NCBI GenBank assembly: GCA_943704415.1
Contig: CALSCO010000113.1
Location: 17,793-81,792, forward strand
Direction of reading: 5' to 3'
Length of the DNA stretch: 64,000 nt
Origin: Parvularia atlantis
Lineage: Eukaryota > Opisthokonta > Rotosphaerida
Part shown: positions 1 through 64,000 of the stretch, piece by piece
Numbering within the stretch: the first letter of the stretch is position 1
Layout: each line of letters begins with the position of its first letter
Program-made: the position numbers and the translations under genes
Notes under the pieces: generated by a model
What the model was told of the DNA's origin: nothing
The model's input: the letters and a program-made list of their open reading frames with translations, nothing else
The model's database searches: none

Positions 1-588
1 AGCTGCAGGCCACGCATCGCCACCAGGTGTGCCGTCGGCTTCTTGTGCTTCTGCACGTAGTCGACCACGAACGCCTGCCGCGCGCGCGCGCCTCTCGTGT
101 GTGAGAGAACGCACAAGAGGCGTTGCCCGACCCTCATCCGCCATTCCCCGTCCGCCAGCCCTCCTCGCCAGCCCGTCCGCGCCAGACGCGCCGTGCCGCA
201 CAGACGCACCTCGAGGCCCCAGTAGGCGTGCAGCGGGATGACCACGCCGAGCACGTAGTCGACCGGCTTGGACGGCGCCACGACAGCCAGCGGCACAAGC
301 ACAACGAGGCTCGCGGCCACGGCGCGCTCGGCGTACCAGTGCAGCGCGTAGCGCTTGCCGCTCGAGGCCTGCGGGGCCTGCGCCGTCTGCTCGGCCGCCT
401 TGGCCTCGCTGCGGACGATATGCGCTGCGGGACCGGCTCAGCCCGCCCGCGCCGCCGCACCGCCGCACCGCCGCTGCGCACGCACCGGTCCGGAACGGGC
501 GCCGCGGCACCTCGAGCGCGACGCGGCGCGACGCCGCGAGCACGGCCGAGGGCGGCGACGAGACGAGGCGCGACCGCAGGCAGAGCAT
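1..588 (-). CDS. SDH4: Succinate dehydrogenase membrane anchor subunit (CybS/SDH4), 3' end outside window
   Basis: Small membrane anchor of mitochondrial complex II, which binds haem and ubiquinone in the inner membrane. Three exons read on the minus strand: 588-486, 424-210 and 74 to the window edge, with introns 485-425 and 209-75 that begin GTGCG and end CAG and keep the frame. The first exon gives an Arg-rich, acid-poor N-terminus typical of a mitochondrial presequence. The second holds the CybS core, with HWYAERAVAAS, a hydrophobic helix, then VIPLHAYWGLE; the third continues AFVVDYVQKHKK. The order of helix, LHAYWG motif and DYVxK tail is that of SDHD/Sdh4. The last part is cut by the window end. 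Its start codon lies 56 bp from that of the SDH assembly factor on the other strand. Confidence 0.8.
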   Translation of the reverse strand, partial: MLCLRSRLVSSPPSAVLAASRRVALEVPRRPFRTGACAAAVRRCGGAGGLSRSRSAYRPQRGQGGRADGAGPAGLERQALRAALVRRARRGREPRCACAAGCRGAVQAGRLRARRGHPAARLLGPRGASVRHGASGADGLARRAGGRGMADEGRATPLVRSLTHERRARAAGVRGRLRAEAQEADGTPGGDAWPAA

Positions 589-644
589 CGGCGCCAACTA
601 AGCCTGAATGCACGAAAGCACCTGGCTGGGACGCGACTTCCGCG
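589..644. promoter_or_regulatory. 56-bp divergent promoter between SDH4 and SDHAF4
   Basis: Only 56 bp separate the two start codons, so both genes must share control sequence or have promoters inside each other's 5' ends. No TATA box or clear factor site is visible. The shared control is an inference from the spacing. Confidence 0.55.
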
Positions 645-1081
645 ATGCCCGCGAGGATGACGTCCATCTCGCGGTCGATCAGCGTCGCGCGGTCGATCCG
701 CCGCCTGCTCTCGACCGCGCCGCCCGAGCCGGCCGCGCCGCCCAAGCCCAGGAGCATCGCCGAGCGCTTCGAGCAGGCGCCGCGGCCGATCCCGCTCGGC
801 GACGCGCGCGAGCAGCGCGAGTTCCACGAGGCCCTGGTAGCTCGATCGGCGCGCGCTTGCGGTCGGCTTGAACGCGCTGAATGCGGGGCGGGGCGCAGCG
901 CAAGCACGACATCGTCATCAACAACAAGGGCGAGGAGCTCGCGGTCGAGGTGCCGATCACGCCGCTCGAGCCGTTCGAGAATGACATCAACCCCGAGACG
1001 GGCGAGCGCGGCGGCCCGCGCGGCAAAGAGCCGACGCGCTTCGGCGACTGGGAGCGCAAGGGCCGCGTGACCGACTTTTGA
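645..1081 (+). CDS. SDHAF4: Succinate dehydrogenase assembly factor 4 (DUF1674)
   Basis: Matrix chaperone that binds flavinated SDHA during complex II assembly. Exon 1 is 645-836 and exon 2 is 899-1081; the intron 837-898 starts GTAG, ends GCAG and is phase 0. The spliced protein is about 124 residues, normal for the family. It has an Arg/Ser-rich mitochondrial presequence ([14 protein letters not shown]) and the diagnostic C-terminus [28 protein letters not shown]-stop. A second Met at 657 is an alternative start. The neighbour on the other strand encodes a subunit of the complex that this factor helps build. Confidence 0.92.
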
Positions 1082-1131
1082 GCCCGCGCGCACGCCGGTG
1101 GGGACAGTGTACAGAAGTGCGCGCGCGTGAG

Positions 1132-3161
1132 TTACAGCTTCGCGTCGATCGGCGCGGCGGCCGGCACCGCGTCGCTCGTCTCGACGCGCCGCGTGAACAC
1201 GGCTTCGACGTCCTGCGGGCGCGGCGCCGTGCCGTGAGCAGGGCGGCGGTGGCGCATCGCGTGCGCGCATGCACGCACCCGTGCCGCGAGGGCCTGCGTC
1301 AGGCTGCGCAGCGCGCTCGGCAGGACCGGCCCGCGGATCGCCAGCTCGTACCGCTCCTCAAAGACGGCCGTGCCGGGCCTGAGCACCTTGATCGGCCTGT
1401 TGCGGGTGATCTGCCGACGGGCGCACGCACAGTGAGCCGCGCACACGGTAGCGCAGGGAGACGGCCGCCGCACCTGCGCGCTCCGCAGCGTCCCGTTCAG
1501 GAACGGCGTCGGCGCGAGAAGCTCGGGCAGCTGCGGCCAGGCCATCGTGTACAGCACGTTGAACAGGCCGTGCACCCCCGCGGCCGTGTCCATCAGTAGC
1601 AGGCTCGGTGTGTTGTTGATGAGCGTGCTCTCGAGGCGGCGCTGGCGGCTGTTGTGCGCTTGTCAGCACCACACTCGGGCCCGCCCAGCAAACGCACAGC
1701 GCCTCGAGCGTCCGCTTGTCGACCTTGTTCTCACGGTCCTCGTCCTCCTCCGCGTCCTCCTCGCCTGCGCCCGCCACGCCGTCTTGCACGAAGCGCTCGA
1801 CCTCGGTCGCGGCCGACGCCATCTTGTGCGCCGACAGCGCCTCCGCCGCAACCGCGAGCGGCAGCGAGAACGGCACGCCTGCGCACGCGCGGCGCGTCAG
1901 CGGTCCGCAGCCGTGCGCAAAAGCGCGAGCAAGCGCACCCTTCTCGGTCAGCATCGCGCGCAGGCCGGGCGTGGATCGCGTGACGACCGCCTTGCACCCC
2001 GCCGCCGACCCGCGCGCGGCGTAGAACAGCACCACGTACGTCGCCGCGCGCAGGTAAAAGTACGGGCAGGAGCCGTGTCGGAGCATGTAGTAGACGGAGC
2101 TGAGGCCCTGGCGCCTGCTCCGCGCCAGCGGCGGCGGTCAGCGGCTGACGAGCAGCGCGGGCGCGCAGGCGCACCAGTCGGCCAGCCGCTGCGCCAGCGT
2201 GTCCTCGTTGCCGTTGTCGACGCGGCGCCGCTTCTGCAGCGCGCTCAGCACGGCGTCGTCGCGCGCCGCGCCGCCCACGGCCCCGCCGCAGGTGAAGTAC
2301 ATGAGCGCCTGCTGCACGGCCGCGCCGGCGCCGTCGGTGTCGATCGTCGTCTGCGACCGCGGCGAGGGTCAGTGCACGCGCGGGCACAGCAGGGCGCCCG
2401 CACCTCGCCGAGCGACGGGTGCCCGTGCTGGTAAAAGCCGACGAGCGCGCGCGAGCCCTCGACGCCGTTGCCCGCGCGCAGCCACGTGAACGGCGACGCT
2501 GCCGTGAACACGACCTCGCTCGAGATCGACCAGTCGACGCGCCCGCTCGGCGGCTGGCTCGCGGGTGCCGCTGCGGGTGCGGACGCGGGTGCCGGCCCGG
2601 GCGCGGCCGCGGGGACAGTCGCCAGTGCGGCCGAGGCAGGCGGCTCGACGACGCGCTTGAGCAGGGACTGCGGCGCGGGCTCGAGCGAGTGATTCTCGTC
2701 GTTGACGTCCGACAGCAGGCGGCGGATGAACGACGGCGCGGGCCGCTCGGGCGAGGCGGGCTGTGGCTTGGGCAGCGGCTGCGACGACGCGGGCGAGGCG
2801 TCCATGCTTGTGCTGCCGCTGCTGCCGCTGGTACTAGACACGTCGCCGGCGTCGTGGGGCTCGACGTCAAACTCGTTGTCGCTCTGCACGAGCGCCCGCC
2901 GTGTCAGCCTCTTGTGCGACGTGCGTGCGTAGGCGCGCGCACCGACGGCGCCGCGTCAGTCGTCGCGAGCGTTGTGGCGCGATCTGTGCAGTTGGCGAAG
3001 GCCGGCAGGCGGAACGGCTTGGCCGTGGCGCTGTCGAGACTGCTGGCGCGGCTGAACGGGTTGCGGCGGACGGCGGCGGCGGCGGCGGCGACAGCGGGCT
3101 GCGGCGGCGCGCGCTCGCCCAGCGGCTGGCGCGCGAGGCGTGGCGCGAACGGGCTGCCCAT
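1132..3161 (-). CDS. DONSON: DONSON-family DNA replication protein
   Basis: DONSON helps load the CMG helicase at replication origins and protects forks in the nucleus. The N-terminal exon begins MGSPFAPRLARQP and contains RRNPFSRASSLDS, which matches the N-terminal NPF block of DONSON. An intron follows and the next exon opens SDNEFDVEPHDAGD. Later exons carry VDWSISSEVVF, then the family hallmark CPYFYLRAATYVVLFYAA with TRSTPGLRAML, an acidic linker, and C-terminal blocks FNGTLRSAQ, PGTAVFEERYELAIRGP and LPSALRSLTQAL. At least six short introns interrupt the gene. It is divergent from the PH-domain gene at 3341. Confidence 0.85.
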
Positions 3162-3340
3162 CGTAACGGCGCCGGCGCACTTTTGAATCACGGTGAGAGA
3201 AAGCGCGCCAACAGCGGCGATTGGTCGCGAGTGCGCGTGACGTCGCACCAATTGGATCGTGCCAATTTCGCGTCGTTCTTGACCCCTCCGCCACCCTCCG
3301 CCGTCGCAGCCGTCGCAGCCGCCGCAACCGCCTCGCCACG
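3162..3340. promoter_or_regulatory. Divergent promoter with CCAAT boxes, a CRE-like site and an E2F-like site
   Basis: The gap between the DONSON and PH-protein start codons holds ATTGG at 3220-3224, the overlapping pair CCAAT/ATTGG at 3248-3255, CCAAT at 3262-3266, TGACGTC at 3238-3244, and TTTCGCG directly after the last CCAAT box. This mix resembles cell-cycle promoters that use NF-Y plus E2F. Factor binding is an inference. Confidence 0.45.
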
Positions 3341-6300
3341 ATGATGACGAGCGACGCCGAGGCGTTCTCGGACCTGGAGGACGAGCCAATCTCGACCAAG
3401 GTGCGCGGCGCGGCAGCGGCATCGTCCGGCAGTTCACGGGAAGCGCGGAAACGACGCAGATCCTCAAGTCCGGCTGGCTGGTCAAGCAGGGCGGCGGGCA
3501 CAAGGCGCGTGGCTGCGGCCGCACGTCAACGCAGCGCTGACGCGCGGGGCCGCTCAGAGCTGGAAGAAGCGCTGGTTCGTGCTGACAAGCAGCTACCTCA
3601 AGTACTTCAAGAGCGAACGCGTGCGCTGCGCCGTGTGACGCGTCACCTCGCTCACCTCACGCATCGTCGGCGCGCGCCGCAGGCCACCGAGGCGCCGCAG
3701 GGCATCATCTACCTGCGCGCAGTGAGCAAGATCGAGCGCACGGACGATGGCCGCAGCGTCGGCAAGACGCCGCTCGAGGCCTTCGCCGTCAGCACACCCG
3801 AGCGCGTCTACATCATCTGCGGCCAGACAGACGCCGAGGTCACGGCCTGGATCGACGCCATCCGCGCCGCCCTGCCCAACAACGGCGTCGGCCTCCAGCC
3901 GGCTGAGATTGTCAAGCGCGGCTACCTCACAAAGCAGGGCGGCGCGATCAAGGCGCGGCAATCGCGCATCCCACGCATCGGCTCACGCGCGCGCCGGCCA
4001 CTCTCGCGCAGTCCTGGAAGCGGCGCTGGTTCGTGCTCCGCAAGGACAACCTGCTCGCGTACTACAAGGATGAGAAGGTGCGCGATCGCCTGCGCGCCGC
4101 AACGTGCCTCGGCTCACACGGCCGTTGCAGGAGTCGATCCCGCTCGGCACGGTCGACCTCGAGAAGGTGTCCGAGGTCCGGCTCGCCTCCGACAAGGTCC
4201 CAGCACAGCGGCGTGTGCGTGCGCGGATGCGCTGACGCGCCGTGCGTGCAGCTCGGCAAGGAGTTTGCATTTGAGCTCGTCACGGCCGAGCGTGTCTACG
4301 GCATCTACGCCGCCGCGCGCGAGGAGATGGAGGAGTGGATGCACATGTTGTTGCAGATCGTCGGTGACGTCGCAGGCGAGCGTGCGTCATCCACGCGCGC
4401 GCCCCGCCTTCCCCCCGGCTGTGCACGACTGACCTCGCGACTTGGCAGCGGCCGGGACGAGCCCCGGCGGCGCCGCACGGCCCGGGCGGCAGTCGATGAT
4501 CGAGGCGCTGGACGACGACGAGCAGCCGCTAACGCTCGACGAGGTCAATAGCTTCATCCGCTCCGACACGGTGCGGCGGCCGCGCTCTCGCGCGCACGCT
4601 CGCCTGACGCGTGCCCGTGCGCGCCAGCGGATCACGAAGGAGGGCTTCCTGACCAAGCAAGGTGGCAGCATCAAGGTGCGCGCGGGCACCGCTCGCGCTC
4701 GCGTGTCTGACGCCGCACGCGCGCGCGCAGTCCTGGAAGAAGCGCTGGTTCGTGCTGCGCGAGGCCACGCTGGCGTACTACCAGGACGAGAAGGTGCGCT
4801 TTGTGCGAAGCAGCTCGTGGAAGGGGCTAACGCACACCCTTCGCGCACGCAGGAGTCGACGCCGCTCGGGCTCATCCCGCTGACGACGTGCCGCTCGTTC
4901 CAGCTCGCGTCGAAGAAGGCGCGTACTCGGTCGATGCCGCCCGCGTGACCGTAGCGCTGACGCGCGTGCATCAGGTGTCCAAGTCCAACACGTTCGAGAT
5001 CACGACCGACAGCCGCACGTACTATGTCTCGGCCGCCAACGAGGAGGACATGTGGGACTGGATCCGCGTGCTGCAGGACGCGATGACGCGCAACTCGCAG
5101 TGCGTCGGGGCGCGGTCGGTGGGCACGTGCGCGGTGAGCTGACGGCGCCGTGCAAGGGACCCCTCGGTCAACTCGGCCGAGTTGCGTGCGCTTGAGAAGG
5201 CCGCCGAACTCGCGGCGCAGAAGAAGGCGCTGCAGCTCAAGGTGATTCGGCGCGCGGGCATCAAGAAGCTCGAGAAGCTGCAGGTGCGCCGTGCCACCCG
5301 CGTGGACGGGCAGCAACTGACGCGCAGAGCAGACGATGGTCAGGCGAGCGTCGCGCGCGTCCGACTTCAAGCGCCCGAGCAAACGCTCGAGCTCAGTGCT
5401 GCGCTCCGGCTGGGCCGCGCCGATCGTCGCGCACGAGCAGAAGCTGGCCGAGGACAAGGGTGCGCGGCAGGACTGTGCGCGCGTGGCGGAGCGCCGGTTG
5501 ATCGCGTCGCAGGCACGCTCGAGGAGCAGCTGCGCGTGCTCCAGGCGCAGACGAATCAGACGGAGGAGCTGCGTGAGCAGATCCGGGTGCGTTCGCTCGC
5601 AGCGGTGTGCGCTGCTGTGCAAGGCTGAGCCCTGCGCAGGCGATGCAAAGCGAGATCGACCGCATGGCCGCGCAGCTGTCGATGGCGCAGACCAGCAGCG
5701 GCACGTTTGACAGTGCGCTCGGGGCGGCGTGTCGCCGGGGTGACACAGGCTGACGGTGCTGGCAGCGCGCTTCGTGAACGCGTCGATCGAAGACGATGAC
5801 GACGAGACGCCGATCGCCTGGGCGCGCGCCGTCAAGGACTACGTGCCGAACGGTGCGCCCGCAACGTGCCTGGGCGCGCCGCGCGTGGTGCGCCGACTCT
5901 GAGCGTGGCTGCGCCAGCGTACGACGACACCGCGCTTGTGTTCAAGGCCGGCGACATCATCGCGATCACACAGCGCAGCAGCAGCGGCCAGTACACGGGC
6001 CTGCTGGGCGGGCGCAAGGCACGCACGCCTCTCGCGAGCACGGCACGGCTTAGACGCTGACGTGCGCCGCAGGGCGTGTTCCCCTACCGGTTTGTCGAGG
6101 AGCTGGACGCGGAGGAGGCAAAGCGCGCAAAGCAGGACTTTGCCGCCGAGGCCTCCGCGACATCGCCCGGCGGCGCCAACGGCAGAGACCCGTGGAACGT
6201 GCGTGCCTACCGGGACGGGCCCAGGCGGCGGGCACTGACGTTGCGTGGACGTGCAGGACAAGCTCGACGACGCCGCGCGCTCGCTCTTTGCCATGTACGA

Positions 6301-6580
6301 CAGCGACGGCGACGGCTTCATGACCAAGCTCGACTTTTTCGAGTTCCTGTACGAGTTTGGCAAGACGTACCTGACGGATGTGCAGGTGCGCGCGCGTGTG
6401 TGTGTGGTGCGGGCGTGCAGTCGTTGTGACGCGGAGCGAACGTCGCAGGTCGAGCGCTGCTGGGCCGAGGTCGACCAGAGCAGGCGCGGCATGGTCAGCT
6501 GCCAGGAGTTCAGCCGCGGCGTGAAGAAGCTGGACGAGGTCGAGTTCTACGCCGACTGGAGTCCGGGCGACCTTGTGTGA
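3341..6580 (+). CDS. Scaffold with three PH domains, coiled coil, SH3 domain and EF-hands
   Basis: Start MMTSDAEAFSDLEDEP at 3341. Three PH domains are seen by their paired signature, each cut by an intron at the same place: GWLVKQGGG/SWKKRWFVL, GYLTKQGGAIK/SWKRRWFVLR, GFLTKQGGSIK/SWKKRWFVLR. Each ends in a helix containing a Trp (AWIDAIRAAL, EWMHMLLQIV, DWIRVLQDAM). Next come charged coiled-coil exons (about 5160-5700), an SH3 domain (VKDYVPN, DDTALVFKAGDIIAI, GVFPYRFVEEL) and a calmodulin-like EF-hand loop DSDGDGFMTKLDF with a weaker second hand ending at 6580. This suggests a membrane-phosphoinositide scaffold tuned by calcium. The coiled-coil exons have the least certain boundaries. I know no named protein with this exact order. 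Confidence 0.8.
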
Positions 6581-6640
6581 GCGGGCGGAGGGGGAGGTTG
6601 CCCGCCGAGTGCGCGCTTCATTGTTGCGGATCTGAACGCG

Positions 6641-7611
6641 ATGTCGCTGCCGGTGCCGCGCGCGCGGCCGTCGCACATGGGCCGCTCGGTGTCGTGGTCA
6701 GGTGGGCGCGACGGGCCGGACGGCGGCGAGACGATCGGGCCGCGCCTGCCGCGCTCGCCGCTCGCGCTGGGCAGCAGCATCGCCGGCGGCGACCTTGCGA
6801 GTGCGCTCAGCGTGGGCTCGGCGTCGTCGCCGGTGCTCTCGTCGGCCTCGCCGGCCACGCCGCTGCTGCTGGCTGGACGCATCTCGCCGGGGCGCACGCC
6901 ATCGCCGCAGCTGCCGCAGCCGCCGCAGCCGCCGCGCCGCGGCCGCGCCGAGACGGGCGCTGGGGTGGGTGCGCGGCAGCCCAACGTGGAGATCTACGGC
7001 TTTGTGCTGTACCTGGGCTCGTTCGTGGGCTACGGTGCGGCCGATGCGCGCGCAGACGATGCGCGGGTGCTGACGCGCGCGTGCGCACGCACGTGTGTGT
7101 GTGTGGGGGGGGGGGGGGGGGGGCCGCAGCCGCGTTCATCCTGTGGGCGTACCTGCCAGACGACGTGCTGCACCGCCTTGGTATCACCTACTACCCGAGC
7201 AAGTGCGCCGCGACGGAGCGGGTGGCCGCGGCGCAGCTGACCGGGCGTGCGATGCGCAGGTGGTGGGCGCTCAGCCTGCCCGTGTACGTTCTCGTCCTGG
7301 CCGGGTTCGTCGTCCTGTTCTACGTCGCCTACAGCCTCATCGCGACTGTGCCGCTCGACTCGATCCACGCGCTGACGGACGAGCACGCCAACGTGATTGA
7401 GAATCTGGGCTCGCAGACGTTCAAGCACGAGGACAAGGTGCCCGAGCTGCTCGACATCCCCATCTCGGTCGTCAACAAGTGCCTCTTCCAGGTGCGCACA
7501 CACGCTTACGCTGCGTGCGCTGTGCCGATGTGCCTGACGTCGCACCAGGGCGTGAGCACGCGCGACGGGCCGGGCGGGACAGCGGCCGCGGCGCGCGAGG
7601 GCCAGCTGTAG
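6641..7611 (+). CDS. PIGP: PIG-P/Gpi19 subunit of GPI-GlcNAc transferase, with N-terminal extension
   Basis: Subunit of the ER complex that adds GlcNAc to phosphatidylinositol, the first step of GPI-anchor synthesis. About 110 Ser/Pro-rich residues precede the PIG-P domain. The domain shows EIYGFVLYLGSFVGY, then an intron holding a G-run, then AFILWAYLPDDVL, a second intron, WWALSLPVYVLVL, a second membrane helix and the motif PLDSIHALTDEHAN, ending DIPISVVNKCLFQ. Splicing the intron after YYPS joins YYPSK to WWALSLPVY, exactly as in PIG-P. A last 57-bp intron leads to a short tail. Long N-terminal extensions also occur in some fungal and plant homologues. Confidence 0.85.
7105..7123 (+). repeat. 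Poly-G run of 19 bases in a PIG-P intron
   Basis: Nineteen consecutive G after a short GT run, just before the intron acceptor CCGCAG. Its true length may vary and is prone to sequencing error, but being intronic it does not touch the reading frame. Confidence 0.9.
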
Positions 7612-7743
7612 GCGCATGCGTGCGGTGTGCGGTGTGCGGTGTGCGATAGGGGCGGGTGTTTGTGTTGCAGCGCGTTGCTAGGCGGGCGCAGCCGCGGCCA
7701 CAGAAACGGGGCAGAAAGGTGAGGGGAGCAGCCGCCGAGCACC

Positions 7744-9731
7744 TCACGGGTAGATGTAGAGCAGGCCGGGCATCTTGCCCGCGCAGCGCGGGCAGCTTCC
7801 ATCGGAAATCTTGCTGAGGCAGCCGTAGCACAGCTGCGGGCGCGGCGTTGGCACAGGCGGGGGCGCGCAGGCATGCCGCACGCACCGTGTGGCCGCACGG
7901 GTACAGCGCGACGTTGCGCGGGCTGGTCTTGCACATGGGGCAGTTGACGAGCACCTCGAGCTGGCTGATGTGCATGCGAGCCTCGGCCAGCTCGCGCTCC
8001 AGCGCGGTTGTGCGCGCGTTGTGCGTGCTATAGTCTGGTCAACGCGCGGCGACGTCAGCTCGAAGCAAGGCGAGCGCGACGCTCACCGTTTGCCTGGTCG
8101 ACGCCGCTGTTGGTAGACGGCGGCGTGAGCATACCCATGGCCGTAATGAGCTCGGACAGGCCTTTCGGCTGGGCCGGGGCGACCGCGCTGCGGCTGAGGA
8201 TCATTGTAAGGGCGTCCGCAACGGCCGTGGCCGTGACAGACGGGGCCGCGGGCGTCTGGCTGGGCTGCACGGCGCTGTAGCCGTTGGGCTCGAAGGAGCG
8301 CGGCCGGGGCGTCGCGGCGGGGCCCGGCGGTGGCGGCAGCACCTGGTGATAGGCCGGCTGCTGCGGCTCCGATGGTGGCAGATGCTGCTGCGGCGGCGGC
8401 ACGGCCGGCGAGCTGACGGGCGGGCGGACCGTGGCCACGCCGTTCAACATTGTTGACATAGGCGGGCGGGCGGGCGCGGCGGCTGCGGCCGCGGCGACGT
8501 ACGACTGATGCTGCTGCGGCGGCTGGCGCTGCTGCTGCGGCGGTGATGGCGACGCCTGCTGCTGCTGCTGCAGCGGCGCTGGCGGCTGCGGCTTGTGCTG
8601 CGGCGCCGGCGCCGGACGCTGCGGTGAGCTCGACGTGCCCGAGCGCTTGGCCTCGAGCGTCTTCGTCATAGCGACGCGGGCTGGGTCTGGGTTGCCGTGG
8701 GCGTAGGAGCAGCGCACGCCCCAGTGGCAGTTGCGCTCGGCGTAGCGCAGGCAGGCCGTCGTCTTGTACTTGTCCGGGTGGTACATCTGTTCCTCCTTGG
8801 TGTGGCTCAGGTTGCAGTCGTCGCCGTTCGGGCACTGCGACGGCGCGCCCCAGGTCGGCTTGCGGTCGCGGTCGCCGCCGGCGCTCGAGTAGACGTTCGG
8901 GCAGGGCGCGACCTTGTAGTCGTGCTCGAGCGGGGAGCGGCGGCGCTCGCCCTCGTTGTGCCAGCCGTCGCAGAAGCAGCGCGTCTGCTTGCACTGGGCG
9001 ACCTTGTAGTGGTGCACGTCGAGCGTGCCGTCGGGCAGGAGCGCGGCGATGCCGCCGGGGGTGACGCCCGTGGCCGGGTTTTGCGGGTTGTAATGCAGGA
9101 TGTGCACTGAGCTTACGTTACTGTCGCCGTGGGGCTGCACCGGTGCGACCGGAGACGCCGCGGCCGCTGACGCCGCCGACGACGTCGCCGCCGCCGCCGG
9201 TTGCGTATACTTAGCGAGCGCGCGCGGGACGACGCCCGGAACGTGGTTGTGGAGGATGCCGCCCTCGCGCAGGTCGTCCTCACCGTGCGCGAACGAGCAG
9301 TGCGCGCCGTTGAGCTCGCACAGGCCGGCCTCGTCAGTCGGGTGTTTGCACAGCTTGACCTTGTACAGGCTCGGGTGGAAGCGCATCTCAAAGCTGGTGT
9401 GGGCGTGCGGGCACTCCTTGCCGAGGCGGCAGCTGTCGGGCTGCTCGCACATGTCCTTGCTGTAGAGCAGCACACCGTCGTCGTTCACGGGCGGGCGGCG
9501 CAGGTCCCGGCGCTCGTGCGCGTAGAAGCACTCGGCCGCCGAGCGCGGGCACGCCCCATTCTCGTGCTGCGCGCACAGCGACGCGCGGTACTTGGTCATG
9601 ACGCGCCAGTGCGCCGTCTTCTCGCCAGTGTTGGCGTGCACGGCCGGCTCGGCCCCGGCGGTGGCGGCGGCGGCGGCGCGGCGCTGCTTGCGCGACTGCT
9701 TGCTCGGCGCCTTCTCCCAGTCGTCGGCCAT
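7744..9731 (-). CDS. UNK: Unkempt-type protein: CCCH zinc-finger array plus C-terminal RING
   Basis: RNA-binding regulator of translation; in animals Unkempt binds UAG/U-rich mRNA. The large first exon (MADDWEKAPSKQ...) holds at least five CCCH fingers in Unkempt order, for example CAQHENGACPRSAAECFYAH, CKHPTDEAGLCELNGAHC, CFCDGWHNEGERRRSP, CPNGDDCNLSH and RNCHWGVRCSYAH, each near a YK(V/T) motif. A Pro/Gln-rich linker follows. Two short introns near 8083 and 7870 then join a coiled coil (TTALERELAEA) to a RING: CPMCKTSPRNVALYPCGHT, LCYGCLSKI, CPRC. Splicing the last intron completes the C3HC4 ligands. An upstream Met at 9791 is possible but adds low-complexity sequence. Confidence 0.85.
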
Positions 9732-9904
9732 ACGCTGCGCGGCGGCCCGCGCGGCGCGTGAGGAGGGCGTGAGGGCGGCGCGCGGACGCAACCTTAGTCT
9801 AAGGCCCTAGTTAGTGGTTGAAAGTCAACATGAGATGCACCGGGCACGCATCACACGGCGCAGCGACACGGCTCTAATTTGTCGTACACACACACAAGAA
9901 AGCT

Positions 9905-11482
9905 TCACGGCCGCCGCAGCGGCGACGTCACTGGGCTGCTCACACTCCCGCTGTAGTACGCCGGCGGCGGCGGCGTGCCAAAGGGCGAGGACGGGAGCGA
10001 CGACGACGTAAAGTGCTGCGAGCGCGTATGTGTCAGGCCCGCTGCGCCGCGCGCACACGCGGGCGACGCACCGTGCCGAGCGGCGACGACGTGAGCAGGT
10101 CGGGCTGCGACGACAGGCCGTAGTCGGCGCTGTCGTATGGCTGCGGGTGCTGCAGCTGGTTGCGCTGCAGCTGCATCGCGGCGCCCGAGGGCGGGTGGTC
10201 GGGCAGGAACTGCGCCATCTCGGGCGAGAGCATGGCCTGTTGTCGTGCGGCGTGTGGGAAGCCCTGCAGGCGGGCGCGCAAGTTTGGCGCACCTGGTACT
10301 CGGCCTGCGTGCACCGGTGCATCTCCATCTTGTTGAGCACGCCGATCTCGTCGTGCAGCTCGAACGGCTTGTTCAGCTTGAGGTGGTAGTACGACCTGCG
10401 CGCGCCCGCGGATTCAGCACGGCCTCACGCTCGCTTGGCGCAGCGCACTTGTCCTCGCTCATCTCGCAATCGATCACCGTGTCCTGGTCGGTCTTGATGA
10501 GGATGAACGGCATGTTGACGCGCATCGCTGCGCACGCGCGCGTCAGACGCATGCACGCACGGGCAGGGGCACGCGCACGCACCCGGGTCCGGCTCGCCGC
10601 CCGCAGCCGCCGCCTCCTCGTTGTGCGCGATAAGGTTGCGCAGCATGATCTTCTGGTACACGAGCTCCTGCAGCCGCGCGCGCTTGCTCTCGACCGCCTT
10701 GGCGCGCTCCTCCTGCTGGCGCTGCGGGCGTGCGTGGGCGGCGCCACTCGTGTGCGCGTGCGCGCGGGAGACGCGCACCTCAAGCTCGTGCATCTCCTGC
10801 GTCGCCGACGTCGGCAGCCCAACCCACCGGATCTCCTTCTTCTCCTTGCGGATGATGTTCATGGCCATGAGCACGTTGAGCGCGTCGTACACGCGCCGCC
10901 GGATGTTCTTCTGCTCGTAGCTCTGCGGGCCGCGGTGGCGCGCACGCACGGTCAGCCCGTCGAGTGCAAGTCGCACGTGTCACACCTCGTCCGGCTCGTT
11001 CATGCCGCGCATCTCCCGCACGAGCTCCTCGGCCACCTCGACGTACGTCGTCGTGCCCTTCTCCTCGACCTTCTGGCACACGCGCAGGCTGAACTGCCGC
11101 AGGCCCTTGCTCCCGCGCTCGCTGCTGGACGGCGCGCGCTCGAGCCGTCGCGGCGGCTGCATCGCGAGCCTGCCGTCGTGCGCGCGTCAGCGCCCGTGCC
11201 CCGCTGCCGCGCAGTAGGCCGCACTTGCTGTCGGCGGCGGCGTGCGGCGCCTCGGGCGGGCTGCGCGCGCGCGCGTGCGTTGTCAGGCAGTTGCGTTTTT
11301 TTCGCGCGTTTGGCGCGCGCGCACCGTGCGAGCAGCGCGCCACCGGGCGACGGCGCCGTGAGACGCACGCGCTTGTGCTGTGCGCGCTCGCGCGCGGTTC
11401 GGCACGGCAGGCGGAGGCGCAGGGGCCGCGCGCGCACCAGCTCGGCCTCGGCGGTGCCCTCGCGCTTTGTGGGCGTGGCCAT
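9905..11482 (-). CDS. TFDP: DP-family dimerisation partner of E2F
   Basis: DP proteins pair with E2F to bind TTTSSCGC sites and control S-phase genes. The first exons ([15 protein letters not shown], then [13 protein letters not shown]) form a basic leader. The winged-helix DNA-binding domain follows: [31 protein letters not shown], then after an intron [19 protein letters not shown] and IRWVGLP. A coiled coil ([19 protein letters not shown]) and the DP marked box come next ([36 protein letters not shown]). The C-terminus is Ser/Pro-rich. [13 protein letters not shown] is the DP version of the motif, as opposed to E2F. At least six introns are used. Confidence 0.9.
11300..11316 (+). promoter_or_regulatory. 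Two adjacent E2F consensus sites inside an intron of the DP gene
   Basis: TTTCGCGC at 11300-11307 and TTTGGCGC at 11309-11316 both fit the E2F/DP consensus TTTSGCGC and lie side by side in a 5' intron of the DP gene itself. Self-regulation by E2F/DP is plausible but inferred. GC-rich sequence raises the chance of coincidental GCGC halves, although the T-runs are rare here. Confidence 0.4.
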
Positions 11483-11523
11483 TTCAACCACAGCTCGCGC
11501 GCAGGAGGAGGAGGAAAATTCTC

Positions 11524-12729
11524 TCACCACTGCTCGGCGAGCCACTCGAGCCAGCGGCCGTGCGCCTGGCCCCGCGCGAGCAGCACGTCGTCGTCGCCCT
11601 CGCGCAGCCGCGGCCACAGGCTCACGCGCAGCTCGGCGATGCCCGGCGTCGCGCCGTCCTCCATCCGCAGCCACGCGAGCGGGCGCTCGGGTGTTGCGGC
11701 CGCGCCGGCCGCGTGCAGCTGCGCTTGGATGTCGTCGCGGTCGCCGGGGCTCAGGTACGGCCAGATGTACGAGTGGTGCACGATCGTGAGCCGCGGTGCC
11801 GCTGCCTCGCCCTGTGCCTCGTGCCACGCCGCCAGCTCGGCGCGCAGGAACGAGCACGCGTCCTGCTCGCGCACGGGCGCTGGGTCGACCGCCGCCGCCG
11901 CCAGCGCCGCGTTGAGCGTGCGGAAGCGCTCGGTCAGGTCGGGCCAGACGTAGGCCTGCAGCAGCCGGCGCGCATCGGCGCTGGTGACGTCGACGGGGGC
12001 GAGATCGCAGCCGAGACGCGACACGACGCGGAACCGGCTGTGGGGCGCGTCCGTGCCCGCAAACGCCGCCGGCACGTCGCCCGCGCGCCACTCGGGGCGG
12101 ATGACCACCGGCGCGTCCGGCACGCCCCACGTCCACGTGCGCGCGCCGTGGTACTCGTAGCGGTACTTGTCGAGGCGCAGGATGAGGCCCGCGCTCGAGC
12201 CGATCTCGCGCAGGGCGAGCGGCAGCTTGGCCCCGAAGCGCGCCCAGACGTACAGCAGGCTCGGCAGGAGGCAGCTGCCGCGCGAGACCTCGTTCGTCTG
12301 CTGCGCGCGGTCGACGAAGGGGCGCAGGAACGCGCGTTCGCGCTGCAGCGTCTCGCTGGCGGCCTCCCACGCCGCATCCGACCACGGCTCGACCTGCTCG
12401 CCGGCGGTCGTCGGCAGGAAGCGCGCGTACTCGGGCGCACGCCCGCTCAGCGCCTGCGCGCCGCGACGGTCACGCGCCCGCCGCGATTTGCCGCCCCGCC
12501 CGCGTGCGCGACGCGCCAGATAGTGCAGCCCGCACGCGACGCGGATGGGCAGATACTCGAGCGCGGCGACGCCGACCCAGTCGCTGCACAGCTCCCAGAC
12601 GGCACCGGAGCCGTGCGCAACGTCCTCCGCGCAGCGCTCGAGCAGGCGCCGGTGGAGGTCGCTGCCCATGCGCGCGCTCAGCGCCGCCATCTCGCGGAAG
12701 GCGCCGGCGAGTGCTGTCGCGCTCTGCAT
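11524..12729 (-). CDS. DUF2332-family protein, single exon, bacterial type
   Basis: A single open frame of 401 residues with no intron. It matches DUF2332, a family mostly known from bacteria and thought to have a methyltransferase-like fold. Family motifs are visible: an N-terminal block around YLPIRVACGLHYL, QTNEVSRGSCLLPSLLYV, then LPLALREIGSSAGLILRLD followed by KYRYEY, and C-terminal LTIVHHSYIWPYL with LRVSLWP. The GSSAG segment would be the nucleotide or SAM-binding turn if the fold prediction holds. Base composition matches the neighbours. Single-exon structure and family distribution suggest acquisition from bacteria. Function is unknown. Confidence 0.8.
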   Translation of the reverse strand: MQSATALAGAFREMAALSARMGSDLHRRLLERCAEDVAHGSGAVWELCSDWVGVAALEYLPIRVACGLHYLARRARGRGGKSRRARDRRGAQALSGRAPEYARFLPTTAGEQVEPWSDAAWEAASETLQRERAFLRPFVDRAQQTNEVSRGSCLLPSLLYVWARFGAKLPLALREIGSSAGLILRLDKYRYEYHGARTWTWGVPDAPVVIRPEWRAGDVPAAFAGTDAPHSRFRVVSRLGCDLAPVDVTSADARRLLQAYVWPDLTERFRTLNAALAAAAVDPAPVREQDACSFLRAELAAWHEAQGEAAAPRLTIVHHSYIWPYLSPGDRDDIQAQLHAAGAAATPERPLAWLRMEDGATPGIAELRVSLWPRLREGDDDVLLARGQAHGRWLEWLAEQW

Positions 12730-13248
12730 GTGCGATCAGGCTGCAGAGCGTGCAAAGTAGCACACAAAGAGAGTCCGTCTCACGGCCTGCCTCCTGCCGC
12801 GCTTCGGGCTTTCTCAATATGCAGCGCCCTGTCGTCGTGCTCGTGCCCACGATGTCGATGGCATGCCGTGTGCGTCCACGGCGAGCTGGGCGACCCGAGT
12901 GGTGCAGGAGGTCGGCGCGCGTGTGCTGTGGTGCCAGCCCAGGTCGGCGGCGGTCAGCGCGGTGGCCCCGTCGATTGGCGTTTCCGCGCAGACATAGCGC
13001 GCTTCAGCAGCCATCTGCTCGGCCGCATGCGCCCGCCCGCTGCTGGCCACGACGGCCACGCTGCTCAGGACGGGACGAGAACGAGCTGCTCGGCCGGCTC
13101 GACGTGTGCCTGCGGGCCGCGGGTTCCGCCGTCCCGTTCCACGCGGCGTCGCAAGACAAGGTCCGCGTCCGCGTCCGCGTCGAACGGCATCCGTACAACG
13201 AATGTTGTGCATTGTGGCGCACTTTCGTGTACAAGGCGGACTGGGTGC
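12730..13248. other. Gap between DUF2332 and IWR1 with a possible minus-strand small gene
   Basis: About 520 bp. A minus-strand reading frame starts at 13250 (MHPVRLVHESAPQCTTFVV, then RMPFDADADADLVLRRRV) and runs to a stop at 13065. A second segment lies downstream (AEARYVCAETPIDGATAL), and a GTCC/CAG intron could join them. I do not recognise the product. Its first ATG overlaps the IWR1 start within one CATG, which would be extreme even here, so it is offered only as a candidate. Confidence 0.25.
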
Positions 13249-14809
13249 ATGGCAGCCATGCCGGCGCAGGTGGCGCGCGCCGAGGGCAATGTCGTGCGCC
13301 ACACGCGGCCGGGCCTGCCGGTGGCCGTGCCGGGAGCTGCGCCAGCACCAACAGCAGCAGCAGCACCAGCAGCACCAGCAGCACCAGCAGCAGCGGCAGC
13401 AGCAGCAGCGACGCGTCCGACCGTCGTTCGCGTCAAGCGGCGGCGTGAGGAGGACCCGCTCGACACGCTCGGTAACGGCGAGCAGGCTGCGCGGCGCACG
13501 GCTGACGCGCCCGCGCGGCCGCACAGTGCTCAACGTCGGCGTCGCCAGCAAGACACTGCGCACCGTTGCCGACGGCGAGCCCGCGCCGCCCGCCGGCGAC
13601 GTGCGCGTGTTCCGCCGCGCCGGCACGCTCGACGCCGCCGCCGGCCGCACCCGCGACGAGGCCGTGGCGCTGCAGCGGCGCATCTTCGCGCTCGTGCGCA
13701 AGGGACGCCAGGCCCGCCCCGCGGCCGGCGAGGCGCCGCCGAGCGCGCAGCAGCTGGACGAGGCGCGCCGCGCCCTCGCGCGCGACAAGTGGCAGGCCGC
13801 GGCGTCGGCCGCGCGCTACCGCCTCGTCAGCAGCCGGCGCCGCGCGGCGATGGACGCGGCCGGGCCGGTCGACGACAGCGAGGCCGAGGCGCTGTTCCGC
13901 CTGTACGACGTCGAGCGCGACGACGACGACAACGACGACAAGTCCGTGCCGCAGCGGCCCGCGGCCTTGCCGATGCTCACGCCCATGCCCACGCCGACGC
14001 CGGACGTGCTGCTCTACAACCGCTCGCCGCTCGTGCGCGAGGCGATGGCGCCCGCACCGGCCGCACCCGCGGGCGACGAGTACGTGTACGACATGTACTA
14101 CCTCGCGGGCGACGGGCTGTCGGCGGCCGGGCTGGGGCGCGTCGGCGCCGTGTATCGGCACGAGACGTTCGACGAGGAACTCGTGTTTGACGAGGACGAC
14201 GAGGATGCGGGCGAGCGACGCAGCGAGTACGATGCCGAGGGCGACGAGGACTCGAACGCGGAGGACCACTACGCCAACGACTACCCGGACGAGGACTCGG
14301 ACGCGTTCGACGACGATGTGGACGAGCTGGAGTTCGGCATGGTGTACGACGAGGCGGACGGCGACGGCGGCGGCCACGACGACGACGAAGACGACGACGA
14401 CGACGACCTGCCGGTGCCGCGCGACGGACCGCGGGGCGCGAGTGGCGACGACGACGACGACGACGAGGACGACGAGGACAACGACGGTGACGAGGACGGC
14501 ATGGACGGCGTGCCGCGTGCCAAGACGAGCGCGTCGTCTGTCTACGCGGGACTGAGCGCGCAGTCGCGGGCCACGCTGCGCGCGCTCCGCTCGGGGCTCG
14601 CGCGCCTCGGGCTCGACCCGAAGGCCGAGCGCGACCGCGAAGCCGCGGCGCGGCGGCGGCGCACGGGCGCGGTGGACGACGAGGGCGACAGCGAGGACGA
14701 CGACGACGAGGAGGACGACGACGTCGACGTGTACGAGGAGCCGCGTCCGCCGGCCGTGGCCGACAAGCGCAGCGTGTTTGTGGTCGATGTTGAGCCCAGT
14801 GACGACTGA
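13249..14809 (+). CDS. IWR1: IWR1/SLC7A6OS-type RNA polymerase II nuclear import factor
   Basis: Iwr1 binds assembled RNA polymerase II in the cytoplasm and directs its import by importin alpha. Exon 1 has an Ala/Pro-rich stretch from a CAG/CAC-rich repeat, then VRVKRRREEDPLDTL, the typical N-terminal block. A CTGAC-containing intron (about 13472-13526) splices DTL to VLNVGVASKTLR. The Iwr1 domain is clear: DEYVYDMYYLAG, FDEELVFDEDDED, EDSNAEDHYANDYPDEDSD. Very long Asp/Glu tracts follow (residues about 370-480), then a basic helix and an acidic end. Spliced length is about 500 residues, longer than yeast Iwr1 because of the acidic tracts. Confidence 0.88.
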
Positions 14810-14848
14810 GCCGCACGCCGGCCGACACACAAATCAAGCGCCCGCCGC

Positions 14849-17202
<2,354 letters not shown>

Positions 17203-17218
17203 ACCACGCGAGGAGACG

Positions 17219-17220
<2 letters not shown>

Positions 17221-17252
<32 letters not shown>
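17221..17252 (+). repeat. (GT)16 microsatellite
   Basis: Sixteen GT units between the RAB6 stop and the next start. Confidence 0.95.
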
Positions 17253-17253
<1 letters not shown>

Positions 17254-17287
17254 TTGAGACGAGTGAGCCACGCACGCCACTCTCAGC

Positions 17288-20200
17288 ATGGCGGCGGCTG
17301 CTCTCGCGCCGTCCTTCTGCTCCGCTCACGGCGTCGCGGCGCACGCGCGCACAGACACGCGGACGCGCGGCATGGCGCTCATGGCCGTCGCCGAGGTGGC
17401 GCTCGACCGCGACGAGCTGCTGCAGGCGATGCGGGTGCGCGCGCGCGCGCCACCGCCGTCGACGCGGCGCAACGGCCTGACCTTTGCCGAGCGCGCCGCA
17501 CTGCAGGAGACGGTGCACCCTGACGGGCTGCGGTGGGTGCACGCCGTGCTGCGGCGGCTCGCGCGCGGCCCGCCTTCGCCGACCAACGCGACGGCGCCGG
17601 CCGCGGGTGACGCGGTCAAGCGGCCGCCCGGGCGCGAGTCGCCGCTGGACGACGTCGACTGGGTGCTGCTGTGCCAGACCGTGGTCGACAACGAGCACGC
17701 GGCGCACGCGGCCGCGCCGTCGACGCGTAGCGCCAACTCGCCGCGCGTCGCGGCCAGCGTGCAGCGCGCGCTCACGGCCCTGTCGGCCGCGCGCTTCGAC
17801 CTGCCGCAGTCGGCGTGCTTCTCGGGTGGGACGCGCCTGGCCGACCCGATCATCGAGAGCTTTGGCGACGCCTTCGCGACCAACCCGACGTCGGCGCAGA
17901 TCGTCCGCGGCATCTGGGTCATCCTCCAGACGCTCGAGTACCAGAAGAAGAAGATCCTCGTGCGCTACCCGGTCGAGGTCCTGCGCAACCTCAGCCCGTT
18001 CAAGCTCGCTCTGGCCATGCTCAGCAGCTCAACCCCGCCCACGGTCACGCCCGAGGAGGCCGAGGCGCGTCTCACAAAGTACACAACCGTGCAGCGCCAC
18101 CTCGCCGAGCAGCTCGGCGGCGAGAAGGAGCTGATGCAGGTCGTGTGGCTGGCGCTCCTGCGCAACATTGCCAAGGTCAGCCTCGTCGACCGCGAGCGCG
18201 CCTACGTCGACGATAGCTTCCGCGCACGGCACGAGCGCTTCGCGCAGCAGCACCACCCGGACGACGAGGCCGCGCAGGAGGCCTGGCGCGAGCTGCAGGT
18301 CAAGTACGCCACCCGCGCGCTTCTCGGCCGCGACACGCTCGACGTGGCCATCCGCGAGATTGACCAACTCTTTGGCACGCTCGAGCACCGCGTCGAGAAG
18401 CGTTTCAACGTGTTCTTCGACCAGGTCGTTCTGCCGTCGACCCAGTGCTACCACGACTTTGCCAAGCTCTACCTCGTTGAGCTCGTCGAGGCGCTCAAGT
18501 GCGAGCACCCGGTCAACCTGGCCGACGTGCCCGAGAGCACCAACAAGGTGGGCGCGCTTTCGCACCGCATGGTGGCGTGCTCACTGAGCACGCGCCGTAT
18601 AGAAACTGTTTGAGGAGTCGATCGTTTTTGTGGAGGAGACGCGCGCGCATGTGCACCTGAGCGCCAAGAACGTGCTGCGGCTGTACCAGCTCAACGTGGA
18701 CCACTACGTCGCCAAGGGCGTGTTGGTATGCGCGCACGCGCTGAGCCGCGTGGCCGGCTGCTGAAACCGTGCGTGCGCGCAGATCCGCCAGGAGGCCGCG
18801 CTGCTCTCAGCCAAGTGGGCTCAGCAGGTCGCGCCGCTGCCCGCGGGCTCGATCATCGCGCGCGTCACGAGCGCCGCCAGCAACGAGTACAGCGACCGGC
18901 TCGCGTTCCTGGACCGCGAGGTCGACATGGCACGCGGCGACTTTGTGCGGGTGCGTGCGCCTGCTGCGTGCTGCTGCGTGCGGCACTGACGTTGTGTGGC
19001 AGAGCGTGCACGACATCCTGTCGGACAGCCGGGAGGTCGTGCGCACGCTCGTGCACTGCATCGAGCGGCTGCAGTTCATGGGCATGTGCCAGCACGACGT
19101 GCTCTACGATCGGACCAGGGCCGCGATCGTGCAGGTATGCAGCGCCACACTGCTCACGCTGCGCTGCTGCTGCTCACGCGTCACGCAGGCCGAGAAGCTG
19201 ATGGACGGCCTGGCAGACGAGGCGTGCAAGGTGTACTCGCCGGGCGCGATGGGCGGCACGCTGATTCTGTCCAACACGCTGCTGGACATGGTGCGCCGTG
19301 CAGCGGGTGCGGATGTCTGAGTGCTCATCCACGCTGCACGTTGCACTCAGCTGTACAAGCGGGTGCCGCCGTCCGAGCGTACCAACGGCGTGTCGGCCGC
19401 GTTGCTAAACAACGGCACGGCGGGCAACGCCGGACCAACAACGAACGCGGCCAAGAAGAAGCGCAAGAAGCGGGGGCGGTCCGCGGCCGCCGGCGGTGCA
19501 AACGGTCTCGGTGGCTCGCACGATGGCGACGGAGACGACGACGACGACGGCGGGGACGACGGGTGCGCACGCGTGCTTGAGCATACCGCGCTCGCTCGCT
19601 TGCTGATGGCGACGACTCGTAAGGAAAACGGCCGAGGATGCCGCGGACGACGAGCCCGCGCTGTCGCCGCCGCACGTTAACGGAACACTGGCCGGCGACG
19701 TTGTCGTCTCGCCGCGCCGCCCCGCTGCGATGCTGTCGACGGCCTCGGGGGGTTTTGTCGGCGCACCAGCGGCCGACGCCAAGGCCGCCGGCGAGCAACC
19801 CGGCACGATCACCAGCCGGCAGAAGCCGGCCGGGCTGCCGATCATCCCGCCGCCGGTGCCCACGCCCTCGCCCACGCTCGAGCTGCGCGGGTATCCGCGG
19901 ATCGTCTGGCCCGTGCGTGGCGGCCGCGTGTGTGTGTGTGTGTCTGCGGCATGTGCTGATGTAGCACGCCAGCGGGAGGAGTCGACGCTACTCGAGCTCG
20001 TGCAGCAGCTGCGCTCGATCGCGTTCCAGTACCACGTCGAGCGGTCGATCCTGTTGAACGAGCTGCAGGTGCTGCGACAAGACAACCACCGGCTGCGACA
20101 CCCGGACGAGGCGCCGACAGAGACGGTGTGCGCGCGGCAGCTGCGCCGTTCTTGGCCTCTGACGGCGACAACGCTGCAGCGGCCCGACGTGCCCGAGAGC

Positions 20201-20456
20201 GCCGACGAGCTGCGCGAGGAGCTGCTGGCGCTGCGCAGCCGCAACGCGGTGCTGCAAGTGCAGAACGCGCAGCTGACGACGATGCTCGAGGAGGACCGGC
20301 GCGGGATTGAGCGCCTCAAGGCGCGGCTGGACACGCTCGAGCAGACGCTGCACACACGCATGCGCCTCACCGGTGCCGCACCAGACCCCCAGTGGTGCGT
20401 GCGCGCCGTGCCTCTCTCGTGCGCCTCGCTGCTGCTGACCCGCGCCGCCGCGCAGA
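17288..20456 (+). CDS. Unrecognised multi-exon protein, helical with C-terminal coiled coil
   Basis: I do not recognise the family. A 430-codon first exon (start at 17288, or more likely MALMAVAEVALDRDEL at 17372) is helix-rich, with FGDAFATNPTSAQIVRGIW, YPVEVLRNLSPFKLALAML and EKRFNVFFDQVVLPSTQCYH. Later exons hold FEESIVFVEETRAHVHLSA and RTLVHCIERLQFMG. Splicing at a GTGCGC donor after NTLLDM joins LYKRVPPSERTNGVS in frame; a Lys-rich/Asp-rich linker follows (KKKRKKRGR, poly-Asp), then a Pro-rich segment and coiled coils (ELVQQLRSIAFQYHVERS; LREELLALRSRNAVL). The last intron appears to split the stop codon as TG|A, giving an end near 20456. Conserved-looking exon phases support a real gene. 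Confidence 0.6.
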
Positions 20457-20517
20457 CACATGTATTGTGTGACGCCTCAAACACCAGCGTATCACCTCTG
20501 TTTCGCGCGCGTGTCAC

Positions 20518-21828
20518 ATGGCGACGCTCGGGCTGAGCACGCCGTGGACGTCGGGCGACGGCTGGGCCGGCGACGTGACGACGGCCGTGACGGCGCGGTG
20601 GGCCGCGGGCGCCGCCGACACGGTCCGCGCGCGACTGCAGGTTTCTGAACGCGCGCGCGATCGCCCTATGTGCTTAACTGTCGCCGCAGCTGGCGGTGCG
20701 CGTCGTGCGGCGCATGGCCAACGAGGAGGAGGACGGCGGCAGCGACGACGACGACGACGACGACGTGAAGGACGACGACGCGAAGGACGACGAGGGCGAC
20801 GCGGACGGGCGGCAGGCGCACGAGCAGCGGCAGCGGCTGGCGGCGCGCGTGCGCTGTGCGGTCGCGCCCGATGGCAATCGCGCGCTGTGGCGCGACCTCG
20901 GCCTGATCCTCGCGCTCGACGACGAGGCCGCGCTCGCCGACCACGCCGACGCGTGGGTGCTCGCGGCCGGCCGGGCGCACCGCGAGGGCGCCGTCGTCGT
21001 GTCGCCCGTGGAGTTTGACGACGCCGTGGTGGCGATCGGTGCGTGGTATCGAGATTGCTGCTGCGTCCTCAGCCGCGCGCAGACGTCGAGCACACGACCC
21101 TCACGGCCTTTGCAGCGCGCGTCGGCACGTTCCTCCGGCAGTCAGAGCAGCAGCCGCAGCAGCCGGCGCAGCACCTCGCGGTCTACGACGTCTGTATGCG
21201 CGTGCGTGTGACAAAGGACGTCGGCGCGCCCGACCAGGCCGGTGCAGGGGCGAGCGGCTGCGCGACGGCTGCGCACGCTCACGCGCCGAGGTGCAGACGC
21301 GCAGCGCGTGACGAAGGACACGGTCGAGTCGCTGCGCCGCATCATCCGCACTACGCTGCTCTCGCACGCGCGCACGGTCGAGACGCGCATCCCCGACTGC
21401 TTTAGCGCGCGCATTATCGAGGTGGGCCCTTAGCGTCTGCGTGCGCGCCAGACAACGGGTTGACGCGAGGCCGCAGCAACTCGTCGCGGGCGAGCGCAGC
21501 CAGCTGTTGCGCAGCACTGTGCAGTCTCTGGCGCGCGTGTGCATCGGCTCGCACAGCACGGCGTTCTGCGCGCGCTGGGACGCGCTGCTGGCCTCGTGCA
21601 AGTGCGCCGTGACGGCAGTGCGCAACCAGCGAGCGTTAGCGTGTGCTCGGCTCACGTCTGGACTGCAGACGTGCCCGCTCGACCTGCGCCTGTTCAACCT
21701 GCTGCGAGTGCACATCCTGCGCAAGGTGTGTCTAGTGGGAGCTGTGCATGTGCGTGACTCACGCGGTGCAGGCTCTGCGGCACGCGGTGGCCATGCCGCC
21801 CGCGTACGAGGAGGAGGGCAGTGCGTGA
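20518..21828 (+). CDS. Unrecognised multi-exon protein
   Basis: Start MATLGLSTPWTSGDGWAG at 20518. Exons spliced by standard introns give LAVRVVRRMANEEED, an Asp-rich stretch, a longer helical block (NRALWRDLGLILALDDEAAL; VVSPVEFDDAVVAI), TLTAFAARVGTFLRQSEQQ, TKDTVESLRRIIRTTLLSHA, QLLRSTVQSLARVCIG, CPLDLRLFNLLRVHILRK and a tail PPAYEEEGSA-stop. I recognise no domain. A TTTCGCGC box lies 10 bp before the start codon. It could be a 3' part of the preceding gene if that gene's last intron is wrongly read, but a good stop-start break is seen. Confidence 0.5.
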
Positions 21829-21860
21829 GCGCATTGTACACGGGGGAAAAGGAGAGAGCG

Positions 21861-24522
21861 CTACTGCACTGGCTCCGCGTCCTGGTCTGCTGCGTCCTGG
21901 TCTGCTGCGTCCTGGTCTGCTGCGTCCTGGTCTGCTGCGAAGTCGTCATGTTGCTCCTGCACGGCAGGTGCGGACTCGGGTACGGGCACGGGTTCGGAGA
22001 GCGGCTCGGACTGCTGCTCTACAGCCATCGGTTCACGGTCGGAGATGGCCACGGGCTCGGCCACGGAATCGGGGACGGCGGGCTCAGGCACGGGTTCAGG
22101 CTCGGCCACGGGCACAGGCTCGTAGAAGGTCGTGGGCTCGGGTTCGGGCTCGTGCGGCGCAGGCGCGGGTGCGGGCGCGAGAACGGGTGCAGGCAGCGGT
22201 GCGGGCACGGACATGGGCGCAGGTACAGGCGCCTGCTCGGTCTTGAACGTCATAATTGAGTCGTTCAGCGGCGCGTGCAGCCCGGCCATGTGCGCCGCGG
22301 CGCCCGGCGCAAAGGCGACCGAGTGCGTTGGCGAGTTGGACGAGGCGCGCTTGGTCTTGTCGTTGATCGGCGAGCGCTTGCTGCCGCTGCCAGGCGTTCC
22401 GTTCATGGTGCTGCCGCCGATGCCGCCCGACGGCTGGGCCAGCTGCTCGAGCGCGATCGTGGCGCGCTTGACCATGTCGGCGCTCTCTGGCCCGGTCTGC
22501 GTCGCGATGAACGTCTGCAGCACCTGGGCCGTGCCGGCGTCGCGCAGCATGAGCGTGATGCCGTCGCTCGCTGTGCGCACAAGCTGTCAGCGTGCGTTAC
22601 GCGGCAACCGCGGCCGCCGCGCACCGTTCGCAAGCAGGTTATCGAGCGCGCGGATGATGTGGCGCAGCGTCTGCGTCCAGTGTGTGAGCGAAGCGAGGCG
22701 CAGGCGTGCAGGCGCACCTCCGGCACGTTGGTCTGGCCCAACTTGATGAGCAGCGGCAGGGCAACGGTGACGAGCTTGTCCTTGTTGGCCTCTGCGACGC
22801 GCTCGTGAGCGTGCAGCCGACGGCCAGCGCGACGGGCACGCACCGTAGAGCGCAAAATTGGCCAGGCCGCGCACGACGTGCCGCACGATGTCCGATCGGT
22901 CCGTCGCGCTCTCGGCCATGCGGCAGAAGGCCAGGAGCAGCCCGTCTGTGCCGATCAGCATGCTCTGGCTCTCGCCTGCATGTGCGCGCCTCCATCAGGC
23001 GGCCGGCCACACGAGGGCGCACGGCACACCGTTCGTGGCGAGGTTTGCGATCGTGCACGCGATGTGCGAGAGCGTCTCGCGCACGCTGTCGGTCTTCATC
23101 ACCTGCAGGATCGAGCGCATGCTGTTGCCACGCAAGATCTGCGCCTTGGACTTGTCTGCCGGGCAAACGCGCACGCGGCGCGTGATCAGCGCGTGGCGAG
23201 CTGGCACGCGCGCTTGTGTCTGCGGCGCACCGTTGCGCAGCGACAGGTACGCGAGCGACTTGGCCGCGTACTTGCGCACGTCGTCGTTGCGCGAGTTGAG
23301 CAGGCCCACGAGGTACTCGAGCGCGCCCTTGCGGTCCTCGATGATCTTCAGCTGGTTCTTGTCTGTGCGCGCAGACTCTGTGAGGCCACACGCCGGACGG
23401 TCACACGCCGCGCGCACCGTGCGTCGAGATGTACGACAGCGTGCGCGCGGCCAGACCCTGCAGCGCCGCAACCTGCTCCTGCGGCGCACCGGGGCGCTCC
23501 TTGTGCGCGACATCGAGCAGCACGTGGATGCCCTTTTCCGTTGCGATCATGCCGCACGCGTCATCTGCGGAGCACGCGCGGGAGCGTGAGTGCACTAGTG
23601 GCACGCCGCGCCGCGCGCGCACCGGTCTTGGCAAAGTGGAACAGCGTGCGAACGGCGTTGGTGACGATGGCCACGTTGCGGATCGTCGTCGAGGCGCAGA
23701 GGCCAAAGAGGATCGGCAGCACGCCCTTGGTGATCATCGTGTTCTGGATAACGTCTGGCGCTCGACGCGTGAGCGCACAAGCGCCGCCGGTACGCGGTCG
23801 CACCGAAGCGCGCGAGCGTCTCGACGGCAGCCGTGGCGTCGACCAGAATCTCCTCGGGCGCGGTCGAGCACAGGTGCAGCAGCGCGTCAAGCCCGCCCAT
23901 CGCGACCAGCTTTGATAACCCGTTCTCTGGCGTGCGGCGCCGTTGAGCTGCCGGTGCGGCGCGCAGGCGTGTGGCGGTGCACCCTTGTTGCCGTACTCGG
24001 CGAGGGCGCGCGCGCCCTGACACTGGAACGAGGCCACGTCCGAGACGACGTTTGCGATGATCTCGGCAATCTCGTGGCAGCCGCCGCACACGCGCTCGCG
24101 CTTGTCGTAGCCGAGCTGGGGCAGGAACACCTTGTGTCCGCAGCACTTGTTGCAGAAGATGAGCCCGCTGCGACCCGCGTCAGACAAGTGACGCGCGCGT
24201 GCGCTGTCCGACGCCGTGCGCACCATTGCCGGCAGTGGTGCTGTGCGTGGCAAGGGGGAGGCTTGGCATCAGAATACACACGCGCATGCGCCACAGCCCG
24301 CACGTGCGCGCACCCGGCGGTTGAACGTCGTGAACGCGCTCTGGCACTGCGTGCAGTCGCTCACGTCCTTGTCGCTGGCCCTGCAGCAGCACGCGGGGGC
24401 GCACGGCGGCACCCAAAACGGGCGTGAACAAACACGGCGCACGCGCTGCACACGCGGCACGCGCGGGCGACGCACCACGGTGGGCGCGTCAGCACAAACA
24501 CCGGCCGCTCCGTGTCGCCCAT
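21861..24522 (-). CDS. FYVE zinc-finger and armadillo-repeat protein
   Basis: The FYVE domain binds PI3P on endosomes. It is rebuilt from three exons: DKDVSDCTQCQSAFTTFNRR, then HHCRQ, then CGLIFCNKCCGHKVFLPQLG and RVCGGC, giving RRHHCRQCG and all eight zinc ligands. About eight armadillo-like helical repeats follow, each near one exon: ILVDATAAVETLARFG, NVAIVTNAVRTLFHFAKT, DVRKYAAKSLAYLSLRNG, TLSHIACTIANLATN, DIVRHVVRGLANFALYG, VPEVRLHACASLRSH. The C-terminal 200 residues are rich in Pro, Glu and Val and end in four DAADQ units. FYVE-armadillo pairing suggests an endosomal adaptor. Ten or so introns; the 5'-most exon boundary is unsure. Confidence 0.8.
21879..21938 (-). repeat. Four tandem 15-bp units encoding DAADQ
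   Basis: The unit GTCCTGGTCTGCTGC (plus strand) is repeated four times without change in the last coding exon. It encodes the pentapeptide repeat at the C-terminus, so unit number can change without a frameshift. Confidence 0.9.
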
Positions 24523-24676
24523 CGCTCGTCCTCCGTGCCGCGTGCGCGCTGCCGGCTGCGCGCGAGAGAGAGAGAGAGAGGCAGCGCGGCAGGGTCAGCG
24601 GCCACAGGAGCGCGCGTGTGGCCAGCAGCGGGTGGTCAGCGCCGCGCTTCTGGAATGCGCTGTGATATACTGTGAT

Positions 24677-27452
24677 TTACACACCGAGCGTGCGGAAGAA
24701 GTGCTCCGGTGAAGGCTCGCCGTCTGTGCACGGCCCGTCAGCAGCAGATGGGCGCACTCGATAGATGCCGCACCGAGCAGGTCGCGGAGCAGCTCGCGCG
24801 GGTCGCGCGATCCGCCCGGCGCCAGGATCGTCGCCCGGTAGCGCTCGCCCGCCTCGCGCGAAAATGGGTCGTCTGCAAACAGCTTGTGCCAGATGTGCGC
24901 GACGTAGACTGCGCCATGCCGTTGCCCGTCAGCGATCGACACCACGTGCACCCGTGTGCACGCACCTTGGCACAGCAGGTACGAGTAGTAGCCCGCGCCG
25001 TAGCTGACCAGGTGTGAGAAGTCCGTCTGCCACGCCGTCCCGGGCACATGCGGGATGCCGATGTAGCGCTCGTTCATGTCGGCCTGCGCCGCGCGCTCAG
25101 CACCGACCGACGTCGGTGCAGTGCGGAACACGCACGAGGATGTCAGTCGTCGACGACGGCAGCGGGTGCGGCCCGTGGTACTTGAGGTCGATCAGCGCGT
25201 AGATCGTCTGAAGTGCACAGCCGTCAGCACCGCCTGGTGCGCGTGGCATGCGCCACGTGCCTGCGTCTGCGTGTCGAGCGGCGCAAACATCTGGCGCGCT
25301 GCGATGTACCGCCGGAACAGCGACTCGGGCAGGGGCTGCGACGGCAATGAGCGAGTGCAGTTGCGGACTGCCGATCGCGCGCACCTGGCCCGTGCGGTGG
25401 TGCTGTGCAAAGCGGCAGACGACGCGCGGGTCGCGCGCAAAGTGCTCCAGCAGGATCGACGGCGTCTCGACAAAGTCCATCTTGACGCGCGTGCCCGAGA
25501 CCATGTGCAGCTCCGTCTGGCCAAGCTGCGCGCGCACACGCGGCGTGCGTGAGCGCACTGCCGGCTGCTGGCACGCGCGGCAGCGCACCATCGAGTGCAG
25601 CGCGTGGCCCATCTCGTGGAAGAGCGTCTCGACCTCGCTGTGTGCGAGGGTCGGGCCAAAGCTGCACAGCAGCACGACAATAGGCCGCTGCATCTCGCCG
25701 CTCGCGAGCCGCTTCGAGCTTGCGCGCACCGCCGCTCAGACACGCTGCTGCCGTGGGTGCACGAGCGCACGCACCACTGGATCGTGAAGTGCGCCGGCTG
25801 CGAGAACTTGGTCGCGCGCGGGCTAAAGTCGCAGTAGATGCGCCCGAGAACCTCGTCGCGATCCGTCTGGGCGCGCGCGCGTCGTCGTCGTCGTCGTTAG
25901 CACAGCGGGCCGGCGGAAGAGCACAGCGCGCGCACATCGACTACGTCGAACCGCGTGACGCCGTCGGCCCACACCTCGCCGGGAGCGGTCGGCGTTGCGC
26001 GCAGCTCCACGCCAAAGAGGCTGCGCGTGAGCATGTCGAGACCAGCCTGCTCGCGACCCAGCATCAGCGCCCCGCTCCAGACCTGTGCAGCACCGCGCCG
26101 CACCATGCACGAGCTCGGAGTGAAGTACGCCCGTAGCTCGTCGCTGCTGATGTCGCTCGCGCCGCGGTGCCGGACCGCGTTGACCCAGTACGGCCGGTCC
26201 CACTGCGCAAAGTGTTCAACCTCGCGCGGCCCGGGTGCGCTCAGCTTGGCGGCGTGCAATGTCGCGACGTTGCGCTGGCACTCGGGCCGCACCACGTCGG
26301 CCATGTTCTTGAGGAACGCCATCGCGGCACCTGCGCACGCAAGAGCGTCGGTGCAGTCCGATGACGGTGCAGAGAACGCGCGCACCTGGTGTCGCGAGCA
26401 GCTTGTCCGATAGGAACAGGGCCGCGTACGAGGGCTGGCCCACAAACTGCGCCAGCGCGTGCCGCCCCTGCAGCAGCTTGTCGAGCAGGCGCAGGCGCGC
26501 GGGGTCGGCCGCGTACGTGTGCTCGTACACGATCCGGCGCAGGCGCTCGCTCGGATGCATGAGCAGCTGCGCGCCGCACGTGGTGAGTGCGCGCACAGCG
26601 GGCAGCAGCAGCGGCCACGCACGCTCGACAACGTCTGCCGCGGCAGGTGAATGGTCGCGTTGGCGTGCACGGCATATTGGTCGCGCAGGTGCGGCGGCAG
26701 GTGCTGGGCCGCCTCGCGCGGCAGCGTCACCGGGCCGGCCGTCTTGGAGCTGAACTCGCGCCCGAGCCGGTGCAGCTCCTCAGCCATGCCCACGTAGCGC
26801 TGGCGCTGCTCATCGGGCAGCTGGCGGCGGCGCGGGTTCGGTGGTGCCACGCGTCGCTTCAGCCACGCACATGGATGCCGCTGTTGCGAAAGTCCGACTG
26901 CAGCGACACGGCGCAGGCGAGCTCCTCACGCGACAGGCGGCGGCGCGAGTCCGGGCTCTCGAGCACGCGCTGGACGAGCTGCCCGAACAGACGCGATCAG
27001 CCGCGACGGTGCGCGCGCACACGTGCCGGCGCACGCGCACCGTGGCAAGGCCCGTGTGCACGTTGAGCGTCTGCAGCACCGTCGACATGCTCGTGAAGAC
27101 CTGCTCGGCCACGGCGCCAAAGTGCCCGTCCGGGTGCGCGTGGCTGAGGAACTGCGCCAGGTCCGACACGCTCGTCGCGGCCTCGGACAGGTCGTCGAGC
27201 ATGCGCATCGTGTGCGGGCCGGGCGCGCGCGCGACGCCGTCGGCCAGCAGGCGGCCGGTCAGCTCGTCCACGCGCTGCCTGGCCTCGCCGGCCATGCGCA
27301 GCAGGTCGTCCACGCCGTGCAGGCCGGGCGTGCCAAACAGCCCCGTGCGCCTGCATGTTCAGCTCAGCGGCGCGCACGAGGAACGCGGTGCGCACGCACG
27401 CTGCTGTGGCAAGCGTGCGGCCTCTCGTTGACGCGAGCAAGAGCGGGCGCAT
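24677..27452 (-). CDS. MIPEP: Mitochondrial intermediate peptidase (M3 metallopeptidase)
   Basis: Matrix zinc peptidase that removes an octapeptide after MPP cleavage. Exon 1 encodes MRPLLLASTRGRTLATAA, a classic presequence, and a phase-2 intron joins it to GLFGTPGLHGVDDL. Further blocks follow the family order: MRMLDDLSEAATSVSDLAQF, RRIVYEHTYA, LLQGRHALAQFVGQPSYAAL, then the active site LFHEMGHALHSM with the HExxH zinc motif, GTRVKMDFVETPSILLEHFA, and the C-terminal SHLVSYGAGYYSYL, DPFSREAGERYR, ending EPSPEHFFRTLGV-stop. About nine short introns. The match to MIP is end to end, so this is not the cytosolic thimet oligopeptidase branch. Confidence 0.9.
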
Positions 27453-27554
27453 GGCGCATGGCGAACTGCATTCGGTTTCCCACGCACTGCCCGACAGCCC
27501 CTGCTGCGCTGCGTCGCCACCGCCACCTGCTCAGCCGCCGCCGCCACCGCCCCA

Positions 27555-29697
27555 ATGCCGACGATGCGCCCCGCGACGAGCGCGTTCCGCGTTGACGCGC
27601 CGGGCGTGGTGCGCCGCGCCGAATCCGCGTCGGTGGGGCGCTGACGTTTCGACCCGCCGCCGCCCGCCGCCGCCGCGCAGACCTACACCGCGGACGAGAT
27701 CGTGGCGCAGTACCGCTACGACGCGACGGCCGTGCGCCGTGACGAGGCCACGGGCCAGTACGTCGTCACGCCGACCGAGACCGCGTTCGAGTTCCACACG
27801 AGCACGCGCGTGCCGCGCCTCGGGTGCGTCAACGCAGGTGCGGCACGGCACCGTCGCTCGTCTCACGCCACGCAACGGGGCCGAAAGGCTCATGCTCGTC
27901 GGCCTCGGCGGCAACAACGGCACGACGGTGACAGCGGGCGTGCTCGCGAACCGGCTGTGCGTCGCGCGACGGCCGTGCGCCGCGGTGTCGTTCTCACGCA
28001 CTGGCACGCGCGCGCCAGCGGACTGTCGTGGCGCACGCGCTCGGGCCTGCAGAAGGCCAACTACTACGGCTCGCTCACGCAGGCCTCGACGCTGCACCTT
28101 GGCCGCGACGCCGATGGGCACGACGTGCACGTGCCCTTCAGTCAGATCCTGCCGATGGTGCACCCGAACGACCTCGTCGTCGGCGGCTGGGACATCAGCG
28201 GCCTCGACCTCGCCGCGGCGATGGAGCGCGCGCAGGTGCTCGAGCCGGACCTGCAGCGGCAGCTCGCGCCGACGATGCGCGCGATGGCGCCGTGGCCGTC
28301 GGTCTGCTACCCGGACTTTATCGCCGCAAACCAAGCCGAGCGCGCCGACAACGTGCTGCCGGGCTCAAAGCGCGAGCACCTCGAGCGCGTGCGCAGCGAC
28401 ATACGGTTCGCGCGCGCGCGCGCGCGGTGGCGCGGGGCGATGGCGGCTGACATGACGCTCGGGCGCAGGCGCTTCAAGGGCGACAACGCGCTCGACGCAG
28501 TTGTCGTGCTCTGGACGGCCAACACCGAGCGCTTTGCCGAGCTCGTGCCGGGCGTGAACGACACCGCGGACAGGTGCGCGCGCACCGCACCGACGCCGTC
28601 AGCGGCCGACTTGTGCCGACGCACGCACGTGCAGCCTACTCGCGGCCATTGAGCGCGGCGAACGCGAGATCGCCCCGTCGACCATCTTCGCCGTCGCGTG
28701 CATCCTCGAGGGCGTGCCGTTCATCAACGGGTCGCCGCAAAACACGTTTGTGCCGGGCTGCGTCGAGCTCGCGGAGCGGCACCAGGTGCGTGCCGCGCAG
28801 CCGCCGCCTCTGCACAGCTGACCTTGGCGAGCCAGTCGTTCATCGCCGGCGACGACTTCAAGAGCGGCCAGACCAAGATGAAGTCGGTGCTGGTCGACTT
28901 TCTCGTCGGCGCGGGCATCAAGCCGCTCTCGATCACGAGCTACAACCACCTGGGCAACAACGACGGGCGGGTGCGCGCGCGCGCGCGCGCGCGCATCTGA
29001 CAGGAGCTCAGCGCTCGGCCGCACGCGCAGAACCTCTCGGCGCCGTCGCAGTTCCGCTCCAAGGAGATCTCGAAGAGCAACGTCGTCGACGACATGGTCG
29101 CGTCCAACCCGATCCTGTACGGCCCCGGCGAGCACCCGGATCACGTCGTCGTAATCAAGTACGTGCCCGCGGTCGGCGACAGCAAGGTGTGATCCGCATG
29201 CGCGTGCACGGCTCGCGCGCAACGCTCACATGCTGTGCACTCAGCGCGCCCTAGACGAGTACTACAACGAGATCTTCCTGGGCGGGCGCAACACGATCGC
29301 GATGCACAACACGTGCGAGGACAGGTGCGTGCTCGCTTGCGCCGCGGCTAGCTCGCGCCTGACACACCGGGCACGCAGCCTGCTCGCCGCGCCGCTCATC
29401 ATCGACCTCGCCATCCTCGCCGAGCTCTGCACGCGCATCCGCTACCGCCAGTTCCCGCACAAGCACGCCAACGCCAACGCCTACGCCAACGGCAACGGCC
29501 ATATCGACAGCGCGACCCTGCACGGCCTCTACCCGGTGCTCTCGGTCCTGTCGTACCTGCTCAAGGCGCCCAGGGTCCGCCGCGGCGCGCCCGTCGTCAA
29601 CTCGCTGTTCAAGCAGCGCGCCGCGCTCGAGAACCTGTTCCGGGCGTGCGTGGGCCTGCCGCCGCAGAGCGACCTGCGGCTGGAGGAGCGTTTGTGA
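27555..29697 (+). CDS. INO1: Inositol-3-phosphate synthase
   Basis: NAD-dependent conversion of glucose-6-phosphate to inositol-3-phosphate, the committed step of inositol synthesis, in the cytosol. Start [16 protein letters not shown] at 27555; the first intron (GTGGGGCGCTGAC...GCAG) leads to [14 protein letters not shown]. Family blocks follow: [20 protein letters not shown], the NAD loop; [102 protein letters not shown]; and [15 protein letters not shown]. The last exon is unusually rich in Asn/Ala ([11 protein letters not shown]). Eight or so introns. Confidence 0.95.
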
Positions 29698-30054
29698 CGC
29701 GGGCTGAGTTCTTAATGTTGAAAGTTTGAGCGCACTGCAGTGGCACTTTTGTTACGGCGTTCGGATGCGCTTCGGGCGTCGCCCTCGGCTGCGGCCCGCG
29801 CGCCTCGGCGTCGATGGCCGCATGCGCGGCGACGGGCCACGTGTTCCTGCACGTGCCGCGGTCCTGCGTGTGAGCGGGGCGGCAGCGAAAGGAATCGGCC
29901 GGGTGACTGTCGTGCACAAGCCTATGAATCCACTGAACGCCGCTGAGGCGGCATCGGCCGTGTCGGCGTCGAGCGCCGACGACCTGGCGAGTGCCGACCT
30001 GCTTACGTTGTATGCCTGCGAGAGTCGTGCATGTATTCTCTCTGTGACTGACGC
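29698..30054. other. Convergent gap between INO1 and ABHD11
   Basis: About 360 bp between two convergent stop codons, lower in GC than the genes. A plus-strand frame of 144 codons runs through it (29726-30160) but ends inside ABHD11 antisense sequence and shows no domain, so I treat the gap as 3' UTRs. Confidence 0.5.
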
Positions 30055-31072
30055 TCACGGCTCCGTCACAAACCGCACGAGCTCGTCCATGAACCGTTGC
30101 GGCTGCTCGGCGTGGACCCAGTGCCCTGTACGTGCGTGCGCACGCGTGCGTGCCACGTGAATGAACTTGCCGCCGCGCTGCCCGGCGTTGCCGCACCGGC
30201 GTCAATGCCGACAAAGGCCGTGCGCGCTGACGGGAAGAGCGCGCGGATGATCGGGTGGTGCACGGGGCGGACGTAGCGGCCCTTGCTGCCTGCACCCTGC
30301 TGCATGAGTGCGCGATCACGGTGCGAGCATGCCGCACCGTAGATGATGAGCGCGGGCCGGTCGAATGGGCGCAGAGCCTCGCCCGAGGGCAGAGCGACGG
30401 GGAAGGCCTTGATCTCGTCAATGGCGCGGCTGAGCGCGTCGACGTTGTTGCGCACGACGAGTGCGCCATCGGCCGGGTCGGCCACGAGGTTGGTGAGGAG
30501 GAACTGGCGCACGGCCGAGTCGGGCACGGTCTCGCGCAGGAGCTCGTCGGCGACGCGGCGCGAGGGTACGCGCGCAGCGTGGAGGCGCTGCAGCTCAGCG
30601 GCGTAGAAGGCAAATACGCTGCCGTCGCTGTAGCTAACGGGGGCGATGTCGACGAGCACGACGCGGCGCAGCCGCCCGGGGCGCCACAGGGCCATCAGCG
30701 CGGCTGCCTTGCCGCCCTGCCCGTGGGTGCGCGGATCCGTGTGAGGCGAGCGAGGCGAGCGAGACGCGGCACCATCGAGTGGCCGACGACATCGACCTCG
30801 TCCAGCCCCAGCCGCGCCAGTAGCGCGTCGACGTCGGCGGCCATCTCGGCGTAGGCCTGCCCGGGCACGTACGGCGCATGCGGGCTCTCGCCGTGGTTGC
30901 GCAGGTCGCAGGCGACGACGGGCGCACCGAGCGTGCGCGCGAGGGCCTTCTGCAGCGACTTCCAGTTGCCCTTGGAGCCGAACAGGCCGTGCAGGATCAC
31001 GAGCGGCACGGCCCCGGGCGCGCGCGTCGCGGCCGCCTCGACGGCGCAAGCGAGCGGCACGGGCGCGATCAT
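30055..31072 (-). CDS. ABHD11: Alpha/beta hydrolase of the ABHD11 family
   Basis: Serine hydrolase; ABHD11 is mitochondrial in animals and protects lipoylated 2-oxoglutarate dehydrogenase. N-terminal PLVILHGLFGSKGNWKSL carries the oxyanion HG motif; then CDLRNHGESPHAPYV; the nucleophile elbow VGHSM/GGKAAALMAL is split by an intron between the Met and the first Gly. Then VVLVDIAPVSYSDGS, a lid region, DRPALIIYG, and after the last intron GHWVHAEQPQRFMDEL with the catalytic His. About 300 residues. No clear presequence is visible, so location is open. Confidence 0.85.
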
Positions 31073-31115
31073 CGATCAGCAACGGTGTGCGCAGCACTTG
31101 TCACTTGAACAGCAG

Positions 31116-31497
31116 ATGTCGCGCACGCCTGTGCACTCGCCGTTCGGCGCGTTCCGCCCGTCGCTCGCGCCGCGCGCGCCGTGGACGCCGCTGCAGGTGG
31201 TCGTCGTGGCGGCGATCGCGGCCGTCGTCTTCATCGGTGCGCGCGTGCGCGTCCGCCTGCGGTCGATGGACTCACGTTGCGTCAGGCCCCAAGAAGATCA
31301 TCCCGCGCATCGTCGACACGTTCAAGCAGACGCGCGAGGCCATCGAGGAGGCTGCAGGCGAGAAGCCAGCCGTGCCGACGAACGCGCCGACAAACACGCC
31401 GACGAACTCGACGACGAACGCGACGACGAACGCGACAAGCGCCGCGCCACAGCAGCCTGTCCAGCCGACTCAGCCGAAGCAGCCTCCTCAGGCATGA
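31116..31497 (+). CDS. Small single-pass membrane protein of unknown function
   Basis: Two exons of about 110 residues in total. Exon 1: MSRTPVHSPFGAFRPS, then a hydrophobic helix (LQVVVVAAIAAVVFIG). A phase-1 intron of about 53 bp joins PKKIIPRIVDTFKQTREAI and a Thr/Asn/Pro-rich tail with NTPTNSTTNATTN repeats, ending KQPPQA-stop. Topology suggests a tail in which N-glycosylation sequons (NST, NAT) would matter if it faces the lumen. I do not recognise the family. Start codon lies 43 bp from that of ABHD11. Confidence 0.65.
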
Positions 31498-31519
31498 GCA
31501 CTGTCCTGTACAGCGGCGG

Positions 31520-32671
31520 CTACCGTTTCGCTCGCTTCACCCGCTGATGCAGCAGCGCCAGCCGCGCGTCGCCACCAGCGCCGAGCCCCGCCGTGCTGCC
31601 CGCCGCGAGCCCGCGCGGCACAATCGGCTCGAGCAGCGCGTCGGCCGCGCGCGCCGGCGCACCGAGGGCCTCGCCGGGCCGCCAGCCCATGCGCCGCAGC
31701 AGTCGGTTGCCGACGTTGGCCTCGTCTAGCGGCACGTCGACCCCGCTCACCTCGTCCGGCCCACGCGCGGCCGCCGCGACCTCGTCCAGGTCCGTCCCGA
31801 CGAGGCGACGCCGCTCGGCCGCGCGGTCGCGGTACCCTGGCGGCGCGGGCGGCGCGGCCGCGGTGTCGCCGAGCAGCGTGCGCTTGAGCTGGCGCAGACC
31901 CTGGCGCCACGGCACGGCGCCCTCGACAACGGGAGCAGCAGCACCAGAAGCAGCAGGCGCAGCCGTGTCGGGCAGGTGCAGCGACACGAAGCGTCGCCAC
32001 AGACAGCCGTCGCACACCGGCTGCGCGGGCGGGTGCCAGTGCGCCTGCAGCGCCGTCGAGCCGATCTCGACGACGTCGCCGTGCGCCAGCAGCCGCGGCG
32101 GGGCGCCACCACCGGTGTCGCGGCGGTCGGCGACGCCGAAGCGCGCCTCGTGCGGGTCGTAGAAGAAGCTCGCGTGCAGCTCGGCCACGTCGTCGTCGCC
32201 GTCAAGCACGATGCGTGGACCAGCAGCCGCCGTCGCGGCCGGCGTCCGGCCCACGTCCGCGCCGAGGCTGCTGACGACGTACAGCGCGTTGGCCGGCACG
32301 GCGGATGCGCGCGTCGCCTGCACGACGAGCCGGAGCTGCGGCGGCCAGACGTCCGCGTCGACGCCGTGCCAGTCGGGCAGCAGCACGCCCGAGTCGGCAT
32401 CACGCCACAGGCCGTACGTCGCGTCGAAGACGGCGCGATCGCGCGCGTCCTCTGTCGTCGCTGCTGCTGCGTCCGCTGCTGTCGAAGCATCCGCAAACGG
32501 GTAGATGTACGCGAGCTGCTCGTGGTCGAAGTAGAAGTAGGCGCCGGGCGCGTCCGGGTGGAAGCACCACTCGGTGCTCTGCGACTCCCAGAAGCCGCGC
32601 GCCTCGCTGTAGACAAAGTCGCTCGGCGCCGCGTGGTCGGGCTCATCGGCAGCAGCACTCATCGGCAGCAC
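31520..32671 (-). CDS. AGGF1-like protein with OCRE-like, FHA and G-patch regions
   Basis: Single exon of 383 residues. The N-terminus (FVYSEARGFWESQSTEW, YFYFDHEQLAYIYPF) resembles an OCRE repeat as in AGGF1 and RBM5. An FHA-like region follows (DVGRTP, VAELHASFFYDPHEARFGV, HGDVVEIGS). The C-terminus holds a G-patch: VGNRLLRRMGWRPGEALG and AAGSTAGLGAG. The OCRE-FHA-G-patch order is that of AGGF1, a nuclear RNA-related protein; a splicing link is inferred from the G-patch. It is 29 bp downstream of an in-line gene's stop codon on the same strand. Confidence 0.75.
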   Translation of the reverse strand: MLPMSAAADEPDHAAPSDFVYSEARGFWESQSTEWCFHPDAPGAYFYFDHEQLAYIYPFADASTAADAAAATTEDARDRAVFDATYGLWRDADSGVLLPDWHGVDADVWPPQLRLVVQATRASAVPANALYVVSSLGADVGRTPAATAAAGPRIVLDGDDDVAELHASFFYDPHEARFGVADRRDTGGGAPPRLLAHGDVVEIGSTALQAHWHPPAQPVCDGCLWRRFVSLHLPDTAAPAASGAAAPVVEGAVPWRQGLRQLKRTLLGDTAAAPPAPPGYRDRAAERRRLVGTDLDEVAAAARGPDEVSGVDVPLDEANVGNRLLRRMGWRPGEALGAPARAADALLEPIVPRGLAAGSTAGLGAGGDARLALLHQRVKRAKR

Positions 32672-32700
32672 GCATCGCAGCGGAAAGACAACTCAACTGG

Positions 32701-33282
32701 TCACAACTCCTCGTCTACGTCGTCCGCAGCTGCTGCTGCTACCGGTGCGGCCACAGCAGGGGCGGACGTCCCGACGAGGCCGTGCAGGTGCCGCCGCAGA
32801 CGCTCCAACACGACCTCGTTCTTGGCGCTGAACAGGAACGCGCCCTGCCCGCGCACGTCCAGCCGCAGGTGCACCGCCTGCCTCGGCTCGGCAGTTTTCT
32901 GCGGAGACGCAGCTGTCAGGTGCTGCGCTTGTGAGCCCACGCCCGGCGCACCCGCTCTGTCGACGGCTTGCGGTACAGCACGCTGCCCAGCAGCTCGTCC
33001 ATCTCGATCTCGTCGTCCGGGAACACGCTGTTGTCGCGCTCGGCCGGGTCCACGACGGCGATTGGCAGCCTGCACGCGCGGTCAGCCGCGGCACTGCAGC
33101 GCAAGCGCAGCCGGCGACGTCACTGGAAGTCGATCAGCGCCAGGCCCGACAGGACCGTGAGCATGATCGCAAAGTACTCGGGGTCGCGCATGAGCGCGTC
33201 CGACGCGTACAGCTGCGCGAGCGTGTACCGGTTGCCGCCCGCCGTGACTGGTGCGCCTGCAACACGTGCGCGCTCAGAGGCT

Positions 33283-33362
<80 letters not shown>

Positions 33363-36189
33363 GCACACACGCCCACAACGCGCACCTGCCATGGCCGCGG
33401 CGTGCAGGGCCTCGAGGCACTCGGTCAGCGTGTACATCGACGAGGACGTGGCGGGCGCGTGCCCGCTGCTCCGGTTGAGCGCGAGCCGGATCCACGCCTG
33501 GCACAGCAGCGAGTCGTCGCTCGGCAGGTCGAGCGACTGCAAGTACGCCGTGTCGTCCCTGATCACCCGGCGCGTCAGCACAAGCAGCGCGACGCTACTC
33601 GGCGCACTTGGGGATCATCGGCTTAAGCACGGCGTCCCAGAAGACCGCGCGCCGGGCCGCGCCGCGGAACAGCGAGAAGGCGTCCGGCGCCGTCCCAAAG
33701 CCGTGCTTGAGGCACAGCTCTATCCGCTCCGCGAGGTTCTCGACGGCTGCGCGCGCACATTGCCCGTCAGCGCCATCCGTCCGCGCACACAAGACGGCGC
33801 GCACCGGGTGTCAGTTCGCCCACCGTCACGAGCGACTTGCTGGCACGACTGGGCTCGCTGTCCGGCCCACCCGCCCGTACGGTCTTGGGGATGAGCCCGT
33901 GCAGCTTCTGCGCTCGGACGGCTCCATGAGATGCCGTGGCGCACAACGCAGCCCGCCCGCACCTGCACGGCCATCTGCAGCTCGTCGCACAGCATCTGCT
34001 TGACCTGCAGCTCGCTCACGATCGTGCGCGGGTTGCGCACGGGGTTCTGCGCGGGCCATCGCGTTGGCTGCGTGACGCGTGAGGGCCGACGGACAGTGAC
34101 GCACCGGATTGCGCTGCACCAGTGCCTGCGGCAACATGAGAGACGGGCTCTTGGCGTAGACGCTCTCCTGCGTCTTCAGCACGACGTATGCGCCATATGC
34201 CTGCTCCTCTTGGTTGATCTCGCGCAGCTCGCGGAAGCTGCGATGCGCGCGTGTGACTGCTGGTCCACGCACACGCACACAGCGCACCTTGTCAAGTCGC
34301 CCACGGCAAAGCTGAAGCGGAAGCGCCGCACGCCGTGCACTTTCACCAGCGGATCGCTCTTGAGCGGCTCGAAGTAGATGCTGTGCGCGGCGGAACGGTC
34401 AGGCGGGGCCGCGAACCGGCCGGACCGCGCACGCACCGGCTGTGCGTGAACACGAGCACGCCGCTTACGTCGCCGTACGCGCTCTGGCTCTTGACTAGCT
34501 CGCGCAGCTGCACCTGGCGTGCGGGCAGCGCATGAGCGGCTCAGCGGCGCGTGGCGAGCAACGAGACGCACGAGCGCAGTCGACGTGGACGAGCGCGAGG
34601 TCCGCGCTGGCCGTGTGGCGGGCGACGTCGCCGTTGGTAATGCGGCGCGGGGCGATGCGGGCGCGTCCTCGGGCTCGTCCGCAAAGTCGTCGTTGCCGAG
34701 CTCGTCGTCGCGCAGGTAGTCGGGCACGCGGTCCTGCACGATGAACGGCGACAGGTGGCGCTTGCCGAGCTCGTTCACCTGCCTGGCGCCCGCACCCCAC
34801 AGCATGAGCGCTGGACGCACGTGCGCGCTCATTGTCATCACCTTGCCAGGTCGTCGTAGTCCTCCAGCGACGTGCACAGGAACCCAAGCAGCAGCGACGG
34901 GTCGATCTGGTTGTGGCGCAGACGCAGCGGCGCATGGTTTACCTGGAAGCTGCGTAGCTTGTCCTGCACGGCGCGTGTCAGCCGCCAGCCCTGGAACGCG
35001 CCCGCCGACGAGACACGCACCATGCCGCACGCCTTGAGGTCGGGCAGCGGCACCATCGGCTGGGTCGTGTGCGGGTCCAGGTAGTAAAAGTGCTGCGCGT
35101 CGCTGCCGAAGAAGAACATGGCCTGGTGCGCCGTCTGGCCGTTGCGGTACCTCTGCAGGCCTGCGTCCCACAGGCGTGAGCAAGGCGCGCCGCGGCCAAG
35201 CCTCGCTCGCGCACACACGCACCGAGGTTGGACCCGATGCGCGCCGCGAGCAGGTTGCCCTGCTTGGCTCCGACAAAGCCCACAAACTGCCGCATGCGAA
35301 AGTACTCGCACATGGCTGGGATATACTCGGCGTTCAGCGTGAGGCCGAGGCGCAGCGGGATCAGGATAAGCAAGCCGCGCGCGTCGCCCGCCGCATCGAC
35401 GAGCTTGGCGACCTCGGAGCGGTACACGGAGCCGTCGCGGCAGAGCAGCGCGCCCGTGTCGAACGGGTGGTGCTCCTGCATGAGCGACGCGACGACCTGC
35501 GCGCACGACGTCGGGCTGTGCCACTGGCCGACGCTCGTCTTGTAAAACTCGCCTGTGATCGCCAGCTGGTGGATCGAGTAGGGCGCGCTCGGCGCGGGCG
35601 TGTCGTGAAACCACGAGAGCATGGTGCGGTACACGCCAAAGACCTCGGCCGCGTCGGTGTCATCGCCCATAACGAGCCCCGCCACGCTCTGCTTCATCTG
35701 CAGCAGGCGCTGCGCGTAGTGCGGCCCGAGCCGTCGCCGCAACAGCGCCTCGGCGAGCAGCATCTGCGCCGAGCGCAGGACGCAGCCCCACGACGTGTCG
35801 GCCTGACGCCGATGTCAGCGCGCACCCACGTCTGATATCGCTCTCACCGCGCGTACCGTTAGGTTCGTGTGCCCGATCGGCGCGAAGCCCGAGCGGTAGC
35901 TCAGCCACGGCCGCTGGCCGTACTCGGTCAGGAACGCCGTCGCGGCGGCGCGCTGCGCCTCGGTCCACGCCGCGCTGCCGCCTGCGCCGCCGCTTCCGCT
36001 CCCGCCTAATCCACCGGCACCGCCGAGCAGCGTCGACGACGCGGCCTGGAAGAGCGCGAACGCGGGCGATGCGGCCGGCGCGACGAGCGTCGTGGGTGGC
36101 GTGGCCGGCGCCACGCCCAGCAGCGCTTCAGGCGGCACGTCGGCGCAAACGCGCCCTCCCGCGAAGTGCACCGTGCTGAGCGGCACCAT
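32701..36189 (-). CDS. ATG4: ATG4 cysteine protease fused in frame to GRAM-like and RUN domains
   Basis: Residues about 70-400 are ATG4, which processes and delipidates ATG8: WLSYRSGFAPIGHTNLT, catalytic SWGCVLRSAQMLLAEALL, YSIHQLA, SVGQWHSPTSCAQV, LLILIPLRLGLTLNAEYI, the Asp/His site YLDPHTTQ, then IDPSLLLGFLCTSLEDYDD and FIVQDRVPDYLRDDELGNDD. The same frame goes on through a Thr/Ser linker, and a standard intron (34552-34493 region) leads to a GRAM/PH-like fold (VQLRELVKSQSAYG, GVLVFTHSRIYFEPLKSDPL). After more exons a RUN-like domain follows (AVENLAERIELCLKHGFGT, WDAVLKPMIPKDDTAYLQSL, CQAWIRLALNRSS, YFAIMLTVLSGLALIDF). No in-frame Met or stop separates the parts. RUN domains bind Rab/Arl GTPases in other autophagy adaptors. 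Confidence 0.72.
33286..33358 (+). repeat. (CA)36 microsatellite inside an intron of the ATG4-RUN gene
   Basis: About 36 CA units (GT on the coding strand) within the intron that splits the RUN domain between AAMA and the next exon. It lengthens this intron to about 120 bp, twice the local norm. Confidence 0.95.
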
Positions 36190-36234
36190 CGACTTTCGAT
36201 ACTGTGACACCGCATTAACTGGAGGGGCACCTGA

Positions 36235-36850
36235 TATGGCGGCGAACCTTTTGATGTCGCGCCTCGTTCGTTCTCCTCGAGCGCGGCCTCGCTGTGCACG
36301 TCGGCCACAAGCACCCGGTGTTCCCGGCGTTGACCGCGACGGTCGCCGATCGAGCGGACGCGACGGGCGAAGCGCTCTCCGCTCAGTGCGCCGACGCCGC
36401 ACCGAGCGCCGCACCGAGCGCCGCACCCAGCACCTCGGTCGTCGACGGCGGCGTGGCGTGCTCGGTCTGCGGGCAGACGTTCGTCAGCAAGTTAGGTGCA
36501 GCAATTCACATGGGCCGCGTGCATCGTCGACCGGGTGCGGCGCCGCAGCCTGCCCGCGCAGGTCGTGTTTGCGCCTGTCGTGCAGCCTGCGCCCGCGCTG
36601 CTTAGTGCCGCCATCGAGCGCATCCGCTTCGCCGTCAAGGATACGCTGCTGCGCTTCGCTCGGCCGCAGCAGGGCAACCGCGTGCGCGAGCGTGCTGGTC
36701 GCGCGCAGCTACGCCCGCGGCATGTTCACCATGTCGTTCTGCGCAACCTGCACCTCGTCGCGCACGGTGACCGCGCCCGCACCCGTGCCCGCTGCGCCTG
36801 AGCCCGCACCCGCCGCGCCCGCGCCCCAACCGCCTAGTGTTTCTGCATGA
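36235..36850 (+). CDS. Single C2H2 zinc-finger protein, structure uncertain
   Basis: Starts near 36235 (MAANLLMSRLV) 45 bp from the ATG4 start. One clear C2H2 finger: CSVCGQTFVSKLGAAIHMGR followed by VHR, preceded by an Ala/Ser/Pro-rich stretch with APSAAPSAAPS repeats. Downstream pieces VVFAPVVQPAPALLSAAIER and SYARGMFTMSFCATCTSS with a Pro/Ala tail need two very short (about 27 bp) or other introns whose borders I cannot fix. The single finger with VH spacing suggests a nucleic-acid or ubiquitin binder; role unknown. Confidence 0.45.
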
Positions 36851-36851
36851 A

Positions 36852-38345
36852 CTACTTGGACTTGAACACAACATGATGGACGCGGTTGGTGAGGAGGGGA
36901 GGGGGTCTGTACAGGGAGCGGTTCTCCTTCTCCATCGTCGTCAGCACGGCCGACTTGCGAAGGGAACCGCCCCCGTGTGTGGTGTGGGTAAAGTAGAACG
37001 AAGCGTGTTGATGATTCTTCTTCTCAACGGGCTCGGTTGAGAGGTGGCTCAGCGGCACACCGAGCTTGGCGCACGTGCGCAAATGGTCACCGAGATGGGC
37101 GATCAGGGCATGGAGGTACGGTGTCACCGGCACAGGCGCGCCGGCGATGACTTTGTCCGTGTCCTCCATGCGGGCGGGAGCATCTTGGTCAACAGCCGGC
37201 ATGGGCTGACCGAAGACGAGATCAACGACGTGGAGGTGTGTGCACATTCGCGCATGCGGCTGAGCGCGTGCCTCACCCGTGCGCTGCATCAGAACTCTGC
37301 ACGTGCCTTCCTGCGCGGCCTCGCGACGTCGGGCAGTGACCCTGGCCGCCCGTACGCGCGCGAATTGGGACACGTTCATCGTCGTTTATGACGCGGCCAA
37401 GTCCAGCTTCTGCAGCAGCGCGTACTTGGCCGGCCGGCGCAGGCTCGTCCAGTTCAGAGATCCTGTGAGACGTCAGTGCACGTGCGCGTGAATGCGTGAG
37501 CGCACCGGACGCCGTGCCCGTCGCCTCGTCACGCGACGCCCAAAAGTTGATGGTCACACCGACATCGGCAGCGGCGGTGGTGAGGGCGGCAACTGCGGTC
37601 GCGTGGCATGTGCGCGAACGCGTGGCGGACATGGTTGTAGTCCTTGCCGCACGCGAGCAGGGCGACGGGCAGCTGCGCGTCGGGCGTGCGGTTCATGTCG
37701 GTCCCGGTCACGATCGCGACAGTGACCATCGTGTGGGTGACCGAGCCCACGCGGCGGCCGTCGCCCGAAAACTACCCGGCGAGGTATGAGTGCACGCACA
37801 GGTCATGCGCGCGCGCACTTTCAGCAGGGGGCGCGTCGGCTTGGGTACCATGCCCCGCAGCACGTGCGTCAGCAACGGGCGCAGCGGGCGGCGCCAGGCG
37901 TCGTTTAGGCCCTCCACGCGCTATATCGGCACCGCGCGCCATCTCCTCCGTCTCGCCGCTTGCGCTCCTCGGCCACTGCGTCGCACGCGATGTTCAGCAG
38001 CGAGCAGAGTGCCGCACGCTTGTGCACCCCGATACTCGCGCGCCATTTCAGGCGTGAGCGCGGCCAGGGCGCGGTACGCGTCGCGGCTGCAGCCTGTGCT
38101 GTCCAGCACGTGGACGGCCTTGGCGAGGCGGGCACGGGCCTCCTTGTTCTGCAAGCGTGTCTCAGAGACCAGCGCGACCAGAGCGCGCGCACGCACCGGC
38201 ATGTCGTTCGGGCCAAGCGAGTGGTCGTCGTCGAACGTCATGCGCACGCGCTCGCCGGCAAAGTTGGCGTCGATGCCCAGCAGCGTGGCGTCGTCCACGG
38301 CATTGCGCTTGCAGGACTCGTTGAATGCCGCACGTGCGTCGCTGG
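36852..38345 (-). pseudogene. Mobile-element-associated gene of unknown function, probably broken
   Basis: Spliced minus-strand pieces read DARAAFNESCKRNAVDDA, DANFAGERVRMTFDDDHSLG, KEARARLAKAVHVLDSTG, then GLNDAWRRPLRPLLTHVLRG, then FSGDGRRVGSVTHTMVTVAI and LPVALLACGKDYNHVRHAF, then TINFWASRDEATG and a stop at 37386. A further frame ends VTPYLHALIAHLGDHLRT, STEPVEKKNHQHASFYF and MEKENRSLYRPP with a stop at 36852. The pairing of a GDGR motif with a later TPYxHALxxH and VEKxN motif is what I recall from unnamed repeat-associated proteins in cnidarians and protists; this link is tentative. The 5' end is fused to the truncated Fanzor. Confidence 0.45.
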
Positions 38346-39106
38346 TCACAGAGCGCCGCACGCCCCACACGTCTTGGACGTGTACTCCTCCGTGCATGTA
38401 ATCACCTCACACCGCGGGTGCTCGCGCGACTTGTGTAGCAGCAGCATCCAAAACGTGTAGTGGGAGAGCGTGAGCAGGCGCCGCGCCGTCTTGCTCCGGA
38501 TCCGCCGCGCCCCGCGCCGGACCATCTGCTGCGTCTCGAACCGCGGCAGCAGCACCACGCGGTAGTTGCGGCACAGCCACAGGGCCAGCTTGCGGTGCAT
38601 CTCGTCGACCAGGTTGCGAATCCGCTGCAGAAGGCGCCGGCCCGCGCGACGCAGTCGGTACCGCCGCCGCTTGCGCGTCTCGCGCGCATCCATCTTGCCC
38701 TGCAACTTGTCGTACGCGCGGCACAGACGGTACACCCGCCCGATGTCGCCTGGCCCCACTCGACCACGCGCCCGTCCGCGTCGTAGCCCGTCATGAACGT
38801 GCGCACGCCCAGGTCCAGCGCAATCACGCCGTGCAGTCGGCCCGGAAGACCAGCGGTTGCGGCATGCACAGGTACTGTGCGCACCAACCGCGCGTCGCAC
38901 GCCTTCTTCTGGCCGTGGCTGGGGAAGACGCGCAGCTTGAGCGTCTTGAGCGGCTGCGCAGCCTCGTCCACGTCGTCGTCAGGGTTCGGCTCGTCCGCGT
39001 GCGGCTCAGACGGCGTTGTCGGCGTCTTCTTGGTGCGGCGACGCTTCTTGTGCGGCGGCTGTTGCGTCTGCACGGCGGCGGCGGCGTGGCCGTTCTGGCG
39101 CGCCAC
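38346..39106 (-). pseudogene. Fanzor (eukaryotic TnpB-like) RNA-guided nuclease, degraded
   Basis: N-terminus MARQNGHAAAAVQ with a nuclear-signal-like KKRRRTKK, then LKTLKLRVFPSHGQKKA, the TnpB/Fanzor opening. Most of the wedge/REC region is missing; reading resumes with YLCMPQPLVFRADC in another frame, then VIALDLGVRTFMTGYD (RuvC-I Asp) and VVEWG, then after a second shift GPGDIGRVYRLCRAYDKLQ, a Lys/Arg-rich bridge region, VVLLPRFETQQMV (RuvC-II Glu) and TCTEEYTSKTCGACGAL-stop. The second CxxC knuckle and RuvC-III Asp are absent. So: one internal deletion, two frameshifts (one in a G-run) and a 3' truncation. Not functional as read. Confidence 0.85.
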
Positions 39107-39252
39107 AGAGTGCGTGACGACGGCGAGGAGGTCGTGCAGTGCGTGGATGGGACTGGCTGTTTGCCGGCTGCGAGGGCCCGGCGGGCACGCTTACATAGGG
39201 CGGCCGGAAGTTGGATGCGCTAACGTCAGCGGGAACACTCTAAATGATCACT

Positions 39253-41365
39253 TCAAGGGTGTGCGGTCGCGGAGGCGAGGGCCGGGTCGGTCGGGGGCAC
39301 GGCCGCGGGCAGCGCAGACAGGTCGATCTTGGTCGAGTGGTACTTGGCGGGCGGCAGCTCGTGGTGCAGGCTGCGCCAGACGCGGTGCCGCACCTGCGAG
39401 CGCGGTCAGCTTGTCTCGCGCGCAACTGAGCGCGCACCGTGAACACGATCGCGAGGGCGACGGCAAAGGCGCACATGGCCACGGTGATTATGAACGCCTG
39501 CCGGTAGCACCCGTTGCCCTGCCACAACGGTCAGGACGCACGACAACGAGCACAAAGGACACGCACCGCGCAGAGCGTGCCGTCGCCCGGCGAGTGGCTG
39601 TCGTAGATGTACCCAAAGATGAGGTTCGTGATCGGCCCGGCAACCGCGGGCGCGAGGAGCATGCTGCCCCTGTCGGTGCGCAGCGAGTCAGCGGGGGGCC
39701 AGCTGCAGCGACTGCGGCTGCGCACGCACCAGTTGGAGCCGAACGAGCGTGTGCCGAAGAGGTCACCCACGAGCGTCGGGATGAGGCAGAAGGTGCTGCC
39801 GTAGGCGACGCCGACGAGCACTGTGACCGCGTACAGTTGCTGCACGTCGCTGGTCTGGAGCGTGTGTGAGCGCGCACACCGGTTAAACAAAGCGCCGCAC
39901 ACCGTCAGCGCAACGATCTGTGCGATCGTCATGAGCGACGACACGCCGATGAGGAACGCGCGCCGCGACAGGTGGAAGTCGCGCAGGTACCAGTCCGACA
40001 CGACGCCCATGATCAGGCGCCCGGCGAAGTTGCTCGCCGACAGCACGGACGCGTGCGTCGAGATGAGCACGCTGATGTCTGCGCGGCGTTCGTCACGGGC
40101 CGATTGCACAGTCGCGGCCGCTGCGCGCACCCTCGGCCGTGTACGAGCCCGCCTGTGTCGCCAGCGACTTGATGACCGCGCTCAGGTTGTTAATGTACAT
40201 CAGGCCAGACGACGCCGACATGAACAGGACCAGGAACAGCAGCCAGTAGTCGGGTTGCTGCGGCGCGCGCGGCCTGAGCTGAACGCCGCTGCGGCCACCG
40301 AGCACGAGCGCACCCTGGCAAGCGCGAGCCCGTTGTAGTCGTGCTTCGAGTGCTGCGGCTCGTGGCGCGCGAGCACCGCGTCCTTCTTGAGGTCGGCGTG
40401 CGAGACGTCGGGCGGGCTGACGATGAGCGACTCCTGCGGCAACACGTCAGTTTCGCATCATGCAAACACGTGTTGTGCCGCGCGCGCACCCGCCGGATGT
40501 TGCGCGCCGCGGGCGAGTCGTGGTTGACTGCGAGATTGGTGAAGTGCGCGTGGATAAAGTCGGCCGAGTCGTGCAGGAGGAAGAGCGAGAGGAAGAATAC
40601 GCCCGCGCCGCTGATCGCAATCATCTCGATGAACTGCGCCAGCTGCGCACTCGCGGCGCCGTTCGTGACGAACGCGTGCACGTAGATCTGCGCGCGTGTG
40701 AGCTCTCGTTGCGCGCGAGAAATACGGGCGGGTGGCGCGCGCCTGCGAGAAGACGAGCGTCGACAGGCCGAAGAGCGCCACGTGCACGCCCACGATCAGC
40801 CCGCGGCTGCTGTCGGAGAAGTTGCGAATGTTGACGGCGAGCGGGGCGCTGTCTGCACGGCGATCAGCGGCGCCACGTGGGCGCGTCCGGACGGAGCGGA
40901 CGCACAGGCCGGCGCGCCGCCGATGCCCACGAGCACGTAGAAGAACGTCATGAGGCCGTAGTTGGTCGTGGCCAGGCGGCCCGCGAGCATCGCCGAGACG
41001 AGGCCGTACGCGAGCGGCTGGATGACGAGTGCGGCGAGCATGGCCGGGATGTGTCCGCGCTTGTCAACGACGTAGCCGAAGCCCCACTGTGCGAGGTACG
41101 CGGCTGACTGCGGCGGGACGGCGCATCAGTCGGCTGCAAGAGCGCAGCGTAGGCTCCACGACTGACTCGCCTGCCCGAGTGTGGCAATGAGCGAGAGCTC
41201 CTGCTGTCTGTAGCCAAGCTGCACGCCCATCGCAGCCATGTACGTGCCGAAGAGGTAGATCGTGCCGCCGTAGAGCATGCACAGCAGGCCGATGGCGACC
41301 GACGCGCCCTTGCGCACGGCCGCGGGCACGCGCGGCGCACGCACGTGCACGTGCGGATGCTCCAT
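39253..41365 (-). CDS. MFS transporter, Nodulin-like/MCH1 type
   Basis: Multi-exon membrane carrier with about twelve helices. N-terminal ASVAIGLLCMLYGGTIYLFG and YMAAMGVQLGYRQQEL, then GFGYVVDKRGHIPAML (the RG-rich loop between helices 2 and 3), AALVIQPLAYGLVSAML, TTNYGLMTFFYVLVGIGG, a cytoplasmic loop with HSKHDYNGLALA, YWLLFLVLFMSASSGLMYIN, SNFAGRLIMGVVSDWYLRD, AYGSTFCLIPTLVGDLFG, PAVAGPITNLIFGYIYD and FIITVAMCAFAVALAIV. The NNLSA and GRLxMGxxSD motifs fit the Nodulin-like/MCH1 clade. Substrate unknown. About nine introns. Confidence 0.82.
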
Positions 41366-41572
41366 CAGAGCCGCGGCCAGAAGTGAGTCAGGTCGGTTGA
41401 CTCATCGCGCTGTCATCAAAGCGCTGCCATGGCATGCAGCGCGATCGCCCCAAGCGCTCTCCATGAGGGAGCACGCATGACGTTTGGTACGTCACGGCAG
41501 ATGACGTACTGCTCACTGATTGGCTGCTTCCAAAAAAGGCTATTTGCCGGAAGCGGCCGGCCCGAACGCCGC
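41366..41572. promoter_or_regulatory. Divergent promoter with three TGACGT elements and a CCAAT box
   Basis: Between the MFS and cyclin L start codons: TGACGT at 41478-41483, its inverse ACGTCA at 41489-41494, TGACGT at 41502-41507, and ATTGG at 41519-41523. TGACGT is the core of CRE/bZIP sites. Three in 30 bp is unlikely by chance, though binding is inferred. Confidence 0.5.
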
Positions 41573-43147
41573 ATGATGGAGGGCGCGGCTCTGTCGCTCG
41601 CCAACACGCTCGCGAGCCCCGCCGCGCTGCTGCACAGCCCCTCGGCGGCCGAGGGCGTGCCGGCCGAGCTCGAGTACGACCTGCGCATCTGGGGCTGCGA
41701 GCTGATCCAGCACATGGGCCTGCACCTGCGCCTGTGCGTCTTCTTGCGATGCGCGATGCGCGTGCCCCTGGGCTGATCGGCCCGCAAACCGCCAGGCCGC
41801 AGGTGTCGATGTGCACGGGCCAGGTCCTGTTCCAGCGCTTCTTCTACCGGCGCTCGATGCTCAAGTTTGGCGTGGAGGTACGCGGGGCTGTGTCGTGTCG
41901 CATGCGCGTCTGTAACGGCCGGGATGGCGGCGCAGGACGTAGCGATGGCGTGCATCTTTCTCGCGTCCAAGCTCGAGGAGTGCGCGCGCCGGGCCCGCGA
42001 CGTGATCAACGTGGCACAGTACCTGCGCGCACAGCGGTTACAGCAGAAGTACGAGCCGATGGACCTGATCAGCGTAGTGCGTGGCCGCCGCGCACGCCGC
42101 TTGTCGTCGGCTGAACAGAGCGCGCGCCCTTTCGCAGAAGTACGACGAGATCAAGGCCACGCTCGTCCAGACCGAGAAGCACGTGCTGAAGAACCTTGGC
42201 TTCAACGTGCACGTGCAGCAGCCGCACAAGCTCATCATCAACTTCTTCAAGCTGCTCGGCGTGGGCGAGGGTGACCCGCTCGTGCAGAAAGCGTGGAACT
42301 ACATGAACGACAGGTAAGGGCGCTGCGCCGCGGCCGGGGCCTCGCTGCCGTGCTCACGCGCGGCGCAGCTTCCGCACCAACGTGTTTGTGCGCTACCAGC
42401 CGTACGTTGTCGCGAGCGCCGTGATCATGCTCGCCGCGCGCGCGCTCAAGCGGCCGCTGCCCATGAACCCGCCCTGGTGGACCTTTTTCGACTCGTCCCT
42501 GGCCGGTGCGTGACCGGCAGGCGCCGTGTACGTCGCGGCTCAGTGGCACAGCGCAGACATGACCGACGTCTGCAAGGACATCCTCTACCTGTACACGCGC
42601 GACGTCTCGCGGCTGGACCTGCCTGTCACCGTGCCCACGCTTGTTGTGCACCTGTCCAAGCTGCCGCCGCCACCGCCCGTACCCGTGCCGCGTGAGCCGC
42701 CCGTCGTCACGCCATCGCCCGAGCGCCGTGACGGCACACCCGCGCCCGTTGTCGAGCAGTGCGCGCGTCGTCGCGTCGTCTGCGTTTGGAAAACTCATGA
42801 CGCCACGCTGCAGGTTATCGTTGCCTGTGCCGGGGCGCAACTGGGACCGTGAGCACGACGAGCGAGAGCACGACGACCGAGAGCGCAACCGTGAGCGCGA
42901 CCGAGAGCGAGAGCGAGAGCGCGACCGAGACAGCGACCGCGAGCAGCAGCGCCGTAACCGCTGGGACAAGCGCGAGCGCGAGCCCGCCCCTGCGCCAGCA
43001 CCACCAACCATCCACCCGCCAGCACCGCCCGCCGAGCCACCACAGCAGCAGCAGCAGCAGCAGCAGCACCGCAGCATCTTCGAACGCCTGTCACTGCCCG
43101 GCGACGAGGACGACCTGAGAGCACGCCTGTCGCGCAAACTAGCTTAG
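41573..43147 (+). CDS. CCNL: Cyclin L
   Basis: Nuclear cyclin that partners CDK11-type kinases and acts in splicing and transcription. Exons spliced by eye give ELEYDLRIWGCELIQHMGL, LPQVSMCTGQVLFQRFFY, AMACIFLASKLEECARRARD, VINVAQYLRAQ, VQTEKHVLKNLGFNVHV, QKAWNYMNDR, SFRTNVFVRYQPYVVASAVI and PPWWTFFD, matching both cyclin boxes of cyclin L. The C-terminal tail is rich in Arg-Glu and Arg-Asp (RERDRERERERDRDSDREQQ) rather than the Arg-Ser of animal cyclin L, followed by Pro and poly-Gln. Six introns. Start at 41573; Met 41576 is an alternative. Confidence 0.93.
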
Positions 43148-43159
43148 ATCACATTGCGA

Positions 43160-45399
43160 CTACTTTGTCGGCGTGCGCTCGGGCAGCTGCAGCGGCTGCA
43201 CCTCAAAGGTGCGGCGCTTGACCGGCGACGACTTGAGCGCGCTGGGCTCGAGCTCGCGCTTGACGCTGCGGCGGCTCGTCCGGCGCGGCGGCCGGCGTGG
43301 CCGCGGCGACTCGTCCATCGGCTCGGGCGTAAGCGGCACGCTCAGCGGCAGCGGCGCCACGTACAGGTCGATCGTGGGCGGCGGCGTGAGTGCGTCCTGT
43401 CGGGCGACGAGCATCAGCCAACAGCATGAGCGCGAGGTGCACGCGACGCACCCCTGCGGCCTCGGCGCTCGTGCTGCGCAGTGGCGTCACGCTCAGCACT
43501 GCGGGCGACTTGAGCGCCTCGCCCGGCGTGGTCGGCAGGAAGCCGGACGCGTGCAGGTTGTGCCGCTCCTCCTCGGCCGACACAACGATGGCCGCGAGCG
43601 CGGCGTCCGAGATGTCGGCGACCGGCTGCGCCGGCTCGGTCTCCATCGCCTGCTGCTCCGCCGTGCCGAGGACCGGCGCTGCTTCTGCTTGTTCACTGGC
43701 GAGCGACTGCGGCGCTCGGTAAGCGAGGCAACGTGGTGCACGCGCGGCGGGAGGCGTGCCTTCATGTACGCCTGCTCGCGCTCGAGCTCCGCCGGCGGGT
43801 AGCACTCCTTCACGTTGGGCGTGCGCGGCCCGGACTGGCTCTTGATCTTCTCAAAGACCTCGTCGAGGCCGGCGTAGTGGCCCTCGGCGCGCGTCTTCTG
43901 CATGTGCACCTTGGAGACCGCGTGCTTGGGGCCGTGTCAGCACAGACCCCTAGCACGCGGTGGCCTGCACCTTGTTGATGTCGTTGAAGGTTGCGCAGCA
44001 GTGCTCGCAGTAACCCGAGACCGGCCCGAGACGGCGGCACACGCGCACCTGCTCCTCGTGGTCCATCGACATGAACCGCATGCGGCTGCTCTCGAACGCC
44101 TGCCGCTTCCGCTCCCTGTCGCGTGAGGCTCAGCAGTTGTCCCGGCCGCGCGTGGCGCCGACTACACGCACTGATGGTCGGCCTTCTGCTTGCCGTGCTC
44201 CTCGTAGTACTGGTCCGACAGGAACAGGCACCCGCTCGGCGGCGCGTTGAAGTTGAGCTCCGGCAGCGTGCGGTGACCGTGCTTGTCCGGCAGAAACTCC
44301 TGCTCGCGCGCGGTTGGCACGGCGGTCCCGCGTCAGCAGGGGGCAGGACGTGCCTTGTAGCACGGCCGGTAGATGCCCTCTGTGTCGTAGAACATGATGA
44401 ACGGGTGCATGAAGTACTTGTCGTCGTCGGCGACCTTCGCGGCCTGCGGCGCATGCGCAGCACGTATCAGTCGTGCCGTGCGCAGGGCCGGGTCGTCGTG
44501 CGCACGCCTTGTTGGTGCTCAGGCCGTACGCGCGCTCGTACTGGATCGACTGCTGCAGATCCATGTCGGCCTTGCCGCTGCCGAGGCTGACCTTGCCCGT
44601 CTTTTTCATGTAGTGCAGCAGCGCTGCGGCGCCGTGCGCGCTCAGCCCCGACTCGGCCCCCGCAGGCGCGCGGCCGACGCACTGTGCACGTTCCATATCT
44701 TGATGTTGAACGTGCGCGCGCGCTGCAGAAAGTCGTCGACGGCGGGCTGGTCGATGGCGCGGCGCGCGGGGAAGAGCGTGTGCGGGCTGCGTTATTCCCC
44801 CCCATGTGAGCGCCACGCCCGACCGGCTCGCGCACAACCAGCCGCACCTCGACGTTGCAACGGCCGGCTGCGAGCTGAGCGGCTCGGGCGCGTTCGGCAG
44901 CGGGCTGGGCACAGGCTGCCGTTACGCGCGCTCGCAGTTAACGGGCGCACGCGACACACGGCACGTCGGTCAGCGCACCCGCGGTGGGTCGTACGGCTCG
45001 GTGCGCTGCTGCAGCTCGTGCAGGCTGTTGCTGATGATGAGCGTGACGCTCTTGGTCAGGAAGCCCTCGATCGTCTGTTGTTCACGTCAGAACGGAGGGG
45101 GATCCTGTCCGCACGACGCGAGCGGAGCGCACCGCGCCCAGCTTCTCGAGCGGCTCGCGCAGCTGCTTGGTCACCTCGCTCGCGTCCGTGTGGAAGTAGA
45201 TGGCGGCCTTGCGGAACAGCTGGCGCGCGGCCTCGCGCTCGGCCTCCTTGTCGCGCGCGGCAGGCGGCGCGGGCGTCTTGGGTGAGCGCGCGGCGGCGGC
45301 CGTCGGTGTGCCCGGCGCCAGCTGCGGCGGCGGCTGCGGCACCGCGCCCAGCGCGCGCAGCGGCGACCGACCCTCGGGCGGCCGCGGGGTGGCGCTCAT
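43160..45399 (-). CDS. DBF4: Dbf4/ASK regulatory subunit of Cdc7 kinase
   Basis: Activates Cdc7 to fire replication origins. N-terminus MSATPRPPEGRSPLRALG, then QLFRKAAIYFHTDASEV and TKQLREPLEKLGA; motif M: KYFMHPFIMFYDTEGIYRP, LPDKHGHRTLPELNFNAPP, SGCLFL; motif C zinc finger: SGYCEHCCATFNDINK joined by an intron to HAVSKVHMQKTRAEGHYAG, giving the CxxC-x9-H-x5-H of zf-DBF. The C-terminal third is Pro/Ser-rich and basic with many SP/TP sites (SVTPLRSTS, LTPEPMDESP, SSPVKRR), possible CDK targets. About nine introns. The stop lies 12 bp from the cyclin L stop on the other strand. Confidence 0.85.
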
Positions 45400-45427
45400 C
45401 CGAGGCTGGCCGTTTACGAGATTCGAA

Positions 45428-45436
45428 TTTTGGCGC
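45428..45436 (+). promoter_or_regulatory. E2F consensus site upstream of DBF4
   Basis: TTTTGGCGC at 45428-45436 is 28 bp upstream of the DBF4 start codon (which is on the minus strand). It is a full match to the E2F consensus and DBF4 is a known E2F target in animals. Binding here is inferred. Confidence 0.5.
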
Positions 45437-45511
45437 GCACGCCGGCTCCGAGTTGGACGTGGATCAACTTGCACCGCACTGCGCCAGCAACACTGCTCTT
45501 GCACACAGCGT

Positions 45512-46692
45512 TCATTTCTTCTTGAGCAGCCGCACGAGGCCCCAGATCGCCAGCCCGAGCAGCACCGCGCCGACGATGGAGCAGATGACAATGACCTGCC
45601 CCGGCCAGCGGGCGGGCGGCTCAGCGTCGTCAGACACGCGCACGCTGCGGCCGGGGAGACGCACCGCGATCTGCCACGGCAGCAGCGAAAAGTCGCACGT
45701 GGTGAAGCGGTTCAGCGGCGTCACGCAGAGCATGTTGGGCGGCGCCTGGTTGGTCGCGTTGAGCCAGTCGTACGCGTAGATCGTGAACCTGCACGACGCC
45801 GAGGCGTTCGAGCGGCGCATGCCCACGGTGAAGTCGACGTCGGTCGGGCTCGCGGCCGAGCCGACGTACTGGAACGACAGGTCGAAGCGAGTGTACGCTT
45901 GCCCGTCGGACGCGAGCGAGTAGCTGGCGTGCGCGCCGTTCAGCTCACGCTCTCGACAGCGTCCCGCACGCACCTCGACGTCGTCGGGCAGCGCGTGTTG
46001 CTGTTGAAGTACAGGTCGAAGCCGGGCCCGTCCAGCACGGTCATGTTGAGGATGCCAATGTAGTTGTCGGCCGGGCGCCTGCGCGCGCGTGCTGTCAGCA
46101 AGCCAGCAGCAAGCGGACGCACACACGCGAGAGCACGACGCACCGGTACTTGCCCTGGAAGTACACGATCTCGCCGACCTCGGGGCAGACCGCCGAGCCG
46201 TCGAACGGGTACGCGCCGCACGTGGCTGCGGTCGCGGTCAGCACACGGCGCAGCCACCGTCGCTACCACGCACCGACGACGTAGACCGGGAAGGTCACGT
46301 TAAAGTCCGAGTAGAGCGGGTCCTCCGAGTCGGTGTAGAGGCGGATCTCGATCGAGTTGACGTTGACGACGTCGCCGAGGATGCGCAGGAACTCGGACCG
46401 CGTCGAGTTAGCGGCGAGCGTGACCGAGCTGGGCTCGAACGAGACGTAGCCGGCCGGGAACGACTGGGCGTAGATCCGCACGGGCGCGACCGGGCCGGGC
46501 GCGTCCGACACGAGCCGCACGACCGAGTACGCTCCCACGCCGATGTAGGCGCTCTGGCGGAAGTACTGCACGCGCGACGCTGCATCGCGGCCGCAGGTCA
46601 GCGCCGCGCACGGCCTCCCCTGCCCGCACGGCCGCACCGTGCGCGCCGCCGACGAGCAGCAGCAGCAGCGCAGCGCACGACAACAGCAGCAT
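45512..46692 (-). CDS. Type I membrane glycoprotein of unknown function
   Basis: Signal peptide MLLLSCAALLLLLVGGAHG, then an extracellular or lumenal part with many Cys and N-glycosylation sequons (NFT-type NVTF, NSTR, NASA, NATN, NMTV). One exon reads like a beta-sandwich module (SAYIGVGAYSVVRLVSD, SFEPSSVTLAANSTRSEF, LYSDFNVTFPVYVVG); a second similar module may start at DNYIGILNMTVLDGPGF. A single helix follows (VIVICSIVGAVLLGLAIWGL) and a short basic end VRLLKKK. About 300 residues, four to five exons. I do not recognise the family. Confidence 0.6.
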
Positions 46693-46704
46693 TCGCGATC
46701 AACG

Positions 46705-47767
46705 ATGCGGCGCGTGGTGTGCGTCACGCTAGTGTTGCTGGCACTCGCGTGCGGCGCGCTCGATGCGGCCGACGTCGACCCGGAGCAGGTGCGGCGCCGG
46801 CCCGTGGTGCAGACGCATGCTGAGCGCGTGCGGTGCGCGAACAAAGGTGATCGAGATCACGTACAAGGACGGCACGACCGAGCAGGCGTCCGTGCGCGAC
46901 GTGGCCGGGCGCATCGCCGAGTCGGCCAAGATGCAGCAGCGCATGCGCGCGGCCAAGGAGGCCGGCGGAACGATGACCGACGTCGAGGCCAAGACGATGA
47001 AGTGCGCCGGCGCATCGCCGCGCCCAGCGTACCAGCGCTCACCCGCGTGCGCACAGGCTCGACGACGTGCACGTGTCCAAGCCCGAGCTTGGCGGCTTCA
47101 TCCGGCGCGGCCAGGCACGCGGCGCCGCGCACGACGGCGTGCCTGATAATGCTGCGCGCGTGTGCAGGACGTGTTCAAGACGGCCGTGTCCCTGGGCGTG
47201 CTGCCGCCGGGCTCGCGGCTCGCTGGTCTCGCGACGTCAGACTACGTCGTGCGTGCTGCGGGCGCGGTGCACCGCGGCGGCTGACGGCGCTGTCACCGCC
47301 AGAAGCTGGAAGAGCTGCCCAAGGGCGAGGAGTACCTGATTATGCGCTCGCACGCGGGCGCGGACGGCGCCGCGCAGCCGACGATCGAGCTGCATGTGAA
47401 GTACCTGCCACGTGCGCGCATCCAGCTGCTCGAGTGCGCTCATGCAGCGATGCGTTGGCTGCTGGGCTGATGCGTCTGCCACGTGCGCAGGGCGTGGCGG
47501 CTGGGCGACGGGGACGCGCGCGCCGAGACCATCGCGCTGAGCGATGCGCAGACGGCCGTGACGAACCTGCGCGACGACGTGCCCGCGCCGGGCCTGTGGG
47601 ACGCCATGCTCGACAATGCGGGTGACCTGCAGGACATGATCGGCGTGCTCATTGGCGTGGGCGTGGCGTGCGTCGCCGTCGGCCTCGCGAGCGTCGCCGT
47701 GGGCCTGTGCACGCGCCCGGCTCGCCCCGCACCGGTGTCGCGCGCGGGCACAGCTCAACAGCAGTAG
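46705..47767 (+). CDS. Signal-peptide protein with C-terminal membrane helix, unknown function
   Basis: Signal peptide MRRVVCVTLVLLALACGALD; spliced exons give VIEITYKDGTTEQASVRDV, AKMQQRMRAAKEAGGTMTDV, HVSKPELGGFIRRGQA, FKTAVSLGVLPPGSRL, KLEELPKGEEYLIMRSHAG, TIELHVKYLP, AWRLGDGDARAETIAL and a last membrane helix (LIGVGVACVAVGLASVAVGL). A type I membrane protein of about 300 residues. Family not recognised. The start codon is only 12 bp from that of the glycoprotein on the other strand. Confidence 0.6.
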
Positions 47768-47816
47768 TGTACAGCGATGGTACTTTGTTTTGGTTTGGTT
47801 CGGGTCTTTGGCGTTG

Positions 47817-48884
47817 CTAGCCGTCGCTGCCGACCGCGAGCGAGCTCAGCTTGATGTACGACAGCGTGCCGAGCGTGCCTGCCGCGCACAGTCAGCCGCT
47901 TGCGCATCGCCTCACGCACGGGTGCACCGACGGTCGCGAGTACGCTCATGTAGGCGATGTAGAGCAGCGCCTGCGCACGGCGTGAGCTCGCGGACGGGTG
48001 CGCAAGGGGGGCGTTGCGCACGAGATTGGACGCGGCGATCCAGCAGCACATGGCGCCGCCGAGCGCGGCCATCCCGACGGCGATGAGCGCGATGGTGAGC
48101 ACCTTCCACGTGACGCAGCGCAGCGTCACAAAGATCTCTGTCGCGCGTACGTGAGCCCGTGCGCCGGGTGCAGCAAGCGACGCGCACCCTTTTCGCCGAG
48201 CGTCGTCGCGGGGAAGCGCAGCACGGTGCCGTTGCGCGTCTCGAGCTGCATCTCAACGTCCGCCCACATCAAGTGGTCGCGCACGTCCACGAGCTCGAGC
48301 GTCCCGAGCCCGTACGCCAGCCCGATCGCGTTGACGCCAACTGCGCAGGCGTCGGTCAGCCTCGATCGCGTCGTCACACGCCACGCGCGCACCTGGCACG
48401 TACTGCGTCGTGCTCAGCCGGCCGCCGCTGCCGTCCCTGCCATCGCTGCCGTCGCTGTCGGAGCCGCCCTCGGGGTCGCGCAGGCAGTACTCGACCTCGA
48501 TCTTGAACCTCTGCGGCTGGCCGTGAGATGCTTGCTGCGTGCGGCAGCCCCGCCGCCGCGCACCCGCGCACACATCTCGAGGTATACGCTGATTGTCAGC
48601 CCAGGCCCGTCACACGACACGCCGCTGCAGTCGGCCGAGAGCGCGCACCGCCCGCCCGCCAGGGCCAGCTGTCGGTCGGCGCACAGCGGCACTGCGACGC
48701 GGCCGCGTGAGGCACACAGCAACACCGCCAACCACCCGCTGCGCGCACCGGTCTCGGCGGGGGCCATCGGCAGCGCCCGCGCGGCCCGCGGCAGGAGCGC
48801 GAGGGCGAGGACCGGCAGCAGCACGGCGGCCAGAGCAGCGCGGCGATGGGCGCGCGAGGGCGCGAGGGCGAGCCAGACAGCCAT
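47817..48884 (-). CDS. Membrane protein with signal anchor and C-terminal helices, unknown function
   Basis: N-terminal hydrophobic stretch MAVWLALAPSRAHRRAALAA followed by VLLPVLALALLPRAARAL, a signal peptide or anchor. Next, a Cys-containing region (CADRQLALAGGRCALSADC, TISVYLEMCA), an exon RFKIEVEYCLRDPEGGS with Asp/Ser/Gly repeats, then VGVNAIGLAYGLGTLELVD, MWADVEMQLETRNGTVLRF, and membrane helices LTIALIAVGMAALGGAMCCW and LLYIAYMSVLATV. The last exon ends LGTLSYIKLSSLAVGSDG-stop. About five introns. Family not recognised. Confidence 0.5.
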
Positions 48885-49109
48885 CGCCCGGCCCACTGTT
48901 CACGCGCCGGCGCTGTGTGTGCGCGTGCGGGTGCGGGTGGGACCGGAAAACAGAGTGAGCGCAAGTGCGCGCCGGCGTGCGGGGTGCACTGGCGCAAGGG
49001 CGGGCGTACCCACGGTCGCGGCAGGGCGTCTGCTAGCTCTTCGCGGGCATGCTTGTGTGACAGCGGGGATTTTCCTGTCATCCTTCTCACGTTTCCCGAG
49101 TTGAGTCAC

Positions 49110-50273
49110 ATGGCCCTTACGCCGGTGCCCTTCCGCGCGTGGATCGACTCGATCCGCCCGTCGCTCGAGCCGCCCGTCTGTACGTCGCGGTGCTCTCTGT
49201 GCGCGCGCGCGGTGGCTGAGAGAGCGCGCGCGCGGTGGGCGGGCGGGTGCAGGCAACAAGCTGCTGTACGCTGGTCAGCTGAAGGTGATGGTCGTGACGG
49301 GGCCGAACGAGCGCAAGGACTTCCACGTCGAGGAGGGCGAGGTCGCGCGCATCCGGCAGGCTGGCGGAGGGGGCACACGGGCTGACGTGCCCGCTGCGCC
49401 CGCCGCGCGAGCAGGAGATCTTCTACCAGCTCGAGGGTGACATGCGTCTTGACGTGATGGAGGGCGGGCGCCTGAAGCAGATTGTGATCCGCGAGGGCGA
49501 GGTCTTCACGCTGCCGTCGCGCATCCCGCACTCGCCGCAGCGCTTCGCCAATACGATGGGCCTCGTGATTGAGCGCGAGCGCCTGCCGGGCGAGATCGAC
49601 GGGCTCCGCTGGTGTGCTTCTGCCGATCGCGCGCTCGCGGGCGCCCGCGACTGACCGTGCCCACGTAGGTACGACGATCACGACCAGGTTCTGTACGAGG
49701 AGTGGTTCCCCTGCGAGGACCTGGGTGTGCAGCTGATCCCGGTCATCAAGCGCTTCCTCGCCTCGCCGGCCTTCCGCAGCGGCCAGCCGATGCAGACGTA
49801 CGGCGAGCCGCCGGTGCGCGCCTGCCCTGCCACCGCCGCCGATCACGGCCCCTGACACGCGCACGACGACGCGCGGCAGCTCAAAATCGACACGCAGACG
49901 CGCCTGCCGCCGCCGCGCGACCTCAAGCCGGTGCTGCGCGGCGAGGAGCGCGTCGAGCAACTGATGCTGTTTGACGGCGAATTCAAGACGCGCCTGCTGC
50001 TCGGCAAGGACGGCGGCGCCGACGCGCCGTTCGAGTCACACACCGGTGAGGTCTTCCTGTACCAGATGCGCGGCGCAAGCGCGGTGCACGTGCAGCGCGC
50101 CGACGCGGTCGAGACCGTCGCGCTGCGCGACCAGGACGTGCTGCTGCTGCCGCCCGGCTCGACCCTGCGCGTGGTGGTGCGCGCAGCGCGACGTGCACTG
50201 CGCCGTGCGCTGAGCCTGTGCGCAGCCCGAGCACGACGCGCGGTGCATGGTTGTGACGAGCAAGGTCTTCTGA
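49110..50273 (+). CDS. HAAO: 3-hydroxyanthranilate 3,4-dioxygenase
   Basis: Fe(II) cupin enzyme that opens 3-hydroxyanthranilate on the kynurenine route to quinolinate and NAD. Exons: [49 protein letters not shown] then [10 protein letters not shown] (His and Glu iron ligands), [19 protein letters not shown] (third ligand His), [32 protein letters not shown], and a second cupin-like half ([30 protein letters not shown]) as in the long animal-type enzyme. Ends MVVTSKVF-stop. Five introns. No other NAD-pathway gene is nearby. Confidence 0.93.
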
Positions 50274-50364
50274 CCCGGGGCCAGCAGAGTTAGCTTCAGT
50301 TCACCGTCGTTTAGTTCTTGTACATACTCGGATTTCGATACTGTCCTGCACCCCAGTCCCAGTG

Positions 50365-50763
50365 TCAGGGGCGCTTGCGCGGCCGCTCGGGCTCGGACGG
50401 CGCATCGGCGGCGCTGGCCGGGCGTTTGCGCGCATCGGTCCCGCCGCGCAGCTCGTCGATCGCGCGCTGCTTGCGCTGCAGCTCCTCCTGCGCCGTCTTG
50501 AACAGGCACGAGATATTGCGCAGCAGCACCTCCTTCTGCTGCGCGAGCGCCTCGGCCTTGCGCTCGCTCGCGCGCAGCTTATCGGCGAGCTGCGCGTTGG
50601 CGGCCTCGAGCTCGCGCACACGCTCGCGCATCTCGGTCAGGCTGACCTCGCCGGCGACCGCGGCCAGCGCCGACGCCGCCGCAGCGGGCGCGCGCATCGC
50701 CTCGTCGGCCGCCGGTGCAGGCGCGTCGCCGTAGAGCAGCTCGCTCAGTTCATCTGCATCCAT
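50365..50763 (-). CDS. Small coiled-coil protein
   Basis: Single exon of 132 residues: MDADELSELLYGDAPAPA, an Ala-rich part, then a long coiled coil (MRERVRELEAANAQLADKL; RKAEALAQQKEVLLRNISCL; FKTAQEELQRKQRAIDELR) and a basic tail KRPASAADAPSEPERPRKRP. The NISxLFxTAxxEL-RK segment resembles a motif I associate with FLASH-like and related nuclear coiled-coil proteins, but the match is short. Likely nuclear by its basic tail. Confidence 0.65.
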   Translation of the reverse strand: MDADELSELLYGDAPAPAADEAMRAPAAAASALAAVAGEVSLTEMRERVRELEAANAQLADKLRASERKAEALAQQKEVLLRNISCLFKTAQEELQRKQRAIDELRGGTDARKRPASAADAPSEPERPRKRP

Positions 50764-51158
50764 ACGGCAATATACTGTCCATGACGTTGATCACGCCCAT
50801 TGGCTGCGGTATTCGGGGCGCTGCCGCTGATTGGTCGAGCGTGCTCCTTGTCGTCGTCTTTGTGCCGCACGCTGCGCCGTCCCGCGCGCGTCGTCGGCCC
50901 GCCCCTTGCCGGACGCGCGCACAGCGTCCGCGCGGCCCGGGTGCTTTGCTGCTGCCGTGCTGGTGGCGGGCGCGGGGCTAGGAAGGGGCGCTGTTTGGAT
51001 GCGCCCGCGACGTGTAAAGCTTGCCGTTTGTTTTCCGGTGCCTCACCGTCGCGACCGCGCCGCAGCCGCAGCCGCAGCCGCCGTGCGGCCGCTCGCCCTC
51101 CGCGTCCTCCCCCCGCGCGCCGCTCGCACCCCGCCGCCGTCGCGCGCCCGCCGCGAGG
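50764..51158. promoter_or_regulatory. Divergent promoter with two CCAAT boxes
   Basis: ATTGG at 50799-50803 (in ATTGGCTGC, a 9-mer also present at 41519) and at 50830-50834, plus TGACGT near 50783, lie close to the coiled-coil gene start. The rest of the 395 bp is GC-rich with no other clear signal and likely includes the PAK 5' UTR. Confidence 0.45.
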
Positions 51159-53860
51159 ATGTCGAAGACGATCAACCGCGTGTCCAACTCGTTCGTGGTG
51201 CGTGTTTTCGCGGCGCGCGCGACACACGGCGCGCTGAGAGCGAGTGGGACGCAGGTGAAGCGCGGCTTCGCCACGTTCAAGGTCGAGGGGCTGATCAGCA
51301 TATGGAACAAGCGGTGGTTCCTGCTGCGCGAGGGTGCGCCATCCGCCGCCAACGCGCCTCTCTCCGGCGTGCTCAACATGGCACACAGACCAGCTGTCGT
51401 GGCACCGCAACGAGAGCTCGCACGCGCCCTTGGGCGTGATCGGCACCGGCGAGATCAGCGAGGTCTCGCGCACAGACAACAAGCAGTACTGCCTCCAGAT
51501 CGTCACCAAGGGCGGCCAGACGTACCTCATGTCGGTCCGGAACGACGACGAGCTGTATTCGTGGATGGACGAGCTGCAGAAGGCGCGCGCACACGCAGCT
51601 GTGGCCATCGCGACGTAGCAGCTCGGCCTGACCACGCACGCACCGTCTGCAGCTCATCAGCAACTCGACGGCGCCGACCGACTTTGTGCACCACGTCCAC
51701 GTCGGCTACGACAACGCGACGGGCGAGTTTGTGGTGCGACTTGGTGGCGGGCCGTGCGTGAGTGCATACGGCGGCCTCACGCGGCGCGCGGCGCCCAGGG
51801 CATGCCCAATGAGTGGCAGCAGCTGCTCAGCACGTCGAGGATCACGAAGGAGGACCAGGCGAAGAACCCGCAGGCACGCAACACGCGCGTGCGCACGCAC
51901 AAGCCGCCGCGGCTCATCGCGCGAACCGCAGGCGGTGCTCGACGTGCTCGAGTTTTACACGAGCGTAACCGACAAGGACCGCTATAACCCGGACCTCGGC
52001 GCGACGTTTGACGACCTCAACATGCACGACGACGACTTCCCGCCCTCGCCCGCGCAGGCGCCCGCGCCGCAGCAGCCCGCGGCGTTCTCGTACACGGGCG
52101 GGGCGCCGCCGACGCTCGGCCGGCCGGGCAAGCCGGTACGCGCGCTACACGCTGGTGCTATGCCGTAGCTCACGCAACGAGCAGCCGGGGCCCCCGCAAG
52201 TCGCGCCCAAGGTGCCGCCGCAGGTCGCGCCCAAGCCGGGCTCGAACCTGCCGCCCGTGCCGACGCCGCAGCGCACCGCACCGCCGCCGCCGACGTACCA
52301 AGGTGCGCTTGCACACGCACGGCCCGATCGCCGTGTCTGACGGAGATGTTTGCACAGCCCCGGCCAGGCCACCGGTGCAGCTCACGCCGCCGCCGCCGCT
52401 CCCCGGTGCGGCGAGGAAGCGCGGCCTTGCGTGCAGCGTGTCTGATCGTGAGCGCGCGCACTTCAGGCACCGCAGCACCCGTGCGCCCGACCGCCCCGCC
52501 CGCCGGTGCTGCCGCCGCGGCCGCGGCGCAGGCGTCGCCGCCGCCGCAGGGGCTCGTGTCGCAGCCCAAGGACAAGAAGGTCGAGAAGAAGATCGAGTTC
52601 CGGGAAAGCGCCGACATCATGGACAAGCTGCGCGCGGTCGTGTCGCGCGACGACCCGATGAAGCTCTACACCGACTTCAAGAAGATCGGCCAGGGGTGCG
52701 CGCGCGTGCAGGCGACGCCGAACGCACGCCGCTGACACACGCGTGTGCGCTCAGCGCCTCGGGCTCGGTCTACGTCGCCAAGGTCCGGAAGACGAAGGAC
52801 GTGGTCGCGATCAAGCGCATGGACCTCAACAACCAGCCGAAGAAGGACCTGATCATCAACGAGATCATCGTCATGCGCGAGAGCATGCACCCGAACATCG
52901 TCAACTTCAACGAGAGCTACCTGGTGAAGGTGCGGCGCCCGCGGGCTGCGCGCGGCGCACGACGCGGCCCGCTCACCGACGGCGCAGGACGAGCTCTGGG
53001 TCGTGATGGAGTACATGGAGGGCGGCTCGCTGACGGACGTGATCGACAACAACCACATGAGCGAGCCGCAGATCGCCGCGGTCACGCGCGAGGTCATCGC
53101 CGGGCTGGCGCACCTGCACAGCAAAAACATCATCCACCGCGACATCAAGTCGGACAACATACTCCTCGACCTCAAGGGCCTCGTCAAGCTCAGTGCGTGC
53201 GCCTGTGCAACGCGCCCGACCCGCTGCGAGCTCACGCGTCGCGTCGCGCCGCGCCGCGCAGCCGACTTTGGCTTCTGCGCCAAGATTACCGAGAACCGTG
53301 GCAAGCGCTCCACAATGGTCGGCACGCCGTACTGGATGGCGCCCGAGGTCGTCAAGCAGAAGGACTACGGGCCAAAGGCGCGCGCTGCGCGACGGACGGC
53401 GGCCGCGGGCTGACGGGGCGTCGCGCGCAGGTGGACGTGTGGAGCTTGGGCATCATGGTCATCGAGATGATCGAGGGCGAGCCGCCGTATCTAGACGAGG
53501 ACCCGCTCAAGGTGCGCGCGCGTGATTGCGCGACGGCGGTGTGGCGGCGGCTGAGCGTGCGCACACGGCAGGCGCTGTACCTGATCGCCACCAACGGGAC
53601 GCCGACGCTCAAGAACCCGGACCGTCTCAGCGGCGGCCTCAAGGACTTCCTGGCGCGCTGTCTGGCAGTGGACGTGGACGAGCGCGCGTCGATGCAGCAG
53701 CTCGCAGCGGTGCGCAGGGCAGGCAGCGGCTTGGGCGTGCTGCGTGTGGCTGACCAGAGCGCGCACGGTGCACCACCAGCACCCGTGGCTCAGCAGCGCG
53801 TGCCCGCTCGACACGCTCGGTCCGCTCATCCGGAGAGCGATGCAGGCCGCGCAGAGCTGA
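51159..53860 (+). CDS. PAK: p21-activated kinase with PH and CRIB domains (Cla4 type)
   Basis: Cdc42/Rac effector kinase. Start [13 protein letters not shown]. The PH domain is rebuilt over introns ([34 protein letters not shown]). [53 protein letters not shown] Pro-rich linker with PPQVAPK repeats follows. Kinase: [99 protein letters not shown], ending [10 protein letters not shown]-stop at 53860. PH-CRIB-kinase is the architecture of fungal Cla4/Skm1, whereas animal group I PAKs lack the PH domain. About twelve introns. Confidence 0.93.
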
Positions 53861-54291
53861 GTGCGTCAAGTCCCTCCGTGCCGCGGCTTCATTCTTGCTT
53901 GTTGATCTCTGTCTTCCCTCTCCCCTCCTTCGCGCTTCAGTCGCTTCTCTCTCATCCATCCCCACTCCCCTTTCCTCGTACAGCCGGGCCCCCTTGCGTC
54001 TCTTTCGGGGGCGGCTTTCCTTCCTTAACCTTTGGTTGTGTTTGCGGTTCATGCGCGATCGGTTGAAGGGCCGGCGCCAAGGCGCCGTCTGCCAGGCGAC
54101 ATTCCGCGCCCCTACTGCGGCACCAGGACGCATGCGCGAGCTCCTGGCAACGGCGCGCTGCGACGCGCGCACTGGCGCCACATCGCCCTCGGCGCTGCCC
54201 TCGCGCTCGCCTGGCACGCCGGCGTGTCGTACGGCGCGCGGCGCAAGGGCTGAGCGTGTGCTGTACCGTTCTGTGCAACCGTCCTGACGCT
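53861..54291. other. Convergent gap between PAK and RPP40
   Basis: About 430 bp, pyrimidine-rich on the plus strand (CTTCCCTCTCCCCTCC). A 73-codon plus frame at 54032-54253 ends with HIALGAALALAWHAGVSYG, one possible short membrane helix, but has no spliced support. Probably 3' UTR. Confidence 0.4.
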
Positions 54292-55711
54292 CTACACGGC
54301 CCTGCGTCGCTTCGCCTTGCGCTGCTTGACCGGCGCGCTCGTCTGCCGCACGCTCGACCGGAAGACGAGCTCGCTGCCGTCGCGCAGTAACAGCAGCGTC
54401 TCGTACTCGTCGCACGGCGCGACCGCGGGCCATTGCTGTCGCCGCAGTGAGCGCAGACACGAGAGCGGCGCAACGACGGGCCGCACCACCAGCGACGTCG
54501 ACAGCGGCGCGTCGGCAAAGCCCCACGTCGTGACGGCCGCCCAGCCGTCGGCCGCAGCACGTCTCCTGCAGCGCGTGTCGGCCCGAAGCGGCGCGCTTGG
54601 GCGTGCAACGCACCTCGCCTCGGACCGCAGCGCGTCCACCATCGACGGCGGCATCATGCCCGTCCAGCGCGCGCACGTCACGGTCCCGGGCGCGTGCGGC
54701 TCGGGCGGCTCGTACGACGACACGTACTGGCGAAAGGCGCCCTCGGCGATGGGCCTGGTGCGCGCCGCTGCGTGAGCACGTGCAGGCAGCGCACGCCCGA
54801 CGACGCACTTGAGCGCCCCGCACGCGACCAACCCGAGCCACTCGTGCACGTCCTCGGCCTCGTCGCTGCCGGCAGCCAGCGGCGCCACAATCGCTGGCAC
54901 GGCCACGTCCCGGAAGACGTCCTGCACGCACCGAGCCCCGTGAGTGCGCCGCACGTCGACAGCGGGCACAGCGCACCTCGCGCGACGGCTGATTGAGCGC
55001 GACACGCCGCAGCCACGGCTGAGTGCTGAGCCACTCGGCCACCTCGGCTGCGCGCTGTACGTCAGACGAGGACGCAGCAGGGCAGCAGCGGCACCCACGC
55101 ACGCGGCCCCTCGAAGCAGCACAGGAAGGTCAGCGGCTCGGGAAAGTGTGCCGCGAACGCCCGCGCGACGCGCTCGTAGAGCGGCTTGCCGGGCACGAAG
55201 CTCGCGGCGGCCAGGTCGATGTCGACGCCTGCGCCGCGCGGTCGTCAGCCACACGAGCACGCGCGTGGGCGTGTGTGGCCGCGCACGCACGGAATCGCGG
55301 CGCCTGGTGCGCGTCCATGCGCCGCCCCTCAAGCCCGGCGCGCTCGTACGTGTCCTTTATGAGCGCGAGCACCATCGTCCCTGCGCGTCCGGGGCCGACT
55401 CAGCACGCGCGATCTATTGACCGTGCCGCATCGGCAGCGCGGCACACCCGTCGACAGCACCGCGACGCCGTCGGCCGTGTCGCTGCGGCGTCCCACGGCG
55501 ACGGCGCTGAACCGTCCTGTGTGGCGGATCGGTCGGCGGGCCGGCATCGCGCGCATCGGGCACGCGCGATCGCACCGGCGCGCACGACGCGGCGCAGCAG
55601 CTCGGGCTCGACCAGCGTGCGCAGCGCAGCCTCGCCGCGCCAGTAGCAGGGCGGCTGCGCAGGCCGCACGGGCGCGTCGCCCGGGAAGATGACAGCGACG
55701 GCACTCGTCAT
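54292..55711 (-). CDS. RPP40: RNase P/MRP subunit p40
   Basis: Protein of the nuclear RNase P and MRP complexes for tRNA and rRNA processing. Start MTSAVAVIFPGDAPVRPA at 55711. Spliced exons give LRTLVEPELLRRVVRA, MVLALIKDTYERAGLEGR, DIDLAAASFVPGKPLYER, FPEPLTFLCCFEGP, then DVHEWLGLVACGALKCVVG, AFRQYVSSYEPPEPHAPG, TVTCARWTGMMPPSMVDALR, GWAAVTTWGFADAPLSTS, DEYETLLLLRDGSELVFRSS. The EWLG, STY-PPEP-like and WxxVTxxGFADxP blocks are those of RPP40. The basic end KQRKAKRRRAV is nuclear-type. At least four introns. Start codon 7 bp from MED7. Confidence 0.8.
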
Positions 55712-55718
55712 CTTTCGA

Positions 55719-56670
55719 ATGTCGCAGACCATCGACGCGTTCCCGGCCCCGCCAGCCGTTTACCGCCAGTACGCCGCGGGCGCGGACGAGGGCCCGCCGC
55801 CGCCGCCCGTGCCGCGCGAGGGCGACGGCGGGTACACCGTCTTCCGGCAGCGCTTCGAGGCATGCGGGCGCTCGATGCCGCGCAGGGAACGCTGATCGCG
55901 GCGGATGCGCGCCAGCTGCACGAGCGCCCGCGCACGCTCAAGGACTTTGGCGTGCCGCAGCTGTACGACGACGACGAGGGCGCGTGGCGCGGACGGGCAC
56001 GATTAGGGAGGGCCGCGCAGGCTAACGCCGGGCGCAGACCGCATCGCCGCGCTCAAGCGCCTCAACCGCGAGCTGCTCGTGACGTACTTTGAGCTGATCG
56101 ACCGCGTGGTCGAAAGCCCGGACGAGGTGCGGCCGCTCGTGGGGCTGGGCGAACTGGCGTTGACTCACGCCGATGCCGCAGTACGCGCCCAAGGTGGACC
56201 AGCTGCAAGTGCTCTTCAGCAACATGCACCACATCATCAACGAGTTCCGCCCCGTCGAGGTGCGTGCGCCGTGTGTGGCGCGTGTGCTGTGCTGTTTGGC
56301 GTGCGGCCGCTGAGTGTGCGAGCGCGCGTCAGGCCGTGTGCAACCTCGAGACGCTCATGCGGCTGCAGCTGGCGCAGCGGCGCGAGCGCATCGAGCAGCT
56401 GACGCGGTGCGCGGCCGCATCGCTCGCATCGCTCGAGCCGTACGGTGCTGAGCAGGACCCGTGCGCGTGCGCAGGGCGTACGACGAGGCGCGGAAGATGC
56501 TTGAGCGGTGCTGCGACGTGCTGGCCGCTCCGTCCACGGCCGCGAGCGCGATCGCACTGCTCTGCGCACCACCAGCAACAGTAGGGACACCAGCAGCAGC
56601 CGCGACACCAGCAGCAGCAGCAGGGACAACAGCAGGGCCAGCAGCAGCAGCAGCAGAGCCGAGAGCGTGA
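55719..56670 (+). CDS. MED7: Mediator complex subunit 7
   Basis: Middle-module Mediator subunit for RNA polymerase II transcription. Start MSQTIDAFPAPPAVYRQYA with the FPxPPxxY opening of MED7; PPPPPVPREGDGGYT; LHERPRTLKDFGVPQLYDD; DRIAALKRLNRELLVTYFEL; IDRVVESPDE; YAPKVDQLQVLFSNMHHIIN followed by EFRPVE, the Mediator NMHHLxNxxRP hallmark; ETLMRLQLAQRRERIEQL. The last exon adds a helix (AYDEARKMLERCCDVL) and an Ala/Thr/Pro-rich tail. Exon 2/3 joins near 55987-56038 are not exact. Five introns. Confidence 0.85.
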
Positions 56671-57205
56671 CCTGTTACCCCTGAGACTCCTGTGACACAA
56701 TTGAAGAGAAAACAACAAACGACCATTCACGTTCATTTCACCGTGAACGAGTCAACAGTCGTTCGAGTCAGCGAACTGAGCCATGCACACACCAAAAACA
56801 CACCGTGCCAGTGTTTCACAAGTATAGGCCGTCCTTGAAGAGCCCGGTGCGGGTAGAACACGCGGTTGTGCAATGCGCGTTCCTTGCCGCAAAAAGTCGA
56901 GGCTGGCCACTCTTTGTCAACCCGTCTCCCTGTCCCACTGTGTCAACCCGTAGCAAGAAGGCGGTCGGCGACGCCTGCCTGCCATGGTGTGAACGAGTGT
57001 TCGGTGAAGCGACGAGCGGCCTTCTCCAGCGCCTGGTGCACCAACATCACGACGGTCGAGTGCATGGTCTCGTAGTCGCCGGCGTCGTCATTGCCCTCCG
57101 TTGGCGTCCTTTTTGCGCTTCGGCGGCATGGAGTGCGAGGGAGGGGCCCAGTGCATACAGAATCACACTTTCAATCGTTTCTCAACCATTCGACACACGC
57201 AACAG
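56671..57205. other. AT-richer gap before the septin gene with a possible minus-strand ORF
   Basis: About 535 bp, the least GC-rich stretch in the window. A minus-strand segment near 57128-56960 reads MPPKRKKDANGG in one frame and GDYETMHSTVVMLVHQALEK, AARRFTEHSFTPWQAGVADR in another, ending TG-stop. These could be one small gene with a shift or a remnant. The inverted repeat CGTTCA/TGAACG near 56730-56750 could form a short hairpin. No family recognised. Confidence 0.35.
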
Positions 57206-58552
57206 ATGGACGCGATCAGCAAACGCGATAGGTAGGCGCACTCTTGGCCACACAACCTCCGTCCGTCCGTCGCTGAGCCGCGCGCCGTCGCAGCAAGCGC
57301 CTGTCGCGGCGCCCGGGCGGCGGGCGGCTCGCGCGGCAGCCGCTCGTCGTGCTGCTGCTGGGCCGCTCGGGCTTGGGCATGAGCACGGCGGCCGACATGC
57401 TCGCGACGCGCGCGGTCGACAAGGGTGCGCGGCCCACCACCGAGGTGCACGGAGGCGGCGCTGACGTGACGTGGGGGGCCGCGCAGCCGTGCGACACGTC
57501 GCCGTCAACGAGAGCGGCGTCGAGACGCCGTGCGCCGCGACCGAGGGCGGCGCGCTCGTCGTGCGCGAGATCGCGGGCGAGCTGGACGGCGGTCTCAAGG
57601 TGCAGCTGCTGGACGCACGCGGGCTGGACGAGGACGCGCGGCGCGCGCTGCCGCTCGCCGAGTGCCTCGTGCAGATGATCGTGCGGCGGCACCTGGCGTG
57701 CGTCGCCGCTCGTCGTGCGCGCGGACGGCGGGCCGATGCGCGGACGCCGCGCGCAGATGCCTCGAGACCGACGTCGAGTACATGGTCCGCCTCGGCCGCC
57801 GCGCCAGCGAGACGCGCCCGACCGCCGAGCGGCGCAAGGCGCAGGATACGCGCGTGCACGCGTGCCTGTACTTCCTCGACCCGACGCTGCCCGGCCTCGC
57901 GCCGCGCGATGTCGCGCTGCTGGGCAAGGTGGCCGCCTGATCCCGTGCGCCGTGTCGTGGCTCACGCATGCCGCGCGCACGGTGTAGCTGCAGCCGCTCG
58001 TCAATGTCGTGCCCGTGGTCGGCCGCGCCGACATGCTCACGGCCGACGAGCGCGCGCGCTTCAAGGCCGCCGTCAACCGCGACCTGCTGCAGCACGGTGC
58101 GACGATGCGGCTGCGGCGCCCGCGTGCTCACGCGCCGCCCCCAGGGCTCCTGCTCTATCCAGACTCGCTCGGCACGGCGCCGCCCGCCGACGACGACGAG
58201 CGCGCGCAGCACGAGGCTTTCCGGAAGGCGGTCGCCGCCTCGCCGTTCGCCGTGATCGGCTCAACGACGGTGCGCGCGATCTTGATGGTTGCGCGCACGC
58301 GTCGCCAATGCGCGTGTGAGCTTGCAGGTCGTGCAGACCGCAGCAGGACCGCAGCTCGGCCGCGCCACGGGCTGGGGCACGGTCACGGTCGCGCAGCATA
58401 GCGACGTCGACGACCTCCGCGCGGCGCTCTTTACGGCCCTCACGGACGACCTGCGCGCGCGCACGGTGGACGTGCTGTACGACACGTTCCGCGCCGACCG
58501 ACTCGCGCAGATGAAGGCGGCCAGCACGGGCGGCGTCGCTGCGACACCGTGA
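57206..58552 (+). CDS. Septin-family GTPase with altered P-loop
   Basis: Start MDAISKRD, then a CTGAG-type intron and SKRLSRRPGGGRLARQP (polybasic, lipid-binding in septins). G1 reads LLLGRSGLGMSTAADML: the P-loop Lys of GxxGxGK(S/T) is Met. Next: VAVNESGVETPC, KVQLLDARGLDEDARRAL (G3 is DARG, not DTPG), VHACLYFLDPTLPGLAPRDV, LVNVVPVVGRADMLTADERA (G4 GRAD, not AKAD), RFKAAVNRDL, PFAVIGST, GWGTVTVAQHSDVDDLRAAL and TVDVLYDTFRADRL as in septins. Overall septin order is clear but the nucleotide-binding residues are degenerate, so it probably does not hydrolyse GTP. Four introns. Confidence 0.8.
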
Positions 58553-58627
58553 GCGAGGCAGCGGCTCTTTACCATCGATTGTTTTTCTTGAGCGATGCGT
58601 GCTGCTTTGCAGAACAGAACACAGTGG

Positions 58628-60502
58628 TCAAAACAGTAGCACCCTGTGCCCATCTCGACTTGTTGCCGCGACAATGCCGTAGACGGGCGAGATGGCGACG
58701 TGGCCGTGGCCGCTGATCAGCCCCTGCGCCCAGACGTACACGCGCTCGCCCTCGAGCGTCCAGGCCGAGAGCTTGTCGTTCTCGCCCACAACGAGCACGC
58801 GCGCGACCGGGTCCCAGGCGAGGCCGGCGGGGCCGTTCATCTCGCCTTCGCCGATGCGGCGACAAAATGCCCCCGTCTCCAGCGAAAGCACTTGCAGACA
58901 ATTGTGCTTGTGATCGCAGCAGACGACGAGCTGAGCGTCTGGGACGACCACCACCCAGGCAGCGTTAAGTAAGCCGCTGCCGGTCGACGACCAGCGTTGT
59001 GAGCCGTCGGCATTGAAGCGCACGACCTTGTTGGCCGTATGGCAGCCCACGAGCAGCGAGCCGTCGTCCAGCGCATGCACGCCCCACGGGCTATCGCACT
59101 TGATTGTGCGCTCGCCCGCACCCGTCTCGGCGTTGATCAACTCGAGACGGTTTGCGCCATAAATTGCCACCCAGATGCTGCCATTCCGCGTGACAGCGAC
59201 GCCAAAAGGGACGCTCGACGTTGCCATGCTGCGCAGATGCGTCCCGTCGGGCGAGAAGAACTGCAGGCGATTGTTGTTGCAGTCAGCGACGACAAGCTGG
59301 CCTTGCGCTGTGAAGGTGGCGCCGCGCGGGCTGTTGAACTGTCCAGCCGCGTTGCCCGATGTGCCGTTGCCGATCGTGCGCACGGGCTGGTCGAGCGTGC
59401 GGTAGTCGCATCCGGATCCATGCAGCGGCACCGTCCTGACCAAGCCCAGCTTGCTCGCCTCCGCCTCGAGCACGGCCTCGACCGTCGGCTGCGGCCCAAA
59501 CACCACCACCGTCGTCTGCGCCACGAGCGGCTCGTCGTTGATCGGCTGCTCCTCGAGCGTCTTCAGGCGCGCCACGAGCTGCTCGCGCTCGCGTGCTGCC
59601 TGTGCCGACGCGCCCGCCGGTGCCGCCTCCGCCGCCGCGCGTGCCCGCGCCAGGTGGTCCTCGATCAGCACAAGCGCGTCCTTCTGCTCGAGCAGCGCCT
59701 TGATGTCGGTCGTCCGCACCAGGTCAAACTCATGCTTGAGCTCGTGCTTGCGGCCCTTGAGCTCGTCCAGCTTGCGCTGCAGCGGCTCGATCAGCGGGTC
59801 GAAGAAGCCGTCGACCGTGGCCAGGCCCGCGCGATTGAGCTCCTCGAGGCGCGCGATGTCGGCCTCGATCGCATCGATGCCCGTCCTGCACCGCTTGAGC
59901 CGCGGCTGGCACAGCTCGTCGGCCGCCGCGATCACCGTGCGCTGCTTCTCGAGGCCCTCTGCGACGGGCACGAACGGGTGGACCTTGTGCGGCGCGGTGA
60001 TGCAGTCGACGCAGGCGAGCTGGTCGCATCGGTCGCAGTACAGCGTCGCGCGGTTGGCCGGGTGCGCGCGGCACGTCAGGCCGGTTGGTGCCGCGCCCGG
60101 CTTGGCTGTCACGACGTGGCCCTTGGTCGTCTTGTGCCGCGCGTGCGGCTCAGCATCGCGCTCGCAGAACTCGCCGCCGCACGTCTCGCAGCGGTGCGTC
60201 GCGGACGCCTCCTCGCACGACTGGCACATCGTCACCACCGCATCGGCCGTCGCAGCGGCGGGCTCGAGCAGGTCGGCGCGGCTGAACTCGGCGTGGCAAT
60301 ACGTCTGGCCGAGCAGGAACAGGCACTTGCGGCGTGCGTCGGTCGTCTTGCGCACGCACACTGCGCAGATCGGGTGCAGGCACGGCGTCCGTCCCGCATC
60401 CGCGCCGAGCGCCTCCAGGCAGAACGGGCACGCTGCGATGCGAAGCGGGTGAGCGAGTGAGCACCGGCGCGCAGTTGGTGGCACATCACCAGTCGCGTCC
60501 AT
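58628..60502 (-). CDS. TRIM-NHL type protein: RING, two B-boxes, coiled coil, NHL repeats; single exon
   Basis: Single exon of 624 residues. RING: CPFCLEALGADAGRTPCLHP followed by CAVC and a later CxxxxxxxxxxxC pair. B-box 1: CQSCEEASATHRCETCGGEF; B-box 2: CRAHPANRATLYCDRCDQLA followed by HKVH. A long coiled coil with LKRCRTGIDAIEADIARLEE and REREQLVARLKTLEEQ. The C-terminal half is an NHL-like beta-propeller: GQFNSPRGATFTAQGQLVVA, DCNNNRLQFFSPDG, VPFGVAVTRNGSIWVAIYG, SPWGVHALDDGSLLVGC, NGPAGLAWDPVARVLVVG. In animals such proteins act as E3 ligases or RNA-binding repressors. Lack of introns contrasts with most neighbours. The long upstream open frame to 60973 has no domain. Confidence 0.88.
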   Translation of the reverse strand: MDATGDVPPTARRCSLAHPLRIAACPFCLEALGADAGRTPCLHPICAVCVRKTTDARRKCLFLLGQTYCHAEFSRADLLEPAAATADAVVTMCQSCEEASATHRCETCGGEFCERDAEPHARHKTTKGHVVTAKPGAAPTGLTCRAHPANRATLYCDRCDQLACVDCITAPHKVHPFVPVAEGLEKQRTVIAAADELCQPRLKRCRTGIDAIEADIARLEELNRAGLATVDGFFDPLIEPLQRKLDELKGRKHELKHEFDLVRTTDIKALLEQKDALVLIEDHLARARAAAEAAPAGASAQAAREREQLVARLKTLEEQPINDEPLVAQTTVVVFGPQPTVEAVLEAEASKLGLVRTVPLHGSGCDYRTLDQPVRTIGNGTSGNAAGQFNSPRGATFTAQGQLVVADCNNNRLQFFSPDGTHLRSMATSSVPFGVAVTRNGSIWVAIYGANRLELINAETGAGERTIKCDSPWGVHALDDGSLLVGCHTANKVVRFNADGSQRWSSTGSGLLNAAWVVVVPDAQLVVCCDHKHNCLQVLSLETGAFCRRIGEGEMNGPAGLAWDPVARVLVVGENDKLSAWTLEGERVYVWAQGLISGHGHVAISPVYGIVAATSRDGHRVLLF

Positions 60503-61210
60503 GTCTGTTGCCTGTCGAAAGTTTGCTGACCACCGCGGCTGACCGCGCTGGGAACTGTGACGGTGCTCTGTGCGCCTCCTCCGCGGCCCCGCATGCGCTG
60601 TCTGGCTCTCGCGCGTGGTGTGGCGGTTGGCGGGGCGTGCGGTCTGGCGCGGTGCGGTGCGTCGGTTGGGCGGGCTGCGTCGCAGCCGGCGCGGCGGTCC
60701 AAAAACAGCGTTGATGACGAAAGCAACAACAGACGCAACCGTTTTCGCGCGAACCCCACGTTTTCTGCGTGTGTTGCGCCCCCCTGCCACCGTGTCTCTC
60801 ACGCACGTTTTCTTCTCTGGTCTGTTGTCGCGCTGCCGTCGTCGCGGTCGTCGTGTGCGCTGCTCTCTGCGCGAGGGGTCGCACGCCGAACACGCCGTCA
60901 CTGACACGTGCGTCGCATCTTGCCCCCGCCGCACGCGGGCCGCCGCGTGATCGCGCGCGCGTGTGCACGTCACCTCTTCCCTCCGTCGCGCGCCTGCGGG
61001 GCAGCGGGCTCCTTTACTCCGGGCTTGCGCACGCTCACCACGCAGCGCGCGTCTGCGCCCTTCCCGCCCTCATCACGCCGCCCGCGTTGGGCCCGCTCAT
61101 CCGACGCCTGCGCCGCGCAGCCCGCCGCCGTTGTCCCCGCCTCGAACCGCCCCGCACACGACCCGCGAGCGAGCAGTAGCAGCAGCAGCAGCAAGACGAC
61201 GACCAGCGGC
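60503..61210. promoter_or_regulatory. Largest divergent promoter region, with an E2F-like palindrome
   Basis: About 700 bp between the TRIM-NHL and PSP1-gene starts. The palindrome TTCGCGCGAA at 60744-60753 (within TTTTCGCGCGAAC) fits an E2F site on both strands. GGTGCGGTGCG-type short repeats occur near 60645. The part near 61210 is Ser-codon-like (CAG/AGC repeats) and pyrimidine-rich and probably 5' UTR. Confidence 0.4.
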
Positions 61211-61508
61211 ATGACGCAACCCGCGCCCGGTCTGTACAGCGGCGAGGCGTCGCTCAACACAACACCCGCGACGCCCACCGGCAGCGAGCGCGTCCCGTCC
61301 GGCAGCCGCCTCAGCGCCTACTTCCTTAACAGCACTGCCGCCGCCGCGGCGCCCGTGGCGCGCGCCGAGGACGCGCCGTGGCGGCTGTTTGACGACATGC
61401 GGCTCGACAGCGCCCCGGTGATCCGAGAGAGCACGTGCGTGCTCGTTTGTCTGCTCTGCTGCGCGTGTCTCACACCGCACCGCGGCGCCGCAGCTTGCAT
61501 AAATCTTC

Positions 61509-61572
<64 letters not shown>

Positions 61573-63705
61573 GCGAACGGGGTCGAGCCGTGGCCCAGGG
61601 CCGTGGGCAGCCCGCCGCGGCACAGTGGATGTGCGTCGCCCGGCAGCGCGTGTCTCGCCCTCACGCCTGACGCCGTTCGTAGTCGCCGCGGCCGCGCGGC
61701 CGGCCGGCAAGCCGCAAGACGCGTACGACGGCGTGCACAGCGGCAGCGCCAACGGCTTCAGCCTGCCGTCGACCCTGACCAACTCGACGCCCGTGTCGAT
61801 CGCGTCATCGCTCTCGTCGCTGCCGCAGCTCGACCGCGACAGCGTTTTGTACGGCGGCTTTGGCGTCGGCGGGCTCGGCTTTGACAGCCTCGGCTTCGAG
61901 CACGAGGAGTTTCCCGAGCCCAGCTTCGCGCGCGGCGGCAGCGGCGGCAGCGGCAGCAGCGGCAGCAGCGGCACGGCACCCGGCGGCCAAGGCAGGCGTG
62001 GCGGCTCCGACTCGTCGTTTCAGGAGCAAGTGCTGCTGTACGACTCGGACCCGGAGGCTGCGCGCCTGCGGTCGTTCTCGGACGTGTCGGACGAGAGCGA
62101 AGCCAGCGGCGCGCGGCAGTACGACTACGTGAGCCGGTCGCGGTCGCAGTCGGACACGTCTTACGTGATGGCGCAGCTGTGCCGCAACGGCCCGCAGGTG
62201 CGCGATCGCCCCATGCTTGTGTTTGCGGGGTGCATGTCTGACAGAGGTGCCCGCAGGCAACCGTCGTGCTCGCCGCGAACCAGATCCGCCAGCAGCTCGC
62301 ACACGACAGGCAAGGCGCCGCGGGCCTCTCGCACACGGCCGTGGACGACGCCGACGACCCTAACTCGCCCATGAATGGCATCTTTGACGAGATTCAGAAG
62401 TGCGCACTGCCTGCCCTTGGGTGCCGGACGCTGACGGTGCACCGCAGCATGGGCGGGTTGGACGAGGAGGAGGAGGACTACGCGGCACAGCAGCGCGAGG
62501 CAGACTACGCGCGCAACAACTACGAGCGGGTACGCGTCGCGGCAGCGCGCTGGCTCTGCTGACGTGAGGCCCGCGCGCAGGCACAGTTTGTCGCCGACCC
62601 CAACGGTGTGTCGCACCCGCGCGGCTACGGCGACCCGTACGACGCGACGTTTGCGGGCGCGGGCGGCGCACGCATGGGCCTGCCGCTGGGCGCGGGCATG
62701 ACGCCGTCGCTGCCGATGCCGATCAGCAGTAACGCGCACGGGATGCGCGACGGCTACATGGGCATGCTGGATGCGTTCGCGCCGCACCAGGCGCCGCAGC
62801 CGTTCCCGATGCACCCACCGCACATGCCGCGCAGCGTCTCGCACAACCATCACCAGCAGCAGCAGCAGCAGCACCACCACCACCATCATCATGGCCAGCA
62901 CGCGCTGCACCAGCACATGGGCATGTGCCCGCAGCACCTGGGCCATCTTGCCGGCCACGCGCACCTGCAGGCCCAGCACGCGCACGCGGCGCACATCAGC
63001 CCGCCCTTTGGCGGCTACGGCGTGGGCATGTATCTGGGCGAGGACGACGGCCTGGGCGAGGACCTGCACGAGGGCGCGACGCTGTCGCTGCCGAACCAGG
63101 ACGCGATGCGCCACATCGAGTACTTCACGGTCGAGTTCAAGGCCGGCCGGCGCGGCCCGTTCTTCGTCGAGGACGGGCAGCGCGTGGTGATCAACGTGGA
63201 CGACCTGGTGATCGTTGAGGCCGACCGGGGCAAGGACCTGGGCCGCGTGGTCGGTGTGTGCGCGCCGGCGCGGTTGTGGGCGCGTGCGGACGCCTGATCC
63301 CAGGCGCGTGCGCCGCAGAAAAGGGCCCGCACTGCGCCAACAGCGAGGCCAAGGTCATCCTGCGCCTCGCGTTCCCGCAGGAGGTCGCGCTGCTGGTGGC
63401 CAAGGCGCAGGAGGAGATGCGCGCGCTGCAGATGTGCCAGAGCAAGATCCGGCAGAAGAAGATTCCGATGGAGGTCGTCGACGCCGAGTACCAGTGGTGC
63501 GCACGCACACCCGCGCGCATCTGGGCGGCGGTTGAGCGCACGGTCGCCGCGCAGGGACCGGCGCAAGCTCACGTTCAGCTTCGTGGCCGACAAGCGTATC
63601 GACTTCCGCGAGCTCGTGCGCGAGCTGTTCAAAGTGTACAAGACGCGCATTTGGATGTGCCTCGTCGACGACAAGACGGCGGCCAAGAAGGCGGCGGGCA
63701 AGTGA
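61211..63705 (+). CDS. PSP1 C-terminal-domain protein
   Basis: Start MTQPAPGLYSGEASLNTTPA. The N-terminal two thirds are low complexity: a Ser or Gln run from a CAG repeat, SGGSGSSGSSG, HHQQQQQQHHHHHHH and His/Met-rich stretches. A conserved block DRDSVLYGGFGVGGLGFDSL sits in between. The PSP1 domain is at the end: EYFTVEFKAGRRGPFFV, GQRVVINVDDLVIVEADRG, KDLGRVV, then after introns ALLVAKAQEEMRALQMCQSK, MEVVDAEYQW, RRKLTFSFVADKRIDFRELV, ending in KVYKTRIWM. PSP1 proteins occur in bacteria (RicT/YaaT), fungi and protists, with roles in RNA processing and stress; the role here is unknown. Five or so introns. Confidence 0.85.
61510..61572 (+). repeat. (CAG)21 repeat at the start of a PSP1-gene exon
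   Basis: Twenty-one triplets (one CAA) directly after a TTCGCAG acceptor. Read in the frame continuous with exon 1 it codes poly-Ser; in another frame, poly-Gln followed by ANGVEPWPRAVGSPPRH. Which is used depends on the acceptor. Confidence 0.85.
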
Positions 63706-64000
63706 CCGCCGCCGCCGCCAGCACCCCCAAGACAAGACGATATTTTTTGCCTCACCAGCCTCACCAGAATGTTTCCTACTCTTCTGCGCTTTTGCCGCCG
63801 CCCTCACGCACCCACCCACCCACCACCCACTTCTACAACCACGCACCGCGAAAGAGCTTTTGGCCTGAACTTAGGCCGCGCGACGTGGTAAAGCGAACGA
63901 ACTGAACGCGACCCGGGTAAAACCCGGGCTGCGGTGGTACAGTTGAAACGGTGCGCGGAGGATCATCGCCCCGGCTGAACCTTGACCGCCGCGCAGCCCC
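63706..64000. other. 3' flank of the PSP1 gene with a short hairpin
   Basis: Begins with a CACCCACCCACC-type tract. CCCGGG-TAAAA-CCCGGG at 63912-63928 is a perfect 6-bp stem with a 5-base loop. I checked for tRNA and spliceosomal RNA signatures here and saw none. Confidence 0.4.

Follow-up and report, generated by a model that had tools for sequence, protein, structure and literature searches.

When and to which membrane ATG4 is delivered bears on every ATG8 recycling step. A passage of PMC9631991 reports that loss of the LIR cuts the affinity of ATG4B for LC3B by ~200–500-fold, and a passage of PMC7431699 describes RUN domains as principally binding Rap and Rab GTPases. Throughout this text, the terms "LIR" and "regulatory loop" follow the nomenclature of human ATG4B. 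Here we compare a predicted protein with three groups of described proteins. It shares with ATG4 (Peptidase family C54) the catalytic domain, the Tyr, Cys, Trp, Asp and His positions and a PDY tail, but differs in two replaced glycines, ~23 extra loop residues, the absence of the acidic LIR-like end and the presence of a C-terminal extension. Like RUFY, PLEKHM1, FYCO1 and Rubicon, it carries a RUN domain above the Pfam cut-off; unlike them, it has neither FYVE nor PH by Pfam and is joined to a protease. Its likeness to the FAN/NSMAF-type GRAM of BEACH proteins is confined to a 20-residue stretch, 40% alike to that of a gene on another contig of the genome (C531), whereas a PH_FAN, GRAM or BEACH label by Pfam is absent.

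The window, by which we mean the whole 64,000-nucleotide stretch of DNA that was analysed, lies on contig C26 of a small, very GC-rich eukaryotic genome (16.25 Mb, 616 contigs). Its minus strand can be read from 36189 to 32701 as a single gene of 14 exons, 2700 nt and 900 amino acids, which bears out the coordinates and strand given in an earlier note on this DNA. The gene starts at ATG 36189, and its features are as follows.

35857–36189, minus strand: exon 1, with the start codon, a low-complexity N-terminus and the beginning of the ATG4 catalytic domain (conserved Tyr)
35223–35802, minus strand: exon 2, further part of the ATG4 catalytic domain, carrying the catalytic Cys (DTSWGC)
34842–35160, minus strand: exon 3, rest of that catalytic domain, with the Asp and His of DPH; the Pfam C54 match ends here
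34783–34841, minus strand: intron 3, with TGATGA; its retention would mean an immediate ATG4 stop; holds ATGs in frame with exon 4
34572–34782, minus strand: exon 4, ATG4 family tail (PFIVQDRVPDY, then acidic) to about 34653, followed by the disputed joint
34573–34650, minus strand: joint, with a frame-0 coding signature (PRRITNGDVARHTASADLALVHVDCA); the fusion uses frame 1 instead
34437–34513, minus strand: exon 5, putative GRAM-like strand (GVLVFTHSR), on a weak basis
34288–34380, minus strand: exon 6, putative GRAM-like stretch continued (IYFEPL), on a weak basis
34237–34105, 34046–33963 and 33907–33805, minus strand: exons 7–9, from the GRAM-like stretch to RUN
33746–33599, 33558–33386 and 33256–33124, minus strand: exons 10–12, RUN domain (Pfam PF02759)
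33069–32952, 32898–32704 and 32703–32701, minus strand: exons 13 and 14 and the stop codon, end of the gene

A scripted check of the gene model found one open reading frame running through all 14 exons, with every join made by an intron, as the earlier note had claimed. All 13 introns are of the GT-AG type with CAG acceptors and measure 40–129 nt; because the exon borders were picked by eye to make the phases fit, the phase fit is no independent test. Intron 4, which follows the joint, is 58 nt long (GTGCGT...CAG) and resembles the other introns of the gene. Intron 11 (33257–33385, minus strand) is 129 nt long and consists mostly of a GT repeat, the other 12 introns being 40–62 nt.

The 900-residue product was searched against Pfam profiles and matched Peptidase_C54 with an E-value of 3.3e-60 (204.4 bits, cut-off 25). 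For comparison we used 65 ATG4-like homologues obtained by searching the ATG4 region against a database of 5.8 billion sequences, with 7994 candidates scored. In the alignment the Cys faced Cys in 65 of 65 homologues, the Trp was likewise kept in all 65 and the Tyr in 64, and the Asp and His positions were each kept in 62, the remaining three being gaps. As these catalytic positions are kept, the ATG4 part could be an active enzyme. The same alignment upheld the SWGC catalytic Cys, the DPH site and the family C-terminus noticed earlier. Two glycines found in all 65 homologues are replaced in the window copy, the one before WGC by Ser and the second of the loop GG by Ala. Additionally, the loop from GG to the next aromatic pair spans 29 residues, ~23 more than in the homologues, where it has 6 residues in 45 of the 46 in which the pattern was found and 5 in the other. 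The divergent Gly sites and the longer loop lie at 35223–35290 and 35110–35160 of the window (minus strand).

Exon 4 begins with PFIVQDRVPDY, which aligns with PFSVAARRPDY of a Phytophthora protein; the P of this tail is present in 55 and the Y in 52 of the 65 aligned homologues. Since this tail lies beyond intron 3 and is common to homologues, the start of exon 4 is ATG4's own sequence, and an ATG4 ending at intron 3 was rejected. After PDY the window copy has an acidic run of ~21 residues and then no stop, against 30–48 residues (101 in one) in the 32 of 65 homologues whose tail motif could be found near the end. An acidic LIR-like C-terminal end with the usual stop was looked for in the window copy and is absent. 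The acidic aromatic-hydrophobic C-terminal motif occurs in 43 of 65 homologues, and is hence neither universal nor decisive. The ATG4 paralogue on contig C310 ends normally, with DDDDFDLM, a looser form of the motif, and two stops, and the one on contig C15 apparently does so too, closing with acidic residues and a stop of its own (one frame, read by eye with no gene model). Intron 3 (34783–34841, minus strand) opens with stops in the ATG4 frame, so that a transcript retaining it would encode a plain truncated ATG4.

In the second half of the protein, RUN (PF02759) was matched at 31.9 bits in the whole protein and at 38.5 bits in a 170-residue piece, above the curated cut-off of 22; the domain occupies the last third of the 900 residues. 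Thus the spliced product returned both Peptidase_C54 and RUN, two of the three profiles that the earlier note had named for a check. The third fared otherwise: no GRAM match was listed by Pfam up to an E-value of 10, in a search whose filters drop most matches above ~0.1, and besides RUN no Pfam domain was found in the second half. A search of solved structures gave PLEKHM1 as the sole match, which was not significant (E 0.28). What remains of the GRAM claim is the weak resemblance of the 20-residue stretch (GVLVFTHSRIYFEPLKSDP) to a GRAM-type stretch that tblastn found, at E 0.85, in the FAN-like BEACH gene of C531. Of 500 shuffles, 1 equalled the score of 44 for this alignment, in a test that is not fair because the target was chosen after tblastn had shown the likeness. 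With the frame-0 peptide of the joint placed in front, 3 of 500 shuffles reached 44, and with the frame-1 peptide 1 of 500. The frame-0 peptide neither lengthened nor raised the alignment; the score being 44 in either case, the comparison does not separate the frames. The stretch in exons 5 and 6 may therefore be called GRAM-like, its identity as GRAM being unproven. A FAN-type N-terminal PH was also considered for the window protein and rejected, as Pfam PH_FAN finds the C531 gene and not the window gene, and as 356 of 500 shuffles equalled the score of the alignment to the C531 gene. The C531 gene itself (L049, ~6360–7100), which is of the FAN/NSMAF-like BEACH kind, matches PH_FAN strongly (E 1.9e-41).

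We then examined the joint. All frames lack a stop between 34777 and 34543 and an ATG between 34805 and 34533; therefore, in the sequence as given, the ATG4 and RUN parts cannot be two complete genes. The earlier claim of a run without in-frame starts holds for the exons but not for intron 3, where three ATGs (34838, 34832 and 34805) share the reading frame of exon 4. The claim of an in-frame join fared similarly: the join is open, but the frame it uses is suspect. Coding potential was scored with a codon model built from 1856 codons of other genes in the genome and the window, leaving out the gene under study (19 of 20 pieces were used; one, L003, was dropped because of a stop within it). For 34650–34573 the score was 11.2 bits in frame 0, −12.9 in frame 1, which is the fusion's, and −4.2 in frame 2, against a true-frame median of 10.1 in the gene's other exons. 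Only 5 of 497 true-frame control windows were at or under −12.9, none of 994 wrong-frame windows reached 11.2 (stops scored −5), and 3 of 2000 dinucleotide shuffles did so in their best frame. The margin of frame 1 to the best other frame, −24.1, was worse than in all 497 control windows from the gene's other exons. Scoring synonymous choice only gave the same direction more weakly (6.1, −0.3 and 2.2 in frames 0, 1 and 2), the −0.3 of frame 1 lying at the 5th percentile of true-frame windows.

Controls set the limits of this test. At the low-complexity start of exon 1 (61 windows), the true frame was usually beaten (median margin −2.4, lowest −14.7), so that in disordered sequence the codon test has little power. 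Of 11 introns scored after scaling to 78 nt, one gave 13.3 in its best frame; for the stretch of non-coding DNA upstream of the gene the maximum was 9.2 and the median 1.7. Overall, the ATG4 tail reads in frame 1, the joint resembles frame 0, and exon 5 is again in frame 1 across a regular intron. An intron inside the joint was rejected: no GT occurs between ~34725 and 34627, so no GT-AG intron can switch the tail frame to frame 0. The codon statistics thus contradict the frame that the fusion uses at the joint. Either a recent, real fusion reads the linker out of its old frame, or bases of the assembly are wrong or missing. The earlier observation is in this way partly confirmed, and its interpretation partly supported: both ATG4 and RUN are real, and the sequence as given contains nothing that divides one from the other.

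ATG4 genes were located by exon-by-exon matching on three contigs of the genome, C26 (the window), C310 and C15. The C310 copy is not fused, and the C15 copy, judged by eye, seems unfused. A genome-wide RUN search listed six places and missed the exon-split RUN of the window gene; that it named neither C310 nor C15 is therefore of little weight. The same layout was sought among relatives: a Pfam RUN label was found in none of the 65 ATG4-like proteins (495–1575 aa), and past residue 440 the window protein matches none of them. As the best homologue, the Phytophthora protein, is only 32% identical and no close relative is among the 65, this absence is weak evidence. Ten of the 16 homologue rows that name an organism are stramenopiles. 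Neither the whole 900 residues nor the RUN half, used as queries, had a match at E 0.001 among the 7996 and 7994 best candidates, respectively, an absence that means little. In the titles and abstract openings of the open-licence PMC literature searched, no ATG4–RUN protein is described.

Our leading explanation, which we hold tentatively, is that an ATG4 paralogue and a (GRAM-like)-RUN gene, once neighbours on the same strand, have become one transcription unit. A short stretch holding ATG4's last residues and stop together with the second gene's start would have been lost, and exon 4 would be spliced to exon 5 via the normal GTGCGT...CAG intron to give a single 900-residue protein. The linker (34650–34572) would be the RUN gene's old first exon, now translated in a frame other than its original one; this would explain the frame conflict at the joint. 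It is a reading that requires no sequence error. The two genes would presumably once have been separate, and the loss would be present in the organism, not only in the assembly. Supporting this explanation, the stop and start are missing, the frame is open, intron 4 is regular and both C54 and RUN are matched by HMMs. The PDY tail is ATG4's own and has no acidic end, unlike in the C310 copy and 43 of 65 homologues; a frame-0 coding signature follows directly after the tail; and packing is tight at the other end of the gene, where 38 nt separate the RUN stop (32701) from the ATG that follows (32662), which is one spacing and no survey. Against it stand the frame-1 margin at the joint, exceeded in badness by none of the 497 controls, and the lack of RUN in all 65 homologues together with the unfused C310 and seemingly unfused C15 copies.

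In the main rival, the assembly lacks a few tens of bases. Two ordinary genes would then be present, the missing stretch would hold the ATG4 end, its stop, a spacer and the RUN start, and the open frame would be luck. We consider this rather unlikely. It fits the frame break so soon after PDY and the unfused C310 copy and 65 homologues, the gene that follows lies a mere 38 nt away, and GC-rich DNA easily keeps frames open (all three are open for ~230 nt here). However, it requires an assembly error exactly at the joint and makes the regular intron 4 and its matching phase (~one in three by chance) further luck; the frame-0 first exon of the RUN gene would also need a TAG acceptor (34497–34495) or another irregularity, where all 13 acceptors of the model are CAG. 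An improbable alternative keeps the fusion real and has the joint read as RRITNGDVARHTASADLALVHVDCA, in frame 0, the assembly being in error by one or two bases near 34650 and 34575. Frame 0 at the joint indeed scores like true exons, and VHVDC immediately ahead of VQLREL presumably suits the beginning of a GRAM of FAN type. This alternative needs either one indel in ~50 nt plus the TAG acceptor or two compensating indels, and the C531 alignment gained nothing from the frame-0 peptide.

An established fusion of the kind that the earlier note describes, with a disordered linker in frame 1 and a frame-0 signal due to chance, appears highly improbable. The open frame and regular introns agree with it, as does the weakness of the codon test in the 61 exon 1 windows, but the joint margin is worse than even the lowest of those windows, and the frame-0 score was reached by only 3 of 2000 shuffles. 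Scarcely to be expected are alternative products, in which intron 3 is kept, ATG4 ends after its catalytic domain and a second protein starts from one of the three intronic ATGs; TGATGA at the 5' end of the intron and the exon 4 frame of those ATGs suit this, whereas the second protein would bear the ATG4 tail, a part of ATG4 in most of the 65 homologues. Taken together, the three readings with a fused product (old first exon as linker, joint in frame 0, established linker) make a real ATG4–RUN protein probable, with considerable room for doubt; such a protein is possible, not proven.

If the once-neighbouring genes are now one unit, as in our leading explanation, ATG4 would have lost the LIR-like end tying it to ATG8 and gained a RUN domain. 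A small GTPase on an endolysosomal or autophagosomal membrane, and not ATG8, might then bring the enzyme to lipidated ATG8, so that GTPase recruitment would replace ATG8 recruitment. More tentatively still, we picture an ATG4 whose LIR end has been swapped for a GRAM-like and RUN module and whose active-site region bears a divergent loop; a small GTPase, and not ATG8 itself, would then set the site of ATG8 delipidation. A natural ATG4–RUN fusion, if true, would offer small-GTPase recruitment as a candidate answer to how ATG4 is delivered, and would show that the LIR end is replaceable. Because ATG8-like genes are found on three contigs and two further ATG4 genes exist in the genome, a specialised third copy is possible. 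If the joint is instead an assembly slip, it would be a warning for packed, GC-rich genomes that an open frame and regular introns are weak proof of fusion.

Several other genes were also seen in the window. The next gene on the same strand (31523–32692, minus strand, ATG 32662) encodes a G-patch protein (Pfam E 5.9e-6) whose N-terminus, by eye, resembles OCRE. Also by eye, exons of a Rab-type GTPase lie at 16387–16852 (plus strand), and a PH-like stretch followed by kinase exons resembling p21-activated kinase lies at 51388–53766 (plus strand).
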